A stretch of DNA of 64,000 bases, from assembly GCF_009068765.1 (NCBI RefSeq), contig NZ_CP035534.1, positions 1,054,001 to 1,118,000 of the forward strand, written 5' to 3'. The notes under the pieces were generated by a model, which saw only the letters and a program-made list of their open reading frames with translations, did no database searches and was not told the origin of the DNA. How positions within the stretch are numbered: the stretch's first letter is position 1; the number at the start of each line of letters is the position of its first letter. The stretch comes from Sulfurimonas hydrogeniphila (GTDB taxonomy: Bacteria > Campylobacterota > Campylobacteria > Campylobacterales > Sulfurimonadaceae). Below are positions 1 to 64,000 of the stretch, one piece after another. Both the position numbers and the translations under genes were made by a program.

Positions 1-468
1 AATACAGAAAGAAGAGTAGTTTCCGTTATCGTTGTGAATGAAGCGAGTGTATTGTCCCGAATTACCGATCTTTTTTCCGGACGTGGCTACAACATTACAT
101 CCTTGACTGTTGCCCCAATTCCTGAGAGTAAATATTCCCGTTTGACAATTGTCACATCAGGTTCGGTGCGTGTGATTGAGCAGATAACAAAACAGTTGCA
201 CAAACTCATTCCTGTTTTACGGGTTTATGAACATGCAGATTTGGTTGAAAAAGAGATGGCACTGGTCAAATTTCCTATTACAGAAAACATAAGTGATATC
301 AGTGCTATATGTAATGCTTACAATGGAAAAATAGTCAATGTTGGCAATGATGTCATTATAACCATGGTTGCTGACGAGCCCAAAAGAGTCGATCACTATC
401 TTCAGGCGATTAAAAAATATAATCCAAAAGAGATAGTCAGAAGCGGCGCTGTTGCTTTAGAGAGATAA
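1..468 (+). CDS. ilvN: Acetolactate synthase small (regulatory) subunit, 5' end cut by window
   Basis: Regulatory subunit of acetolactate synthase, first step of branched-chain amino acid synthesis; it binds valine and controls the large catalytic subunit. The frame is open from base 1 and reads a short IlvN-like beta strand before the ACT-domain signature SRITDLFSGRGYNITSLTVA, so only a few N-terminal residues should be missing and the GTG at 34 is internal. The ACT domain fills the first 75 residues and the C-terminal small-subunit domain follows. The large subunit gene is expected just upstream, outside the window. lpxD starts 4 bases after the stop, so the two are probably co-transcribed. 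Identification is from conserved family motifs. Confidence 0.95.
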   Translation, partial: NTERRVVSVIVVNEASVLSRITDLFSGRGYNITSLTVAPIPESKYSRLTIVTSGSVRVIEQITKQLHKLIPVLRVYEHADLVEKEMALVKFPITENISDISAICNAYNGKIVNVGNDVIITMVADEPKRVDHYLQAIKKYNPKEIVRSGAVALER

Positions 469-472
469 AAAG

Positions 473-1423
473 ATGAAGCTGAGTAAAATAGCTTCAACAT
501 TAGAGTGTAGTATTGTCGACAATGATATTGATATTGTAGGAATAAATACTCTTAAAGATGCAAAAGAGAATGAAGTCTCTTTTGTGTCCAACTCAAAATA
601 TGTAAAAGATCTCGAAAATACAAAAGCTGCAGCAGTTATAATTTCTGAAAAATTAGCTTCAAAACTCCCTGCAAACTGTATTCCTTTGGTAACAAAAAAT
701 CCTTATTGGTCCATGGCCATACTCTCAAAATATTTTGCACCGCCTGTAGAAGATGAGAGACTTCCTCTCCCGCAGATTGGGAAAAATTCAAAAATTTCTC
801 CCAAGGCTGAAATAGCAAATGGTGCGGTAATCGGTGATAACTGTATAGTTTTGGCACATGTTTATATAGGTGCAAAAAGTGTTATAGGAAACAATACAGT
901 TATTTATCCAAGTGTGACAATATACAGAGACTGTCAAATCGGCAATGACTGTATAATCCATGCAAACACAGTTATAGGTTCTGACGGATTCGGATTTGCG
1001 ACAAATGAAAAAGGTGAGCATAAAAAGATTTATCAAAATGGGAATGTAGTTGTAGAAGATGATGTTGAAATTGGAAGCAATACCAGTATTGACAGAGCTG
1101 TTTTTGGCTCTACTTTGATAAAAAAAGGAACACGCATTGACAATCTTGTACAGATTGGACATAACTGTGAAATCGGCGAGTATTGTGTTATGGTTTCGCA
1201 GTCTGGTCTTGCAGGTTCAACAAAACTTGGCAGAAATGTTGTTATGGGCGGGCAGGCTGCCGCAGCCGGTCACCTGGAGGTTGCCCCTTTTTCAACTTTT
1301 GCTGCACGAAGCGGAATAACAAACTCTATAAAAGAACCCGGAAAGACATATGCAGGTTTTCCTTTGATGGGGCACAGACAATGGCTTAAACTTCAGGCAA
1401 AACTTGCTAGACTTATCAAGTAA
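473..1423 (+). CDS. lpxD: UDP-3-O-(3-hydroxyacyl)glucosamine N-acyltransferase
   Basis: Adds the second 3-hydroxyacyl chain, from acyl-ACP, to the glucosamine of the lipid A precursor (third step of lipid A synthesis, cytoplasmic trimer). The 316-residue protein has the normal length. Residues 1-100 form the uridine-binding N-terminal domain. Residues 100-290 are hexapeptide repeats of a left-handed beta helix, for example IGDNCIVLAHVYIGAKSVIG. The motif QIGHNCEIG places the likely catalytic histidine near residue 230. It starts with ATG four bases after ilvN. Other lpx genes are not adjacent. Confidence 0.96.
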   Translation: MKLSKIASTLECSIVDNDIDIVGINTLKDAKENEVSFVSNSKYVKDLENTKAAAVIISEKLASKLPANCIPLVTKNPYWSMAILSKYFAPPVEDERLPLPQIGKNSKISPKAEIANGAVIGDNCIVLAHVYIGAKSVIGNNTVIYPSVTIYRDCQIGNDCIIHANTVIGSDGFGFATNEKGEHKKIYQNGNVVVEDDVEIGSNTSIDRAVFGSTLIKKGTRIDNLVQIGHNCEIGEYCVMVSQSGLAGSTKLGRNVVMGGQAAAAGHLEVAPFSTFAARSGITNSIKEPGKTYAGFPLMGHRQWLKLQAKLARLIK

Positions 1424-1443
1424 AAACACAACAAGGAGTTAGT

Positions 1444-1647
1444 ATGTCAAAAACAATCCCGTTAAGCGGAACAAAAAACGGTGTTATATCTGTAACAAAA
1501 CTTGAGGAACCATATGGTGAGGGAAGCGGTACTGTAGCTAGTATAGGAATTTCACTCTCAGGTGATGCCCAAAATCCGGAATGGAAAGTGCATATTCCAT
1601 TGGATAACCTGGATGAAGTAATAAAAGCTTTATCTGAGCTAAAGTAG
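1444..1647 (+). CDS. Small conserved-looking protein of unknown function (67 aa)
   Basis: A strong ribosome binding site (AAGGAG, 6 bases before ATG) precedes a 67-residue frame 20 bases after lpxD. The protein is acidic and has no membrane segment, cysteine or recognisable motif; the N-terminal half is rich in Gly, Ser and Thr, and the C-terminal stretch HIPLDNLDEVIKALSELK looks like a helix. I do not recognise the family. It is probably real because of its ribosome binding site and the terminator hairpin that overlaps its stop codon. Likely cotranscribed with ilvN and lpxD. Confidence 0.75.
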   Translation: MSKTIPLSGTKNGVISVTKLEEPYGEGSGTVASIGISLSGDAQNPEWKVHIPLDNLDEVIKALSELK

Positions 1648-1662
1648 GTTTTTGCCTACTTT
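1641..1662. terminator. Bidirectional terminator between converging genes
   Basis: Perfect 8-bp stem AAAGTAGG / CCTACTTT with a 6-base T-rich loop. The left arm contains the stop codon of the 67-residue protein and the right arm contains the stop codon of the aminotransferase gene read from the other strand, so it can serve both transcripts. Confidence 0.7.
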
Positions 1663-2828
1663 GCTTTGAGTTCCTGCACAAACTCATCAATTCTTTTAAT
1701 ACCTTCTCTGATAGTTGCAATTCCCGTAGCAAAACTGAATCTGAAATACCCTTCGCTTCCAAAACCAACACCAGGAACAACGGCTACACCTTTGGCTGCT
1801 AAAAGTTCTTTTGCAAAGCCTAGTGAATCATTACTGACTTCTTGAATATTGACAAAAAGATAAAAAGCACCATCCGGTTTTAAAACACTGAGTCCGTCGA
1901 TTTTATTAAAAAGTTCTACAGCTTCATCACGACGCTTGATAAACTCTTTTCGCATCATTTCTATATCTTCATCTGCACTGCCGTCAAGTCCTGCAATAGC
2001 AGCATACTGTGTCATGGTATTGACATTGGATGTGCTTTGTGACTGCAGTTTTTTTGTTGCTTTGATAATTTCGGTATGGTGCGATGCCATATATCCGAAA
2101 CGCCAGCCTGTCATGGCAACTGACTTGCTTAAACCATTGATGGTGATTGTTCTTTTAAACATGTCTTCACTGACTGCTGCTGCTGAAGTAAAATCCCCGT
2201 CATATATCAGTTTTTCATACATTTCATCGCTGGCTACAAGAACATCCGTCCCTTCAAGCACTTTTGCCAAAGCAGTGAGTTCTTCTTTGGAATAAACTGC
2301 ACCGGTAGGATTTGACGGTGTTGTAAGAATCAGCATTTTTGTATTTGGTGTCAATGCTTTTTTGAGCTGTTGGGGAGTGATTTTAAAGGCAGTCGCATCA
2401 CTTGTCTGAATTTCTACGACAGTCCCGTCAAAATATTTCACAAGTTCAGGGTAGGTTACCCAGTATGGCGTAGGAATAATAACCTCATCGCCTTTTTCAA
2501 TTGTTACAGAAAAAAGATTAAACAAGGAATGTTTTGCGCCATTGTTAATGATAATCTGGTTAGGGTCATATGTTAAACCGTTATCTCTTTTGAGTTTGGC
2601 AGCGACTGCTTCTTTGATGGCCGGAATCCCATCTACTGCGGTATATTTTGTAAAACCGTTGTTGATTGCATCTATAGCCGCGTTTTTGATAACTCTGGGT
2701 GTATCAAAATCCGGTTCTCCGGCTGAAAAACTGAGAATGTCTTTACCCTCTGCTTTTAACTCTTGTGCAAGCGCTGTAATTGCTATTGTAATTGATTCAG
2801 ATAGTTTATCTATGCGTTTTGCTAGCAT
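1656..2828 (-). CDS. aspC: Aspartate aminotransferase, class I PLP enzyme
   Basis: Transfers the amino group between aspartate and 2-oxoglutarate, linking the oxaloacetate pool to amino acid synthesis; soluble PLP dimer. The 390-residue length fits the I-gamma branch. Visible motifs are SFSAGEPDFDTP near the N-terminus, PSNPTGAVYS near 171-180, SDEMYEKLIYD near 200, and NGLSKSVAMTGWRFGY with the Schiff-base lysine near residue 235. ATG is preceded by AAGGG. It is last in the long minus-strand operon, 77 bases after cysE. Substrate preference within the family (Asp, Glu or prephenate) cannot be read from sequence. Confidence 0.92.
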   Translation of the reverse strand: MLAKRIDKLSESITIAITALAQELKAEGKDILSFSAGEPDFDTPRVIKNAAIDAINNGFTKYTAVDGIPAIKEAVAAKLKRDNGLTYDPNQIIINNGAKHSLFNLFSVTIEKGDEVIIPTPYWVTYPELVKYFDGTVVEIQTSDATAFKITPQQLKKALTPNTKMLILTTPSNPTGAVYSKEELTALAKVLEGTDVLVASDEMYEKLIYDGDFTSAAAVSEDMFKRTITINGLSKSVAMTGWRFGYMASHHTEIIKATKKLQSQSTSNVNTMTQYAAIAGLDGSADEDIEMMRKEFIKRRDEAVELFNKIDGLSVLKPDGAFYLFVNIQEVSNDSLGFAKELLAAKGVAVVPGVGFGSEGYFRFSFATGIATIREGIKRIDEFVQELKAK

Positions 2829-2905
2829 TTGAACCCTTTTTTATAATATATTTGATAAATTATACTAAAAAAAAGATGTATATTTGTTGAGAAAAGAGCG
2901 AAAAA

Positions 2906-3607
2906 TTAATTTTTCATTGATTTTATAAAAGATTCATATATATGTTCAAGTTCAAGGTCTTGATCTAGAAGATCTTTATTTTCTTTTACTAAAATATGTT
3001 CAAGTATAGCCACACGCTTGAGAAGGTATTCAAACATCTCTTTGTTTATATCAGGGAGCATATTGTGCATAAAAGGATCTTTACATCTCCCTTTTTCAAT
3101 GATATGTGCAGGCAAACCGACTGCTGTGGAACAATCAGGAACTTCTTTGACGACAACCGAGTTGGCACCGATTTTTGCATATTCGCCTATTGTGATGTTT
3201 CCCAGTATCTTTGCGCCGGCTCCGATTACCGCTCCCTTTTTGATAGTCGGATGTCGTTTGCCGTGAGTTAAAGAAACACCACCGAGTGTTACACCCTGAT
3301 ATATGAGCACATCATCTTCAATGATGGCAGTCTCTCCGATTACAACTCCAAAACCGTGGTCAATAAAGACACGCTTACCAATACTCGCGGCAGGGTGGAT
3401 GTCAATATTTGTAAGTATTTGGGTTATTCCCATGATTGCCCTTGCTGTACGGGTAAAGTTGTTTGTATAAAGTTTGTGCGCTATTCTGTACCATGCAACT
3501 GCCCATACACCAGGGTAATTAAATAAAAAATCAATTTTTGAATTTAATGCAGGATCATTTCTGTACGCATTTGAAAAGTCTTCCTTGATATCGGCAAATA
3601 TTCCCAT
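2906..3607 (-). CDS. cysE: Serine O-acetyltransferase
   Basis: Makes O-acetylserine from serine and acetyl-CoA, the carbon acceptor for sulfide in cysteine synthesis. An alpha-helical N-terminal domain is followed by hexapeptide repeats from about residue 90 to 190 containing the family signature DIHPAASIGKRVFIDHGFG, then a long C-terminal tail of about 55 residues. I chose the ATG at 3607 because AAGG lies 6 bases upstream; the ATG at 3613 touches its own ribosome binding site. It follows speA within a few bases in the same operon. Confidence 0.94.
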   Translation of the reverse strand: MGIFADIKEDFSNAYRNDPALNSKIDFLFNYPGVWAVAWYRIAHKLYTNNFTRTARAIMGITQILTNIDIHPAASIGKRVFIDHGFGVVIGETAIIEDDVLIYQGVTLGGVSLTHGKRHPTIKKGAVIGAGAKILGNITIGEYAKIGANSVVVKEVPDCSTAVGLPAHIIEKGRCKDPFMHNMLPDINKEMFEYLLKRVAILEHILVKENKDLLDQDLELEHIYESFIKSMKN

Positions 3608-3615
3608 GCTCATCC

Positions 3616-5445
3616 TTAATTTGTTGTTCTTAAATAGCCATTTTGATATAAAAATCTTTCTAGCTGCAGCAGTGTATCATTTTTTTCTTTTTCTGTAATA
3701 AAGCTGGCATTTGAGAGTTTGTTTTTAACTTGATTTAATATTTCATGTTTGTCATATCCTATTGATTCAAGTATCTCCAAAATACTTTTTGATTCTACTG
3801 CATTGGTTATATTGTATCCGGAGTCATTGATTGAAATTGTATACTCACTGGGGTGTGTAAAAAGATTATGGTTCATTCCCAGTGTCTCCTGATAGGCACC
3901 AATATTGAAAAAAGCCAAAAAATAATCTTCTTCATCAATATTAACGTCATGGAGATATAAAGGTTTGTCCGGATCAAAGCCTATTTCTCCGTCACTGTCA
4001 CAGGTAATATCCCAAAGAGAGGCTGCTCTGAGCGGGGTTGTGTTTAAATGATGAATGGGCATCACAGGAAAATGCTGTCCCAGTCCCCAGTAATCAGGCA
4101 GACTCTGAAAAACAGAAGCATTAATGAGATAGCGTTCCTGGAGCTTGATCTGGAGCTGTTCGAGTTCATTGGTCGGATTGGCTGATTTAAGATAGAGTGC
4201 TTTTTTTATAATATTATGCACCAGAATTTCTGCGTTTGAACGGTCCTGCAGATCAATATAGCCTAAATCAAAAAGTGTGAAAAGTGATTCCATATGGTCA
4301 AGCGCATCATGAAGATATTCTATACAGTTGGCATTGTTAAGAAGTCTGTTCAATTCTATAAGTTCTTCAACCAAAGGCGGATTTGACTCTTTAAAATTTA
4401 AAAGTTTTTCTTGATAATCCTGAGTGAAAAGTTCTAAAACAGGTGTGATTAATACAGCATGTGAAGCAACTATAAAACGTCCTGATTCCGTAAATATATC
4501 CGGATGTGCAACATTTTTGCTGTCCATGATTTCACCAAGTAAAAAAACAACAGAACTTGAAAATTCATCTATTGAGTAGTTACGTGCATGTGATTTTTCA
4601 TGTTGGTCATATTCTACAGCCAAACCGCCGCCGATGTTGATACTTGAAAGTGCATCAGCACCCATTTTTTTCAGTTCCGCATAGATATTTCCGGCTTCAC
4701 GGAGTGCTTTTTTCAGCGGAGCAATGTCTGCTATCTGTGAGCCGATATGAAAATGAATCATTGTCAGTTTCTCAAGCAGATTCGCATCTTTGAGGAGTTT
4801 TATTGCCTCAATGATTTCTGTTGAAGTCAGTCCGAATTTTGCATCCATTCCACCGCTTTTTGCCCATATGCCGCTGCCTGCACTGTGCAGCCTGACACGT
4901 ATGCCGATATTTGGAACTTTTAAATTGGATTTGGAAGCTACATCAATGATGGTTTCAAGTTCATTGAGCCCTTCTATGGTGATGGTGATATTTTGACCAC
5001 TGTGTGCTGCTATAAATCCCAGCGTAAGCATCTCTTCGTCTTTGAATCCGTTGACAGTAATGTTGGCTCCGTCAAGCACTTTGCTCATTGCCAAAATAAG
5101 TTCAGCCTTGCTTCCGGCTTCAAGTCCGTAGTTATACTTTGCGCCCTGTGATGTAATTGCCTCAACAGCTGCCGGAAACTGGTTTACTTTGAGCGGAAAA
5201 ACAGCTTTAAACTTTCCTTTATAGTTGTTTTCTTCAATAGCTTTTTCAAAATAGTTGTAGAGTGTTTTAATCTGTCTTTTGACCAAATGAGGAAATCGTA
5301 AAAGGAGAGGTCCCTTAACATCTTTTGCCCGTATATTGTTGACTATATCAAGCAGAGAAGGCATAGATTTGTAATTAAGTTTGATTTCACCGTCTTCTAT
5401 AATAAAGTTTTTGTTTGCCCAGATATCAAGGCCGAAATTATTCAT
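3616..5445 (-). CDS. speA: Biosynthetic arginine decarboxylase
   Basis: PLP enzyme of fold III that decarboxylates arginine to agmatine, the first step of one polyamine route. At about 609 residues it is close to the biosynthetic SpeA length of about 630. The PLP lysine is in AVFPLKVNQ near residue 86; the barrel contains FHIGSQIADI and SSINIGGGLAVEYD, and the C-terminal domain carries TCDSDGEIG with the conserved cysteine and LFNIGAYQE-like text. ATG at 5445 has AGGA 6 bases upstream; the ATG 3 bases earlier is the alternative. It sits between the glutamate-synthase-like gene and cysE. Agmatine-processing genes are not in the window. Confidence 0.94.
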   Translation of the reverse strand: MNNFGLDIWANKNFIIEDGEIKLNYKSMPSLLDIVNNIRAKDVKGPLLLRFPHLVKRQIKTLYNYFEKAIEENNYKGKFKAVFPLKVNQFPAAVEAITSQGAKYNYGLEAGSKAELILAMSKVLDGANITVNGFKDEEMLTLGFIAAHSGQNITITIEGLNELETIIDVASKSNLKVPNIGIRVRLHSAGSGIWAKSGGMDAKFGLTSTEIIEAIKLLKDANLLEKLTMIHFHIGSQIADIAPLKKALREAGNIYAELKKMGADALSSINIGGGLAVEYDQHEKSHARNYSIDEFSSSVVFLLGEIMDSKNVAHPDIFTESGRFIVASHAVLITPVLELFTQDYQEKLLNFKESNPPLVEELIELNRLLNNANCIEYLHDALDHMESLFTLFDLGYIDLQDRSNAEILVHNIIKKALYLKSANPTNELEQLQIKLQERYLINASVFQSLPDYWGLGQHFPVMPIHHLNTTPLRAASLWDITCDSDGEIGFDPDKPLYLHDVNIDEEDYFLAFFNIGAYQETLGMNHNLFTHPSEYTISINDSGYNITNAVESKSILEILESIGYDKHEILNQVKNKLSNASFITEKEKNDTLLQLERFLYQNGYLRTTN

Positions 5446-5453
5446 CATTTATC

Positions 5454-7181
5454 CTAAATTTTAAATTTTTGCTGAAAATATTTGTCAATATCAAAATATA
5501 TTTCACCACTTCTGTTTTTATAGGTAAGGAGGCTTTTGTTTAAGTCTTTAATGCTTTTTATACCCATTACTGCCATGACAGTCTTCATACTTTTAAGAAG
5601 ATTTTTATGATAGTGTCCAATTTGTATGCCTTTTTTTATTACAAGATAGGAGGCTCTTTTTTTTGGATCCTGTGTTGCCATGCCGACCGGGCAGACATGT
5701 GTTCCAAAACCAGAACACATTTTTGCCCGGATACACCCGCCACTCATCATAAATGCACGTGCAATGCCTACAGCATCAGCACCCATACACAAGGTGATGA
5801 CAGCATCATCGGGTGTTAGAATTTTTCCACTGGCAATTATTTTGACATCTTCTCTGATATTATATTTTTTTAAAAGCATATCCAGAATATAAAGTGAGTT
5901 GTTTGTTGTGAGGCCTACTGATTCCATTAGCTCAAGCGGAGCAGTTGCGCTGCCACCCTCACCGCTGTCCACTGTGATGAAATCTGGTATAAATTCACCA
6001 TAATTTTTTCTTTTGGCAAGTTTTTGTACCAGTGTTTCTACAGAGGCTATGTCTGAAATGACTATTTTGAATCCAACCGGTTTTTCTGAGAGTCTTTGCA
6101 GTTTTTCAATAAAATTTAAAAGATCCTCTATTGTATCTGCATAAGGGAACCTGTTGGGAGAAATGATGTCTTTTCCCTCTTCAACACCACGGTAGTAGGC
6201 TATGTCCGCTGTTACTTTTGAACCTGCGAGTTTTCCGCCTGTCTGTTTTGCTCCCTGGGCTATTTTAATTTCAGTCATTTTGCAAAATTTCATTATTTTT
6301 TTATATTTTTCTTTATCAAAATTGCCGTTTTTGTCTCTGACACCATACAAACCAGAACTGATTTGAAAAATCATATCCGGCAGCTCCTTTGGAACTTCCC
6401 GCGGAAAATATTCTATGGCTGCTTCCCAGTTCACACGAAAAAGAAGGTGGCTGGAGGTATCATAAATATAGGTATTTTGGGTTTTTTCATTCAGTAAAAT
6501 ATCTCTGTACCATTTCAGCGCTACTTTTTTATTAAAGAAAAAATCTCCGATTTTAAAAGCAAGTTCTGCAAAAGGGGTACTTTTGACAACTTCAAGATAT
6601 TTTGAATTGTTCGGATCTATTTTGAGGGTAAAAAGATGGTTGGAAGTAAGTGAACCTTCTCCTGTATTGATTGTCAGGTTGGAATCTCTTCCCGCTAAGC
6701 TAAAGGCTCTTACTGCTTCGGGAGACAGGGCACCGTCACTCATAGCAGAACGGATAATCGGTGTTTGCGATACAAAAGGGTATTTTCTGTTCTTTCCAAA
6801 AACTACCTGCATGTTTTGATCAACCTCCTCATCGTTTAAAACACTTGTAGCATGTTTTAAGATAAATCTTGATCCTGAAAAGGGCTGGCTTACGGAAAAT
6901 GACTGGTAGTTTGGTTTGTTCTTGGCTGCTGTATACACCCAGTCAACCTTGTCTTTGGAGTCATAAAAAGATTCTTCTGCAAAATATTGACGCAGTGGTT
7001 CACGGAGGGCCTCAAAAAAATAACGAAATCTTCCTATAATCGGGTAGTTTACAAGAAGAGCATGCTGTCTTTGCACATATCTGTCGTATATGTAAAGAGC
7101 GATGACTGCTATTATGATGAGCACGGCAAAATATTCTACAAATTCGTCTAAAAAGTGCCATAAACCATGAACCCACTCCAT
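5454..7181 (-). CDS. FMN-binding glutamate-synthase-type protein, membrane anchored
   Basis: The 575-residue protein has the FMN/iron-sulfur barrel of the glutamate synthase large subunit (KIAQGAKQTGGKL, SPNRFPYADTIEDL, TVDSGEGGSATAPLELME, CMGADAVGIARAFM, CSGFGTHVCPVGMATQDP) but neither the N-terminal glutamine amidotransferase nor the C-terminal beta-helix domain. A hydrophobic helix at about residues 17-33 suggests a membrane anchor. The cysteines in GGCIRAKMCSGFGTHVCP fit the 3Fe-4S cluster. Such stand-alone proteins are annotated as FMN-binding glutamate synthase family, and their true reaction is uncertain. The stop of hisS directly touches this ATG. Confidence 0.85.
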   Translation of the reverse strand: MEWVHGLWHFLDEFVEYFAVLIIIAVIALYIYDRYVQRQHALLVNYPIIGRFRYFFEALREPLRQYFAEESFYDSKDKVDWVYTAAKNKPNYQSFSVSQPFSGSRFILKHATSVLNDEEVDQNMQVVFGKNRKYPFVSQTPIIRSAMSDGALSPEAVRAFSLAGRDSNLTINTGEGSLTSNHLFTLKIDPNNSKYLEVVKSTPFAELAFKIGDFFFNKKVALKWYRDILLNEKTQNTYIYDTSSHLLFRVNWEAAIEYFPREVPKELPDMIFQISSGLYGVRDKNGNFDKEKYKKIMKFCKMTEIKIAQGAKQTGGKLAGSKVTADIAYYRGVEEGKDIISPNRFPYADTIEDLLNFIEKLQRLSEKPVGFKIVISDIASVETLVQKLAKRKNYGEFIPDFITVDSGEGGSATAPLELMESVGLTTNNSLYILDMLLKKYNIREDVKIIASGKILTPDDAVITLCMGADAVGIARAFMMSGGCIRAKMCSGFGTHVCPVGMATQDPKKRASYLVIKKGIQIGHYHKNLLKSMKTVMAVMGIKSIKDLNKSLLTYKNRSGEIYFDIDKYFQQKFKI

Positions 7182-8396
7182 CTAAAATTCTTTGAGCGGA
7201 ATTGTCTTTTCAATTTTATTTTCTAAATCTTTAACCCAAATTGTTCCGTTGCTCATTTCATTTGTACCAATAACGCAGCAGTATTTTGCATTCATTTTAT
7301 CCGCACTTTTGAGATGATTTTTGAGGTTTTTCGCCTTATAATCGCAAACTGCTTTGTCTGTAGCCCTTTTTTTATGTGTCAGCGTGATTATTGTATCTAT
7401 GGCTTCTTCGTCCATAGCACCAAGATAATAGCCTTCTCTTAATTCCTGTGGCATTTGTATGAGTTCCAACAGTCTTTCAATACCCATCGCAAAACCTACA
7501 GCAGGGGTAGGGCGACCGTCTAAAAACTCTACAAGTCTGTCATATCTTCCACCACCGGCAATAGCACTTTGACTGCCTATATTGTCACTGACAAATTCAA
7601 AAGCGGTTTTGGAGTAGTAGTCAAGCCCTCGTACAAGATTCGTATCTACTTCATAGCTGATGTCATTTGCATCAAGTATTTTTTTCAGTTTTTCAAAGTC
7701 ATTGTCACAGTTTTCGCACAGTGAATGTAAAAGTTTTGGAGCATTTTCGTACAAAGACTGACACTTTTCATTTTTACAGTCAAGAACACGGATGGGGTTC
7801 GTACTTTTTCTTCGTTTACAGTCTTCACAAATTTCATCTTCAATACTTTCTATAAAAGAGACAAGGGTGTCACGGTACTCAGGCATGCAGTTGTTGTCAC
7901 CGAGTGAATTGATCTGCAACCTGTAGCCGATACCAAGTTCTTTGAGTATATCACTGACCATCATGATCATATTTGCATCTTCATACACACTCTCAATACC
8001 GAAACTTTCAACTCCAAACTGATGAAACTCTCTCAAACGTCCTTTCTGTGGTCTTTCATAACGAAACATAGGACCATGATAAAAAAATCTGTGAATTCCG
8101 CCTGCTTTGTCTAATTTTTTTTGAATAAAAGCCCGTACAACACCGGCTGTTCCCTCAGGGCGCAGACATACATCATTGCCTCCCTTGTCCGTAAACTGGT
8201 ACATCTCTTTACCGACAATGTCACTGCTCTCTCCGACACTGCGTTTAAAAAGTGCCGTCTCTTCTAAAAGTGGTGTTTCTATATAGTGAAAACCATATCT
8301 TCTGGCAATGTTTTGTGCCACATCCAAAAAATAAGTAAATCGTTTTGATTCGTTTTCATCAAGTATATCATTCATACCTCTTAGTGATTTAATCAT
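7182..8396 (-). CDS. hisS: Histidyl-tRNA synthetase
   Basis: Class II synthetase that charges tRNA-His. Motif 2 is FRYERPQKGRLREFHQFG, the histidine-specific text is LVRGLDYYSKTAFEFV and GGRYDRLVEFL, and motif 3 is VGFAMGIERLLEL. An anticodon-binding domain follows to residue 404, the usual bacterial length. A CxxC pair pattern (CEDCKRR ... CKNEKC ... CENC) in the insertion domain suggests metal binding, which is seen in some homologues. ATG at 8396 is 6 bases after tmk in the operon. Confidence 0.97.
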   Translation of the reverse strand: MIKSLRGMNDILDENESKRFTYFLDVAQNIARRYGFHYIETPLLEETALFKRSVGESSDIVGKEMYQFTDKGGNDVCLRPEGTAGVVRAFIQKKLDKAGGIHRFFYHGPMFRYERPQKGRLREFHQFGVESFGIESVYEDANMIMMVSDILKELGIGYRLQINSLGDNNCMPEYRDTLVSFIESIEDEICEDCKRRKSTNPIRVLDCKNEKCQSLYENAPKLLHSLCENCDNDFEKLKKILDANDISYEVDTNLVRGLDYYSKTAFEFVSDNIGSQSAIAGGGRYDRLVEFLDGRPTPAVGFAMGIERLLELIQMPQELREGYYLGAMDEEAIDTIITLTHKKRATDKAVCDYKAKNLKNHLKSADKMNAKYCCVIGTNEMSNGTIWVKDLENKIEKTIPLKEF

Positions 8397-8402
8397 AATT
8401 CT

Positions 8403-8996
8403 TTATCCTTTTAGCATTGTTTCATTTTTAATATTATCTAATATTTCTTTTGTAATTTCATCTCTGTTTTTTGTGGCATCAATTTCAATCAACGGCACAC
8501 CCAGAAGAAGACTTGCTTCTTTGATACTCTCTTGAATCTTTAACAAATATTCACTGCCTCTGAGTTCAATGCCGTCAAGTTTTTTTTGCGAAAGTCTGTA
8601 TTTGAGTTCCTGTTTTGTCAGACGCAGTAAAAAGATTGCCTGGGGATATATTTTTTTTGTTGCGAAATCATTCAAACTGATCAAATCTTTTTTACTGATA
8701 CTTCCCTGGGTGAGTGCATAGGCGACACCACTTACAGCACTTCTGTCTGAAATAATCATTTTGTGCAGATTTGGTTCTATTACCTCTTTTATATGTTCTG
8801 CTCTGTCTGCAAGAAAAAGAAGAAACTCTGCTCTTTTGCTTTTTGTTTTTGCACTCAAAACAAGTCTGCGAATTTCTTGTCCTATAGCAGTTCCACCGGG
8901 TTCTTTTGTAATGACTGCATCAGGAAAGTACTTTTTCAGTGCTTCTATCTGTGTACTTTTCCCGGCTGTATCAATACCTTCTATTGCAATATACAT
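8403..8996 (-). CDS. tmk: Thymidylate kinase
   Basis: Phosphorylates dTMP to dTDP for DNA synthesis. P-loop AIEGIDTAGKSTQ at residues 4-16, the TKEPGGTAIGQEIRRL segment with the dTMP-binding DR-like motif nearby, and LFLADRAEH are typical. Length of 197 residues matches the family. Its ATG shares one base with the TGA stop of coaD (TGATG), so the two are translationally coupled. Confidence 0.96.
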   Translation of the reverse strand: MYIAIEGIDTAGKSTQIEALKKYFPDAVITKEPGGTAIGQEIRRLVLSAKTKSKRAEFLLFLADRAEHIKEVIEPNLHKMIISDRSAVSGVAYALTQGSISKKDLISLNDFATKKIYPQAIFLLRLTKQELKYRLSQKKLDGIELRGSEYLLKIQESIKEASLLLGVPLIEIDATKNRDEITKEILDNIKNETMLKG

Positions 8997-9478
8997 CAGC
9001 GCAGACTCCCTATAACCTGCTGTACCTCTTTTGGTAAGAGGTGATCTGTTTTTCCGTTAAACTTTAAAAGATTCCTGACAATAGAAGAACTGATAAAAGC
9101 ATGTTTGAGTTTTGGCATCAAATAGACTGTTTCTATGTTTTCATCAAGGGAGTTGTTGAGATAGCCGAGTTGCAACTCGTATTCAAAGTCACTTACAGCA
9201 CGAAGCCCTCGTATAAGCACCCTTGCATCATGTTCGTGTGCCAGATCTATAGTAAGGTTGTTAAAACCTGTAACACGGACATCTTTGATGTCTTTGACGG
9301 CAATTTCGACCATTTTTATTCTTTGCTCGAGGCTAAACATGGGATTTTTGTCTTTTGACTGAGCAACAGCGACAATCACTTCATCAAATAAATTTTTTGC
9401 ACGTTCGATAATATCAAAATGTCCATTTGTTATCGGATCAAATGTCCCCGGGTATAAAGCGATTTTACGACTCTTCAA
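8996..9478 (-). CDS. coaD: Phosphopantetheine adenylyltransferase
   Basis: Penultimate step of coenzyme A synthesis: 4'-phosphopantetheine plus ATP gives dephospho-CoA. The nucleotidyltransferase signature IALYPGTFDPITNGHFD lies at the N-terminus and the C-terminal ATP-binding text ISSSIVRN is present. With a TTG start at 9478 the protein has 160 residues, the family length; upstream in-frame codons run into ubiX and would add a non-homologous extension. The start overlaps the end of ubiX by 14 bases and the stop overlaps tmk by one base. Confidence 0.95.
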   Translation of the reverse strand: MKSRKIALYPGTFDPITNGHFDIIERAKNLFDEVIVAVAQSKDKNPMFSLEQRIKMVEIAVKDIKDVRVTGFNNLTIDLAHEHDARVLIRGLRAVSDFEYELQLGYLNNSLDENIETVYLMPKLKHAFISSSIVRNLLKFNGKTDHLLPKEVQQVIGSLR

Positions 9479-10007
9479 TTTGCCACCTTTTATATAAACT
9501 GTTTTCAATTTCCAGTAAATCAAACCATTTGCCAATGAGAAAATTTTCCATTTCATCAAGTGTCTGCTGCTTTGAATAATATGCCATAACAGGCGGCGCA
9601 ATAATGATGCCCAGGCTTGCAAGTTTATGCATATTCTCTAAATTAATGGCAGAAAAAGGCATCTCTCTCGGTGCTAAAATAAGCTTTTTCTGTTCTTTGA
9701 TTACAACTGCAGCGCACCGTGTAATCAAGTTGTCCGAAATTCCACAGGCTATTTTTGCCAGTGTATTCATAGAACACGGTGCGATAATCATAGCATCAAC
9801 CCCAAAAGAGCCTGATGCAACAGAGGCTGCAATGTTTTTATTATTATGGGCAGTGACATTACTCATTTCATGTACAAGTACTTTTTCTGAATTTTCTGTC
9901 ATGATAAAATGTTTTTCAACAGATTCAGGAAGAAGCTGAATGATTTTCAGACCAAGGTTCACACCACTGGCCCCACTGCTTGCAACTACTATTTTTCTTT
10001 TTTTCAT
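9465..10007 (-). CDS. ubiX: Flavin prenyltransferase UbiX
   Basis: Prenylates FMN to make the cofactor for UbiD-type decarboxylases, as used in quinone synthesis. The Rossmann-like N-terminus KIVVASSGASGVNLG, the SGSFGVDAMIIAPCSMNTL segment and LILAPREMPFSAINLENM are characteristic. At 180 residues it is the usual size. ATG overlaps the flgA stop by 4 bases. Its partner ubiD is not in the window, and the operon position between flagellar and CoA genes gives no functional hint. Confidence 0.94.
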   Translation of the reverse strand: MKKRKIVVASSGASGVNLGLKIIQLLPESVEKHFIMTENSEKVLVHEMSNVTAHNNKNIAASVASGSFGVDAMIIAPCSMNTLAKIACGISDNLITRCAAVVIKEQKKLILAPREMPFSAINLENMHKLASLGIIIAPPVMAYYSKQQTLDEMENFLIGKWFDLLEIENSLYKRWQIEES

Positions 10008-10879
10008 TGTACCTCTGCTTTGTTCTTTCCGGTTATAACAACTCTTATTTTTTTTCCATTTCTCTTTATAACACTGACAGTGTCTCCAAGTCTTCCGTTT
10101 TGAAGTGCTTTTGCAGAAAAATAGATATGTATTGCATTGTTGTTAAAATTAACACTAACACTCGAGCCGCGTTTGACTAAAAACAAACCGACAACATCTC
10201 TTTTTGTTATAATATTACCTGCTTGAATGTTGTGCTTACTTTGGTAGTGCTTTACATGTAAACCCTCTAAAGGCATCGCTTTGAATTTATCCAGTATTAT
10301 ACTCTTTTTTTGTGTATTTATATTGGTGAGTTCATTATCTTTTTTGATGTTTTTTCTGGCAAACAAAATGGAAACAGTGGCTAAAATTTTATATTTAAAA
10401 AATATTTTTTTATTATCATCTGTTTTTATATATAAAATGCTCTTGTTGGACAAGTGTGCTTTGGTGCTAAAATGAACAGTGTAGCGTTTTGGGAGTTCTT
10501 CCATATAATGTGTGGGAAAGAGTGTTATTGTAGATATTTTTATATTTTTATATTTTTCTTTATAGTGCTTTTTTATACTGTTTTTTATATACGTTGTATT
10601 GATAGGGCTTTTTTTTGTGAACTGTATGTAACTGTGTTTTGAAGTAAAGTTGTCAAAACCGCTTTTGTGAAGTATTTTTAAAAGTTCTTTTTTTTGTATA
10701 CGTTTTGAATGTCTGTTTTTGTCTATATCAAAAAGTTTTCTGTCATTTTTTTTACTTACAGGTACAATATCTGAAAGCATAATAAAATCATTTTTTATAT
10801 AATAATTGCTTCGAAGAGTGTTGGCAGCGAAAATAGTTGAAAAAGAGATGAGTAGAAGAATTATTTTTAGAAATAACAT
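10004..10879 (-). CDS. flgA: Flagellar P-ring assembly chaperone FlgA
   Basis: Periplasmic protein needed for assembly of the FlgI P-ring of the flagellar basal body. A signal peptide spans about residues 1-18 (LFLKIILLLISFSTIFAA). The C-terminal 120 residues carry the SAF-like FlgA domain: ARKNIKKDNELT, EGLHVKHYQSKHNIQAGNII, VKRGSSVSV and ALQNGRLGDTVSVIKRNGK. The middle part is lysine-rich and poorly conserved, as usual for this group. It is the first gene of the long minus-strand operon, immediately downstream of tRNA-Leu on the same strand. Confidence 0.9.
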   Translation of the reverse strand: MLFLKIILLLISFSTIFAANTLRSNYYIKNDFIMLSDIVPVSKKNDRKLFDIDKNRHSKRIQKKELLKILHKSGFDNFTSKHSYIQFTKKSPINTTYIKNSIKKHYKEKYKNIKISTITLFPTHYMEELPKRYTVHFSTKAHLSNKSILYIKTDDNKKIFFKYKILATVSILFARKNIKKDNELTNINTQKKSIILDKFKAMPLEGLHVKHYQSKHNIQAGNIITKRDVVGLFLVKRGSSVSVNFNNNAIHIYFSAKALQNGRLGDTVSVIKRNGKKIRVVITGKNKAEVQ

Positions 10880-10917
10880 AAGTATCTCTCATTTTGAGAA
10901 CTAACAACTGTAAAAAG

Positions 10918-11001
10918 TGGTACCAGAGAGGGGATTTGAACCCCTAAGCCGTGAGGCGGCGGATTTTGAATCCGCTATGTATACCGTTCCATCACTCTGG
11001 C
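10918..11001 (-). tRNA. tRNA-Leu (anticodon CAA)
   Basis: Read on the minus strand, the acceptor arm GCCAGAG pairs with CTCTGGT and is followed by A and an encoded CCA. The anticodon stem GCGGA/TCCGC encloses loop TTCAAAA, giving anticodon CAA. A long variable arm typical of a type II tRNA and the T arm GGGGTTCAAATCCCC are present. The length of 84 fits a leucine tRNA decoding UUG. flgA follows downstream on the same strand. Confidence 0.95.
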
Positions 11002-11078
11002 AAATCAGCTGTTGAAGTTGGAATGATAGTAGGAATTTACTTAAAAGTAAATAATATTTGGCCGATAATACCATTAAA

Positions 11079-11094
11079 TGGAACTTTTATTGCT
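11079..11094 (+). promoter_or_regulatory. Sigma-54 type promoter of flgL
   Basis: TGGAAC-N5-TTGCT: GG and GC dinucleotides are separated by exactly 10 bases, as required for RpoN promoters (-24/-12). It lies 57 bases before the flgL ATG. Hook and hook-associated flagellar genes in Campylobacterota are commonly sigma-54 dependent, so this fits the gene. Confidence 0.7.
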
Positions 11095-11150
11095 ATACTT
11101 TGCCAATAATTGCCAGAAACCAAACAATATTTTGAAAACGGAGAGATATT

Positions 11151-13211
11151 ATGCGTGTAACATCAAGTATGTATTACAACAGTCTGTATGCTACAAATAA
11201 TTTAAAAATAAACAATGAACTTTTTGATGTAAATAAGCAGATTGCCTCAGGATTGAAAATTCAATATGCCAAAGATGATGTAAGAACATTTACAGAAACT
11301 ATGCGGCTTGACAATGAGCTCGTTACAATAGGGCAGGTGAAAAAGAGTACAGAAAGCGGATATAAAATTTCAAATCAGACAGATGTTGTTCTCAATGAGT
11401 TTGAAACTTCACTTGACAGAATGAAAACTCTGCTTATAAATGCCGCAAACGGCACACACAGCCCGGACTCTCTTGATGCCATAGCCGGAGAGCTTCGGGG
11501 TTTGGAAAAACATTTTAAAAACCTGGCTAACACTTCGATTAACGGGCAGTTTTTATTTTCTGGTTCTGCTGTCAATACAAAACCGATAGATGCAAACGGA
11601 ATATATCAGGGGAATGATGCAGGAATGAACTCTGTGCTTGGTTCAAATTCCACACAAAAGTATAATCTCACCGGAGCAGAACTTTTTTTAGGCGAAGAAC
11701 AAAATACAAAAAGAGAAATCACAACAAATGTAATCAACAATGATTTAATTAACGGTGGAATAATTACTGCAGACAGCAGCATTAGAGATTTGATGGGTGA
11801 TATAGATGATGATACAACTACAGTCAACAAAAATTATTTTTACATCAGAGGGACCAGAAGTGACGGCACCGCCTTTAAAGTCAGAAAAGAGTTTGACGAT
11901 ACGGCAAAAGTAAGTGATTTACTGGATGAAATAGGCAAAGCATACGGAAACAACGGCAGTATAAACGTGGTAAATGTGAGCCTGAATGCAAATGGACAGA
12001 TTGTTGTCCAAGACAAACAGAAAGGTTCAAGCAAACTGGATTTTCATATGGTGGGGGCGGTTGATTTTGATTTGACGACAGATGAAAACGGTGATACCCA
12101 AAACAATGATGCACTCGTAAATGATATAGATTTGCTGGATGTCGGTGAAAAAGATTATGCAAAAATAAAAGACGGAACCGCTACATCAAGCCTCTATGTC
12201 AAAGAGTTTATCCAGTCAGGTTTCATACCGGCTGCCGGTGCAGCCAGCAATATAGAAGGGATAGTGTATGACAGAACACAATTTTCCAAAAGCGGTGCAG
12301 AACTCACATCAAATGTCCCTCAGATTCTAAAAGAGACAAATGCCTTTGCCTCTCCATCTGCAAAAATTTCCGAAGTAGCTGATCTGTCTCAGGGAACACC
12401 CGGTACGCTTGATGCAACCGTATTGAATCTGGAAGGAAATGATATTAACGGTAATCCTTATACCGCAACAATAAATTTAGATTCCGCAGGTTCAACTTTT
12501 ACAATTGGTGGAAATACTTATGATATTTTTAATATGCAGACTCCAAGAACAGCAACAGCTGCAGATAATGTAACCTATCAGCAACTGATGGATGTTCTCA
12601 ATATGATTGTTACCAATAACCTACCTACCGGAACTGCAGCAAATGACTATGATAATGCAATAATAGCTTCAAACACACAGGGAAACACTTCTTTAACCTA
12701 TGACGGAAAGTTGAAATTCACTGACTTCACTGCTACTCAGACACAATCGACAATAGCACTTTATGATGCTAACAGTGATAATTTTACAGCAGATGCTTCT
12801 GTTATGACCTTTAATGCAAACAACGCTTTAACTATTGTTGATCCAAAAACAGATTTTTTTAAAAATCTTGATGAAGCCATTACTGCTGTAGAAGATCATA
12901 AACTTTATCCGGACAGTTCCAGCGGAAATATGCGAAATCAAGGAATAGAAAATGCGCTTGCAGCAATAGACAAACTGCAGTCACATGTCTCCAGAAGCCA
13001 TTCGGTTGTCGGTGCACAGTCAAATACCTTAAACACTTCACTCGAAAGAACAAGTCTGCTGGAAGTCAGTACAATGACCCTGCGCTCTGAAGTAATAGAT
13101 ACAGATATTGCAGAGGCCTCTTTGCGTTTGTCTCAACTTAACTTAAACTATCAGGCGATGCTCTCAACTGTGGGAAAAATTTCGCAATTAAGTCTGGTAA
13201 ATTATTTATAG
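11151..13211 (+). CDS. flgL: Flagellar hook-filament junction protein FlgL (HAP3)
   Basis: Flagellin-like protein that joins hook and filament. The N-terminal 150 residues match the flagellin/FlgL helical domain (MRVTSSMYYNSLY, NKQIASGLKIQYAKDD, ANTSINGQFLFSG) and the last 90 residues give the C-terminal helix (SVVGAQSNTLNTSL, DTDIAEASLRLSQLNLNYQA). Between them lies an unusually long, Asn/Thr/Asp-rich domain of about 440 residues, making 686 residues against about 320 in enterobacteria; large FlgL is a known trait of this phylum. ATG has GGAGAG upstream. A sigma-54 promoter precedes it. Confidence 0.93.
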   Translation: MRVTSSMYYNSLYATNNLKINNELFDVNKQIASGLKIQYAKDDVRTFTETMRLDNELVTIGQVKKSTESGYKISNQTDVVLNEFETSLDRMKTLLINAANGTHSPDSLDAIAGELRGLEKHFKNLANTSINGQFLFSGSAVNTKPIDANGIYQGNDAGMNSVLGSNSTQKYNLTGAELFLGEEQNTKREITTNVINNDLINGGIITADSSIRDLMGDIDDDTTTVNKNYFYIRGTRSDGTAFKVRKEFDDTAKVSDLLDEIGKAYGNNGSINVVNVSLNANGQIVVQDKQKGSSKLDFHMVGAVDFDLTTDENGDTQNNDALVNDIDLLDVGEKDYAKIKDGTATSSLYVKEFIQSGFIPAAGAASNIEGIVYDRTQFSKSGAELTSNVPQILKETNAFASPSAKISEVADLSQGTPGTLDATVLNLEGNDINGNPYTATINLDSAGSTFTIGGNTYDIFNMQTPRTATAADNVTYQQLMDVLNMIVTNNLPTGTAANDYDNAIIASNTQGNTSLTYDGKLKFTDFTATQTQSTIALYDANSDNFTADASVMTFNANNALTIVDPKTDFFKNLDEAITAVEDHKLYPDSSSGNMRNQGIENALAAIDKLQSHVSRSHSVVGAQSNTLNTSLERTSLLEVSTMTLRSEVIDTDIAEASLRLSQLNLNYQAMLSTVGKISQLSLVNYL

Positions 13212-13262
13212 GATATACTTTTATATATTATTTATCCCTTCTTACTATAAAGGTTTTCTAGC

Positions 13263-15437
13263 TTGAAAGATACTCTGTTTATTATCATTTTTGGTGTATT
13301 AATTTATCTCGGTTTTTCAACTCTTTTTGGTCCAACTGGGCTTATGGGCAGTTATGGTGCTACTTTTTCTTCTTACAATCAGCTTTATTTTGGTTATATA
13401 TCGTTTGTATATCTCTTTGTGCTGCTGTTTCCTTTGTATTTTCTGTATAAAGATACATCTTTTGGTTTTAGAAAGTTAGAACTGGGTGTTGCTTCTTTTT
13501 TGCTTTTATGCTCTTCTCTTATCGCACAGGCCCTGCTCATAACAAATGAATACAGAGGAAAATTCGGTGCAGATTTTGTAGACTTTTTATCTCCCTATAT
13601 AGGTGTTTTCGGATTATGGGTATTTTGGTTTATTATTACGGCGGTTGCCATGGTGATTCTTTTTGATAAAAGCAGTTCGGAGATCTTACATGTAGTCATA
13701 TCTTCACTCAAATCCAACAAACCGAAGAATGCAGCAACTTTTGTTGAAAAGGAACAGAGTGAGACCTTGCAACAAGATGAAATCATGCAAAAAGAAGAGA
13801 ACAAAGAGACAGAGCATGTTGAACAAACCCAAGACGAAGAAATAGACAAACCGGCATATCTAAGAAAAGAAAAAAAGCATGTAGCGGCAGAAGAAACAAG
13901 TGAGACAAAAAAAACTATTTTAGATATTGCCGCGGATGTAAAAGAGCATAAAAATACTGTTATCGTTGATGAGCTTGAAGAAAATGCAAAACTCTTGGCT
14001 AATATTGAAAAAGGGAAGGTAGAAAAACCCAAAAACTTTAAGCTGCCTTCTGTAGATTTTTTGCAAAAGCCGAATAAAACAACACATAATGTGGATGAAA
14101 AAGAGCTTGATGACAAGATACGCTATCTTATTGAAAAGCTGGCACATTTTAAAATTGACGGAGATGTTGTGCGTACCTATGCAGGTCCTGTAGTTTCTAC
14201 CTTTGAGTTTAAACCGGCAGCCAATGTGAAAGTGAGTAAAATACTTAACCTCCAAGATGATTTGGCGATGGCGCTTTCAGCGGAGACTATTCGTATTCAG
14301 GCACCTATCCCGGGAAAAGATGTTGTCGGAATAGAGATTCCAAATGAAGCAGTAGATACCATTTACCTGCGTGAGCTTTTAGATGACAAACTCTTTAAAG
14401 ACTCGGCCTCACCACTTACTATAGCGCTTGGAAAAGACATTGTAGGCAAGCCTTTTATTACTGATTTAAAAAAGTTGCCGCATTTGCTTATAGCAGGTAC
14501 AACAGGAAGCGGGAAAAGTGTCGGGATCAATGCTATGATACTTTCGCTTTTATATAAAAACTCTCCTGATCAGCTGCGTCTTTTGATGATTGACCCGAAA
14601 ATGCTTGAGTTTTCCATATATAATGATATCCCACATCTGCTTACTCCTGTCATTACAAAGCCAAAACAGGCTATTGTCTCACTTAACAATATGGTCGGTG
14701 AAATGGAACGGCGTTACGAACTCATGGCTGAGAGTCGTACAAAAAATATTGAAAATTATAATGAAAAAGTAAAAAAAGAGGGTGGTGAGCATTTCCCTTA
14801 TATAGTGGTAATTATTGATGAGTTGGCTGACCTGATGATGACAAGCGGTAAAGATGTTGAACTCTCCATCGCAAGACTTGCGCAAAAATCACGTGCCTGT
14901 GGAATTCATCTTATCATCGCGACACAAAGACCGTCTGTAGATGTTGTTACGGGACTTATTAAAGCCAACCTGCCTTCACGCATATCCTACAGAGTGGGAC
15001 AAAAGATTGATTCAAAAATCATTTTAGACCAAATGGGTGCAGAATCACTTCTGGGGCGTGGAGATATGCTTTTTACGCCTCCGGGTTCGCCGGCTTTGGT
15101 ACGCCTGCATGCTCCGTGGGCTACAGAAGAAGAGATAGAGAAGATAGTAGATTTTATTAAAGCGCAGCGAGAACCAAATTATGACAAAAGCTTTTTGATA
15201 GAAGAGACGAATGCCGAAGGTGGTTCTGCTTCAGGCTCTAATGAAAGCTATGAAGAACTTGATCCTTTGTACGAAGAGGCGAAAAATGTAGTTTTAACTG
15301 ACAGAAAAACATCTATTTCTTATCTGCAAAGAAAACTACAGATTGGATATAACCGTTCTGCAAGAGTGATAGAACAGCTTGAAAATGAAGGAGTTCTCTC
15401 TTCTCCAAATGCCAAGGGTGTCAGAGAGATATTGTAA
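13263..15437 (+). CDS. ftsK: DNA translocase FtsK
   Basis: Hexameric ATP-driven motor that moves chromosome ends through the division septum for dimer resolution. Four hydrophobic helices occupy residues 1-140, followed by a charged linker of about 130 residues rich in Glu and Lys. The motor has Walker A IAGTTGSGKSVG near residue 419, Walker B VVIIDELADLMM and the FtsK text ATQRPSVDVVTGLIKANLPS. The C-terminal winged-helix gamma domain (TSISYLQRKLQIGYNRSARV) reads directional KOPS sites. Start is TTG at 13263. The linker is much shorter than in E. coli. Its stop overlaps the next gene. Confidence 0.95.
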   Translation: MKDTLFIIIFGVLIYLGFSTLFGPTGLMGSYGATFSSYNQLYFGYISFVYLFVLLFPLYFLYKDTSFGFRKLELGVASFLLLCSSLIAQALLITNEYRGKFGADFVDFLSPYIGVFGLWVFWFIITAVAMVILFDKSSSEILHVVISSLKSNKPKNAATFVEKEQSETLQQDEIMQKEENKETEHVEQTQDEEIDKPAYLRKEKKHVAAEETSETKKTILDIAADVKEHKNTVIVDELEENAKLLANIEKGKVEKPKNFKLPSVDFLQKPNKTTHNVDEKELDDKIRYLIEKLAHFKIDGDVVRTYAGPVVSTFEFKPAANVKVSKILNLQDDLAMALSAETIRIQAPIPGKDVVGIEIPNEAVDTIYLRELLDDKLFKDSASPLTIALGKDIVGKPFITDLKKLPHLLIAGTTGSGKSVGINAMILSLLYKNSPDQLRLLMIDPKMLEFSIYNDIPHLLTPVITKPKQAIVSLNNMVGEMERRYELMAESRTKNIENYNEKVKKEGGEHFPYIVVIIDELADLMMTSGKDVELSIARLAQKSRACGIHLIIATQRPSVDVVTGLIKANLPSRISYRVGQKIDSKIILDQMGAESLLGRGDMLFTPPGSPALVRLHAPWATEEEIEKIVDFIKAQREPNYDKSFLIEETNAEGGSASGSNESYEELDPLYEEAKNVVLTDRKTSISYLQRKLQIGYNRSARVIEQLENEGVLSSPNAKGVREIL

Positions 15438-15829
15438 TGCCAAAACCGCATTTTATATTTATGAAACAAAAAGATTCTTTTTGTGTACATGTAAAGAATC
15501 TGGAAAAATTACGTGTTGAACAGATACAGGAAATAGAAGCATTTGTTGCGCAAAGAAAAGGGTACTTTGATTTTACTGCCTACACATTCAGTATTGGAAA
15601 AAAACTTGAATATCGGGAATTTGTAAAACTTCTTGATATGTTACATGTAGAAGCTTTGGTTGAGGAAGCTGTTTGTGCTCCGCAAACCAGCGCCAGAATT
15701 TCTTTTGGGCAATACAAAGGAATGCTTTACAATGAACTGCCTGATTCTTATCTGTTATGGCTCAAAAACAACTATATGGGCAGTGACAGAGAAATCATCT
15801 GCACTGAAATTGCAAAACGCAGACTCTAG
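15437..15829 (+). CDS. Small protein with C-terminal DUF3820-like domain
   Basis: The 130-residue protein starts on the last base of the ftsK stop codon (TAATG), so translation is coupled. The C-terminal 45 residues (ISFGQYKGMLYNELPDSYLLWL) resemble the DUF3820 / exodeoxyribonuclease X C-terminal module often found in small nucleic-acid-related proteins. The N-terminal 85 residues are predicted alpha/beta and unrecognised. Function unknown; coupling to ftsK hints at a role in DNA processing or chromosome segregation, but this is inference only. Confidence 0.75.
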   Translation: MPKPHFIFMKQKDSFCVHVKNLEKLRVEQIQEIEAFVAQRKGYFDFTAYTFSIGKKLEYREFVKLLDMLHVEALVEEAVCAPQTSARISFGQYKGMLYNELPDSYLLWLKNNYMGSDREIICTEIAKRRL

Positions 15830-15890
15830 TGTTACTTTTCTATACAATAAAGTAATTTTACATAATATAGATGTATAGATTCGTAACACT
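15828..15890 (+). promoter_or_regulatory. Widely spaced inverted repeat upstream of acnB
   Basis: AGTGTTAC (15828-15835) is exactly mirrored as GTAACACT (15883-15890) with 47 bases between. The left arm begins in the stop codon of the preceding gene. The acnB -10 box lies 27 bases beyond the right arm. It could be a pair of regulator half-sites or a long hairpin; chance is possible for an 8-bp arm. Confidence 0.3.
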
Positions 15891-15916
15891 GTCGATATGA
15901 TTACTTTTCTTTTAGC

Positions 15917-15922
15917 TATAAT
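15917..15922 (+). promoter_or_regulatory. -10 box (TATAAT) of acnB promoter
   Basis: Consensus TATAAT 32 bases before the acnB ATG, with T-rich DNA upstream and no clear -35 box, as is normal for vegetative promoters in Campylobacterota. The leader then carries AGGAAG 6 bases ahead of the start. Confidence 0.6.
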
Positions 15923-15954
15923 GTCCCCAAATTAAATTTACAATAGGAAGTATT

Positions 15955-18504
15955 ATGGGATTTAGAGAAGACTATAAAGCACATGTAGAAGAAAGAGCGG
16001 CACTTGGTGTCCCTCCATTACCTCTTACTGCTGAACAGACAGTAGAAGTTATCGAGTTTATTAAAACAGGTGAATATGTTGAAGAGATGCTGGATCTTTT
16101 AGAAAATCGTGTATCTCCGGGTGTAGATGATGCAGCCTATGTCAAAGCAGCATTTTTAAACGAATTGGCAAGTGAAGAACATCATGTGGCAGCTATTCCA
16201 CCTGAAAAAGCTGTCCAAATGCTTGGTATGATGCTTGGCGGATACAATGTGAAACCATTAATTGATGCTTTAACGTCAAAAAATGTAAAAGTTGTTGCAG
16301 CAGCTATTGAAGCACTTTCCAGTACATTATTGGTATATGATGCGTTCAATGATGTTGAAGAGTTGCACAAAAAAGGTGTGACTGCAGCAACTCACGTTTT
16401 AAATGCATGGGCAGACGCTGACTGGTTTACAAAAAAACCTGAACTTCCTGAAAAATTAACTGTTACCGTATTTAAAGTTCCTGGTGAAACAAACACTGAT
16501 GATTTGTCTCCTGCTTCTGAAGCATTTACACGTTCAGACATTCCTTTGCACGCAAACTCTATGCTTGCTGCAAAAATGGAAGATCCAATCGGAACTATTA
16601 ACAGACTGAAAGAGCTTGGTCATCCTGTTGCTTATGTTGGTGATGTTGTAGGTACCGGTTCAAGCCGTAAATCAGGTATCAACTCTGTACAGTGGCACAT
16701 GGGAGAGGATATTCCGGGTGTTCCAAACAAACGTACCGGCGGTGTAGTTCTTGGCGGAACAATCGCACCTATTTTCTTTGCAACAGCAGAAGACTCGGGA
16801 GCACTTCCAATCGAACTTGATGTTTCCCAAATGGAAACAGGTGATGTTATTGACATCTATCCGTATAAAGGTGAAGCACATAAAGACGGTAAATGCATCG
16901 CTACATTTACATTAAAACCAAATACTATTACTGATGAAGTACGTGCAGGCGGTCGTATTCCACTTATTATTGGTCGTGGGCTTACAAACAAAGCACGCAG
17001 TGTTTTAGGAAAAGCTCCGGCTGATATTTTCTTAACACCTGATCAGCCTGAAGATACTGGTAAAGGGTATACTTTAGCACAAAAAATGGTTGGTAAAGCA
17101 TGTGGAATGGATGGTGTTCGTCCGGGTATGTATTGTGAGCCTGAAATGAGTACAGTCGGTTCTCAAGACACAACAGGTCCTATGACAAGAGATGAGATCA
17201 AAGAACTTGCTGCGCTTGGGTTCAATGCTGATTTGGTATTACAGACTTTCTGTCATACATCTGCGTATCCAAAACCGTCAGATATTAAGATGTTCCATAC
17301 ATTACCTGACTTTATTGCAAACCGTTCAGGTGTTGCTCTTCGTCCTGGTGACGGTATTATCCACTCATGGCTAAACAGAATGGTTCTTCCGGATACTGTA
17401 GGTACGGGTGCAGATTCACATACTCGTTTTCCTATCGGTATCTCTTTTCCAGGCGGTTCCGGAATCGTTGCATTTGCAGCAGTTACAGGTTCTATGCCTT
17501 TGACTATGCCAGAATCAGTTCTTGTAAAATTTAAAGGAAAAATGCAACCGGGAATCACATTACGTGACTTGGTTAATGCTATTCCTCATCAGGCTATAAA
17601 AGAAGGTCTTTTGACAGTTGAGAAAAAAGGAAAGAAAAATATTTTTGCCGGGCGTATTTTGGAAATTCAGGGCTTGCCTGATCTGAAAGCCGAACAGGCA
17701 TTTGAGTTGTCAGATGCATCAGCAGAACGTTCTGCTGCAGCATGTACAGTTCAGTTAGACAAAGAACCAATTATTGAGTACTTAAAATCTAATATTACAC
17801 TTTTAAATTCTATGATTGATGCAGGATATGAAGACCATCGTACATTGGCACGTCGTATTGTGAAAATGGAAGAGTGGTTGGAAAAACCTGAACTGATGAA
17901 AGCGGATGAAGATGCAGAATATGCGGCAGTACTTGAGATTGATTTGGATCAAATCACAGAGCCTATTTTGGCATGCCCGAATGATCCGGATGATGTTGCT
18001 ACACTTTCAGAGATTTTAGCTGACCCTAAACGTCCGCATAAAATTGATGAAGTATTTGTCGGTTCATGTATGACAAATATCGGTCACTACCGTGCACTTG
18101 GTGAAGTATTAAAAGGCGAAGGTGCTGTTCCTACCCGTTTATGGGTTTGTCCTCCGACAAAAATGGATGAGAAACAACTTGTAGAAGATGGCTACTATGC
18201 AATCTTTGGTGCTGCAGGTGCAAGAACAGAAGTTCCGGGATGTTCATTATGTATGGGGAATCAGGCACGTGTATCAGATGGTGCAGTAGTGTTTTCAACA
18301 TCAACACGTAACTTTGACAACCGTTTAGGAAAAGAAGCACAGGTTTATCTTGGTTCTGCTGAACTTGCAGCGGTATGTTCACTTCTTGGAAAAATTCCGA
18401 CAAAAGAAGAGTACTTGGAGTTAACGAAAAAAATAGAAGGCAAAGAAGACGATATCTATAAATATCTAAACTTCAACCTAATCAAAGATTACAAGCTGAA
18501 CTAA
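15955..18504 (+). CDS. acnB: Aconitate hydratase B
   Basis: 4Fe-4S enzyme interconverting citrate and isocitrate. The 849-residue length and domain order (N-terminal HEAT-like domain, swivel domain, then the catalytic core) are those of AcnB. Cluster-ligand regions are visible: [12 protein letters not shown] for the first cysteine and [13 protein letters not shown] for the paired ones; [19 protein letters not shown] and [13 protein letters not shown] are also characteristic. It has its own promoter and is followed by a tandem hairpin terminator. It supplies the citrate/isocitrate step for the icd-oor block 9 kb away. Confidence 0.98.
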
Positions 18505-18590
18505 ATTCACAGTGCAACAAATGGACTAAATCCATTTTTGCCAAGCTGAACTAGCTGTATGCAAAAACGGACTAAATCCGTTTTTGTTAC
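18493..18590 (+). repeat. Imperfect 50-bp tandem duplication at the acnB 3' end
   Basis: AAGCTGAACTA occurs at 18493 and again at 18543, each followed about 15-25 bases later by a hairpin with the same loop: AAATGGA-CTAAA-TCCATTT and CAAAAACGGA-CTAAA-TCCGTTTTTG. The first copy includes the acnB stop codon, so the second copy looks like a duplicated gene end with diverged stems. Confidence 0.75.
18562..18586. terminator. Bidirectional terminator between acnB and lolA
   Basis: Perfect 10-bp stem CAAAAACGGA / TCCGTTTTTG with loop CTAAA, ending in a T run. It lies between converging acnB and lolA, 8 bases from the lolA stop. A second, weaker 7-bp hairpin with the same loop lies at 18519-18537. 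Confidence 0.8.
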
Positions 18591-18593
18591 ATA

Positions 18594-19109
18594 TTACTCA
18601 CTGACTATATCATATTCATCCGGAATATCCGGTACATATTTATCTTGCGATATTTTTTTATTTACTTCTTGGTTTTTAAATACAATCTTTATATCATTTT
18701 CAAGTTCATCTTTGTATGAAATAGATTTAATGATGGAATTTTCTGTTTTTATGATGTATTCTTTATTCTGAAAGTTCGCTAAATAACTCCCTTTTGCGAT
18801 CTCTTTTGCATTGTGAATAATTTTAAAAAGATCAAAATCTCCATTAAGATGTTTAATGATGACCTGTTCTAACTCCGGTTCAATAACTACAATTTTATTT
18901 TGTAAAATATAAACACTTTTCTGCACAGGTTTTGTATACTGCCAAAGAGCATAACGAGGTTTAGAAGCTGTTACATGCCCCGTATATGTTATCTTCACAC
19001 CTTTGTCATCTACTATTTTTTGTAAAAAATCTGCTTCAAAACTGTTTATATTTTTTATACTTGCATAGCCAGATGTTATCAACAATGCAGCTAAAATTAT
19101 TCTTTTCAT
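18594..19109 (-). CDS. lolA: Outer membrane lipoprotein carrier LolA
   Basis: Periplasmic chaperone that carries lipoproteins from the LolCDE exporter to the outer membrane. A signal peptide covers about residues 1-17 (MKRIILAALLITSGYAS). The LolA fold is suggested by INSFEADFLQKIVDDKG and the region KPRYALWQYTKPVQKSVYI, where a membrane-lipid-like segment is normal. The 171-residue size fits the shorter epsilon-type LolA. AAGGAG is well placed before ATG. A lolC/E-type permease is 2.7 kb away on the other strand. Confidence 0.85.
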   Translation of the reverse strand: MKRIILAALLITSGYASIKNINSFEADFLQKIVDDKGVKITYTGHVTASKPRYALWQYTKPVQKSVYILQNKIVVIEPELEQVIIKHLNGDFDLFKIIHNAKEIAKGSYLANFQNKEYIIKTENSIIKSISYKDELENDIKIVFKNQEVNKKISQDKYVPDIPDEYDIVSE

Positions 19110-19174
19110 TTTTCTCCTTTAAAAAGAAATTATAGCAAATTATTCATTTATACTATTTATTAGATTTAATGTGA

Positions 19175-19180
19175 TAAAAT
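19175..19180 (+). promoter_or_regulatory. Probable -10 box of secA
   Basis: TAAAAT preceded by TGTGA in AT-rich DNA, 60 bases before the secA start. It would give a leader of about 55 bases that contains the 27-bp palindromic element. Confidence 0.4.
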
Positions 19181-19196
19181 AAGAACAATTTCAGCG

Positions 19197-19223
19197 ATTA
19201 CTATATAGTAAATTATATAGTAA
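19197..19223 (+). repeat. 27-bp palindromic element, copy 1 (ahead of secA)
   Basis: Contains the perfect 14-bp palindrome TTACTATATAGTAA plus a third half-site TATAGTAA. The same 27 bases occur without a mismatch at 62081-62107, just upstream of mrdA. Here it ends 17 bases before the secA ATG, in the presumed mRNA leader. Confidence 0.85.
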
Positions 19224-19240
19224 CGATAATAAGGTTGCAA

Positions 19241-21832
19241 ATGCTACAAGCATTCATGGGTAAGGTATTTGGTACTGCAAATGACCGAGAATTAAAAAAA
19301 TATACTAAAAAAGTTAAAAAGATTAATGAACTTGAAAGCAAATATGAAGTTTTAAGTGATGATGCACTCAAAAATGCTTTTGAAGATTTGAAACAAAGTG
19401 TACAGAGCGGCGAGAAAACTCTGGATGATGTGTTGTATGATTCTTTTGCCATAACAAGAGAAGCTGCAAAACGTGTTTTGAATATGCGTCATTTTGATGT
19501 TCAGCTTATAGGTGGTATGGTTTTACATGAGGGTAGAATTGCCGAAATGAAAACCGGTGAGGGAAAAACTCTTGTGGCTACACTTGCCATTACTCTCAAT
19601 GCAATGACAGGCAAGGGCGTTCATTTGGTAACAGTGAATGATTATCTGGCTTCCCGTGATGCAAAAGAGATGGGTGTGCTGTACAATTTTCTGGGCTACA
19701 GTGTAGGCACGATTCTCGAAGACATGCATGATCCTGCAGAGAAAAAAGCTGCTTATGATGCGGATATTACCTACGGTACAAACAATGAGTTCGGCTTTGA
19801 CTATTTGCGTGACAATATGAGTTATTCAAAAGACCAGATGGTCCAGCGTGGACACAATTTCGTAATTGTCGATGAAGTGGATTCTATTTTAATTGATGAG
19901 GCGAGAACGCCTTTGATAATTTCAGGGCCCACAAACAGAAATATGCAGGATTATCTCAAAGCAAACAGAGTTGCTTTGGAATTGAATAAAGAGGAACATT
20001 TTACTGTTGATGAAAAAGACAAAGTGATATTGATTACAGAAGAGGGTATCACAAAAGCGGAAGAACTTTTTGGTGTTGAAAATCTTTACAGTGCAGAGAA
20101 TGCTTCTTTGCCGCATATGCTTGACCAGGCTTTAAAGGCAAATTACCTTTTTGAAAAAGATGTTGATTATGTTGTCAATGACGGGGAAGTGGTTATTGTT
20201 GACGAATTTACGGGCCGATTAAGCGAAGGACGTCGTTTTTCAGAAGGACTGCATCAGGCACTTGAAGCCAAAGAGGGTGTGGAAATAAAAGAAGAAACAC
20301 AAACACTTGCAGATATTACTTTTCAAAACTACTTCAGAATGTATGACAAACTTGCGGGAATGACAGGTACTGCCGAAACAGAGGCAACAGAATTTGCACA
20401 GATTTATAATTTGGATGTTGTTTCCATTCCTACAAATATTCCGATTGCAAGAAAAGATTTGAATGATTTAATATATAAAACAGAAGAAGAGAAATTTACA
20501 GCTGTTATTGAGACCATTAAAAAACTAAGCAAATCAGGACAACCTATTTTAATAGGGACGGCTTCTATTGAAAAATCTGAAGTTTTGCATGAAATACTGA
20601 AGAAGGAAAAAATTGCACATACTGTTTTAAATGCAAAAAACCATGCACAAGAGAGTGAAATTATTAAACATGCCGGAGCAAAGGGTGCTGTAACCATTGC
20701 GACAAATATGGCAGGACGTGGTGTTGACATTAAGGTAAGTGATGAAGTAAAAGAGCTCGGTGGTTTGTATATCATCGGAACCGAGAGACATGAAAACCGC
20801 CGTATTGACAACCAGCTGCGCGGACGTTCCGGGCGTCAGGGTGATCCCGGAACAACACAGTTTTATCTTTCACTTGAAGACAATCTTTTGCGAATATTCG
20901 GCAGTGATAAAATCAAGTCCATCATGGAAAGACTCGGTGTTGAAGACGGCGAATATATAGAATCAAGAATGGTCACCCGTGCAGTTGAAAAAGCACAGAA
21001 AAAAGTTGAAAATATGCACTATGAAGGGCGTAAGCAAATTGTTGAGTATGATGATGTTGCAAATGAGCAAAGAAAAATCGTTTATAAATTCAGAAATCAA
21101 CTTTTAAGTGATGATTATGATATTGCTGGTAAAATCGATGAAATCAGAGAAGAATATGTTGCAAATCTTTTAGCTCGCTCGGATATATTTGCCGGTGCAG
21201 ACAAAGAAGATTTTAATCTTGAAAAACTCTCTCAGCTTCTTAAGGAAGAGATGAATTTTGATTTGGATATCGAGCAGTTAAAAGAGCTTGAATACGAAGA
21301 GTTGTATGCCAAAGTTACAGAACTGTTAAAAACGGCTTATGATGAGAAGATGGGCGTGTTGGATGAGCAGACAAGACAGGATATAGAAAAAGAGTTTTAT
21401 CTCAAAGAGTTGGATAATGCCTGGAGAGAACATCTTTATGCAATGGACAATATGAAAACCGGTATTCGTTTGCGTGCATATAATCAAAAAGATCCTCTTG
21501 TTGAGTACAAAAAAGAGAGTTTTGGTCTTTTTGGCGAATTAATTAATGATATTAAATTCAATACAATCAAAACCTTGCAGATTATACAGTTCCAGATGGA
21601 ATCTCCGGAAGAAGAAGCTGCCAGAATTTCCAAACAGCTTGAAGAAGAGAAAAAAGCACAAGAAGCATTGATGCGGCTGAACCATCATGACAATGTGGAT
21701 ATTGATGCCGAAGATGATTTTGTTGTGAGTAAAAAAATAGCAAGAAATGACCCCTGTCCGTGCGGAAGCGGAAAAAAGTACAAGCAGTGCTGTGGAAAAA
21801 GCGGTCCGAAAAAAGGTGTTTTTGCTTCTTGA
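19241..21832 (+). CDS. secA: Protein translocase ATPase SecA
   Basis: Motor ATPase that pushes preproteins through SecYEG. Walker [19 protein letters not shown]-like [18 protein letters not shown], the preprotein cross-linking domain and [10 protein letters not shown] are all present; the second helicase half shows [11 protein letters not shown] and [13 protein letters not shown]. The C-terminus ends in a zinc-binding SEC-C motif [16 protein letters not shown] at 19241 is preferred over the in-frame TTG at 19235 because AAGG lies 6 bases before it. The stop overlaps the next gene by 4 bases. Residue count of 863 is standard. Confidence 0.98.
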
Positions 21833-23031
21833 AAAAATCAATAGTTTCTTACCTTGTGAAAAGATTTTTACGCTTTGACAAGGAGCAGCCTTTTATCTTT
21901 ATATCTGCACTTTTAGCCTTTATAGGAATTACGCTCGGTGTCATGGTACTTCTTATTGCCATGGCACTTATGAATGGTTTTGACAAAGAGTTTAAAGACA
22001 AACTGACTGTTATGAATTACCCTTTAACCATCATTCCAAAGTTTTACGGTGCTGTAAACAGCAATCTGCTTATGGATTTGGAAGAGAAATTTCCTTATTT
22101 GCAGTTTAGCCCTTACATTCAGTCTTCTGTGATGGCCAGAAGCGGTTCAAGACTTGAAGGCGGGTATCTCTTTGGCGTAAACTTTGAGGATGAAGTGAAA
22201 GTCAATTCGGTACTTGCAAAAGCAATTACCGGGCATACTTTTAAAAAATTTGATGTTGTTGTAGGAAAAACTCTTAAAGAAGAATTTAATTTACATGTAA
22301 ATGATAAACTGATGTATATTTTTACAAATGTGGAACCGGGCGGACTCTCTGTTACTCCAAAAATAAAGCGCTTTCAAATCAAGTCATTTTTTGATTCAGG
22401 GCTTTCTGCTTATGATAAAGCATACTCCTACACAACACTGGAGGCTATGCAGACCATAGAACATATGGCCGCAAATGAATATGACGGTATTCATATATAT
22501 TCCAAAGATCCACGAAAAGATATAAAAAAAATAAAAAAAGTGCTGCCAATCAGTGTAACAGTAAAAGGCTGGTGGGAAGACAATATGAATTTTTTTGCTG
22601 CTTTGGAGATGGAAAAAACTTCTCTTTTTATTGTCCTGATGCTTATTATTCTTATTGCTTCTATCAATATCATATCTTCTCTTTTAATGACTGTAATGAA
22701 CAGAAGAGGGGAAATAGCACTTTTGCTCTCTTTGGGTGCAACGACATCTGAAATTAAAAAAGTATTTTTGTATTTGGGAATTGTTATAGGAATTACCGGT
22801 ATTTTAGCCGGTATTGTCTTTGGACTGAGTGGTATATGGCTACTCAGTACTTTTGATATTGTCTCTTTGCCAAAAGATGTTTATCCTACTTCGAGACTTC
22901 CCCTGGACTTGACACTTCATGATTTCATTTTTATTGTCGCAGGTGCTTTTGGTATCGTTGTAGCTTCCTCTTATTATCCTGCCAAAAAGGCAAGTGAAGT
23001 AGATATACTGACTGTTCTTCGAAATGAGTAG
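21829..23031 (+). CDS. LolC/LolE-type lipoprotein-releasing permease
   Basis: Inner membrane permease of the ABC system that releases lipoproteins to LolA. With a TTG start overlapping the secA stop (TTGA) the protein is 400 residues. One membrane helix lies at about 23-46 ([25 protein letters not shown]), followed by a periplasmic domain of about 200 residues and three C-terminal helices with the FtsX-like text [22 protein letters not shown]. Only one permease gene is visible, so a homodimer (LolF-like) is possible. The LolD ATPase gene is not in the window. Tight coupling to secA is unusual outside this group. Confidence 0.85.
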
Positions 23032-23032
23032 T

Positions 23033-23053
23033 AAAACTCCTAAAAGAGTTTTT
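23033..23053. terminator. Bidirectional hairpin between lolC/E and the AsmA-like gene
   Basis: Stem AAAACTC / GAGTTTT with loop CTAAAA and a T run on the plus strand, lying between converging genes 8 bases apart. The AsmA-like stop codon is inside the loop. Confidence 0.6.
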
Positions 23054-26000
23054 GAAGCACTTTAAAAGGAAAGGTAAGTGTTCTTTTGATGATATTGAGC
23101 GGTGCTACAATAATATCTTTGGCAACCATGGTACTTATAGTAGGATCGCTGAGCTTCCCTGTAACTTTGAGTGTGGTTGATATACTTTTTCCATCAAAAA
23201 TAATATAACCGACAAGTGGTACTTTTGAGAGATTACTTCCCAGATCTGTTTTTAAATTTAAAACCAAATTGATACTGTTCTTGTTGATATCCGCACTCCC
23301 TTTTCCGAGTATTGTCAATTCTTTGGATTCAAGATAAATATCTGAAATATCAAAGACACCTTTTTTTGCATGAAATTTTACATAGGCATTCTTTACATGT
23401 AAACCTTTTTTACTGTAACCAGGCAGTGAAAAAGTAACAAGAGAGGGTATTGTATTGACAAAAGCCAGGACATTATTGAGAAGTTTATAGTCAATCATTA
23501 CAGTATCATGCATGTAAAAAACACCCTTGTAGTCTTCAAGTGTTCCATTCATAGAAAAGTCCAGACTCCCACCACTGAATTTAGACGGGGCAAAGAGTTT
23601 TTCCATGAATTTATCATTAAAGTTTTCTCCATAAAGATGAAAAGTATTGTTTTCAAGCTTAAATCCTGCGTTTCCTTTTTTGTGAATCAGTTGTGCTGTT
23701 AGGATATTATTGTAATATTGCAGATGCATTGTATCTGAAACAGCGTATCGGTTGTTGCCAAGATAAAGATAGGAATCTATCGCATCTGCGGAAAGCTTAA
23801 AGTTGCCTGTTTTTGCATTTGACTGTGTTGCTATTTGTTTTGCAAGTTTGACAATAGCATCTATATTCAGACCGGCATCATGTATTTTGATTGCAACATC
23901 TTTATCTATTTTAATGTGCATTTTCTTGTTTACGTTGAGATAAATTTTTTGTTTTTTTGTAATTTCTCCTCTTACAGTGTAGGTGCTGATTTCCTTGTTT
24001 TTGTTGACTAGTAAATGATAAGGATAGTGTAAAGTTGCGCTAAACTGAGTATAGGGGGCATCGCTTTTTTTATAAAAACTGATTTTTCCTTCATTGAGTT
24101 TATATTTTTGTAAAAAAAGTGATTTTTTTGCAAGAATCTCAAGAGCATTAAGTGTTAATTTCCATTGTTTTTCATTGGAAACAAAAGAAGCATCAAGTTC
24201 TCGTGAATCTATTGTAATATTTTCGCCGTCAATATATCCGCCTAGCATTATTTTATTGTTTTTATAGAGTATGGCATCTGTTTTTGGGTTTTTCAATACA
24301 AAGTCATTTAAACTTATATGTGCTTTTTTTGAATCAAAATCATAATAAGCATAGACTTTTGTACTGATATAATCACTGATTTGTAAAAATGTATGTTTTA
24401 AATATATACTTTGTTTATCAAAATTTATATAAAAATTGCTTGCTTTGTATTGCGATCCGTTAACATTGAAAAATATATCTTCCTGTGAAGAGACAGATAA
24501 AACCTTGTCGTATTGTATGTGTAACGGTGTTACTGTTTGTGTGAGTTCTATACCGCTGTACTGTAGCTTTAAGAGATCTACATCAAGATTTGTTTTAGAT
24601 GCTTTGAGGTCTATTGTTCCATTGACATATCCATTTGTCATTTTCCAGATATTAAAATACGTTGCGGGTATATTTGCCTGCAGTTTTTTCAGATCAAAAT
24701 CTACTGAGAGTTTCTCTAACGTAATAATTTTGTTTTTGTATTGCCATTTTGAAGAATCTATATCTATTGTGTCCTGCTTTGGATTAATACGGTAGGCTAC
24801 ATGCAAAGGTCCTTTTTGTGTATCAAGAGAGAGACCCTGTGTCTCTATTTTGTGAAAGTTTAAATTTATTGTTCCTTCTGATTTCTTTGCATTAAAGCTT
24901 ACATATACATTCGCCGCAGCAATCTCTTTGTATTTTGCCTGCATTTTATCTATCAGCACATCATAATTATCAAGATGTATATGTGTATTGAAAATATCTA
25001 TATTCAGTCCAAGGTAGTCAAAGTTTGCTTTTTTGGTATAAAAGTCTCCTTTGGCATCTACATCAATTGTATGCAGGTTGACCTCTATCGTTAAATCTGT
25101 ATTGACTGTTCCTTTTCTTTGTAAAAAAGGCAGTTTTATTTTGTAGGTGTTCAATACATGTAACATGTCTTTGTTAAGCATACCCTCAAACAGCAAATGC
25201 AGTGTTAAAAGTTCTTCTTTTTTATTGAAGTCAATTTTAAGCCAGCTTTTTCCTAAATGCATGCCATACGTCAAAGCATTTTGAGGTTTTATATATAAAA
25301 CACCCTTTTTAAATTCAAGGTTTGTCTGCTTGCTTTTTACAGCCTCAAGTTTTGGATTGTATGTATAGATGAGTTTTTGTGCAACTGCCTGTATATATAT
25401 GTTTTTATAAGCATTTTGCAAATCACTATAATCAATAAAACCATGAAATTTTTGAATATCAAGATATTGCATTTTAATGGCAGTATATGCCCAGTATATT
25501 ACTTCTTTTGGCAAATGTGCGATTTTTATAAGGTGGGAAATATCAGTTATGTGTTTGTTGCTGACAACATTGTAGATGAGTTGTTTCGCATCTGCAATTG
25601 CATAAACAGTAAGGTTTGCATCATTATGAATATCAAGGTCAATTTTTGTGTATACTTTTTGTGCCTGTGTATCAAAAATAACACTGCCTTTTATAGTGAC
25701 AGCCCTTTTTTTGTCTTGAAACTTTTTTATTGAGACTGTAAGCAGATCTGTTTTTGCATAAATCTTCGATTCAAAATCAAAATCGGGAGATTGAAAAACA
25801 AAAAAGCCCTGATCACTATTCGTGTATTTAAAAGAGCCTGTGGCATTTCCAAATACTATGTTACTGACAACAAGAGAGCGAAACCAGTGTGTTGTTTGCG
25901 TAACAATTTTAAGATATTTACTGAATTCTTTAAAACTGACATTGTTCGCAGTTTTGTTTTTTTGTCTGTCAATTTTTAAGGTTTTAACAGAAACAGTAAG

Positions 26001-26183
26001 TCTGTCATCCCATTTGATATAAACATTTTTTGCATGAATATTTGATATAGAAACATTATCAAGATATAATCCATTTTGTAAAACTATAAACAAACCAACA
26101 AGAAGAAGAAACATGAAAGTAAAAAAAACAGCTATACTCGCGTATGTTTTCGCAATAATCTTCGTGATTGCATTATCTTTCAT
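23040..26183 (-). CDS. Very large AsmA/DUF3971-like envelope protein (1047 aa)
   Basis: A single N-terminal membrane helix (about residues 15-36) is followed by about 1000 residues of short, alternating beta strands without cysteine clusters. The C-terminus (GSADINKNSINLVLNLKTDLGS, SKVPLVGYIIF, DGKSISTTLKVTGKLSDP) matches the AsmA-like C-terminal region found in YhdP/TamB-type bridge proteins thought to carry phospholipid to the outer membrane. Its ATG at 26183 has TAAGG 8 bases upstream and is therefore preferred over an internal ATG at 26114; the start overlaps mltG by 71 bases on the opposite strand. Function is inferred from family shape, not from a catalytic motif. Confidence 0.75.
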   Translation of the reverse strand: MKDNAITKIIAKTYASIAVFFTFMFLLLVGLFIVLQNGLYLDNVSISNIHAKNVYIKWDDRLTVSVKTLKIDRQKNKTANNVSFKEFSKYLKIVTQTTHWFRSLVVSNIVFGNATGSFKYTNSDQGFFVFQSPDFDFESKIYAKTDLLTVSIKKFQDKKRAVTIKGSVIFDTQAQKVYTKIDLDIHNDANLTVYAIADAKQLIYNVVSNKHITDISHLIKIAHLPKEVIYWAYTAIKMQYLDIQKFHGFIDYSDLQNAYKNIYIQAVAQKLIYTYNPKLEAVKSKQTNLEFKKGVLYIKPQNALTYGMHLGKSWLKIDFNKKEELLTLHLLFEGMLNKDMLHVLNTYKIKLPFLQRKGTVNTDLTIEVNLHTIDVDAKGDFYTKKANFDYLGLNIDIFNTHIHLDNYDVLIDKMQAKYKEIAAANVYVSFNAKKSEGTINLNFHKIETQGLSLDTQKGPLHVAYRINPKQDTIDIDSSKWQYKNKIITLEKLSVDFDLKKLQANIPATYFNIWKMTNGYVNGTIDLKASKTNLDVDLLKLQYSGIELTQTVTPLHIQYDKVLSVSSQEDIFFNVNGSQYKASNFYINFDKQSIYLKHTFLQISDYISTKVYAYYDFDSKKAHISLNDFVLKNPKTDAILYKNNKIMLGGYIDGENITIDSRELDASFVSNEKQWKLTLNALEILAKKSLFLQKYKLNEGKISFYKKSDAPYTQFSATLHYPYHLLVNKNKEISTYTVRGEITKKQKIYLNVNKKMHIKIDKDVAIKIHDAGLNIDAIVKLAKQIATQSNAKTGNFKLSADAIDSYLYLGNNRYAVSDTMHLQYYNNILTAQLIHKKGNAGFKLENNTFHLYGENFNDKFMEKLFAPSKFSGGSLDFSMNGTLEDYKGVFYMHDTVMIDYKLLNNVLAFVNTIPSLVTFSLPGYSKKGLHVKNAYVKFHAKKGVFDISDIYLESKELTILGKGSADINKNSINLVLNLKTDLGSNLSKVPLVGYIIFDGKSISTTLKVTGKLSDPTISTMVAKDIIVAPLNIIKRTLTFPFKVLQKLF

Positions 26184-27057
26184 GTATTACCTTAATAAAC
26201 CTATTTATACGCCCAAAGTCCTCTATATTCCTGCAGGCTCTATTAACAAAATTATAACACAATTGCAGTCTAAAAATTATGATGTCTGTAAAATCGATTC
26301 TTTTCTTTTACGGATGATTGGCTCCCCTCAAAGCGGATGGATAAATTTACAGACAAGGGCTAATACCAAAGCGGATTTTTTATATAAACTGACAAGATCC
26401 AAGGCAGCTTTGCAAAATGTTACACTTATTCCGGGAGAGACTACCTATATATTTTTAAATCAACTGGCAAGTAATTTGCATCTCAACAGACAAAAATTAC
26501 AAAATGAATTCGACAAGCATGCTCCAATAAAAGAGGGCGTTTTTATTCCTGATACCTACAGACTTCCTTTGGGCATTACGGAAAAAGAGCTTATAAAAGT
26601 GTTACTAAACAGCTCACACAGAAAAATGAAAGAACTCTCTCTAAAGTTTTTCGGCAATTATAATGAAAAGAAATGGTTTCGATATGTAGCAATAGCTTCA
26701 ATAATTCAAAAAGAATCAGCCAGTGCAAAAGAGATGCCTTTGGTGAGTTCTGTTATATACAACAGAATAAACAAAGGAATGAAACTGCAAATGGACGGAA
26801 CGCTTAACTACGGAAAGTATTCGCACCAAAAGGTCACACCCTACCGAATTAAAAATGATACTACAACATACAATACATACAGACATGCAGGGCTCCCAAC
26901 TGCTCCTGTTTGCAATGTAAGTATTGATGCCATACGGGCTGCGGTATTTCCGAAAAAAACCAAGTATCTCTATTTTATGAAATCCAAAAACGGAACACAT
27001 GACTTTACATGTAACTATTCTACACATTTACGCAACATAAAGCGTGCTACAAAATGA
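26113..27057 (+). CDS. mltG: Endolytic murein transglycosylase MltG
   Basis: Cleaves nascent peptidoglycan glycan strands at the inner membrane and sets strand length. One membrane helix at about residues 7-28, a LysM-like region (YIPAGSINKIITQL), then the YceG catalytic domain: GVFIPDTYRLPLG, SIIQKESA with the likely catalytic glutamate, VSSVIYNRINKGMKLQMDGTLNYG and TYRHAGLPTAPVCNVS. The length of 314 residues is typical. The membrane helix forces use of the 26113 ATG, so the 71-base overlap with the divergent AsmA-like gene is real unless that gene starts later. Confidence 0.92.
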   Translation: MKVKKTAILAYVFAIIFVIALSFMYYLNKPIYTPKVLYIPAGSINKIITQLQSKNYDVCKIDSFLLRMIGSPQSGWINLQTRANTKADFLYKLTRSKAALQNVTLIPGETTYIFLNQLASNLHLNRQKLQNEFDKHAPIKEGVFIPDTYRLPLGITEKELIKVLLNSSHRKMKELSLKFFGNYNEKKWFRYVAIASIIQKESASAKEMPLVSSVIYNRINKGMKLQMDGTLNYGKYSHQKVTPYRIKNDTTTYNTYRHAGLPTAPVCNVSIDAIRAAVFPKKTKYLYFMKSKNGTHDFTCNYSTHLRNIKRATK

Positions 27058-27139
27058 AACAAAAAAGAAAGATAATGTGAACTTTTTCCTGTCAATGCCC
27101 TGTTTGTTTCTCTTAAGTGTTATTATTTAATTCGTAAAG

Positions 27140-27162
27140 TTCATAAATATATAATTTATGAA
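27140..27162 (+). promoter_or_regulatory. Palindrome overlapping the probable icd -10 box
   Basis: TTCATAAAT-N5-ATTTATGAA, a perfect 9-bp inverted repeat 26 bases before the icd start. A TATAAT (27150-27155) sits across its centre, the position expected for a repressor site. AT-richness makes chance symmetry more likely than usual. Confidence 0.4.
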
Positions 27163-27188
27163 TAAATATTAACTCAGAAGGACAGAAC

Positions 27189-29366
27189 ATGTCAAAAATT
27201 ATTTGGTCAAAAATTGATGAAGCTCCGGCTTTAGCAACATATTCTTTATTGCCAATCGTAAATGCTTTTACAAAAGAAGCAGGTGTAGAAGTTGTAACTA
27301 GTGATATTTCACTTGCAGGGAGAGTTTTAGCAGCAATGGGTCTTGGAGAAGACGAGTTGTCTAAGCTTGGTGAACTTGTGCAAAAACCGGAAGCGAACAT
27401 TATTAAGCTTCCAAATATTTCTGCTTCAGTTGGTCAATTAAAAGATTGTATTGCGGAACTTCAGTCTCAAGGGTATGATATTCCGAACTACCCGGAAAAT
27501 CCTGCAAATGCCCAAGAGGAAGCTATCCAGGCTAAATACAGTACTTGTCTCGGTTCTGCAGTCAATCCTGTCCTTCGTGAAGGAAACTCTGACAGACGTG
27601 CAGCACATGCAGTTAAAAAATATGCACAAAAACATCCACACAGACTGAAGCCTTTTGCTGAAAACTCAAAAGCTTATGTTGCTCACATGAACGGTGACGG
27701 TGATTTTTATGCAAATGAACAGTCAGTAACTATGGACAAAGCGCAAAAAGTGACAATTGCATTAAACGGTAAAGAGTTAAAAACTATTGATGCTCTTGAG
27801 AAAGAAATTCTTGACGGTACATTTATGTCAGTGAAAAAGTTAAGAGCATTTATCCAAAAAAGTATTGATGAGGCAAAAGAGAAAGGTGTTATATGGTCTA
27901 TTCACCTCAAAGCCACAATGATGAAAATCTCTGATCCGATTATGTTTGGTCATGCATTCCAGGTTTTCTTCAAAGAAGTTTTTGACAAATACGCAGATTT
28001 ATTCGCTGAATTAGGTGTTAATCCAAATCTTGGTATGAGTGATTTGGAGAAAAAAATTGCCGGTCACCCAAAAGAAGCAGAAATCAAAGCTGCTTTCCAG
28101 GCAGTAGTTGATGCTGATGCACCGAGAATTGCTATGGTTGACTCTGACAAAGGGACAACAAACTTCAATGCTTCGAATGATGTAATTATTGATGCGTCTA
28201 TGCCTGTTGTTGTACGTGAAGGCGGTAAGCAGTGGGACAGAACAGGTGCGGCTGATGAGTGTGTTGCTGTTATTCCTGACAGTACCTATGCAATGTTTCA
28301 CCAAGAGATGGTAGCTGACTGTGTGAAAAACGGCCAATATGATGTAACTACTATGGGTAATGTTGCAAATGTCGGACTTATGGCACAAAAAGCAGAAGAG
28401 TATGGTTCTCACCCGACAACTTTTGAGCTTGAAGAAGACGGCACAGTGACAGTAACGGCTGAAGACGGTACAGAACTTATGAAATTTGAGTGTGAAAAAG
28501 GCGATATCTGGAGAATGTCCCGTGTGAAAGACATTCCGATTCAAGACTGGGTGCGTTTGGCGGTTGAACGTGCAAGAATTACAGGAAATCCTGCCGTATT
28601 CTGGTTGGATGAAGATCGTGCACATGATGCGCAGATGATTAAAAAAGTAAACAAATACTTAAATGACCATGACACGACAGGTTTGGATATTAAAATCATG
28701 GATGTTGCTTCTGCTACAAGATTCACAAACGAAAGAGTAAGAGCAGGCAAAGACACAATCTCTGTAACCGGTAATGTTCTTCGTGACCACTTGACAGATA
28801 TGTACCCGATTTTAGAGCTTGGAACATCTGCAAAAATGCTTTCAATTGTTCCATTGTTAGCTGGCGGCGGTCTGTTTGAAACAGGTGCCGGCGGATCTGC
28901 TCCTAAACATGTGGATCAGTTCTTAGAGTGCGGTCACCTCAGATGGGATTCATTAGGTGAGTTTTTAGCATTGGCTGAGTCACTTAGAATGATGTACCAA
29001 AAAAGTGAAGACAGCAAAATCGGTGCATTGACAGAAGGTCTTGACAAAGCAAACGAAGGTTACCTTGACAATGATAAAGCGCCGAGCAGAAAATGCGGTG
29101 AGCCTGATAACAAAGCGTCTCATTACTGGGTAGCACGCTACTGGGCTGAGGCACTCAGTACACAGACTGCTGACACTGCTTTGGCAGAGAAGTTTACGCC
29201 GATTGCCGAAACACTTATCAAAAATGAAGAAAAAATTCTTTCCGAGCTTGCTGCTGCGGAAGGTTCTCCGAAAGATATCGGTGGGTATTTCCACCCGGAT
29301 GATGCCAAAGCTGAAAAAGCAATGCGTCCGTCTGCAACATTGAATGCAATAATTGATTCAATCTAA
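27189..29366 (+). CDS. icd: Isocitrate dehydrogenase, monomeric NADP type
   Basis: Interconverts isocitrate and 2-oxoglutarate plus CO2 with NADP. The 725-residue protein belongs to the monomeric family, unrelated in length to the 45-kDa dimeric enzyme: N-terminal [20 protein letters not shown], substrate region [32 protein letters not shown] and [24 protein letters not shown] follows GAAGGA. The enzyme would connect acnB with oorDABC; in organisms using the reductive cycle it runs as a carboxylase. A strong terminator follows. Confidence 0.97.
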
Positions 29367-29374
29367 GTTGAATT

Positions 29375-29407
29375 ATATCGTGCGTAAGGTATACTTACGC
29401 ACGATAT
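29375..29407 (+). terminator. Rho-independent terminator of icd
   Basis: Perfect 14-bp stem ATATCGTGCGTAAG / CTTACGCACGATAT with a 5-base loop, followed within 4 bases by CTCTTTTTT. It starts 8 bases after the icd stop. Confidence 0.9.
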
Positions 29408-29494
29408 TCCTCTTTTTTATGTAACTCTTATTTTAACAGGTGCTATATACAAAAGATGAATGCCGTTTCATCTAAACTTTCGATGTCTGAATAT

Positions 29495-29530
29495 ACTTAA
29501 ATGTTATGTGTTCGCACATATTGTTTAAGT
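29495..29530 (+). promoter_or_regulatory. Long interrupted inverted repeat in the mdh leader
   Basis: Arms ACTTAAATGTTATGTG and CACATATTGTTTAAGT around a TTCG loop: 13 of 16 positions pair, with a central 3-base mismatch. It ends 43 bases before the mdh ATG. A TTCG loop on an ATGTG/CACAT stem favours an RNA hairpin, but a regulator operator is equally possible. Confidence 0.5.
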
Positions 29531-29573
29531 GTACTGTACTAGTCATCATACTATTTAATATTAAGGAGCATAT

Positions 29574-30530
29574 ATGAGTCAAGGAAAAAGAGTAGGGATA
29601 GTAGGTGCTGGTAATGTTGGTGCAACAGTAGCATACTCTCTGGCAATGCTTGGATCGTGTCATGAAATTATTCTTCGTGACAATAAAATAGATGTAGCAA
29701 AAGGAAAGGCTCTCGATATGTCTCAGGCAGCTTCTGCTGTAAGAAGTCATACCGTGGTTAAAGTTGCTGAAGAGATGTCGGATCTGGTTGACTGTGATGT
29801 TGTTGTTGTAACTGCCGGCAGTCCAAGACTTCCAGGTATGAGTCGTGATGACTTATTGATGATAAATGCAAAAATTACAAAAGAAGTTATAAAAGGTATT
29901 GCAAAATACTCTCCAAATGCAGTTGTTATCATGGTTTCAAATCCGCTTGATGCGATGACATATGTAGCACTTAAAGAGAGTGGATTTGACAGAAGCCGTG
30001 TTATCGGAATGGCTGGAATCCTGGACAGTTCAAGAATGGCAGCATTTATACAGGAAAAGCTTGGTTACGGCGGAGGGCAGATTCGTGCTTCGGTTATGGG
30101 CGGACACGGAGATGATATGGTGCCGCTTCCTCGCTACTCCACTGTAGCGGGTGTACCGCTTTCTGATGTGCTGACGAATGATGAAATTGCCGAAATTGTT
30201 GACAGAACCCGCCACGGCGGTGCTGAAATTGTGGGATACCTAAAAACAGGTTCAGCTTATTATGCGCCTGCAAAATCAACAGCGATTATGGTGGATGCAA
30301 TTTTAAAAGATACAAAACAGATTCACCCTTGTGCGGTATGCCTTGAAGGTGAATACGGTTACAGTGATGTAGTTTCGGGGGTTCCTGTAATGCTTGGTGC
30401 AAAGGGTGCTGAAAAAATCATTGAAGTGACACTCGATGAAAAAGAAAAAGCAATGTTTGCAAAATCCTGTAAATCAGTTCAGGATTTGATAGATACATTA
30501 AAAGAAAATAATTTTTTTGAAGGGAAATAA
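29574..30530 (+). CDS. mdh: Malate dehydrogenase
   Basis: NAD-dependent interconversion of malate and oxaloacetate. Rossmann motif [18 protein letters not shown] at the N-terminus, [17 protein letters not shown], the substrate arginine region and the catalytic [16 protein letters not shown] are present; the 318-residue length and lactate-dehydrogenase-like sequence place it in the LDH-like MDH group. AAGGAG lies 6 bases before ATG. It is followed by fumC after 3 bases, so the two share an mRNA. Confidence 0.97.
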
Positions 30531-30533
30531 AGA

Positions 30534-31925
30534 ATGAAGAGCCGTATAGAAAAAGACACCATGGGTGAAATCGAAGTACCTCAAGATGCTTATTGGGGTG
30601 CGCAGACACAAAGAAGTATTCAAAACTTTAAAATCGGTGAAGAAAAAATGCCGTATGAGATTACCCGTGCATTTTCATACCTGAAAAAAGCTGTGGCACT
30701 TGTCAATAAAGACCTGGGAAAACTCGATGCAAAAAAAGCAGATGCAATTGCGCAGGCTGCTGATGACATGCTGGCAGGAAAACTTGACGGAAACTATCCG
30801 CTTGTTGTATGGCAGACCGGTTCAGGTACGCAGTCAAATATGAACAACAATGAAGTGCTTGCAAATCGTGCTACAGAAATACTCGGCGGAGATTTTAGAA
30901 AAGAGAAACTGGTACATCCGAATGATGATGTTAACAAGTCACAGTCTTCAAATGATACATATCCGACTGCTTTACATGTAGCGGCTGTTATCGCTGTTGA
31001 AGAGAATCTTCTTCCTGCTATTGCCAAACTTAAAGCTACTTTACAGGCAAAAAGTGAAGCGTTTGCCCATATAGTGAAAATAGGCCGCACACACCTGCAG
31101 GATGCTACTCCTTTAACTCTTGGACAGGAAATAAGCGGTTGGGTTGAAATGCTGAGCAAATGTGAAAAGATGGCAAAAGACTCTCTTGAAGCAGTCAGAG
31201 AGTTGGCACTTGGCGGTACCGCAGTCGGAACAGGGCTTAACGCTCATCCCGAACTTGGTGAAAGAGTTGCTAAAAAGCTCAGTGAATTGACAGGGCATGA
31301 ATTTGTGACAGCACCAAACAAATTTCACGCACTCACTTCCCATGATGCACTTGTTTTTGCTCACGGTGCGCTCAAAGCACTTGCTGCTGATATGATGAAA
31401 ATAGCAAATGATGTGCGATGGTTGGCATCAGGTCCCCGTTGCGGCCTTGGTGAAATTGAAATTCCTGCAAATGAGCCTGGAAGTTCTATTATGCCGGGAA
31501 AAGTAAATCCTACACAAAGTGAAGCGGTAACAATGGTTACCTGTCAGGTTATGGGAAATGATGCAACAATAGGCTTTGCAGCAAGTCAGGGAAATTTTGA
31601 ATTAAATGTTTTTAAACCTGTTATAGCATATAATTTTTTACAGTCTGTGCGTCTTTTAAGTGACTCAATCATATCATTTAATGATAATGCCGCTGTGGGA
31701 ATCAAACCTGTTGAGGCAAAAATAGATCATTATTTACATGATTCATTGATGCTTGTAACAGCTTTGAACCCATATATCGGATATGAAAATGCAGCTAAAA
31801 TTGCAAAAACTGCGCATGCAAACAATTCAACATTGAAAGAGACAGCTGTTGAACTCGGGCTTTTGACACCTGAACAGTTTGACGAATATGTAAAACCGGA
31901 AGAGATGATTGCACCTAAGGCTTAA
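30534..31925 (+). CDS. fumC: Fumarate hydratase, class II
   Basis: Iron-independent fumarase interconverting fumarate and malate. The signature [13 protein letters not shown] with the catalytic serine loop, [33 protein letters not shown] and [16 protein letters not shown] are all intact. Length of 463 residues is standard. It begins 3 bases after mdh. Its stop codon lies in the first copy of a 47-bp tandem repeat. Many relatives use an iron-sulfur fumarase instead, so class II is a small point of note. Confidence 0.97.
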
Positions 31926-32021
31926 AAGCCAATGCAAGCGAGGAACTAAATTCCGAGTCGTATAAGGCTTAAAAGCCAATGCAAGCGAGGAACTAAATTC
32001 CGAGTCGTATAAGGCTTAAAA
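31917..32021 (+). repeat. 47-bp exact tandem repeat after fumC
   Basis: Two identical 47-bp units (31917-31963, 31964-32010) and the first 11 bases of a third. The first unit contains the last codons and stop of fumC. Each unit carries two small hairpins: GGCT-TAAA-AGCC and GGAA-CTAAA-TTCC. The CTAAA loop recurs in the acnB-end hairpins. Confidence 0.95.
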
Positions 32022-32055
32022 ACAAGCGTCTTTCAATTTTAAACAAGGAGAATAA

Positions 32056-33231
32056 ATGAATATACATGAATATCAGGCAAAAGAAATTTTTGCTGAGTAT
32101 GGTGTTCCGACACCAAAAGGTAAAATTGCAAACTCGGTGGAAGAGGCTGTAGAAAATGCAAAAGAGTTAGGTGGACCTGTCTGGGTTGTAAAAGCACAAA
32201 TACATGCAGGTGGTCGTGGACTAGGCGGTGGTGTAAAACTGGCTAAAAGTCTTGATGAAGTAAAACAGTATGCCCAGGAAATTCTTGGTATGACTTTGGT
32301 GACACACCAAACAGGGCCTGAAGGAAAACTTGTACAAAAAGTATATATAGAAGACGGTGCTGACATTAAAGACGAGCTTTACCTTTCTGTAGTACTTGAC
32401 CGCGCACAGGAAATGCCGATTATCATGGCTTCTACCGAAGGCGGGATGGACATAGAAACTGTAGCAGAAAAAACTCCGGAAAAAATTATTAAAGTTACTG
32501 TTGATCCTTCTATCGGATTTCAAGGGTTTCATGGTCGTGAATTGGTTTTCGGTCTTGGGATTACAGATAAAAACGAGCAGCGTAAAATGATTGATTTTGC
32601 TTCTAAACTTTATAAGCTTTATATGGACAAAGATGCAGAGATGATCGAAATCAATCCGCTTGTAAAAACCGGTTCTGGAGACTTTATTGCACTTGACGGC
32701 AAAATGGGATTTGATGATTCGGCACTTGGGCGTCATCCTGAACTTGAAGCAATGAGAGATATTTCAGAAGAAGATCCGGATGAGCGTGAAGCTGCCCAGT
32801 ATGGTCTTTCTTATATTGCGCTTGACGGTGAAATCGGTTGTATGGTAAACGGTGCAGGGCTTGCTATGGGAACAATGGATACTATTAACTATATGGGCGG
32901 AACACCTGCGAATTTCCTTGATGTCGGGGGAAGTGCAAATGCAGAAACGGTTGCAAAAGGTTTTGAAATAATTTTGAAAAATCCAAATGTTAAAGCCATT
33001 TTTGTAAATATTTTTGGCGGTATAGTCAGATGTGACCGTATCGCAAACGGTATACTTGAAGCTACAAAACTTGTAGATGTTCATGTACCGGTTATTGTTC
33101 GTCTTGATGGTACAAATGCTCCAGAAGCAGCAGAGATTCTTAAAAATGCAAATATACCAAATGTAATTCCAGCGACAGACTTGGCAGACGGTGCTGCAAA
33201 AGCTGTTGCTGCAGCAAAAGGAGAGTTATAA
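32056..33231 (+). CDS. sucC: Succinyl-CoA synthetase, beta subunit
   Basis: ATP-grasp subunit that, with SucD, interconverts succinate and succinyl-CoA with a nucleotide. N-terminal MNIHEYQAKEIFAEYGVP, ATP-grasp loop IHAGGRGLGGGVKLA, metal ligands EINPLV and the ligase text GGTPANFLDVGGSANAETV and NIFGGIVRCDRIANGI are present; 391 residues is typical. AAGGAG precedes ATG. Separated from fumC by the tandem repeat and coupled to sucD by 3 bases. Confidence 0.98.
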   Translation: MNIHEYQAKEIFAEYGVPTPKGKIANSVEEAVENAKELGGPVWVVKAQIHAGGRGLGGGVKLAKSLDEVKQYAQEILGMTLVTHQTGPEGKLVQKVYIEDGADIKDELYLSVVLDRAQEMPIIMASTEGGMDIETVAEKTPEKIIKVTVDPSIGFQGFHGRELVFGLGITDKNEQRKMIDFASKLYKLYMDKDAEMIEINPLVKTGSGDFIALDGKMGFDDSALGRHPELEAMRDISEEDPDEREAAQYGLSYIALDGEIGCMVNGAGLAMGTMDTINYMGGTPANFLDVGGSANAETVAKGFEIILKNPNVKAIFVNIFGGIVRCDRIANGILEATKLVDVHVPVIVRLDGTNAPEAAEILKNANIPNVIPATDLADGAAKAVAAAKGEL

Positions 33232-33234
33232 GAT

Positions 33235-34110
33235 ATGTCAATTTTAGTAAACAAAGATACAAAAGTAATCGTTCAGGGTTTTACCGGGAAAGAGGGTACT
33301 TTTCATGCAGAACAGTGTATTGATTACGGTACAAATATTGTCGGTGGTGTAACACCAAACAAAGGTGGTGAAACACATTTGGGTAAACCGGTTTTCAATA
33401 CGGTCAAAGATGCGGTTGATGCAACCGGTGCAACTGTTTCTATGGTTTTTGTTCCGCCTGCATTTGTTGCAGATGCTGTAATGGAAGCTGCCGATGCAGG
33501 AATTGAACTTGCTGTAATCATTACAGAAGGGGCTCCGGTCAAAGATATGATGTTTGCCAAGCAATATGCTACTAAACACAATATGAAAACAATAGGGCCA
33601 AACTGTCCTGGTATTATCACTGCCGAGGAGTGTAAAATCGGAATTATGCCTGGAATGATTTTCAAAAAAGGCAATGTCGGACTCATTTCCAAATCCGGAA
33701 CACTTACTTACGAAGGTGCCAACCAGGTTGTCAAAGAAGGATTTGGTATTTCTACTGCTGTTGGTATCGGCGGGGATCCGATTATCGGACTTTCATACAA
33801 GCAGATTCTGCCAATGTTTGAAGCTGATCCTGAAACAGAGGCAATTGTAATGATTGGTGAAATCGGCGGAGACCTTGAGATTCAGGCGGCAAAACTGATA
33901 AAAGAGCAGATAACAAAGCCTGTTGTCGCTTTTATAGCAGGGCAAACAGCTCCTAAAGGAAAACGTATGGGTCATGCCGGTGCGATTATTTCCGGTAGTG
34001 CAGGTACTGCAAAAGAAAAAATGGAAGCTCTTGAAGCTGCCGGTGTTAAAGTTGTTGTTTCTCCAGCAGAAATCGGAAAAGCTGTTGCTGAAGTTTTAGC
34101 AAAAAAATAA
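33235..34110 (+). CDS. sucD: Succinyl-CoA synthetase, alpha subunit
   Basis: Carries the CoA site and the phosphohistidine. CoA-binding [42 protein letters not shown], and [18 protein letters not shown] with the active-site histidine are intact; 291 residues is standard. Starts 3 bases after sucC, with its ribosome binding site inside the sucC end. A strong terminator follows, so sucCD transcription ends before oorDABC. Confidence 0.98.
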
Positions 34111-34131
34111 TTTATTTTTATACTCTTTCAC

Positions 34132-34172
34132 AAAAACTTTCTGAAAATATTAATTTTCCAGAAAGTTTTTTT
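34132..34172 (+). terminator. Terminator after sucD
   Basis: Arms AAAAACTTTCTG and CAGAAAGTTTTT extended by AAAAT/ATTTT with one bulge, followed by a T tract. It begins 22 bases after the sucD stop. Confidence 0.85.
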
Positions 34173-34178
34173 CCTCTT

Positions 34179-34323
34179 TTTTTATAATTTATATCTCTTT
34201 TTAATCTTTTAAAATCTCACTGCTTGTGTGTAGATACTAAACGGTATATGGTTTTTATAATTTATACTTTAATTTTATTTTTTAAAATTTCAATATAAGT
34301 GTGTAAATACTAAACGTTATATG
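34179..34323 (+). repeat. Imperfect 73-bp direct repeat upstream of oorD
   Basis: Two 72-bp copies (34179-34250 and 34252-34323) both start with TTTTTATAATTTATA and end with GTGTGTA-R-ATACTAAACG-K-TATATG; the middle parts have diverged. The stretch 34111-34450 has no gene and consists of the sucD terminator, this repeat and the oorD control region. Confidence 0.75.
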
Positions 34324-34341
34324 CTCTTTTTAGCAATAAAC

Positions 34342-34365
34342 ATCAACTTTTATAATCAAGTTGAT
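34342..34365 (+). promoter_or_regulatory. Operator-like palindrome ahead of oorDABC
   Basis: ATCAACTT-N8-AAGTTGAT, a perfect 8-bp dyad, lies immediately upstream of a -10-like TATACT at 34376-34381. The location is right for a regulator of the oor operon. Just downstream is an exact 14-bp tandem duplication, ATATGCAAACTAAT, at 34386-34413, in the presumed leader. Confidence 0.5.
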
Positions 34366-34450
34366 AATGATTTGCTATACTCTTAATATGCAAACTAATA
34401 TATGCAAACTAATATACATAGTTAATTTGTACTTAACAACAGGAGAATAA

Positions 34451-34801
34451 ATGGGAACTTTTAAAACTGAAAACCCAGGAAATGAACCAGTATGGGTAAA
34501 CACGAACAATTGTAAAGCGTGTGACATTTGTGTGTCTGTGTGTCCTTCCGGTGTATTAGGAATGGTATATGACCCAACATCAACACTGGGTGCAATGATA
34601 TCAATTGATTATCCGGAAGATTGTATCGGGTGTAATGAATGTGAACTTACATGTCCGGATTTTGCTATTTATGTAGCAGACAGAAAAGAATTGAAAGCTG
34701 CAGGAAAAAGTTTTGCAAAACTAACTGATGAAGCGAAAAAAAGACAAGCGGAAATTGTTGCAAACAATTATATGTCTGTGAAACAAAAAGGAGCTAAATA
34801 A
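34451..34801 (+). CDS. oorD: 2-oxoglutarate:acceptor oxidoreductase, delta (ferredoxin-like) subunit
   Basis: Electron-transfer subunit of the oxidoreductase that links 2-oxoglutarate and succinyl-CoA using low-potential electrons. Two 4Fe-4S motifs are visible: CKACDICVSVCPSG near residues 19-31 and CIGCNECELTCPD near 59-70. A C-terminal tail rich in Lys and Ala follows. ATG has AGGAGA upstream. It is the first gene of oorDABC, each overlapping the next by one base (TAATG) up to oorB. Confidence 0.95.
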   Translation: MGTFKTENPGNEPVWVNTNNCKACDICVSVCPSGVLGMVYDPTSTLGAMISIDYPEDCIGCNECELTCPDFAIYVADRKELKAAGKSFAKLTDEAKKRQAEIVANNYMSVKQKGAK

Positions 34802-35952
34802 TGAGAGAAGTTATCTCGACAGGTAATGAATTAGCTGCAAAAGCTGCAGTAGAAGCAGGAGCAAGATTTTTTGGAGGATACCCTATTACTCCATCATCTG
34901 AAGTAATGCATGAATCTTCTGATTTATTGCCAAAGGTCGGTGGTGTCTGTATTCAGATGGAAGATGAAATCGGGGGTATTTCAGCTGCTATCGGTGCATC
35001 AATGACAGGTGTTAAATCTTTTACAGCTACATCTGGTCCTGGTATCTCTTTAAAAGCGGAGCAGATTGGTCTCGCTTTTATTGCTGAAATTCCATTGGTT
35101 ATCATCAATGTAATGCGTGGCGGTCCTTCTACAGGTCTTCCTACTCGTGTTTCTCAGGCAGATATCGGTCAGGCACAGTATCCTACACACGGTGACTATG
35201 CGTCTATCACTCTATGTGCAGGTTCATTAACTGAATGTTATACACAAACAGTACGTGCATTTAACCTGGCTGAAAAATATATGACTCCTGTTTTTATGCT
35301 TCTTGATGAAACAATCGGGCACATGCACGGAAAAGCTGATTTGCCGGATATTGAAGAAATTGACGCTGCTATTGTAGACCGCGAAAGATTTCATGGCAAT
35401 CCGGAAGATTACAAGCCATATAAAGCTGAAATGAACAAACCTGCGGTACTTAACCCTATGTTTGAAGGGTATAAATACCACATCACAGGTTTGCATCACG
35501 GAGACGAAGGTTTTCCTACCGAAGATGCAGAGCAGTGTGAATTTAACATTGAGCGTTTAGTCGGTAAGATAAATACAGTACACTTGGAAAATGGCGGACT
35601 TGATGACCTTCCTGATTATGAAGAAGTTGATTTGGAAGATGCTGATGTTTGTATCATTGCCTATGGTTCAATTGCTCTTGGTGCTTATGAAGCTGTTAAA
35701 AAACTTCGCTCAGAAGGTATCAAAGCAGGACTGTTCAGACCAATTATGTTGTGGCCGTCTCCTATTAAAAGATTAGAAGAGATTGGAAAGAAATTTGAAA
35801 ACAGAATTATGGTGACTGAACTCAATATGGGTCAGTACTCAAAAGAAATTGAACGCGTTATCAAACGTAATGATTTTACTACTTTACTCAAAGCAAACGG
35901 TCGTCCGATCGCACCGGCAGAAATGGTAGCAAAAGTTAAGGAGATGATTTAA
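34801..35952 (+). CDS. oorA: 2-oxoglutarate:acceptor oxidoreductase, alpha subunit
   Basis: Large subunit that forms the catalytic core with OorB. The N-terminal pyrimidine-binding domain shows FFGGYPITPSSEVMH, QMEDEIGGISAAIGASM, TATSGPGISLKAEQIG and RGGPSTGLPTRVSQAD, all typical of 2-oxoacid:ferredoxin oxidoreductases. The C-terminal transketolase-like domain lies beyond about residue 265. 383 residues is the OorA size. Overlaps oorD and oorB by one base each. Confidence 0.97.
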   Translation: MREVISTGNELAAKAAVEAGARFFGGYPITPSSEVMHESSDLLPKVGGVCIQMEDEIGGISAAIGASMTGVKSFTATSGPGISLKAEQIGLAFIAEIPLVIINVMRGGPSTGLPTRVSQADIGQAQYPTHGDYASITLCAGSLTECYTQTVRAFNLAEKYMTPVFMLLDETIGHMHGKADLPDIEEIDAAIVDRERFHGNPEDYKPYKAEMNKPAVLNPMFEGYKYHITGLHHGDEGFPTEDAEQCEFNIERLVGKINTVHLENGGLDDLPDYEEVDLEDADVCIIAYGSIALGAYEAVKKLRSEGIKAGLFRPIMLWPSPIKRLEEIGKKFENRIMVTELNMGQYSKEIERVIKRNDFTTLLKANGRPIAPAEMVAKVKEMI

Positions 35953-36806
35953 TGGCATTTAATTATGATAAATATTTACGTGTAAACAAGATGCCGACAC
36001 TATGGTGTTGGGGTTGTGGTGATGGTGTTATTTTAAAAGCGACTATCCGTGCAATTGAAAAAATGGGATGGGATATGAAAGATGTTTGTATCGTATCCGG
36101 AATAGGGTGTTCTGGTCGTTTTTCTTCATATATCGACTGTAATACTGTGCATACAACACACGGTAGAACTGTTGCGTATGCTACAGGAATCAAACTTGCC
36201 AAGCCGCATGCACATGTCATCGTTGTTGCAGGTGACGGTGACGGACTTGCAATCGGAGGAAACCACACTATTCACGGCTGTAGAAGAAATATTGATTTGA
36301 ATTTTATTCTAATCAATAACTTTATTTATGGTCTTACAAATTCACAGACTTCCCCGACAACTCCTCGCGGTATGTGGACTGTTTCTCAAAAGAACGGTAA
36401 CATTGATCCGACTTTTGATGCCTGTAAACTGGCAATCGGAGCAGGGGCGTCTTTTGTAGCGCGTGAGTCTATGACGGACCCTAAGAAACTTGAAAAAATT
36501 CTTGTAAAAGGTTTTTCTCATAAAGGTTTCTCATTTATGGATATCTTTTCCAACTGTCACATCAACCTTGGCCGTAAAAACAAAATGGTTTCTGCAATGG
36601 ATAACCTGAAATGGATTGATGAAATTACACTTCCGCTGAAAAAATGGGAAGCACTCTCTGAAGAAGAACAGCTTAACATTTTTCCAACCGGTGTTTTAAG
36701 AGAAGTTGAACAAGAAGAGTATTGCGATATGTATGCTGAAATTCAAAAAGCAGCACAAGGGCAACGTCCTAAAATCACTCAAGATGATTTTGAGAAAAAA
36801 ATATAA
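35952..36806 (+). CDS. oorB: 2-oxoglutarate:acceptor oxidoreductase, beta (TPP-binding) subunit
   Basis: Binds thiamine diphosphate and Mg. The TPP motif is VVAGDGDGLAIGGNHTIHG, with LWCWGCGDG near the N-terminus and GLTNSQTSPTTPRG as substrate-side text; cysteines in CWGCGDG and CSGRF could hold the proximal cluster. 284 residues is normal. Begins one base before the oorA stop ends. With OorA, C and D it makes the four-subunit enzyme. Confidence 0.97.
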   Translation: MAFNYDKYLRVNKMPTLWCWGCGDGVILKATIRAIEKMGWDMKDVCIVSGIGCSGRFSSYIDCNTVHTTHGRTVAYATGIKLAKPHAHVIVVAGDGDGLAIGGNHTIHGCRRNIDLNFILINNFIYGLTNSQTSPTTPRGMWTVSQKNGNIDPTFDACKLAIGAGASFVARESMTDPKKLEKILVKGFSHKGFSFMDIFSNCHINLGRKNKMVSAMDNLKWIDEITLPLKKWEALSEEEQLNIFPTGVLREVEQEEYCDMYAEIQKAAQGQRPKITQDDFEKKI

Positions 36807-36816
36807 GGGGTTATAG

Positions 36817-37374
36817 ATGAGACATACTTTAAGATTTACTGGTGTTGGCGGACAGGGTGTTCTCCTTGCCGGTGAAATTATGGCTGCCTGTAAAATTAAA
36901 AACGGTGGATATGGACTAAAAACAGCTACTTATACTTCTCAGGTTCGTGGTGGTGCAACTGTTGTTGATATTACACTTGATGATGAAGAGATTCGTTATC
37001 CGTATGCAAATGAAGGTGAAATTGATTTCATGCTTTCTGTTGCAGATGTTTCTTATCACCAGTTCAAAAATGGTGTAAGACCTGGAAACAAGATAGTTGT
37101 TGATCCAAATCTTGTACACCCGACAGAAGAAGACAGAAAACTGTGGGATATTATTGAAATTCCTATCATTACGATTGCAAAAGAAGAGGTCGGGAATGTA
37201 ATTACCCAATCTGTTGTTGCTTTGGCAATTACAAACACAATGACCGGTGTACTTCCGGAAGAGTCTTTGATTGAAACAATGCTTTCAAAAGTTCCGCCAA
37301 AAGTTCATGAGGCAAACAAAAAAGCATATGCGCTTGGAAAAGCCTATGCCTTAGATGCTATGGGAACAAAATAA
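36817..37374 (+). CDS. oorC: 2-oxoglutarate:acceptor oxidoreductase, gamma subunit
   Basis: Gamma domain that completes the CoA/electron side of the enzyme. N-terminal FTGVGGQGVLLAGEIMA and TSQVRGGATVVDITL are hallmark motifs. 185 residues, starting 10 bases after oorB with AAGGGG upstream, followed by a clear terminator. The complete oorDABC set is typical of Campylobacterota. It can run oxidatively or as the CO2-fixing step of the reductive TCA cycle. Confidence 0.97.
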   Translation: MRHTLRFTGVGGQGVLLAGEIMAACKIKNGGYGLKTATYTSQVRGGATVVDITLDDEEIRYPYANEGEIDFMLSVADVSYHQFKNGVRPGNKIVVDPNLVHPTEEDRKLWDIIEIPIITIAKEEVGNVITQSVVALAITNTMTGVLPEESLIETMLSKVPPKVHEANKKAYALGKAYALDAMGTK

Positions 37375-37391
37375 CTTTCAACCTTTAGCAT

Positions 37392-37426
37392 AAAAAAGCA
37401 GTTCTTTATCAGGGACTGCTTTTTTT
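37392..37426 (+). terminator. Terminator after oorC
   Basis: AAAAAAGCAGT and ACTGCTTTTTT form a stem of at least 10 bp, followed by a run of Ts. It starts 17 bases after the oorC stop and faces the converging TetR gene. Confidence 0.9.
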
Positions 37427-37470
37427 AAAATAAGTATTTGATATTAATTAGTATCTAATATTCTATAATA

Positions 37471-38088
37471 TCATATTTTGATGCTTTCCCAAAAAAAATC
37501 TACATGTTTTTCAAATTGTGTCGCAAGTGAATTTGTCGAACAGGCATCAAATCTCAATAATGTAACCTGAAGTCTGATGTAAAAGAGGGTGCTGATAAAC
37601 TCATAAGCAATAAGCATTGGATCGCAAGAGCGAATTAAAGAGTTTTGCATCATAATGAAAAAGCCTTCTGAGAGCAAGGCAATGTTTTTATCATGGTATT
37701 GGCTCATAAACTGTTCCCTGAGGCTTTTATTTTGCATAAGCTCAATCATGAGCAGCCTGAACATGTTTTCGTTTTTTTTGTCAAATGTCAGCATTTTATA
37801 CTGCATGGTATATTTTTGTAAAAACGGTTTCCCCCTAAATGCCAATTCTTTCACTTCGTCTTCTGAAAACGAAAAGGGCGAAGAGAAGATATTTTTAGCA
37901 ACTTCAAGAAATATCTCCTCCTTGTTCTTGTAGTGATTGTATAAAGCACTCTCTCTTATTCCAACTTCAGCAGCAATTTTACGCACACTGGCTCCTTTGT
38001 ATCCGTAGTGTGAAAAGAGGGCGGTTGCGGCTGTAAGTATTTTCTCTTTTGTTGTGTTTTTTTTCTTTATATCCCTGTTTTCAGGCAT
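37471..38088 (-). CDS. TetR/AcrR family transcriptional regulator
   Basis: N-terminal helix-turn-helix is textbook TetR: ILTAATALFSHYGYKGASV, RKIAAEVGIRESALYNHYKN, KEEIFLEV. The remaining 140 residues form an unrecognised ligand domain. A run of GGAG-like bases precedes ATG. The upstream region holds four palindromes of TGAAC-N3-TGTTC type at 32-bp spacing, two of which flank a TATAAT on this strand, so strong autoregulation is likely. No efflux or catabolic target gene adjoins it, and its regulon is unknown. Confidence 0.93.
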   Translation of the reverse strand: MPENRDIKKKNTTKEKILTAATALFSHYGYKGASVRKIAAEVGIRESALYNHYKNKEEIFLEVAKNIFSSPFSFSEDEVKELAFRGKPFLQKYTMQYKMLTFDKKNENMFRLLMIELMQNKSLREQFMSQYHDKNIALLSEGFFIMMQNSLIRSCDPMLIAYEFISTLFYIRLQVTLLRFDACSTNSLATQFEKHVDFFWESIKI

Positions 38089-38112
38089 TTAAAGCTCCTT
38101 TTTTTTTAAAAG

Positions 38113-38222
38113 TGAACAATTGTTCTTGCATATGCAATTATATATGAACAGTTGTTAATATCTTCTTAAATATAAGTGAACGATTGTTCTTGTTACTACA
38201 TACAAGTATGAACAGATGTTCA
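38113..38222. promoter_or_regulatory. Array of four TetR-type operators at exact 32-bp spacing
   Basis: Palindromes begin at 38113 (TGAACAATTGTTC), 38145 (TGAACAGTTGTTA), 38177 (TGAACGATTGTTC) and 38209 (TGAACAGATGTTCA). Sites 1 and 3 share AAGTGAACRATTGTTCTTG and sites 2 and 4 share ATGAACAGWTGTTMAT, so the array is an A-B-A-B duplication with 64-bp period. Spacing equals about three helical turns. A TATAAT for the regulator gene on the minus strand (38142-38137) lies between sites 1 and 2; site 4 is 30 bases upstream of the rnpB -10 box. Confidence 0.8.
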
Positions 38223-38251
38223 TGCTCCAACCTTTGTTTAGAATTTTTATG

Positions 38252-38257
38252 TATAAT
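38252..38257 (+). promoter_or_regulatory. -10 box (TATAAT) of rnpB
   Basis: TATAAT placed 7 bases before the first paired base of the RNase P RNA, exactly where a transcription start at about 38265 would need it. Confidence 0.8.
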
Positions 38258-38264
38258 TCCATCA

Positions 38265-38583
38265 GGCATAAGAGATAGTAACTTGAACCTGTATTCAAGA
38301 GGAAAGTCCGAGCTGCTGTAAGACAGTGTTCCATTTAACTAATGGCCGTAGTAATACGAGGGAAAGTGCAACAGAAAACAAACTTCTGCCTTTTGGTAGT
38401 AAAGGTGAAAAGGCGGTGTAAGAGACCACCAGTCTCTATAGCGATATAGAGAGCTTGTAAACCCAACATGGCAGCAAGAAACAAATGGTTAGCGTCTTAC
38501 AATGCTATTGTTTCGCTAGAGGCACAACGCAAGATGTGCAGTAGATTAATGCTATCACTACAAAACTCGGCTTATCTTATGCC
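38265..38583 (+). ncRNA. rnpB: RNase P RNA (type A)
   Basis: Catalytic RNA that removes tRNA 5' leaders. The ends pair perfectly as helix P1 (GGCATAAGA with TCTTATGCC). Conserved core elements occur in order: GAGGAAAGTCCGAGC, AACAGAAA, AAACCCAACATGGCAGCAAG-like text and the 3' universal segment ATGCTATCACTACAAAACTCGGCTTA. Overall size of about 319 bases fits a slightly reduced type A RNA. The protein subunit gene rnpA is not in the window. Exact 5' and 3' ends are inferred from P1. Confidence 0.95.
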
Positions 38584-38724
38584 TGAAAACCACTCTCAAG
38601 AGAGCAGATGATTTTTCAAGAGAATTTACATTATGTTAACCAATACACATATTGTTTAATATGAACTATTTCAAAGACTCTATAGAAAATAAACACTCGA
38701 ATAAACTTCAGGAACAGATACACA

Positions 38725-38931
38725 ATGGAAAGAAAAGAACAACTTATCAAAGATATACAAAACCTTCTTAACAGCTATGATGGCATACGCCCTACTTCTA
38801 TTAATCCTGATTTATTACAATTTATGGATGAAAAAACTCTTATAGATACAATTGATGCTTTGTTGACACAAAAAGAAAAAAACAGTGTTTCTGATACAGA
38901 GTGGCTTGAGCAATTTAAGACAAATTCTTGA
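38725..38931 (+). CDS. Small hypothetical protein (68 aa)
   Basis: A 68-residue acidic, helical protein with no cysteine, signal or known motif (MERKEQLIKDIQNLL ... TLIDTIDALL). AGGAA lies 11 bases before ATG. It stands between rnpB and a response regulator on the same strand, with 74 bases to the latter, which has its own -10 box. The codon use resembles neighbouring genes, which supports it. Function unknown. Confidence 0.6.
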   Translation: MERKEQLIKDIQNLLNSYDGIRPTSINPDLLQFMDEKTLIDTIDALLTQKEKNSVSDTEWLEQFKTNS

Positions 38932-38971
38932 ATTTGTTGATAAATGTTAGCGTTATTAACTATTTGTAGTG

Positions 38972-38977
38972 TATAAT
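38972..38977 (+). promoter_or_regulatory. -10 box (TATAAT) of the REC-RHH regulator gene
   Basis: TATAAT in AT-rich DNA, 28 bases before the ATG at 39006, leaving a leader of about 22 bases with an AGGA. Confidence 0.5.
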
Positions 38978-39005
38978 ATAACAAATTAAAATATAGGAAA
39001 AAACA

Positions 39006-39551
39006 ATGGGTAATTTAGATTTAATTCAATTAACAGAACAGACAAAAAAACTTACAGCTATGGTTGTAGAAGATGAAAAAGTAACGAACGAACTTTTGAG
39101 TTCTACGTTTAAAAACTTTTTTGCAAAAGTGGAATCATGTTTCGACGGTGATACGGCATTAAAAGTATATGAGCAGATGAAGCCGGATGTAGTTTTTGTC
39201 GACATTATTATGGAAGGAATGGACGGGATAGAACTTTCTCGTAAAATTCGCGAAATTAATCCAAGTCAAATCATTATAGTGATCTCTGCAAGTAACGATA
39301 TGGAAAAAATTTCTGCATCAATTGAAGTGGGTGTAAACAGTTTTATTCAAAAGCCTATTGACACGAAAAAAATTATAGAGCTTTTAGGTAATGTTGTTTC
39401 TATGGTGGCTAAAAAGAAAAAAGTAGAGACAAAAACATTTTCAATCTCTCTTCCTTTGGATTTATACGAAACTGTAAACGAGAATGCAAAAGCAGAAAGT
39501 ATTTCTAAAAATGCCGTCATTATCAGAGCACTTCGTAGCTTTTATGAATAA
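39006..39551 (+). CDS. Response regulator with ribbon-helix-helix C-terminus
   Basis: Residues 13-135 form a receiver domain: MVVEDEKV with the acidic pocket, FVDIIMEGMDG with the phospho-aspartate near residue 60, VISASND and the lysine in FIQKPID. After a basic linker (MVAKKKKVETK) the last 45 residues, TFSISLPLDLYETVNENAKA and SISKNAVIIRALRSFYE, match an Arc/MetJ-type ribbon-helix-helix DNA-binding fold instead of the usual winged helix. No kinase gene is adjacent, so it is an orphan regulator. Target genes are unknown. Confidence 0.85.
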   Translation: MGNLDLIQLTEQTKKLTAMVVEDEKVTNELLSSTFKNFFAKVESCFDGDTALKVYEQMKPDVVFVDIIMEGMDGIELSRKIREINPSQIIIVISASNDMEKISASIEVGVNSFIQKPIDTKKIIELLGNVVSMVAKKKKVETKTFSISLPLDLYETVNENAKAESISKNAVIIRALRSFYE

Positions 39552-39596
39552 TTAACGAAATATATAGATTTTATCTTTTTTTAAGGATATTGTCTA

Positions 39597-39602
39597 TATA
39601 AT
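39597..39602 (+). promoter_or_regulatory. -10 box of tRNA-Glu
   Basis: TATAAT 28 bases upstream of the mature tRNA 5' end. Confidence 0.5.
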
Positions 39603-39629
39603 TTCGGCTCAACAAAAGTTGAGCATGTT

Positions 39630-39704
39630 GGCCCCGTCGTCTAGCGGTTAGGATCCATGGTTTTCATCCATGTTACAGGAGTTCGATTCTCCTCGGGGTC
39701 ACCA
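39630..39704 (+). tRNA. tRNA-Glu (anticodon TTC)
   Basis: Acceptor GGCCCCG with the matching CGGGGTC and A, then encoded CCA; D arm GTCTAGCGGTTAGGA; anticodon stem CATGG/CCATG with loop TTTTCAT giving TTC; T arm GGAGTTCGATTCTCC. Total 75 bases. It stands alone, 167 bases from the converging GlnRS gene. Confidence 0.97.
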
Positions 39705-39792
39705 ACTTTTCTTCCTTTTTCCCAATCATAAAATATCATCTATGCAACTGTCAAATACAATAATACACTCGCCTATTCAAAAATCATTCGGA

Positions 39793-39831
39793 ACCCGTAC
39801 TTTCAATGCTAAAGAAAGAGTGCGGGCTTTG
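39793..39831. repeat. Inverted flanking element of glnS, downstream copy
   Basis: ACCCGTACTTTC (39793-39804) and GTGCGGGCTTTG (39820-39831) can fold into an interrupted hairpin and may terminate glnS. The reverse complements of both 12-base blocks recur on the other side of the gene at 42175-42200. The gap 39705-39870 holds nothing else I can identify. Confidence 0.7.
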
Positions 39832-39870
39832 TGCCTTTAATAACTAAGGCCAGGAGGTTGTGAAAAAATA

Positions 39871-42129
39871 TCAAATCGCCAATTTTTGTTTTACAAGCTC
39901 ATTTACAATTTTAGGATTTGCTTTACCCCCTGTCTTTTTCAATACCTGTCCTACAAAGAAACCAAACAGCTTGTTATTCCCTGCTTTGTATTTTGCCACA
40001 TTATCAGGATTGTTTGCAATAACTTCATCGATAACAGGTAAAATTTGAGCCGGATCACTGATCTGCACCAGCCCTTTTGCTTGAACTATCTGCGTCGGGT
40101 TTTCTCCACTCTTTGACATATCCTCAAACACCTGTTTGGCAATTTTACTTGAGATAATATCTTCTTCAATCATTTTTGCCAGTTGTGCTATATGCACGGG
40201 GCCGAATTTCAGCGTCTCTGCATCTGTGTTTTTAAGCACTCTGGCTACTTCATTGACTACAATATTTGAGAGTGTGACAGGCGCGTTACATGTACAGAGT
40301 GCCTCTTCAAAAAAGTCACAGAGAAAGGCATCACGAGCCAGCGTATTTGCAACCTCATTGTTGAGTTTCAGTGTATCTGTATATTTTTCAAATACTTTTT
40401 TTTGCTCCTCTGTCATAGGTGTTACTTCACCGTCTATTTGTACCTGTTTGGCTTTTTGTTGTGTTGCCTGCTGTTTTGGTTTTTCTTTTTTCGTCCAGGA
40501 GTCTTTCAGTCCGACAATTTTGTTAAATACAGGGTGCGCATCGCTGTAATCAACCGGATCAGCATAAAAATAGCCTTGTCTCTCAAACTGAAACCTCTCA
40601 TCCGGTTTTTCAAGTATCACAGCAGGTTCAATCAGCGCATTTTTAATGATTTGCAAAGAGTTTGGATTTAAGTCTTCAATCCCCTCCGGTGCTTCAGTTT
40701 TAAACAGTCTGTCGTACAGACGGATCTCTATTTTTTTTGCCTCTGCTGCGCTCACCCATTGAATGGCACTTTTTACTTTGATGCCGCTTGTATCTTTCGT
40801 ACCGCTTTTGGAATCGGGATAATACTCTGCTTTTATTTCTGTAATATTTCCATCGGCATCTTTAATGATCTCTTTACATGTAATGATATAGCCGTGTCTT
40901 AGTCTCACAGGCTGTTCAGGAGTAAGACGGAAGTAACCTTTTGGAGGATTCTCTTCAAAGTCTGCCCGTTCGATATAAAGCTCTTTTGAAAAAGGAATCT
41001 TTCTTGAACCCTCTTTTGGAACATCATGCGGATAGTACGGTGCCTCAATCTCCTCAGAGCCTTCATAGTTTTCAATTGTGACCTTCAAAGGGTCCATCAC
41101 GCACATGACACGGGGAACTTTTGTGTTTAAATCATCGCGTATAGAAAATTCAAGCTGTGCAACATCAACCACAGAGTTTGCTTTTGCTATACCGATTTGC
41201 TCACAAAAATTTAAAATGGACTCCGGTGTGTATCCTCTCCTTCTGTACCCTGCAATTGTAGGCAGACGAGGATCGTCCCATCCGTTTACATAGCCTCCCT
41301 CAACCAGTTCCAAAAGTTTTCTTTTGCTCATCACTGTATAGTTGATGTTGAGTCTTGCAAATTCATACTGATAGGGACGGGGCGGTTTCAGTTCAAGCGT
41401 ATCGAGTACCCAGTCGTAAATATCACGATTGTTTTCAAATTCCAAGGTACAAATTGAGTGTGTGACCCCCTCTATATAATCAGACAAACAGTGTGCAAAA
41501 TCATACATCGGGTAGATTGACCATGTATCCCCTGCTCTAAAGTGATGTGCATGTCTTATACGGTATAAAAGCGGGTCTCTCATTTTCATATTGGCTGCAC
41601 CCATATCTATCTTAGCCCGTAAAACATGCTCACCGTCTTTAAATTCGCCCTTTTTCATTCTTTGGAAAAGATCGAGATTTTCTTCAACACTTCTGCTTGC
41701 ATATTTACTGCGCTTTCCGGGCTGTGTAACAGTGCCGCGGTATTGGCGTATTTCATCTTCGCTCAGACTGTCGACATAGGCTTTGCCCATTTTGATAAGC
41801 TGCACCGCATAATCATATATCTGAGAAAAATAATCAGAGGTAAAATAAAGATTCTCACCCCAGTCAAATCCAAGCCATCTGACGGCATCTTCAAGAGCTT
41901 CTACATACTTTGTATCTTCTTTTGTCGGATTGGTGTCATCCATTCGCAGGTTGCAGTGACCGTTATAATCACGGGCAATACCAAAATTTATAGATATGGA
42001 CTTGGCATGTCCGATATGCGGAAAACCGTTGGGCTCGGGCGGAAACCTTGTTACTATCTCTTTGTATTTTCCTGATTTTAAATCATTTTCAACTATTGTA
42101 CGTAAAAAATCTTTTTTTTTATTGTTCAT
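39871..42129 (-). CDS. glnS: Glutaminyl-tRNA synthetase fused to a YqeY-like domain
   Basis: Charges tRNA-Gln directly. Residues 1-560 are a class I GlnRS: TRFPPEPNGFPHIGHAKSI with HIGH at 38-41, LRMDDTNPTKED, and the KMSKS variant VMSKRKLLELVEGGYV near 275, then the two-barrel anticodon domain. After a Lys/Gln-rich linker, residues 590-752 (EEQKKVFEKYTDTLKLNNEVA ... KKTGGKANPKIVNELVK) match the YqeY/GatB tail domain, which improves tRNA affinity in the Deinococcus enzyme. Many Campylobacterota lack GlnRS and use GatCAB amidation, so gene transfer is plausible. Inverted repeats flank the gene. Confidence 0.93.
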   Translation of the reverse strand: MNNKKKDFLRTIVENDLKSGKYKEIVTRFPPEPNGFPHIGHAKSISINFGIARDYNGHCNLRMDDTNPTKEDTKYVEALEDAVRWLGFDWGENLYFTSDYFSQIYDYAVQLIKMGKAYVDSLSEDEIRQYRGTVTQPGKRSKYASRSVEENLDLFQRMKKGEFKDGEHVLRAKIDMGAANMKMRDPLLYRIRHAHHFRAGDTWSIYPMYDFAHCLSDYIEGVTHSICTLEFENNRDIYDWVLDTLELKPPRPYQYEFARLNINYTVMSKRKLLELVEGGYVNGWDDPRLPTIAGYRRRGYTPESILNFCEQIGIAKANSVVDVAQLEFSIRDDLNTKVPRVMCVMDPLKVTIENYEGSEEIEAPYYPHDVPKEGSRKIPFSKELYIERADFEENPPKGYFRLTPEQPVRLRHGYIITCKEIIKDADGNITEIKAEYYPDSKSGTKDTSGIKVKSAIQWVSAAEAKKIEIRLYDRLFKTEAPEGIEDLNPNSLQIIKNALIEPAVILEKPDERFQFERQGYFYADPVDYSDAHPVFNKIVGLKDSWTKKEKPKQQATQQKAKQVQIDGEVTPMTEEQKKVFEKYTDTLKLNNEVANTLARDAFLCDFFEEALCTCNAPVTLSNIVVNEVARVLKNTDAETLKFGPVHIAQLAKMIEEDIISSKIAKQVFEDMSKSGENPTQIVQAKGLVQISDPAQILPVIDEVIANNPDNVAKYKAGNNKLFGFFVGQVLKKTGGKANPKIVNELVKQKLAI

Positions 42130-42174
42130 TGTTTTTAAACCTTTTATTGTCAGCCATTGAGTCTTTTAAAAATA

Positions 42175-42200
42175 CAAAGCCCGCACGCGAAAGTACGGGT
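42175..42200. repeat. Inverted flanking element of glnS, upstream copy
   Basis: CAAAGCCCGCAC and GAAAGTACGGGT are exact reverse complements of the two blocks at 39820-39831 and 39793-39804, with only 2 bases between them here against 15 there. The pair brackets glnS in inverted orientation. Confidence 0.75.
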
Positions 42201-42311
42201 CTTGAGAAACTGCTTCACTTAATGGCATTGAAGGAGTACATTTTAACAAATCATAGCTTATAATTAATCAAAAGTTTGTTAGAATTACAAAAAATTTATC
42301 TAGGAATGTTA

Positions 42312-43577
42312 ATGCTAAGATTTGCGTCCAGCCCTATTGGAGACATGCATATAAATGATTTAAGAATTGCACTCTTAAACTACATTGTATCAAAACAAAA
42401 AAATGAAGATTTCATTGTAAGAATAGAAGATATAGACAAAGAAAAAGTTATGCACAATAAAGACCAGGAAACCCTGGATATTTTAGGACTTTTTGGAATT
42501 GAATATTCTCACGTGGTGTATCAAAGCCAAAACCTTCGTTTTCATTCGGCTATGGCTCTGCAACTTTTGCATGAGAAAAAAGCTTTTTCCTGTTTTTGTT
42601 CCGATGAATGGTTGCAAAAAAAGCGCAGTGAAGCAGAAAAAGCGCAAAAAGAGTACCATTATGATGATGCATGCAGAAATCTTCCTGCCGAACTTGTCAT
42701 TGACAATACAGCCCCTTTTACTGTAAGAATAGTACGTCCTGATACACCAGTCATTGTAAAAGACCGGCTTAAAGGTGCAATCAGTTTTGAACCTGATGCT
42801 GTTGACAGTTTTGTGATCATGAATCACGATAAAACGCCTGCCTATGATTTTGCCTGTGCGGTAGATGATATGCTGAGTGATGTTTCAATGATTATTTGCG
42901 ATGAAAAATATCTCAACAATACACCAAAACAGGTACATGTAAGAAACCAGCTCCAATATAACAAAGAGATTGAATATACCCACCTGCACGGTATACAGAA
43001 CAGTGTCAGTGTAAAACAGCTTTTGGAGGAAGGATATTTGCCCGAAGCTATTTCAAATTATTTAATATCAATCGGCAGCAATCCTCCAAAAGAGATTTTT
43101 ACACTCAAAGAAGCGACAGAATGGTTTGACCTGGACAAACTTGCAGATAATCCTGTCCGTTTTGATCAGGATAGGCTGAAACAGATCAACAAAGAGCATT
43201 TAAAAAACCTGGATGCAACAGAGTTGTCTCGTTATGTAGGATTTGCCGACCCGGAAATCGGAGAACTTACACGTATTTATCTTGAAGAAGCGGGGACTAC
43301 AAAAGAGTTGAAAGAAAAAATTGCTTCTATTTTTGCAAAAAGAGTTACTGCCCACGGATTTGCAGAAGAAATGGAGTCAATGGCAAAAGCGATAAAAAAT
43401 GCGCCCTACTTTGAAGAGTATAATGATTTTAAAAACTATATCATGGATAAAACAGGGCTTAAAGATGAAAACTTTTTAAAACCGTTGCGTATACTTCTTA
43501 CAAATGCCGAACATGGGCCTACTATAGAAAAAGTATATAAATATCTGAAAAACTATCTGAAGGAGATTATCAAATGA
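42312..43577 (+). CDS. Degenerate glutamyl-tRNA synthetase paralogue
   Basis: An intact 421-residue frame with clear GluRS ancestry (LRFASSPIGDMHINDLRIAL, FIVRIEDIDKEK, SFVIMNHDKTPAYDFACAVDD, NTPKQVHVRNQL, EEGYLPEAISNYLISIG). The catalytic signatures are lost: HIGH reads HIND (residues 13-16), the RGxDH loop reads ICDEKY near 195, and the segment that should carry KLSKR between the HL motif and SVxxLLEEGYLP is missing near 225-235. Start chosen at 42312, where AGGA is 6 bases upstream. It is probably unable to activate glutamate; a pseudo-enzyme or decaying GluRS2 is likely. Overlaps yggT by 4 bases. Confidence 0.85.
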   Translation: MLRFASSPIGDMHINDLRIALLNYIVSKQKNEDFIVRIEDIDKEKVMHNKDQETLDILGLFGIEYSHVVYQSQNLRFHSAMALQLLHEKKAFSCFCSDEWLQKKRSEAEKAQKEYHYDDACRNLPAELVIDNTAPFTVRIVRPDTPVIVKDRLKGAISFEPDAVDSFVIMNHDKTPAYDFACAVDDMLSDVSMIICDEKYLNNTPKQVHVRNQLQYNKEIEYTHLHGIQNSVSVKQLLEEGYLPEAISNYLISIGSNPPKEIFTLKEATEWFDLDKLADNPVRFDQDRLKQINKEHLKNLDATELSRYVGFADPEIGELTRIYLEEAGTTKELKEKIASIFAKRVTAHGFAEEMESMAKAIKNAPYFEEYNDFKNYIMDKTGLKDENFLKPLRILLTNAEHGPTIEKVYKYLKNYLKEIIK

Positions 43578-43852
43578 GTGCATTAGTTGAAATTATACAG
43601 GGGATCGGCGGAATTTTTATAGGACTTGTAAATGTCTATATCTGGGTGATTATTATTGCAGCGCTGCTGAGTTTTGTGAATCCCGATCCATATAACCCTG
43701 TTGTGCAGTTTCTTCACAGAGTAACAAATCCGGCATACGCGTTTGTAAGAAGATTTATGCGAACAGATTTAAATGGTCTGGATTTCGCACCGCTTATCAT
43801 TATTATAGCACTGCAGGTTCTTATTGTAATTTTACAGTCCATACTTTATTAA
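43574..43852 (+). CDS. YggT family membrane protein
   Basis: 92 residues with two hydrophobic helices (about 10-33 and 71-91) and the intervening motif NPVVQFLHRVTNPAYAFVRR, the YggT signature. The family is implicated in membrane or osmotic functions and often lies near division genes; function is not firmly known. ATG overlaps the preceding stop (ATGA) and has AAGGAG upstream. Confidence 0.88.
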   Translation: MSALVEIIQGIGGIFIGLVNVYIWVIIIAALLSFVNPDPYNPVVQFLHRVTNPAYAFVRRFMRTDLNGLDFAPLIIIIALQVLIVILQSILY

Positions 43853-43863
43853 AGGTGTCCTTT

Positions 43864-44319
43864 TCAACGTTTAAAAGTCAGAATTGTACTGTTTTGTCCT
43901 AATTGGATTTTTAAATGCAAAGTCTCTTTGTTCTGCTTTGCAAATCCGACAAGGTAGTACTTGTTCCATTTTGCATGAAATGATGTAAGTGCTGTAAATT
44001 CATTTTGGACAGGTAATGATTCTACAAGGATTGCAGGTTTTTCGTTGAGATAAAATTCTACTTTGCTCTTTTTGTTTTTTTTATAAAGATAGAGATAGAA
44101 ATATTCATAATCTTTGTAAATTTTCGGATCTGTTTTGTTTAAATACACAGCAGTTACAATTGCGACTACGTCAGCTTTTGTATTGATAACTTTGCTGCTT
44201 TGCAGATTGTCTTCGGCCAACTCTTGAGAATTTTTTAAATGAAATCTTTCAAATGCATTTTTTTGCGCGCACCCCAAAAAAGTTATCAGTAATAAGAGTA
44301 TTGGTAGTGAAAATTTCAT
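43864..44319 (-). CDS. Putative lipoprotein of unknown function
   Basis: A hydrophobic signal followed by a lipobox, LITFLGC, with the acylated cysteine at residue 17. The mature 135-residue part has many Tyr and Lys residues and predicted beta strands (YEYFYLYLYKKNKKSKVEFY) and ends in a basic strand. I do not recognise the family. It converges with yggT and stands alone on this strand, 97 bases from the divergent mobB start. Confidence 0.75.
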   Translation of the reverse strand: MKFSLPILLLLITFLGCAQKNAFERFHLKNSQELAEDNLQSSKVINTKADVVAIVTAVYLNKTDPKIYKDYEYFYLYLYKKNKKSKVEFYLNEKPAILVESLPVQNEFTALTSFHAKWNKYYLVGFAKQNKETLHLKIQLGQNSTILTFKR

Positions 44320-44370
44320 TTTTTGGCCCTATTCTTTTTTGGAATTATATCTTATTAAACTCTTCTTTTG

Positions 44371-44376
44371 TATAAT
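44371..44376 (+). promoter_or_regulatory. -10 box (TATAAT) of mobB-fbp
   Basis: TATAAT preceded by T-rich DNA, 41 bases before the TTG start of mobB. Confidence 0.5.
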
Positions 44377-44416
44377 GGCCTAAAATTTTTAAAGAAAAGT
44401 CACAAGGACTTATATA

Positions 44417-44920
44417 TTGAAAAAAAGATTAGCAGTTGCATTTACCGGACCCTCTAACAGCGGTAAAACAACATTGATACTCAAAGTTGCCAGAAAACTC
44501 ATACATGAACATCATTTGGAAGTAGCTATCATAAAGCATGACCCAAAAGACAAGGCTAGATTTGATGTTGTCGGCAAAGACAGTTACAAATTCAGTGATA
44601 CCGGGGCAGAAGTCATTGTGACTTCTCCAAACAGAACAACCTACTTTTCACACCGTCATGCCGATTTGGATGAAATGATACGCATGTTTCGTGATTTTGA
44701 TATTTTACTCGTTGAAGGGCTGAAAAATCTACCTCTGCCAAGAATAAGCATATTTAGAAACAGTATAGATGAAGATTACTTTCCTTATATGAATGCGCTT
44801 GCTGTTGATGAAAGTATAGATATTGAAAAATACACTTTGCCAAAAGATGTTGATGTTTTAGATTTAAATGACACAGATGAAGTGATAACATGGATACAAA
44901 AAAATGCAAAAAAAGTTTAA
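44417..44920 (+). CDS. mobB: Molybdopterin-guanine dinucleotide biosynthesis protein MobB
   Basis: GTP-binding accessory protein of molybdenum cofactor maturation. P-loop AFTGPSNSGKTTLIL at the N-terminus, IIKHDPKDKARFDVVGKDSYKF with the metal/nucleotide contact, GAEVIVTSPNRTTYF and LLVEGLKNLPLPRISIFR are typical. Start is TTG with AAGGA 10 bases upstream. 167 residues is family size. The partner mobA is not nearby; fbp follows after 12 bases. Confidence 0.9.
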   Translation: MKKRLAVAFTGPSNSGKTTLILKVARKLIHEHHLEVAIIKHDPKDKARFDVVGKDSYKFSDTGAEVIVTSPNRTTYFSHRHADLDEMIRMFRDFDILLVEGLKNLPLPRISIFRNSIDEDYFPYMNALAVDESIDIEKYTLPKDVDVLDLNDTDEVITWIQKNAKKV

Positions 44921-44932
44921 AAAGGAAAAAAA

Positions 44933-45775
44933 ATGAGAGATATATTTGATGCAATTCAAAAAAGTGCCAAAAGAATTAAAGAAGCAATTGACACAAAAGA
45001 CATAGGATACTCACAGCTCGAAAACAGTTCTGGCGAAACACAGCTTGAACTTGACATAAAATGTGACATGATTATTGAAGAAGAATTTTCAAAAGTTTCT
45101 TCTATCCATACGGTTGCCAGTGAAGAAAAAGAGCATGAAGAGGTTTTACATGAAAACGGCAAATATTTTATTGCCTACGACCCGCTTGACGGTTCATCAT
45201 TAATAGATGTAAATTTGAGCGTAGGATCGATTTTTGGCATTTATGAGGGTGCGTTTGGAACACAAAAAATGGTTGCTGCCTGCTATGTTGTTTATGGTCC
45301 GCGCGTTGAAATGGTCTTTTCACAAAACAAAACAAAGCTTTATCTGCTGCAGGCCGGTGAATTTGAGTTTGTCAAAGAGATACGACTCAACGAAAAAGGC
45401 AAACTGATGGCTCCGGGAGGAACGCAGCAAAACTGGAAAAAATACCACAAAGCCATGATAGACGGTTTTTTTGCAGAGGGGTACCGTCTGCGATACTCCG
45501 GCGGTATGGTACCTGACCTGCATCAGATTCTGCTCAAAGGCGGCGGACTTTTCAGCTATCCTGCTACAAGTGATAAACCAGAAGGAAAACTTCGCCGTTT
45601 GTTTGAAGTGTTTCCTTTTGCTTTTGTGTTTAAAACTTCAGGAGGAGAGGCCGTTGACGGAAAAGATGAAATTTTAACTCTTGGTCATGCACATATTCAT
45701 GACACTTCACCGTGTTTTTTTGGTTCAAAATATGAAATAGACCGAGTGAAAGAAGTATATGCAAGAAACGCATAA
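44933..45775 (+). CDS. fbp: Fructose-1,6-bisphosphatase, class I
   Basis: Gluconeogenic phosphatase releasing fructose 6-phosphate, needed when sugars are built from C3 compounds as in an autotroph. Metal and phosphate motifs [31 protein letters not shown] and the C-terminal [12 protein letters not shown] are present. At 280 residues it is shorter than E. coli Fbp (332), as in relatives. AAGGA upstream of ATG. Its 3' end overlaps the next small gene by 17 bases. Confidence 0.95.
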
Positions 45776-45965
45776 AAAGCCTAAAGACAAATTTGAACTG
45801 CATCTTGATGAAATGATACAAAAAGTTCAGGAGTGTCAAGAGCAAAAAAATCATAAAAGCTGCAGTGTGTGTGAGCACTATTTTGGCTGCGAGCTGCGAA
45901 ATGAATATATAAAAGCCGTTTATAACAGCATGTCAAAAGGCGAAACAGGCGGTTTTGAATTTTAA
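45759..45965 (+). CDS. Small cysteine-motif protein (68 aa)
   Basis: Starts inside the end of fbp (17-base overlap, different frame). It has the cluster [10 protein letters not shown] after an acidic helix ([13 protein letters not shown]), suggesting a zinc or iron-sulfur site, although only three or four cysteines are available. The family is unknown to me. It is followed by metG after 61 bases. The overlap and absence of its own promoter indicate co-expression with fbp. Confidence 0.75.
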
Positions 45966-46026
45966 TACTATTGGCAATAGTAAACATTTTAGATAAAATA
46001 CATTAAATATTTAACAGGAACATACA

Positions 46027-47973
46027 TTGAGTAAATACATAACAACACCTATATACTATGTCAACGGAGAGGCTCACATCGGGCATGCTTACACGACTTT
46101 CATTGCAGATACTCTGGCACGCTATGAGAGACTCAAAGGTGAAGATACTTTCTTTTTGACAGGAACAGATGAACACGGACAAAAGATAGAAGAGTCTGCA
46201 AAAAAAGCAGGAAAACCTACACAGGAGTTTGCAGACGAAATCAGTGCGACTTTTAAGAATCTTTGGGATGAGTTCGGTATAAGTTATGACAAGTTTATAC
46301 GAACAACTGATGAAGAACACAAAAAAGGTGTACAAAAAGCTTTTGAAGTGATGTATGCAAAAGGTGATATTTACAAGGACTTCTATGAAGGTCATTATTG
46401 TGTAAGCTGTGAAACATTTTTTCCCGAAACACAGCTTATAGACAGTGAATTTTGCCCTGACTGCGGAAGAACGACAAGTGTGGTAAAGGAAGAGAGCTAT
46501 TTTTTCAGACTTTCAAACTATGAAGATAAGCTGCTGGAACATTATGCAAGTCATCCTGATTTTATTATGCCCCGCTCGCGTGCAAATGAAGTTGTAAATT
46601 TTGTAAAAGGCGGTCTGCGTGACCTTTCTGTAACACGTACATCGTTTAGCTGGGGGGTGAAAATGCCTAAAAGTATCGGGGATGACAAACATGTTATGTA
46701 TGTTTGGCTTGACGCACTTTTAAACTATATCACAGCTCTTGGTTATGGTTCGGATGAAAAACTTATGAATTATTGGCCGGCTGATGTTCATTTTGTCGGG
46801 AAAGATATTCTTCGTTTTCATGCTATTTACTGGCCTGCATTTTTAATGAGTCTGGATCTCCCTCTTCCTAAGCATATCGGTGCGCATGGCTGGTGGACAC
46901 GAGACGGTGAAAAAATGAGCAAGTCAAAAGGAAATGTTGTTTCTCCAAAAGAAGTTGCGGATGCCTATGGTGTAGAAAATCTCCGTTACTTTATGCTTAG
47001 AGAAGTTCCTTTTGGCCAAGACGGTGATTTTTCACAACGTGCTTTTATAGACCGTATAAACTCTGAACTTTCGAATGATCTTGGAAATCTGCTCAATCGT
47101 ATCATAGGTATGAGTGGAAAATATTCTGATTTTCAAATAGACAGCGTAGATGTAGAAAAATACCATTCTAAAGAGATTGAGCAAATGAATCTGATTTTGG
47201 ATTCTCTTGATACATTTTTAGAAAATCTGCAACCACACAGATATCTTGAAGAACTGTGGAAACTTTTTGCAATAGGAAACGGTGTTATACAAGAGTATGA
47301 ACCATGGGTAAAAATGAAAAACGGACAAAAAGACGAAGCACTCGCTACTGTAGCTGTTGTTGCAAATATACTGGCAAAAGCGGCTGTAATGCTTCACCCT
47401 GTTATGCCAAATACAACAAATATCATAGCGGATGCACTCTCTTTTGAAATAAATACAGCAAGTTACAAAGAGCTTATACTAGAGAAAAAACTGTTGAAAT
47501 TATTTAATATTAAAAAGGTGCCGCCTCTTTTTCCTAGAATTGAAGAACCTTTGATGCAAGAAGTGCCAAAGGCAGAACCTGTGACAGCAACAAAAAAAGA
47601 ACAAAGCTCCAAAAAACAAACAAAAGAGACGAAAAAAGAAAATGACAACCTTATTGAAATTGGTCAATTTTTTGAAACATCTCTGAAAGTCGGAACTGTT
47701 GTAGAAGCTGAGGAAGTACCAAAAAGTAAAAAACTTTTAAAATTACAGATTGATTTAGGCGAAGAGAATTTGAGACAGGTTGTTGCCGGTATAAAAGAGT
47801 TTTATTCTCCTGATAATTTGATAAATACTCAAGTGTGTGTTGTAGCCAACCTCAAACCTGCCAAATTAATGGGAATGATAAGTGAAGGAATGCTTCTTGC
47901 TGCAAAAGATGAAGACGGTCTTTGTCTAATCAGACCGGAAAAACCTAAAAAAGCAGGCACACCTGTTGGATGA
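46027..47973 (+). CDS. metG: Methionyl-tRNA synthetase
   Basis: Charges tRNA-Met. HIGH is in YYVNGEAHIGHAYTTF, the zinc knuckle is CVSCETFFPETQL plus CPDCGRT, and KMSKS is in GEKMSKSKGNV. The C-terminal 110 residues after a Lys-rich linker form the EMAP-II-like tRNA-binding domain (LKVGTVVEAEEVPKSKKL). At 648 residues it is the MetRS1-like layout. Start is TTG with AGGAA 7 bases upstream. Overlaps the next gene by 4 bases. Confidence 0.97.
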   Translation: MSKYITTPIYYVNGEAHIGHAYTTFIADTLARYERLKGEDTFFLTGTDEHGQKIEESAKKAGKPTQEFADEISATFKNLWDEFGISYDKFIRTTDEEHKKGVQKAFEVMYAKGDIYKDFYEGHYCVSCETFFPETQLIDSEFCPDCGRTTSVVKEESYFFRLSNYEDKLLEHYASHPDFIMPRSRANEVVNFVKGGLRDLSVTRTSFSWGVKMPKSIGDDKHVMYVWLDALLNYITALGYGSDEKLMNYWPADVHFVGKDILRFHAIYWPAFLMSLDLPLPKHIGAHGWWTRDGEKMSKSKGNVVSPKEVADAYGVENLRYFMLREVPFGQDGDFSQRAFIDRINSELSNDLGNLLNRIIGMSGKYSDFQIDSVDVEKYHSKEIEQMNLILDSLDTFLENLQPHRYLEELWKLFAIGNGVIQEYEPWVKMKNGQKDEALATVAVVANILAKAAVMLHPVMPNTTNIIADALSFEINTASYKELILEKKLLKLFNIKKVPPLFPRIEEPLMQEVPKAEPVTATKKEQSSKKQTKETKKENDNLIEIGQFFETSLKVGTVVEAEEVPKSKKLLKLQIDLGEENLRQVVAGIKEFYSPDNLINTQVCVVANLKPAKLMGMISEGMLLAAKDEDGLCLIRPEKPKKAGTPVG

Positions 47974-48983
47974 GACTGGAAAATACTTTAGCACTTATAC
48001 ACGGAGAACTGGTAAATACTCCCTTTGTAAGTAATTTTAACAATATTGTTTTTGATGCAAAAGCGGTGAAGAGAGGTGATCTTTTTATAGCTTTTGATGA
48101 AGGTTCCATAGAAGATGCTGTTTTTAACGGTGCCTACGGTGTAGTGTTTGACAAGCCTACGCAGATAACAGACAGTGAGATAGCCTGGATAAAAGTGAAA
48201 GATTTGGAAGACGCAATCAAACGACTTTTGCGTTTTGAACTTATCGCTAAAGAGATATCAGTATATGCCTGTGATGAGATTGTTCTCAAAATTGCTTTAC
48301 AGGTTGTTACAGAACCGAGTTTCATCGCTTTGCACGGGGATATAAAAAGTATCTTTAAAGAGTTGTCAAATATAGAAAACGGTTCCACTCTTCTCTTTAG
48401 CCCTGCTCTTACTTCTTCGGATTTATTTACAAAAATCAAAGAGTTGCCAAAAAGTAAGGCACAAAGTATCAATATCATTGAACAGACACTTTTTGAAACA
48501 TCTTTCATTTATGACAATGTTTTTTATGAAAGACAACTTATCTCACCATTCTTTATGCCCTATCTTGAGCAACTGCTTTATCTTTTTAAAGTGCTGAAAA
48601 TTAATTTCAGACTAAGAAAATTTACGCCGATTGATCATTTTGAAGCAGTTTTTACAAATAAAAGTTTTGAGATAAAAGAGTTTGGAACCAGTGACAAAGT
48701 ATTGATATTTGAAAAAAGCACCTCTTTGATAGAGAATGAAATACTTTTTTTACAAAAACAGGCAAGCTGGGCCAAAATTATTTATATTATTCCCTCTACA
48801 TGTAAACAAAGGCTCGATGCTGATCTTCTGAAACAGAAAAATTTATTTTTTTATAAAAATAAAAATGAAATCAAAAATATTTTACAGGCAAACAATTTTC
48901 ATTTTGCCCTGATAGTCGGTGTAGATAAATCAATACTGGAAAAACCTTTAATAAGGCAAACTCAACTGACTTTGGATTTTTAA
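47970..48983 (+). CDS. MurF/MurE N-domain-like protein of unknown function
   Basis: The N-terminal 80 residues (FDAKAVKRGDLFIAFDEGSI, DAVFNGAYGVVFDKP) resemble the UDP-substrate domain of Mur ligases, where DSR-x-V-x-GDLF is conserved. The remaining 250 residues lack the Mur ATP-binding loop GTNGKT and other ligase motifs, so it is not an active Mur ligase. No signal peptide. Start ATGA overlaps the metG stop. Possibly a group-specific derivative with a cell-wall related binding role; I cannot assign a reaction. Confidence 0.7.
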   Translation: MRLENTLALIHGELVNTPFVSNFNNIVFDAKAVKRGDLFIAFDEGSIEDAVFNGAYGVVFDKPTQITDSEIAWIKVKDLEDAIKRLLRFELIAKEISVYACDEIVLKIALQVVTEPSFIALHGDIKSIFKELSNIENGSTLLFSPALTSSDLFTKIKELPKSKAQSINIIEQTLFETSFIYDNVFYERQLISPFFMPYLEQLLYLFKVLKINFRLRKFTPIDHFEAVFTNKSFEIKEFGTSDKVLIFEKSTSLIENEILFLQKQASWAKIIYIIPSTCKQRLDADLLKQKNLFFYKNKNEIKNILQANNFHFALIVGVDKSILEKPLIRQTQLTLDF

Positions 48984-49026
48984 AAAATAATGGTATATTA
49001 CAAGAGTTAACTACAAAGGATAAAAA

Positions 49027-49557
49027 ATGAAAAAAATCATATTAGCGTTACTTTTAGCCGGGGCTTCACTTTATGCACTTGAAGTGCAAAACACGACAGT
49101 AAAGTTTACCGCATTCAAAACATATGCGAAAAAAGGTGTGAGCGGCGTTTTTGACAAAATCAGAGTCAAAACACAAAAAGCGGATACAGTTACTACTCTT
49201 TTAAGAAATGCAACAGCGGAGATAGAAACATCGAGTGTCAACAGCGGCAACAAAGGCAGAGACGCAAAACTGGTTGCACAGTTTTTTAATGTTCAAGATG
49301 TCAAGCGCATTAAAGCAAAAATTATTGATGTTACAAAAAATACTCTTATATTGCAATTGAACATGAATAATAAAACCTTAAATATTCCTATGAGCTACAG
49401 TATTGCAAACAACACAGTTAATGCAAAAGGGACAATAGATTTGGCAGATTTTATGATGTTGCAGTCTTTGAAATCAATCAACAAGGCATGTTATGCTCTT
49501 CATCAGGGTAAAACATGGCAAGATGTAAACATATACTTTACAATGCAATATAAATAG
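49027..49557 (+). CDS. YceI family periplasmic protein
   Basis: Signal peptide at residues 1-18 (MKKIILALLLAGASLYALE). The mature protein has the YceI beta-barrel features: VKFTAFKTYAKKGVSGVFD, SSVNSGNKGRDAKLVAQFF and the last strand WQDVNIYFTMQ. The family binds isoprenoid-type lipids in periplasm. 176 residues. Ends on the base before the next start codon, so it is cotranscribed with the TRAP binding protein. Confidence 0.88.
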   Translation: MKKIILALLLAGASLYALEVQNTTVKFTAFKTYAKKGVSGVFDKIRVKTQKADTVTTLLRNATAEIETSSVNSGNKGRDAKLVAQFFNVQDVKRIKAKIIDVTKNTLILQLNMNNKTLNIPMSYSIANNTVNAKGTIDLADFMMLQSLKSINKACYALHQGKTWQDVNIYFTMQYK

Positions 49558-50691
49558 ATGAATCGCAGAGATTTTCTAAGTACCGCAACACTCACTTCTG
49601 CAGCTATAGCCCTCGGTGGCTGTAATGAAGGGAATCATGTCGCAATAGACTATTCAAAACATCCTAAAAAACACAATGATGCTGTGAAAAATGTTCATTT
49701 TAATAAAAACAAAAAAACAGTTATCAAACTTGCAACAAGCTGGCCCGCACATTTCCCTATAATGGGAACCGGTGTTGAAGAGTTTGCACAGCGTCTTCAT
49801 GCCATCAGCGGTGGCAGTTTGGAGATAAAAATTTATCCTAAAAATGTTCTTGTTCCTGCTTTGGCTGTCTTTGATGCCTGTTCCAGCGGGCAGATAGATG
49901 CTTTTCACTCCGGTCCCTATTACTGGAAAGGAAAAAATTCTGCTTTTTCTCTTTACAGTGGTATTCCTTTTGGTTTTACCGCTGAAGAAGTAAACTCATG
50001 GATGCTCTATGGTGATGGGATGAATTTATGGAGAGAACATTATGCAAAACATAATCTCTATCCGTTTTTAGGCGGAAACACAAATATTCAAATGGGCGGA
50101 TGGTTTCGAAAACCTATAAACTCTTTGGCTGATATGCAGGGACTTAAAATGCGAATTCCCGGTCTCGGCGGAGAGGTTTTTTCACGCATGGGAGTCAATC
50201 CTGTTTTGTTGCCTGCGGGAGAAATTTATACTTCTTTAGAGCGTGGTGTCATTGATGCAACAGAGTGGGTGGGCCCTGCCCTTGACATTAAAATGGGGTT
50301 TTATAAAGTTGCTCCTTATTATTATTCCGGTTGGCATGAACCGGGTTCTGTTCTTGAATTAACATTCAATAAACATACATGGAACAAGCTTGCCAGTGAA
50401 CATCAGTCTATGATTGAAGTGGCTGCAAGTGAAATGAATGCAAATATGGCAACGAGATTTCATCATGAGAATATCTACGCTTTGCAAAAACTCAAAAGTT
50501 TACATGTAACGCTTGCACAGTTTCCGGATGATGTAACCGAAGCCGGGAAAAAAGCACTTCAGGAAGTCATCCATGATCTCAGCAGCAAAAACAATGATTT
50601 TGCCGAAGTGTATGCCTCTATAAAAGCATACCTGAACCTTTCTAAAGAGTGGAGTGATGTGAGTCTCGGATATTTTCTAAATGTTCGATAA
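49558..50691 (+). CDS. TRAP transporter solute-binding protein (DctP family), orphan
   Basis: Twin-arginine start MNRRDFLSTATLTSAAIALGGC, with a lipobox-like ALGGC at residue 22, suggests Tat export and possible lipid anchoring. The mature domain matches the DctP type used for 2-oxo acid or lactate uptake: TSWPAHFPIMGTGVEEFAQR, KIYPKNVLVPALAVFDACSSGQID, GLKMRIPGLGGEVFSRMG, and GVIDATEWVGPALD with the conserved Glu-Trp. The dctQ and dctM membrane genes are absent from the window. Converges with the signalling operon, overlapping it by 15 bases. Confidence 0.9.
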   Translation: MNRRDFLSTATLTSAAIALGGCNEGNHVAIDYSKHPKKHNDAVKNVHFNKNKKTVIKLATSWPAHFPIMGTGVEEFAQRLHAISGGSLEIKIYPKNVLVPALAVFDACSSGQIDAFHSGPYYWKGKNSAFSLYSGIPFGFTAEEVNSWMLYGDGMNLWREHYAKHNLYPFLGGNTNIQMGGWFRKPINSLADMQGLKMRIPGLGGEVFSRMGVNPVLLPAGEIYTSLERGVIDATEWVGPALDIKMGFYKVAPYYYSGWHEPGSVLELTFNKHTWNKLASEHQSMIEVAASEMNANMATRFHHENIYALQKLKSLHVTLAQFPDDVTEAGKKALQEVIHDLSSKNNDFAEVYASIKAYLNLSKEWSDVSLGYFLNVR

Positions 50692-51846
50692 CTCCTCTCT
50701 TTGTATAAATATGTAAGTTATATCATCCTCCTGATCAAAAACCTGTTTTTTTCTTTTTGCTTCAAGTTCATTGATGTCTTTAGCTTCTTTAAAATCTTTT
50801 CCAAGGTACTTCCCGTAAAATTCCGAAGAATCCCTGACGGAGTTTTCATTGAGTCCGTCACTGAAAACAAGTATCTTGGATATTTTTTTTATATCAAGGA
50901 TTGCAGTATTTACACTTTTTGTATAGCTTGCCAAAGGAGGATTGTTCGATTTTATTTTTGCAACATCATTGCTGTCATCTTTTATACATAAAATCGCAGG
51001 CATGGAAAACATAGCATATTCCAGTCTCTCTTTACTGCTAAAATAGAGAAAAGTTGCACAGATAACCTCTTCTTCAAGTAAATTCGGCGCGATAAACTCC
51101 AAAAGCTGTTTTATGAGTTGTGTTAAAGAAAAATTTTTGTTTTTTATCATTTGATTTATTATGTTGTTCGCAGATGCACTGCACAGCATGGCTGTAACAG
51201 CTGCCGATATTCCTTTTCCCATACCGTCAACCAAAAACATAAAATATCCATCATCTGAAATCTTTCTTATAATATAACTGTCCCCGCTTAAAATATCTTT
51301 TGGTTGATAAAAAACTTCACATGTAAAGTGTAAAAAATTTTTATTTTCCTGCAGGTCATTTTTTATAATTGTTGTCTCTTTTTGATAGGTTAAAGTTTCC
51401 TGATAATTAGAGTAACAGAGTTTTTGCTGTTGTGCCTGCATCAGCAGTCTGTCTGCAAGTACTGATTTTGCAACAAACTCCAAAGTAGAAAAAATTGACT
51501 TTGATGAAATCGGTTTTTTTATAAAACTTGTAATACGAAGATCAATTGCAGTGCGTAACATTTCCAAACTTTCTAAGGCAGTCAATAAAATAATGGGGAT
51601 ACCGGCATCACATTCTCTTATTTTTTCACTCATTTGCAAACCGTTCATTACGGGCATAGAGTAATCTGTCAATACGATGTCAACTTGTTTCTTTTGAAAC
51701 ACATTCAAGCCCTCAGCACCGTTATATGCTGTATATACATTTTTAAAAAGCATAGAAAAGAGCGTTGTGTAAATATCCATAACATTTGTATCATCTTCAA
51801 CACAGAGTATATTTAAGCTAGTGTAAATTTTTAGATTATCATTCAC
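50677..51846 (-). CDS. Response regulator with SpoIIE/PP2C-type phosphatase
   Basis: Receiver domain at residues 8-130 (NILCVEDDTNVMDIYTTLF, IVLTDYSMPVMNG with the phospho-aspartate, LLTALES, FIKKPIS). After a helical linker, residues 190-385 form an RsbU/SpoIIE phosphatase: DSYIIRKISDDGYFMFLVDGMGKGISAAVTA and KILVFSDGLNENS. Such proteins normally dephosphorylate an anti-sigma antagonist in partner switching, but no STAS or RsbW gene is adjacent. It is the last gene of the minus operon and overlaps the kinase gene by 8 bases. Confidence 0.9.
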   Translation of the reverse strand: MNDNLKIYTSLNILCVEDDTNVMDIYTTLFSMLFKNVYTAYNGAEGLNVFQKKQVDIVLTDYSMPVMNGLQMSEKIRECDAGIPIILLTALESLEMLRTAIDLRITSFIKKPISSKSIFSTLEFVAKSVLADRLLMQAQQQKLCYSNYQETLTYQKETTIIKNDLQENKNFLHFTCEVFYQPKDILSGDSYIIRKISDDGYFMFLVDGMGKGISAAVTAMLCSASANNIINQMIKNKNFSLTQLIKQLLEFIAPNLLEEEVICATFLYFSSKERLEYAMFSMPAILCIKDDSNDVAKIKSNNPPLASYTKSVNTAILDIKKISKILVFSDGLNENSVRDSSEFYGKYLGKDFKEAKDINELEAKRKKQVFDQEDDITYIFIQREELSNI

Positions 51847-54160
51847 TTTCGCATCCTAATATAATCGTAAATTCAGATCCGTCTTGTAAACTGTGTACAT
51901 ATATATCACCATTAAGATTTTCTTTGATTATTTTTTTACTCATATAAAGCCCCAGACCTGTTCCTTTACCCTGCTCTTTTGTTGTAAAATAAGGTTCAAA
52001 AATTCTCTCTATTATAGCAGGTTTTATGCCTCCTGCATTATCTATGACTTTTACAGTGCATGTATTATTCTCCCTAAATGCTTTGAATATAATCTTTTTA
52101 TGTTTATTTTCATGTTCTTCAAAAGCATCTCGGGCATTTGAAATAAAATTAATTAAAACATGCTCTAAATCTTTTCTGTAGGTGAAAAGTGCTAATCCCT
52201 CCTCTACATCTGTTAAAAAATCAATATTGTGATTTTTAAGCTGTGCCCCCATTAAATGTAAAATATCACTTATAACCTGTTCTATTTTTATCAATTCTTT
52301 TTCATTGACAGGTTTTGTGAAATTCATAAAATCATTAATGGTATTTGACATTTCTTGCGCCATGTTTTCTATAAAAAGAGTTGTTTCACTTATTTTCTCG
52401 CTTGTTATAATATTCATATCATTTTGCATACTAAGCTGAATTGCAGATGCACTAATTGCATTCAAAGGCTGTCTCCATTGATGCGCTATCATATTTATCA
52501 TTTCACCCATCTGTGCAAGTTTTGACTGTTGAGAAATAATATTATCTTTTACTTTTATATCAGTCAAGTCTAAAGATGTTCCTATGATTTTTATCGGTTT
52601 ATTATTCTCAAATACCATTTTTGCACTTTCAAAAAGTGTAATTATTTTTCCGTCTTCTCTTTTGAGTCGTATTTCCATGCTGTGAACAGAGCCATCATTT
52701 AATGCTTTTTGTGCCTGCATTAGCTGAGCTCTGTCTTCTTCTAAAACCATATTTACAAACTCAAGGTAACTAGGTTCTCCAAGAGAAATATCTCTGTTAA
52801 AAATTTTAAAACTCTCTTTTGACCATGTGATTTTATTGGTTTTTAGATCTAATTCCCAACTGCCTATATGCGATATCTCTTGTATATGAGCAAGGGTGTT
52901 GTTTTTTGCTTCTAACTCTTTTTTTAATATTTGAAGTTTATTGTTTTCTTCTTGCAACTCTTTTGTTGTAACATCCAATATATGCATTAAAGCAGCATAG
53001 GTTTTCTTTTTTGATCTGAAATCTTCATCTTTTTTATCAAGAAAATTTATTTGATGATTAGTTTCAGATATAACATTGGACTCAGATAAAGCTATAGCGG
53101 TTAATGTTTCATTTAACAGCTCCGGTTTTTTTTCTGTATAAAACTCGCCATAAGTAAAGAATCCGCTTGTCGGTGCCAAATCTGCAAAGGGCATAATTTC
53201 ATCTTCTGTTAAGCCAGACATAAAACGGCGACGAGCCATACAGGAGTATATAAAAAAAGTCTCAACATTGATATTGGAAACTTTGACTGGGTTCATTACT
53301 ATTTTTTCAGCATCTCCGACACCAAAATATATTTTCATTCCTTCTAATAAATTTCCGGCAAAGCTTAAGCTGCCGTCTGTATGCTTGGTCGTGATAGCTC
53401 TTGCAACATCAACCCCGTTTTTTGTTGTAATCAGAGGAAATTCTATTCCGGTAACAGGCAAATTGTCAGTTACGTCTGAACCTAAATATTTTTTATAAAA
53501 ATCAACTGCTGTCATATTATCTATCGTGTAAACTCTGTTTTTTTCTGACTTGGTAATAACATGTTGACGCCCTACTTTGTTCCAGCCAAAATGATATAAA
53601 CTCGTTACATGTAACATGTCAGAATCCAATGCAACCGCTACTGCACCTTTATCATACAGTTTATTTTGCAAGCCAATGTAGCAGTTGTCAAATTTTGCAT
53701 TATCACCGGAAAGCCCACCGGCAATTTTTACATGCGGTGCAACACAATAGATACCGTTTAAAAACTCTTCTCCATTACACAATAAACCGTCAGCAAAGAC
53801 AATGAGTAGTTTTGTTCTTGGTGTTACAAGCTCTTTTGCAAGTTTTACACCGTTATCAAAATCAGAATCTATTTGTGTATATGCCAGATGCAAACAGGTT
53901 GTTTCAAATATTGACACAGAAACAACTGTTGTGAATTGAAAAATTTTATTTTCAAAAATTTCTCCATCGGTGGAGGAAGCTATAATTTTGGCATTTTTAA
54001 ATTTTGATGATAAAAATCTCAAAATTTCTTCAAATCTTCGTTTGTTTTGTCCTGAAAAAACCTGTATAAGAATAGCGTTGCCCTGTATAATTTCTTCATA
54101 ATCTTCACTAAAGATTTCAGACAAATTATCTTCACTTATAAGATAATTATATGTTTTCAT
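51839..54160 (-). CDS. FIST-domain sensor histidine kinase with PAS
   Basis: Residues 1-370 carry FIST N and C domains (ILIQVFSGQNKRRFEEIL, IIASSTDGEIFENK, LAKELVTPRTKLLIVFADGL, VKIAGGLSGDNAKFDNCYI), a small-ligand sensing module; there is no membrane helix, so it is cytosolic. A coiled coil (420-455) and PAS (455-570) precede the kinase: H box AHQWRQPLNAIS, N box LINFISNARDAF, and G boxes DNAGGI and GKGTGLGLYMSKK. Start placed at 54160, where AAAGGA is 8 bases upstream. Overlaps both neighbours, so stoichiometric expression is likely. Confidence 0.92.
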   Translation of the reverse strand: MKTYNYLISEDNLSEIFSEDYEEIIQGNAILIQVFSGQNKRRFEEILRFLSSKFKNAKIIASSTDGEIFENKIFQFTTVVSVSIFETTCLHLAYTQIDSDFDNGVKLAKELVTPRTKLLIVFADGLLCNGEEFLNGIYCVAPHVKIAGGLSGDNAKFDNCYIGLQNKLYDKGAVAVALDSDMLHVTSLYHFGWNKVGRQHVITKSEKNRVYTIDNMTAVDFYKKYLGSDVTDNLPVTGIEFPLITTKNGVDVARAITTKHTDGSLSFAGNLLEGMKIYFGVGDAEKIVMNPVKVSNINVETFFIYSCMARRRFMSGLTEDEIMPFADLAPTSGFFTYGEFYTEKKPELLNETLTAIALSESNVISETNHQINFLDKKDEDFRSKKKTYAALMHILDVTTKELQEENNKLQILKKELEAKNNTLAHIQEISHIGSWELDLKTNKITWSKESFKIFNRDISLGEPSYLEFVNMVLEEDRAQLMQAQKALNDGSVHSMEIRLKREDGKIITLFESAKMVFENNKPIKIIGTSLDLTDIKVKDNIISQQSKLAQMGEMINMIAHQWRQPLNAISASAIQLSMQNDMNIITSEKISETTLFIENMAQEMSNTINDFMNFTKPVNEKELIKIEQVISDILHLMGAQLKNHNIDFLTDVEEGLALFTYRKDLEHVLINFISNARDAFEEHENKHKKIIFKAFRENNTCTVKVIDNAGGIKPAIIERIFEPYFTTKEQGKGTGLGLYMSKKIIKENLNGDIYVHSLQDGSEFTIILGCESE

Positions 54161-55865
54161 GATTTGTGTCCTTTGCAGTATCTTCAGTAGATAAGTGCGG
54201 TTTAGGTTCATAAAAATAATAGCCTTGCGAATATTCAATTCCCAGTGTTTCTACAGTATAGGCAACCTCTTGCGAATGAACATACTCTGCTATAACCTTT
54301 GCACCGATACTTTTGGCAAAATCAGTCATAGTTTTAACAATAGAGTAACTTTTTGCATTTGTATCAATATTTTTTACAAAACTGCCATCAATTTTTATAA
54401 AATCTATATTCATAGCGTGCACCCTTTCAAAATTAGAATTTTGGGCACCAAAATCATCTATGGCAATACTAAAACCGATATTTTTCAATTCCATTAACTG
54501 TTCCAAAGAATTTTGAGCTCCTGTAGCACTAATACCTTCGAGCACTTCTAAGATAACACGGGAAGGTTCAATATTGTATTGTAAAAGTTTTTTTAAAAAA
54601 TACTCTTTTAAATAGTTGTTATGTAAATCTCTTTCCGTAATATTAATTGAAAAATCAAATTTATTATGTTTAAAAATCTGAAATGATTTGTCTATCATAA
54701 TTTTTGTAATTTCTGGAATAAGTCCTATAATTTCAGCTATATTAATAAATTCAAATGGAGAATAGGTTTTTTCGGCATTTACTATTCTTGCAAGACATTC
54801 ATATTTGTAAACTTTATGCGTTTTATTGTCAACAATAGGCTGAAAGTAAGGAACAACACAGTCATTTTTAATTGCATCTCTTATAATCGGAGAATATTTT
54901 TGTATTTGAGCTTGAAGTTTTTCAATCAGCAGGTCCTGAGAATATATTTTAATGATATTTCTTCCTTGTTTTTTTGCTTCTTTTAGTGCAATGTATGCAT
55001 GTTTCAGGAGCTTGTCATCTCCTTTGGCAATAGCCATGGTTACAGTAAATTTAATATCAATGTCATACAGTTTTATAACAGATTCGGCTATAATGTTTTG
55101 TAATTTTTTTGCATATGCCATAAGTGCATTCTCGTTCAGTTTACATGTAAGAGCAAATTCGTCATTTCCCAAGTAGAATAGACTCGAATGAGGAGGTCTG
55201 TTTTTTGTCAATAATTTTGCTAAAAAAACAATACTCTTATCACCGATTTCATAACCATATACTACATTAATGCTGTCAAAGTTATCGATATTTAGCAAAA
55301 TAAGCACTGTATCGGTTTCTGTGTTTTTTAATGCTTTGTTTAAAGCAAAACGATTTTGCAAACCGGTTAATTTATCGGTTACTGTCTGCTGATGTATAAC
55401 TTGTGTTTTTGTATTTATTTCCTCTTCAAGCTTTTTTCTGTAACCCTGCATCATTCTGCCGGCTAGAATACTTTCAGCTAATTTTCTAATAAGCAATACC
55501 GTTTTATCCATTTTTATAGGCTTTAAAAGAAAACCGTCTACGCCAAGTTCTATGGCTTTAAGCAGATAGTCTGTGATGTTATATGCGGAGATGATTACAA
55601 CTTTTTGCATAGGATTGTTTTCTTTAATGAGTTTGGTTAACTTCAATCCATCCATTTTTGGCATGCTGATATCTGTAAATACAATATCATACTGAGAGTT
55701 TTGATATTTTTGCCAACCGTCTTCACCATCAACTGCAACATCTACACTTTGAAACAGTATATCAAATATCATTATAGTTTGTTCTCTAACAGTTCTTTCA
55801 TCTTCTACATAAAGTACACGTATCTCTTTTGTCTGTTCTGATAAAACTTTTATTTCCGTTAACAT
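54147..55865 (-). CDS. Response regulator with GGDEF and EAL domains
   Basis: Receiver at residues 12-130 (RVLYVEDERTVREQ, IVFTDISMPKMDG, FLLKPIK). The GGDEF domain (about 160-310) is degenerate at the signature, reading YLGNDEFAL, so cyclase activity is doubtful. The EAL domain keeps its key residues: ECLARI for EAL, NITERDL, LEVLEG, IAIDDFGAQNSNF, FIKIDGSFV, VIAEYV and YSQGYYF, so c-di-GMP hydrolysis is plausible. Start at 55865 is preferred (AAAGG 8 bases upstream) over ATG at 55919. First gene of the signalling operon. Confidence 0.9.
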   Translation of the reverse strand: MLTEIKVLSEQTKEIRVLYVEDERTVREQTIMIFDILFQSVDVAVDGEDGWQKYQNSQYDIVFTDISMPKMDGLKLTKLIKENNPMQKVVIISAYNITDYLLKAIELGVDGFLLKPIKMDKTVLLIRKLAESILAGRMMQGYRKKLEEEINTKTQVIHQQTVTDKLTGLQNRFALNKALKNTETDTVLILLNIDNFDSINVVYGYEIGDKSIVFLAKLLTKNRPPHSSLFYLGNDEFALTCKLNENALMAYAKKLQNIIAESVIKLYDIDIKFTVTMAIAKGDDKLLKHAYIALKEAKKQGRNIIKIYSQDLLIEKLQAQIQKYSPIIRDAIKNDCVVPYFQPIVDNKTHKVYKYECLARIVNAEKTYSPFEFINIAEIIGLIPEITKIMIDKSFQIFKHNKFDFSINITERDLHNNYLKEYFLKKLLQYNIEPSRVILEVLEGISATGAQNSLEQLMELKNIGFSIAIDDFGAQNSNFERVHAMNIDFIKIDGSFVKNIDTNAKSYSIVKTMTDFAKSIGAKVIAEYVHSQEVAYTVETLGIEYSQGYYFYEPKPHLSTEDTAKDTNHENI

Positions 55866-55919
55866 TGCAGGAACCTTTATAAATTTTTTGACTTGCTCTA
55901 GATTGTGGCACTCAAACAT

Positions 55920-56076
55920 TTATTAATATATTCTATAATGATGTTGTGTTTAGTACATTGTACTTTAACTAAATTTAATATCACATTAAAATCGCTGTCT
56001 GCAAACAAAGCGCAATTGTCCTCTGTTTGCTTAATCTATAGTAAGATTGCAAAAAAAATTACCTAAAGGGATTTTC
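55920..56076. other. Divergent control region between the signalling operon and the glycoside-hydrolase-like gene
   Basis: Contains the small palindrome AGTACATTGTACT (about 55951-55963), a 7-bp inverted repeat GCAAACA / TGTTTGC at 56001-56007 and 56024-56030, and TATAGT close to the plus-strand gene. No gene seen. Promoter assignment is uncertain. Confidence 0.4.
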
Positions 56077-57293
56077 TTGAAAAAACTGCTATTTTTATTA
56101 TTTTTGTTTTCATCCCTGCTTTTTGCCTCTTTTGGTGGAACTATTGTAGATATACACACTTTGCGACCTATAGCATCTGCTTTCATCAGTGACTCAAAAA
56201 ACAGTGTCAGAAGTGACGAAAACGGTTCGTTCTTTATAGCTTCAAAAGAAAACAGATACCATATCAAAGCCTATGGATACAGACCTTATACGTTTACATC
56301 TGATACAAACACAACAACATTGAAACTTGAACCCATTCATGTAAAAGCACTCTACTTAACCTTCTGGGGTGCCAGCAACAACTCCGGTACGTTAAAAAAA
56401 ATACTCCATCTCATAGAGACAACCGAGGCAAATGCTGTGGTGGTAGATGTTAAAAACGAATACGGTTCTACCCAGTTTTGGACTGGATTCAAGCAGGCCA
56501 ATGAGTATGGTGCCTACAAGCAGCGTACGAACAGAGATATTAAAAAATTTATAAAAACTATGAAAGAGCGGCATATCTATACCATTGCCAGAATTGTAAC
56601 CTTTAAAGATGAACTGCAGGCTTCTCACAATATTGACTACGCCATCAAAAAAAATAAAAAATATGGAGAAATCATGACAATATGGCCTGGGTGGACCCTT
56701 TTGACAAACGTGCGCATAATTATGCCATATCTATTGCCGAAGAAGCTGCAAAGGTCGGCTATGATGAAATCAATTTTGACTATATCCGTTTTCCTGCAAA
56801 AAAAGGATTGCAGTTTTGCAGACAATGCACGCAACCAAACCGGATAAAAGCAATAGAGGGTTTTTTGAAAGAGGCACAGAGAAGATTAAAAAAATACGGT
56901 GTTTTTATCTCTGTTGACACCTATGGAAATATTTGCTGGGCAAAGGATGACAACGGCATAGGACAGACTGTTACATCACTGGCAAATTACGCAGACTACT
57001 TATGTCCGATGCTCTACCCTTCAGGCTTTTCAAGCGGCTCTTTTTATTTTAAATATCCGGCTAAACACCCCTATGAGGTTGTATATCGAAGTATAAAAAA
57101 GATTCAAGACAGAATTCCAAGCAATAGAGTCCGCCCATGGCTGCAGTATTTTAAAGATTATACATCTTCAAGAAAAGCGTATAAGAGAGAAGAGATACAG
57201 GCACAAATCAAAGCTGCAGAGGATATAGGAACAAACGGATGGATGCTCTGGTCGCCTTCAAGCAAGTATCATCAGGAATATTTACAAAGATAG
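56077..57293 (+). pseudogene. Putative glycoside hydrolase (DUF4015-type), frameshifted
   Basis: Two adjacent frames form one protein. TTG at 56077 (AAAGGGA 5 bases upstream) begins a signal peptide (KKLLFLLFLFSSLLFASF); then a carboxypeptidase-regulatory-like beta domain (GGTIVDIHTLRPIASAFI) and the first half of a TIM barrel (ALYLTFWGASNN, AVVVDVKNEYG). The frame breaks in the A8-T-A6 tract at 56647-56661; reading on one frame over gives IWRNHDNMAWVDPFD and DEINFDYIRFPA, the conserved second half ending at 57293. One missing A explains it. The cause may be real loss, slippage or a read error. The family is putative polysaccharide hydrolase; substrate unknown. Confidence 0.8.
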
Positions 57294-57944
57294 AGAAATG
57301 TTTTTCAGTTTTTTTCTGAGTACTTTTGCGTGAGGCAGGTATTTTCCAACGAGGTCATGAAAATCTTTTGAGTGGTTCATATGAACAAGATGTGCAAGTT
57401 CGTGGACTATTACATAATCTATCAGCTCTTTATGTACTTTTATCAGTTGGGTGTTGAATGTAATGATTTTTGCAGAGCTACAGCTTCCCCACCGGCTTTT
57501 CATCTTTCTGAATTTTAAAGTTTTGTATTCCTGTTGCATTATCTGGGCAAAATAGTCTACTCTCTGAGGCAGATACTCTTTGGCTGTATATGTATAAAAA
57601 TTATCATATGCAGACAGAACTTTTGTCTTGTCTGATGTTTGCAAGCGCTGCAGTTTTTTTCGCAGGTAATGCGCTTCATCACTGTCTATACTGTAGATTT
57701 CACCAAACAGCAGCACTTCATCCTCCAGGTTTACATGTAAAGGCTTGCGCAGAGAATTTTTATGTAACTGTTTTCGAATCCAGGACTCTTTATCCTGAAA
57801 AAACTCTATCGCATACTTTTTTTGCCTGTATGGCGTTTTTATGATAATACTTGAATCATGCTTTATCTGTATGTAACTGTGCTTAAGTTTTGGAGCATAT
57901 ACAAGCTGTGCCGTAAGCTCTTTACATGTAACCGTTTTATGCAT
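57282..57944 (-). CDS. YgjP-type zinc metallopeptidase (M48-like, DUF45)
   Basis: The catalytic motif is [19 protein letters not shown] in the last third, and [16 protein letters not shown] is the family signature; both match YgjP/SprT-like proteins. 220 residues, soluble. It converges with the frameshifted gene, overlapping by 12 bases, and overlaps the end of queC by 8 bases. The cellular substrate of this family is not firmly known. Confidence 0.9.
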
Positions 57945-58620
57945 AGGGAATCGGGTCGCTCACGCCTGCTTTTTCAAAGCCGTTTAAACGGAGTCTGCAG
58001 CTGTCGCACACACCGCAGGCCTTGTCTTCGTTTTTATAGCAACTCCATGTCAGTTCCAAAGGAACATTCAGTTTTAGGGCTTCTTCTACAATTTGTGATT
58101 TTTTGAGGTGCACCAGCGGCATTTTTATTTCTATCTTTGTGTCATCTTTTGTGCCTAGATTGATTGCTTTTTGCATAGCCTGTATATATTCTTCCCTGCA
58201 ATCCGGATACCCGCTGCTGTCCTCTTCAACAACGCCTATACTGATAACCTCTGCACCCTCTTTTTCAGCTATTGCTGCGGCCATAGAGAGAAATATGCCG
58301 TTTCTAAACGGTACATACGTTACAGGAACACCCTCTTCTACTCCGCCTGTAGGTACTTCTATGTTTATGTCTGTCAGTGCAGAAGCACCAAGTTGTTTAA
58401 AAAAATCCAAATCTAAAATATACTTTTGCTTTACATGTAAACTTTGACATATATTTTCAAAACATGCAAGCTCTTTTGCCTGTGTTCTTTGGTCATAATT
58501 AAAATGAACTGCTATAACTTCATAGCCTTGATTCTTCATCATATAGGCGCTTAACGTAGAATCCATGCCTCCGCTCATGATGCAAACAGCTTTTTTATTT
58601 GTGTTATTTTCTTTTTTCAT
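57937..58620 (-). CDS. queC: 7-cyano-7-deazaguanine synthase
   Basis: Converts 7-carboxy-7-deazaguanine to preQ0, precursor of queuosine. PP-loop [14 protein letters not shown] at the N-terminus, the [15 protein letters not shown] core, and the zinc-binding C-terminus with [19 protein letters not shown] are intact. 227 residues is standard. The region upstream is divergent to the small motility-like gene. Other que genes are not in the window. Confidence 0.97.
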
Positions 58621-58676
58621 GGTACAATTTTACCATAAGTGTTATATACTTTAGTATTTCAAACAAGGAGGAAGTT

Positions 58677-58856
58677 ATGGAAGTATCATCTTCAACACAA
58701 ACTTCATCAGGGCTGGGACAAACAGATATTATGAAAAAAGCGCAGGATGTACAGGCGCAGCAGATAGAAAAAATCATTCAGGCTGCTCAGGAGCAATCCA
58801 AACAAATGACTGCACAAAAAACCGGTGTAGGAAGCAATCTTAATATTACAGGCTGA
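58677..58856 (+). CDS. Small YjfB-like putative motility protein
   Basis: 59 residues; the AAGGAGG 6 bases before ATG is the best ribosome binding site in the area and sets the start. The middle is Gln-rich and helical (IMKKAQDVQAQQIEKIIQAA) and the end reads VGSNLNITG, which resembles the C-terminus of YjfB-type proteins linked to motility. No membrane segment. A TATACT at 58645-58650 may be its -10 box. Function is inferred only from this weak resemblance. Confidence 0.55.
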   Translation: MEVSSSTQTSSGLGQTDIMKKAQDVQAQQIEKIIQAAQEQSKQMTAQKTGVGSNLNITG

Positions 58857-58893
58857 ATTTCTCCTCTTTCTTGGCAGATGTTTTCTCATCTGC

Positions 58894-58899
58894 TATAAT
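58894..58899 (+). promoter_or_regulatory. -10 box (TATAAT) directly before ybeY
   Basis: TATAAT ends 7 bases before the ybeY ATG, so transcription should start at or next to the A of the start codon. There is no ribosome binding site, consistent with a leaderless mRNA. Confidence 0.5.
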
Positions 58900-58906
58900 T
58901 CCACTT

Positions 58907-59326
58907 ATGATAGATATTGACAACAAAACTTCTTTTGAAGTAAACAACACGCTGCTCCAAAAAATTGCTTTAAGTATGACAGATAAAGACATAGAACTTG
59001 TCATTACTGCAAATGATGAGATACGGCAAATAAACAAAGAGTATAGAAACATAGACAAACCAACCGATGTGCTCAGTTTTCCCTATGAAGAGATGCCTAT
59101 GAGTCCACTTGGAAGCATAGTTGTTTCTTATGATTTTGTACGTGAAAAAGCTACAGAGTTCAAGCATACACAAGAAGATGAATTTACACTCCTTTTTATA
59201 CACGGACTTTTACATCTCCTTGGATATGATCATGAAACAGATAATGGTCAAATGCGAGAAGAAGAAGAACGGCTCATTAATGAGTTTCATCTTCCGAAAA
59301 GTTTAATAGTAAGAACACAGGGATAG
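58907..59326 (+). CDS. ybeY: Endoribonuclease YbeY
   Basis: Zinc RNase needed for 16S rRNA 3' maturation and ribosome quality control. The metal motif HGLLHLLGYDHE and PTDVLSFPYEE are diagnostic. With ATG at 58907 it has 139 residues, the family size. No ribosome binding site precedes it. A TTG 36 bases earlier would extend the protein without homology. Followed by the cation exchanger after 10 bases. Confidence 0.93.
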   Translation: MIDIDNKTSFEVNNTLLQKIALSMTDKDIELVITANDEIRQINKEYRNIDKPTDVLSFPYEEMPMSPLGSIVVSYDFVREKATEFKHTQEDEFTLLFIHGLLHLLGYDHETDNGQMREEEERLINEFHLPKSLIVRTQG

Positions 59327-59336
59327 GTACTTAACA

Positions 59337-60266
59337 ATGGATTATATTATATTTATTTCGGCAATGGCCGCTTTGATTTACGGGGCTGATTTTATCATTA
59401 AAGAGTCAGAACGGATTGCACTGCACTTTAACATTTCACACTTTGTCATCGGTGCGACTTTGGTGGCTTTTGGCACCTCTTTGCCGGAAATGGCAGCTTC
59501 TATGGTGGCATCGGCACACGGAAAAAGCGATATGGCCGTTGCCAATGTCGTAGGAAGTGTCATTTTTAATATCACTTTGGTACTGGGTATTGTTTTTATG
59601 ATTGCGAAATCCATGAATCCGGACAGGGATCTCTTCTCAAAAGACAGTGCCTGGGTTATTGTGCCTCTGGTAATCTTTTTTATTATGACGCTCGACGGAA
59701 AGATCAGCCGCATTGACGGTGCTTTGTTTTTACTTATGATGGTTTCATATATCATATTTTTGTTTTCAAGCAACAAAGAAGAGCTTGAAGGCGAGATAGA
59801 TGAAGATTTGGTCAAAGAAAAATTTAATTGGCTAAAAAGTGCTCTACTGTTGGGTGTTGGTTTTGTTTTAACAATCGGAGGCGCTAACTTTGTTGTAGAG
59901 AGCGGTACAAATATAGCAAGAAGTTTACATGTAAGTGAGTGGATTATCGGTCTGTTTTTAATCTCTTTGGGTACTTCTCTGCCTGAACTTGTCGTCTCTC
60001 TTGTCGCCGTAAAAAAAGGCAATGCCGAGATGAGTATAGGAAATATCATAGGTTCAAATGTAGCCAATTTTTCTATGGTTTTAGGAGGTGCGGCTCTTTT
60101 GAATCCGCTGAGTGTAAATCTGGCAGCTACAAAATTTGACATGCTTATTCTTGCTGCAGCCTCCATAGCGCTTTTGTTTGTTTTGGCAAACAAGCTGTAC
60201 AACAAAGCCGGAGGCATTTTTTTGCTTATAATTTTAGCACTGTTTATTCAAAATTCTTTTGCATAA
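59337..60266 (+). CDS. Calcium/sodium antiporter (CaCA family, YrbG type)
   Basis: Inner-membrane cation:proton or sodium exchanger with about 10 helices. The two inverted alpha repeats are clear: GATLVAFGTSLPEMAASMVA ... ANVVGSVIFNITLVLG near residue 42 and GLFLISLGTSLPELVVSLVA ... GNIIGSNVANFSMVLGG near 203; both carry the acidic GTSLPE core. An acidic loop lies between the halves (about residue 140-160). 309 residues. The ion preference cannot be read. Confidence 0.92.
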   Translation: MDYIIFISAMAALIYGADFIIKESERIALHFNISHFVIGATLVAFGTSLPEMAASMVASAHGKSDMAVANVVGSVIFNITLVLGIVFMIAKSMNPDRDLFSKDSAWVIVPLVIFFIMTLDGKISRIDGALFLLMMVSYIIFLFSSNKEELEGEIDEDLVKEKFNWLKSALLLGVGFVLTIGGANFVVESGTNIARSLHVSEWIIGLFLISLGTSLPELVVSLVAVKKGNAEMSIGNIIGSNVANFSMVLGGAALLNPLSVNLAATKFDMLILAAASIALLFVLANKLYNKAGGIFLLIILALFIQNSFA

Positions 60267-60268
60267 AA

Positions 60269-62056
60269 TTATTTTTTCTTGATATACCCAAGTTCTAAAA
60301 GCCTGTTGTATATGTCAGAAACAATAGAACCCGCTGCATGTCCGCCGTGTCCGCCGTGTTCTACCATAACAGTTACAACATACTGAGGATGTTTATACGG
60401 TCCATAAGTTGTAAACCAGGCATGTGATCTCTTGTAGTAAGAGAGTTCATGTTCCTTCTTTCTTTTTAAAATATCCTGTTTTATACCTATGACCTGTGCC
60501 GTTCCTGTTTTGCCTGCTATTTTTACTTTTACATGCAAATAATTCGTGGCCGTTCCGTGAGGAGAATTACATACCTGATACATCGCCTTTTGGATAATAG
60601 GAAGTTTTTTCAATTCCACTTTGTTCAACACATTTTTGTAGCTGCTTTTATACTTTTTATCTCCAATCAAAGAAACAAAATGTGGAGTAGGCAGCTTTCC
60701 GGTTGCCATAAGCGCTGTTTCTCTGGCAATCTGTATAGGCGTTACAAGAAAATCACCCTGCCCGATTGCCATATTTGCCGTTTCGCCTATATTCCATATT
60801 TTATGGTATTTTCGTAGCTTCCATTCACGGGAGGGAACAACACCTATAAATTCATTGGGCAAATCTATACCTGTTTTTTTACCAAAACCATAGCGTTTTA
60901 AGCCGGCACTCATTTTTTTATTGCCCAGTACCAGGCTTCCTTTATAGAAAAAATCATCACAACTCTCCCGTATTGCTTTTGTGATGTTGGTGTGTCTGTG
61001 CCCTTTTTTCTTCCAGCATCTAAACGTTCTTCCGCCTAACTTCAGGTTTGAGCGGCAGTCAACACTCCAGTATTCATTCAAGTCCGTAGTGATATATAAA
61101 AGCCCCAAAAGAGGTTTAATGGTCGAACCTGGCGGATACAAACCGTGTGTCATTTTATTTGTAAAAGGGTGATCAAGACTTGATGAGAGTTCATCATACA
61201 TTTTATAGGACATTCCGGAAACAAAAATATTTAAGTCATAATTTGGATAACTGCCCGCAGCTAAAATGGAACCGTCAACATTCATAACAATTACAGCACC
61301 TACCTTGCCTTCAAAAAGCTTTGAGATGTACTTTTGCAACTCCATATCAAGCGTAAGTTTCAGTTTTCTCTCCTCATCAGGACTTTTATAACTTAACTCC
61401 TCCACTTCCCGATTGTTGGCATTGACTTTTATCTCTTTTACTCCAGGTGTACCCTGCAGGTAAGAATTATAGTATTTTTCAAGACCTGTTTTTCCGGTAT
61501 AGCCTATGAGATCAAGCAGAGGGTCTTTGTCAATATCTTTTTGGTTTGCACGAGAAACATAGCCTATCATATGTGCAGCAATATTTTTATACGGATAGTA
61601 TCTTTTGGGTGCCGGAAGAATTTTAATGTTTTTTCGCAGGTTCAGCATAGAATATACCGGCATCATTTTTTCATATGGTATGAAATGGACAACATCTATG
61701 AAGTTGTGGTTATAGTATGAGTCTTTTTTTCTGTAGTTTTTAATAATTTTTTCTTTGTCTAAATCAGGCAGTGCTTTTTTTAAAAAAGAGACGGTGTCAT
61801 TAAATTCGTTTTTATGTTTTTTCAAGAGCAAATGAGGTGCAATTTGGATTTTAAATCCAAGTTTGTTAATAGCTACAGGTCGATTGTATCTGTCTACTAT
61901 CTCACCTCTGACAGGTGCTATCTGCTCATGTTTGATGGTGTTTTGCAATGAAAGCCTGCTGTAGTAACTGTTTGATTCAACGGCCAGATAGAAAACGCGC
62001 ACTATAAGTGCCAGCCAGATTGATACAAACACAAAAATAATAAATTTTATTTTCAT
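60269..62056 (-). CDS. mrdA: Penicillin-binding protein 2
   Basis: Transpeptidase of the cell-elongation machinery. One N-terminal membrane helix (about residues 4-24), a PBP dimerisation domain (YIGRP-like text replaced by RYNRPVAINKLGF), then the transpeptidase domain: SxxK in PPGSTIKPLLGL, the SxD-type RESCDDFFY, and KTG in AGKTGTAQVIG. 595 residues is standard. ATG overlaps the preceding MreD-like gene (ATGA). The identical palindromic 27-bp element is 25 bases upstream of the start. Confidence 0.96.
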   Translation of the reverse strand: MKIKFIIFVFVSIWLALIVRVFYLAVESNSYYSRLSLQNTIKHEQIAPVRGEIVDRYNRPVAINKLGFKIQIAPHLLLKKHKNEFNDTVSFLKKALPDLDKEKIIKNYRKKDSYYNHNFIDVVHFIPYEKMMPVYSMLNLRKNIKILPAPKRYYPYKNIAAHMIGYVSRANQKDIDKDPLLDLIGYTGKTGLEKYYNSYLQGTPGVKEIKVNANNREVEELSYKSPDEERKLKLTLDMELQKYISKLFEGKVGAVIVMNVDGSILAAGSYPNYDLNIFVSGMSYKMYDELSSSLDHPFTNKMTHGLYPPGSTIKPLLGLLYITTDLNEYWSVDCRSNLKLGGRTFRCWKKKGHRHTNITKAIRESCDDFFYKGSLVLGNKKMSAGLKRYGFGKKTGIDLPNEFIGVVPSREWKLRKYHKIWNIGETANMAIGQGDFLVTPIQIARETALMATGKLPTPHFVSLIGDKKYKSSYKNVLNKVELKKLPIIQKAMYQVCNSPHGTATNYLHVKVKIAGKTGTAQVIGIKQDILKRKKEHELSYYKRSHAWFTTYGPYKHPQYVVTVMVEHGGHGGHAAGSIVSDIYNRLLELGYIKKK

Positions 62057-62505
62057 AAGAGACCTATTAAAAAGAATTCAATTACTATATAGTAAATTAT
62101 ATAGTAATTTATATTTGGCTGCGGCAATAAAAAAATATTTGACAACAGTGTCAGAAAAAGAAAATAACCAAGATAGACAAGGATGGCTGTCAGTGCTCGA
62201 ATACAAACTGAACAGTTGGAATTTTTGGTGATTTGAGGCATAATAAATTTATACAATACATAAAAATAGACAACTGCACTCAAAAGCATATATCCGTAGT
62301 TGGCTTCAAAAACAACAAGACACAGCACAACAACAAAAACAGAGAGTGTGTCATCATTGTCAAGTGCACGGGCAAAAAGTACATACAGAAGTGTCAGCAT
62401 TGGCGGCAAAAACGGATAAATAGTGCCCAAACTGTCATACAGTACAAAAAGCACTATATAAAAGAGTGAGATTACAGGTTTTTGATGAGAGATACTTCGT
62501 TGCAT
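62053..62505 (-). CDS. mreD: MreD-like rod-shape membrane protein
   Basis: 150 residues, about five hydrophobic helices, with ILALL-type text (SLFYIVLFVLYDSLG, MLTLLYVLFA, LVVFEANYGYMLLSAVVYF). Gene position immediately before mrdA, and size and topology, fit MreD of the elongasome, although conservation is low. It overlaps argA-like by 34 bases and mrdA by 4. Its last codons lie in the 27-bp element (62081-62107). No ribosome binding site is obvious. Confidence 0.65.
   Translation of the reverse strand: MQRSISHQKPVISLFYIVLFVLYDSLGTIYPFLPPMLTLLYVLFARALDNDDTLSVFVVVLCLVVFEANYGYMLLSAVVYFYVLYKFIMPQITKNSNCSVCIRALTAILVYLGYFLFLTLLSNIFLLPQPNINYYIIYYIVIEFFLIGLL
62081..62107 (-). repeat. 27-bp palindromic element, copy 2 (ahead of mrdA)
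   Basis: Exactly the same 27 bases as 19197-19223, including core palindrome TTACTATATAGTAA. Here it encodes part of the MreD-like C-terminus and lies 25-51 bases before the mrdA start. Confidence 0.85.
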
Positions 62506-62933
62506 ATCGGAAAGTGTTTACATTTAATACAATCGGCCCAAATTTTATGTTCGGGAAGGGACTCTTTTGGAATTTCCACAAATCCCAGTCTTTCAAAAAA
62601 AGATTGCTTGTAGGTGAGACTCAGTACTTTTTGAAGACCGAGTGCTCTGCCCTCATCAACAGCGCACTCAACCAGGTTTTCTCCTATTTTCTGTCCCCGA
62701 AACCCCTCTTTTACAACCAAAGAGCGTATTTCGCCAAGATATCTTGTGTGGATGTGGAGTGCCGCAAAACCGACAAGTTCATCAGCTATAAAAGCCAAAG
62801 TATACGAACGGATATTTGTTGCGATTTCATCCTCGCTTCTTTCTAAAATGATACCGCTCTGCACTTCAGGCTGTACCAGATCTCTCATTTTTTCAATATC
62901 TGAGAGTTTCGCCTTGGTGTAGTCAATCTTCAT
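62472..62933 (-). CDS. GNAT acetyltransferase, probable short N-acetylglutamate synthase
   Basis: The GNAT core is clear (IRSLVVKEGFRGQKIGENLVE with the acetyl-CoA loop). The C-terminus FFERLGFVEIPKESLPEHKI followed by WADCIKCKHFPICNE matches the short ArgA/NAGS group (first step of arginine synthesis from glutamate). Start placed at 62933, which gives 153 residues with an AGAAG just upstream; a longer frame would run into engB. Overlaps engB by 11 bases. The ArgA role is inferred from the C-terminal motif. Confidence 0.8.
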   Translation of the reverse strand: MKIDYTKAKLSDIEKMRDLVQPEVQSGIILERSEDEIATNIRSYTLAFIADELVGFAALHIHTRYLGEIRSLVVKEGFRGQKIGENLVECAVDEGRALGLQKVLSLTYKQSFFERLGFVEIPKESLPEHKIWADCIKCKHFPICNEVSLIKNL

Positions 62934-63540
62934 CTGTCTTCTCTTGCAGTATTCCATAAATGACTTGAACAATTTTATTGATTCCTCTTTTTTTCGCACT
63001 TGAAACCATTAAAGCATTTGGAAACTCTTTTCGAAGTGCACTTTGCTCTTTTTGATTTAATTTGTCAATTTTTGTAAATATTTGCAGTATATATTGGTTT
63101 TCTCTTGCCGTGCTAAAAAGAAAATCACTCACTGCCGTATCTATTTCCAAATGGGGATGTCTGCAATCTATAAGGTGTATAAAAATCTTTATCTCTTCCC
63201 TGTTGGCTATATAGTCTGTCAGATTTTTTTCCCAATCATGCTTGAGAGATTTTGCTACTTTTGCGTAGCCAAAACCAGGCAGGTCTACAAACTTTGCCAC
63301 AAGTTTTTCAGAAGATTCTCTGTTTAAAAAAGTAACATCAAAATAATTTATAAGCTTTGTTTTTCCGGGAGTTGAAGAGACTTTAGCCAACCCTTTGTGA
63401 TTTGTCAAAGCGTTGAGCAGTGAACTTTTTCCAACATTTGAGCGTGCCATAAAAACTACTTCGTTCTGTTCTTCGGATTCCGGAGCTGCATTGACATTCG
63501 GAGCCGATGTTATAAACTTTGCCTCAACAATGTCTATCAT
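62923..63540 (-). CDS. engB: Ribosome biogenesis GTP-binding protein EngB (YsxC/YihA)
   Basis: Essential GTPase for 50S assembly. G1 FMARSNVGKSSLLNAL, G3 VDLPGFGYAKV and G4 FTKIDKL are present, with the typical SSTPGKTKLINYF switch I. 205 residues. Starts with ATG overlapping the lptA stop (ATGA). Confidence 0.95.
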   Translation of the reverse strand: MIDIVEAKFITSAPNVNAAPESEEQNEVVFMARSNVGKSSLLNALTNHKGLAKVSSTPGKTKLINYFDVTFLNRESSEKLVAKFVDLPGFGYAKVAKSLKHDWEKNLTDYIANREEIKIFIHLIDCRHPHLEIDTAVSDFLFSTARENQYILQIFTKIDKLNQKEQSALRKEFPNALMVSSAKKRGINKIVQVIYGILQEKTDED

Positions 63541-64000
63541 TTTTTTTCCTTTTCGTCTTTTATATCAAATATCATAATGACAGGCTCTTTTGAAACACCT
63601 TTGGCATAGGCTTTCCCGCTTATCGCCTGCAAAATAACTTCATCACCGAAAATCTCTTTTTTATCGTTCAGTTGCTGCAGATGTACATTTCCAAAAAAGT
63701 GATACTCTTTTTTTAAAGGCAGGTAGACGACTTTTTGTGCAACACCTCTGTAGTTTGCTCCCTCTACTGTTTTTATTACAAATGAAGCATTTCCGACAGC
63801 TACAAATTTTGTGGGCTTGTTGTTTTTGTCCGTATATACTGTAACCTTGGAGGCGTTAAGTTCATCATTGACTTTTTTAATTCTGACATGTCCGGTAAAA
63901 ACTGAAATACCTTTTTTCTGGTCGCCTCTGAACTCATCTGCTTTGATTTTAAGCTCTTGTGAAAAGAGTAGAGTCTGTAAAAAAAGTGTTAGCACAAGTA
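63537..64000 (-). CDS. lptA: Lipopolysaccharide transport protein LptA, 5' end cut by window
   Basis: Periplasmic bridge protein carrying LPS to the outer membrane. The OstA/LptA fold shows KIKADEFRGDQKKGISVFTG, NASKVTVYTDKN and KKEIFGDEVILQ. The frame is open to the right edge and already within a signal peptide (LTLFLQTLLFSQ), so only a few residues are missing. It heads the minus-strand operon lptA-engB-argA-like-mreD-like-mrdA. lptC or lptB may be upstream, outside the window. Confidence 0.88.
   Translation of the reverse strand, partial: LVLTLFLQTLLFSQELKIKADEFRGDQKKGISVFTGHVRIKKVNDELNASKVTVYTDKNNKPTKFVAVGNASFVIKTVEGANYRGVAQKVVYLPLKKEYHFFGNVHLQQLNDKKEIFGDEVILQAISGKAYAKGVSKEPVIMIFDIKDEKEKK

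Follow-up and report, generated by a model that had tools for sequence, protein, structure and literature searches.

The gltX2 locus

The window, i.e. the 64,000-nucleotide stretch of Sulfurimonas hydrogeniphila DNA analysed here, belongs to a genome represented by a single contig of 2.34 Mb and carries a gene of the glutamyl-tRNA synthetase (GluRS) family, gltX2, that lies between a glutaminyl-tRNA synthetase (GlnRS) gene, glnS, and a gene for a yggT-family membrane protein (Table 1). Translation of the window ORF gives 421 codons and a stop without interruption, and its start coincides with those of its orthologues in the alignment. The original prediction had described a GluRS paralogue with HIGH altered to HIND, an ICDEKY loop, a missing KMSKS segment and an intact 421-codon frame, and translation and alignment bear out each of these points; compared with the 432-aa orthologues, 11 residues including GKKMSKRDDAS are absent after about residue 230, and the HIGH plus KMSKS signature of an active bacterial GluRS is lacking.

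Table 1. Features in and around gltX2, with positions in the window
Feature	Position	Strand	Remarks
tRNA-Glu(UUC)	39630..39704	+	on the far side of glnS from gltX2
glnS, GlnRS-YqeY fusion	39871..42129	-	752 aa; HIGH and MSKR intact; divergent from gltX2
gltX2, pseudo-GluRS2	42312..43577	+	421 aa; orthologue alignment and profile matches
HIGH position, now HIND (residues 13-16)	42348..42359	+	HIGN in intact orthologues
Retained Cys94, Cys96 and Cys121, connective-peptide (zinc-site-like) region	42591..42674	+	retained in 95-97% of 87 degenerate representatives
Retained Asp185-Asp186-Met187	42864..42872	+	98% retained; majority residue in 26/26 loss clades
R-G-E-D-H loop position, now ICDEKY (residues 195-200)	42894..42911	+	IRGEDH in intact orthologues
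Deletion site of the KMSKS-containing 11 residues (between residues ~229 and 232)	42996..43007	+	alignment with 432-aa orthologues
Altered anticodon-domain motif TGLKDENFLKPLR	43452..43490	+	intact orthologue G113 reads SGLKGKNFFKPLR
yggT-family membrane protein gene	43574..43852	+	start overlaps gltX2 stop (ATGA) by 4 nt

The protein matches the bacterial GluRS profile TIGR00464 (gltX_bact) with 309.2 bits against a cut-off of 289.95, the match extending to residue 413, and PF00749 with 173.4 bits, while its C-terminal domain scores weakly against Anticodon_2 (17.4 bits, below the cut-off of 23.6). It shares 43-92% identity with the GluRS2 proteins of its family as against 32% with the GluRS1 of its own genome, which upholds the proposal that the paralogue is GluRS2; as judged from these identities, it is an orthologue of the tRNA-Gln-specific GluRS2 of Campylobacterota. 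Five Sulfurimonas contigs from metagenome-assembled genomes (MAGs) encode proteins 62-89% identical to it. Identification as GluQRS (YadB) was rejected, the score being 137.1 bits against an equivalog cut-off of 276.7 and the match not being restricted to the catalytic domain. AlphaFold2 with a 6-sequence alignment returned a mean pLDDT of 45 and a pTM of 0.30.

The yggT family name is taken from relatives that are matched by PF02325 and align with the window ORF. Of the loci with enough flank, 105 stripped and 85 intact, all but one stripped locus have yggT starting within 30 nt of the end of gltX2, with overlap at 103 and 83 of them respectively, and the window gene shows this conserved Campylobacterota GluRS2 neighbourhood. 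We take the gltX2-yggT order, which is also that of Helicobacter and Campylobacter, to identify the GluRS2 locus. After yggT, on the opposite strand, the window holds a small lipoprotein-like ORF (43864-44319); in several relatives the place after yggT is taken by a long ORF of some 490 aa or more.

Genome context

A search for another gltX found one (G000:C1:133081-134160), whose 462-aa product has intact HIGG and KLSKRDG motifs, and the window gene is therefore not the only gltX of its genome. With regard to gatCAB, gatA was the gene searched, in the window genome, and it is present. The single glnS copy of the genome lies head-to-head with gltX2, as originally described, at a distance of 182 nt, and its product scores 1232.7 bits against NF011291 and 713 bits against TIGR00440. 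Among home-family loci (those of the family of the window genome) with enough flank, a tRNA-Glu gene lies on the same strand within 300 nt upstream of gltX2 at 26 of 60 GlnRS-negative and 8 of 47 GlnRS-positive loci; from this arrangement it seems that, in the window, glnS was inserted between tRNA-Glu(UUC) and gltX2. In the f19 loci (e.g. L173, L183 and L192), unlike the head-to-head arrangement of the window, glnS, a stripped gltX2 and yggT follow each other in the same direction, with glnS about 5 nt upstream of gltX2.

An imperfect 21-nt inverted repeat flanks the window glnS (39820-39840 and 42166-42186), and its arms share GTGCGGGCTTTGT exactly. L009 showed no such repeat, and the arms may represent a pair of related terminator hairpins.

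The 121 family genomes, that of the window included, yielded no asnS match (E 1e-100), while 7 of 14 control genomes were matched. For this reason GatCAB is expected still to be needed for Asn-tRNA-Asn, irrespective of the route to charged tRNA-Gln.

Motif loss in GluRS2 goes with GlnRS

GlnRS was detected in 51 of the 121 home-family genomes. All listed GluRS2 matches were used, giving 113 full-length genes; the eight genomes that contributed none have partial genes (G016, G019, G080, G093, G119) or no gene that was found (G027, G074, G107). In GlnRS-positive genomes 43 of the 49 full-length genes are stripped (31 with the loop deleted, 12 with it altered) and 6 are intact, as against 4 stripped and 60 intact among the 64 from GlnRS-negative genomes, where one gene scored intact, that of G098 with the loop KKMSKQDDAF, is borderline. 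GlnRS-negative here means no TIGR00440 match at E 1e-100. A re-check of ten family genomes and the five MAG genomes with NF011291 at 1e-3 disclosed a GlnRS fragment in G093, whose partial GluRS2 is uncounted. The four GlnRS-negative genomes with stripped genes (G078, G072, G048, G018) are drafts, 92-97% complete, in which the looser search (NF011291, 1e-3) found no GlnRS. In G072 and G048, two small related drafts, the GluRS1-like match has an in-frame TAA; the two are either genuine exceptions or the result of an artefact of the draft or the alignment. All five MAG loci with stripped GluRS2 come from GlnRS-positive genomes.

A draw of 248 genomes across the order contains 87 with GlnRS, and the search for GluRS2 covered every GlnRS-positive genome of this draw outside the home family, 72 in number. 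There, 52 of 56 full-length genes are stripped and 4 intact. One of the four genomes with an intact gene, G317, has as its only GlnRS match a sequence with 15 in-frame TAA/TAG codons that reads as an open frame of 715 codons only with the ciliate code (TAA/TAG as Gln); the contig bearing it (L291, G317:C171:6800-10400), binned in a Campylobacterota genome, looks like eukaryotic contamination, and G317 was dropped from the GlnRS-positive count for this reason. This leaves 52 of 55 outside the home family and 95 of 104 in the order, with nine GlnRS-positive genomes retaining an intact GluRS2. All 12 genes sampled from GlnRS-negative genomes outside the home family are intact, but these were hand-picked from listed long matches and are biased to intact, and the home-family table is the more reliable. 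Altogether 194 GluRS2 frames were extracted after 12 GluRS1 sequences had been set aside, of which 181 full-length frames were counted; the other 13 comprise the five MAG loci (L007 being cut by a contig end) and eight frames that are cut by contig ends or shorter than 250 aa.

Two GlnRS-positive genomes of family f9 (G128, G171) gave zero matches to the query at E 0.001, GluRS1 included; it may be that they have a highly divergent GluRS or one of a different type. Plasmid records, searched at the protein level, returned 110 records, all below 60% identity, the eight listed being ordinary gltX or unannotated.

The independence of the losses was assessed on a maximum-likelihood GluRS2 tree of 144 representatives from which the motif columns were left out. 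The intact and stripped states require 24 changes on this tree, and rooting at an intact f10 sequence gives 26 maximal all-stripped clades, i.e. about 24-26 losses by this reconstruction; the tree may group fast-evolving rows, and the clade numbers are approximate because the 18-member loss clade of the window includes a genome of another genus (G003). Fifteen independent pairs differing in GlnRS (supported branches) agreed on average in 9.6 cases, were opposite in 0.2 and showed no difference in 5.2 (sign test, median p 0.0039); the tree and the pair test still scored G317 as GlnRS-positive, which weakens the correlation. The same signatures have been lost repeatedly, almost only in GlnRS-positive genomes and beyond chance. 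The earlier idea that GlnRS may have freed the paralogue is supported as regards release from charging, loss going with GlnRS in many independent lineages and a second gltX and gatA being present in the window genome. Transfer of stripped GluRS2 and GlnRS as one unit was rejected: the nearest tree rows to the window gene are other GluRS2 genes of the genus Sulfurimonas, with the intact G113 in the first five, and G073 has an intact GluRS2 beside GlnRS.

What is lost and what is retained

Over the 133 columns that do not vary among intact genes, mean retention in stripped genes is 0.33 for the catalytic motifs, 0.43 for the anticodon motif and 0.81 for the remaining columns, residue roles (active site, tRNA contact) being those that we assume from Thermus and E. 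coli GluRS. By clade majority, 21 of the 26 loss clades differ from intact genes at the loop glycine (column 197) and 16 have a deletion at the KMSKS Met and Lys positions; Lys397 of the G-K-G-K motif has become Glu in 18 clades, Asp in 2 and Asn in 2, and remains Lys in 4. Mean net charge falls from -7.4 in intact to -15.6 in stripped proteins, and from +2.4 to -1.1 over columns 380-410; intact proteins from GlnRS-positive genomes have values of -9.6 and +1.2. By contrast with these losses, Cys94, Asp185, Asp186, Met187, Gly252 and Asn304 hold the majority in every loss clade (26 of 26), and the retained Cys96, Cys121, Met187, Tyr216, Tyr222 and Tyr420 differ from the 12 GluRS1 sequences compared. 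The pattern of retention points to a preserved scaffold and against tRNA binding in the canonical mode. The suggested new role as a tRNA binder or tRNA-modification enzyme is accordingly not favoured, the basic anticodon-domain motif being among the most altered parts and the GluQRS models scoring far below cut-off.

Pairwise dN/dS (Nei-Gojobori; pairs within lineages are not independent) has a median of 0.131 in 84 stripped pairs as against 0.075 in 305 intact pairs (dS 0.2-2), and is 0.157 in 13 stripped as against 0.049 in 11 intact pooled close pairs, so that stripped genes stand at about two to three times the intact value; the window gene gives 0.110 with G106 and 0.123 with L009. By region, the ratio in stripped genes has its minimum (0.114) in the N-terminal Rossmann half and its maximum (0.263) over the anticodon motif, and stands at 0.171 in the 3' end with the yggT start. 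Simulated neutral evolution of the window gene by 0.34 substitutions per site (the dS between the window gene and that of G106) produced a mean of 11 stops and a minimum of 2 in 500 runs, as against none in the real gene. Because the frames are open and dN/dS is about 0.1-0.16, stripped GluRS2 is considered to be under purifying selection; a pseudogene was rejected on the same grounds, and two marks of a pseudoenzyme, loss of catalytic residues and purifying selection on the protein, are found. The originally proposed release of the paralogue to decay thus holds in so far as some lineages erode the gene further or lose it, but does not describe the many frames that are open and selected.

In some families GluRS2 is shortened to 278-395 aa; the C-terminal domain is lost in G247, G330 and G153, and part of the connective-peptide region in some copies. 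Eleven GlnRS-positive genomes have yggT in place and no gltX2 beside it, which indicates that the retained role is dispensable in some lineages and that yggT is independent of gltX2. In G268 glnS is directly upstream of yggT, and in four further GlnRS-positive genomes (G027, G107, G156, G157) neither gltX2 nor yggT was found.

The tRNA-Gln query matched 77 of 80 genomes, and copies were read as sequence in 64 of them: 33 in the 26 GlnRS-negative genomes and 44 in the 38 that are GlnRS-positive. U1, A72, U73 and CCA occur in 76 of these 77 copies, the exception (G071) lacking an encoded CCA. Since both groups share U1, A72 and U73, the swap between GluRS2 and GlnRS required no change at these bases, and altered tRNA-Gln ends were ruled out as its driving force.

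Proposed origin and role of the stripped protein

On the sequence evidence the window gene is a conserved pseudo-GluRS2, one case of an outcome that GlnRS acquisition has had repeatedly across the phylum. We consider it probable that this is a retired GluRS2 which no longer charges, or probably even reads, tRNA-Gln and is kept for a non-charging role. The ancestral enzyme would have charged tRNA-Gln with glutamate for subsequent amidation by GatCAB; glnS would then have been gained by horizontal transfer, GlnRS taking over the formation of Gln-tRNA-Gln, and glutamylation by GluRS2 would have become redundant and, through a presumed competition, probably counter-productive. The ATP site (HIGH, KMSKS and the glycine of R-G-x-D-H) and the basic anticodon-domain motif would have been lost repeatedly and in parallel, whence we infer the death of catalysis and of tRNA reading, while the scaffold stayed under purifying selection, most likely for a pre-existing second role of GluRS2 that requires neither ATP nor tRNA charging; our bet is a role with a protein partner, perhaps GatCAB. 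We count against this explanation the eleven gene losses, the truncated copies, the raised dN/dS, the four GlnRS-negative drafts with stripped genes, the nine GlnRS-positive genomes with intact ones, and the tRNA-Gln ends, which are unchanged between the groups.

The most serious competitor, which we regard as unlikely, is slow decay, in which translational coupling to yggT and avoidance of misfolding alone keep open the frame of a jobless protein on its way out. The near-universal adjacency and overlap with yggT at stripped and intact loci alike, the stepwise shortening to 278-420 aa with outright losses, and the roughly threefold dN/dS of stripped over intact genes in pooled close pairs are what such decay would leave. 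Yet no part of the gene has a dN/dS anywhere near 1, the minimum is at the N-terminal rather than the yggT-bearing 3' end, the same six residues (C94, D185, D186, M187, G252, N304) prevail in every loss clade, and the genomes that keep yggT without an adjacent gltX2 show the coupling to be replaceable. It is much less probable that chemistry persists, on another substrate or at an altered site, as in an amino-acid-ligase or GluQRS-like activity: at positions that we take from Thermus GluRS to form the glutamate pocket, retention is partial (Arg3 0.99, Glu39 0.75, mean of six positions 0.76), but nothing common to the stripped genes replaces the lost HIGH, KMSKS and R-G-x-D-H glycine, no more than about 55-61% of them retain Tyr178 and Arg196, and the GluQRS score (137 against 276.7) argues the same way.

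That GlnRS is the non-functional partner and GluRS2 the working enzyme is a reading to which we give hardly any credence. It was suggested as possible for epsilon-proteobacteria in 2014, the portion of PMC3927822 available describing GluRS2 in all ten genomes analysed, where it seemed obligatory, and a scattered GlnRS in six. The larger sampling places the motif loss in the GluRS2 of GlnRS-positive genomes, whereas GlnRS has intact motifs, dN/dS of 0.035 and 0.064 in two pairs of the window glnS with relatives, and the TIGR00440 match given above; as to which enzyme is non-functional, the suggestion, as far as that portion of PMC3927822 conveys it, is reversed here.

In the swap from GluRS2 and GatCAB to GlnRS, then, the displaced synthetase has usually been disarmed and kept rather than deleted, and the genes form a graded natural series for the origin of a pseudoenzyme (intact, altered, loop deleted, truncated, gone). 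A gltX annotation in such genomes is no proof of GluRS activity. More tentatively, and with somewhat less than even confidence, we propose that Campylobacterota GluRS2 has an unrecognised second function, independent of ATP and charging, which is masked by essential charging and exposed when GlnRS takes over. If so, it would concern the GluRS2 of relatives as well, where charging masks it, and the losses would amount to some two dozen natural separation-of-function experiments that leave the scaffold without catalysis or anticodon reading.

Comparison with known systems

No report linking GluRS2 motif loss to GlnRS was found in the open-access literature, a scope outside which most subscription papers and all bioRxiv preprints fall. 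To our knowledge, the genome of Helicobacter pylori lacks GlnRS. A close known counterpart is H. pylori GluRS2 (GltX2), which belongs to the same family by motif and by genome distribution as the second GluRS of the phylum, intact relatives of the window protein having the H-phi-G-N version of HIGH (excerpts of PMC3927822 and PMC6523644); the likeness rests on these two features, the alignment containing no H. pylori sequence. According to the accessible part of PMC6523644 the H. pylori enzyme is active on tRNA-Gln, whereas HIGH, KMSKS and the basic anticodon motif are gone from the window protein, whose gene stands beside that for GlnRS. Thermotoga maritima GluRS2 is likewise a second GluRS, reported in the part of PMC3927822 available as inactive on both tRNAs, but is described there as a gene-duplicated catalytic domain in hyperthermophiles, and is thus of another origin. 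In the present case inactivation recurs within one phylum together with GlnRS.

HisZ is a class II protein with a known enzyme partner, whereas the window protein is of class I and has many independent origins. The two are alike in that HisZ and other synthetase-derived proteins, in the available portions of PMC9734150 and PMC9437257, are synthetase paralogues retained for another job, as would be the case here. GluQRS (YadB), the sole GluRS paralogue given in the table of PMC9437257, resembles the window protein as a GluRS paralogue without part of the canonical function; however, it is active on tRNA-Asp and consists of the catalytic domain only (PMC3542578, from the part available), and the window protein scores far below the GluQRS cut-off.
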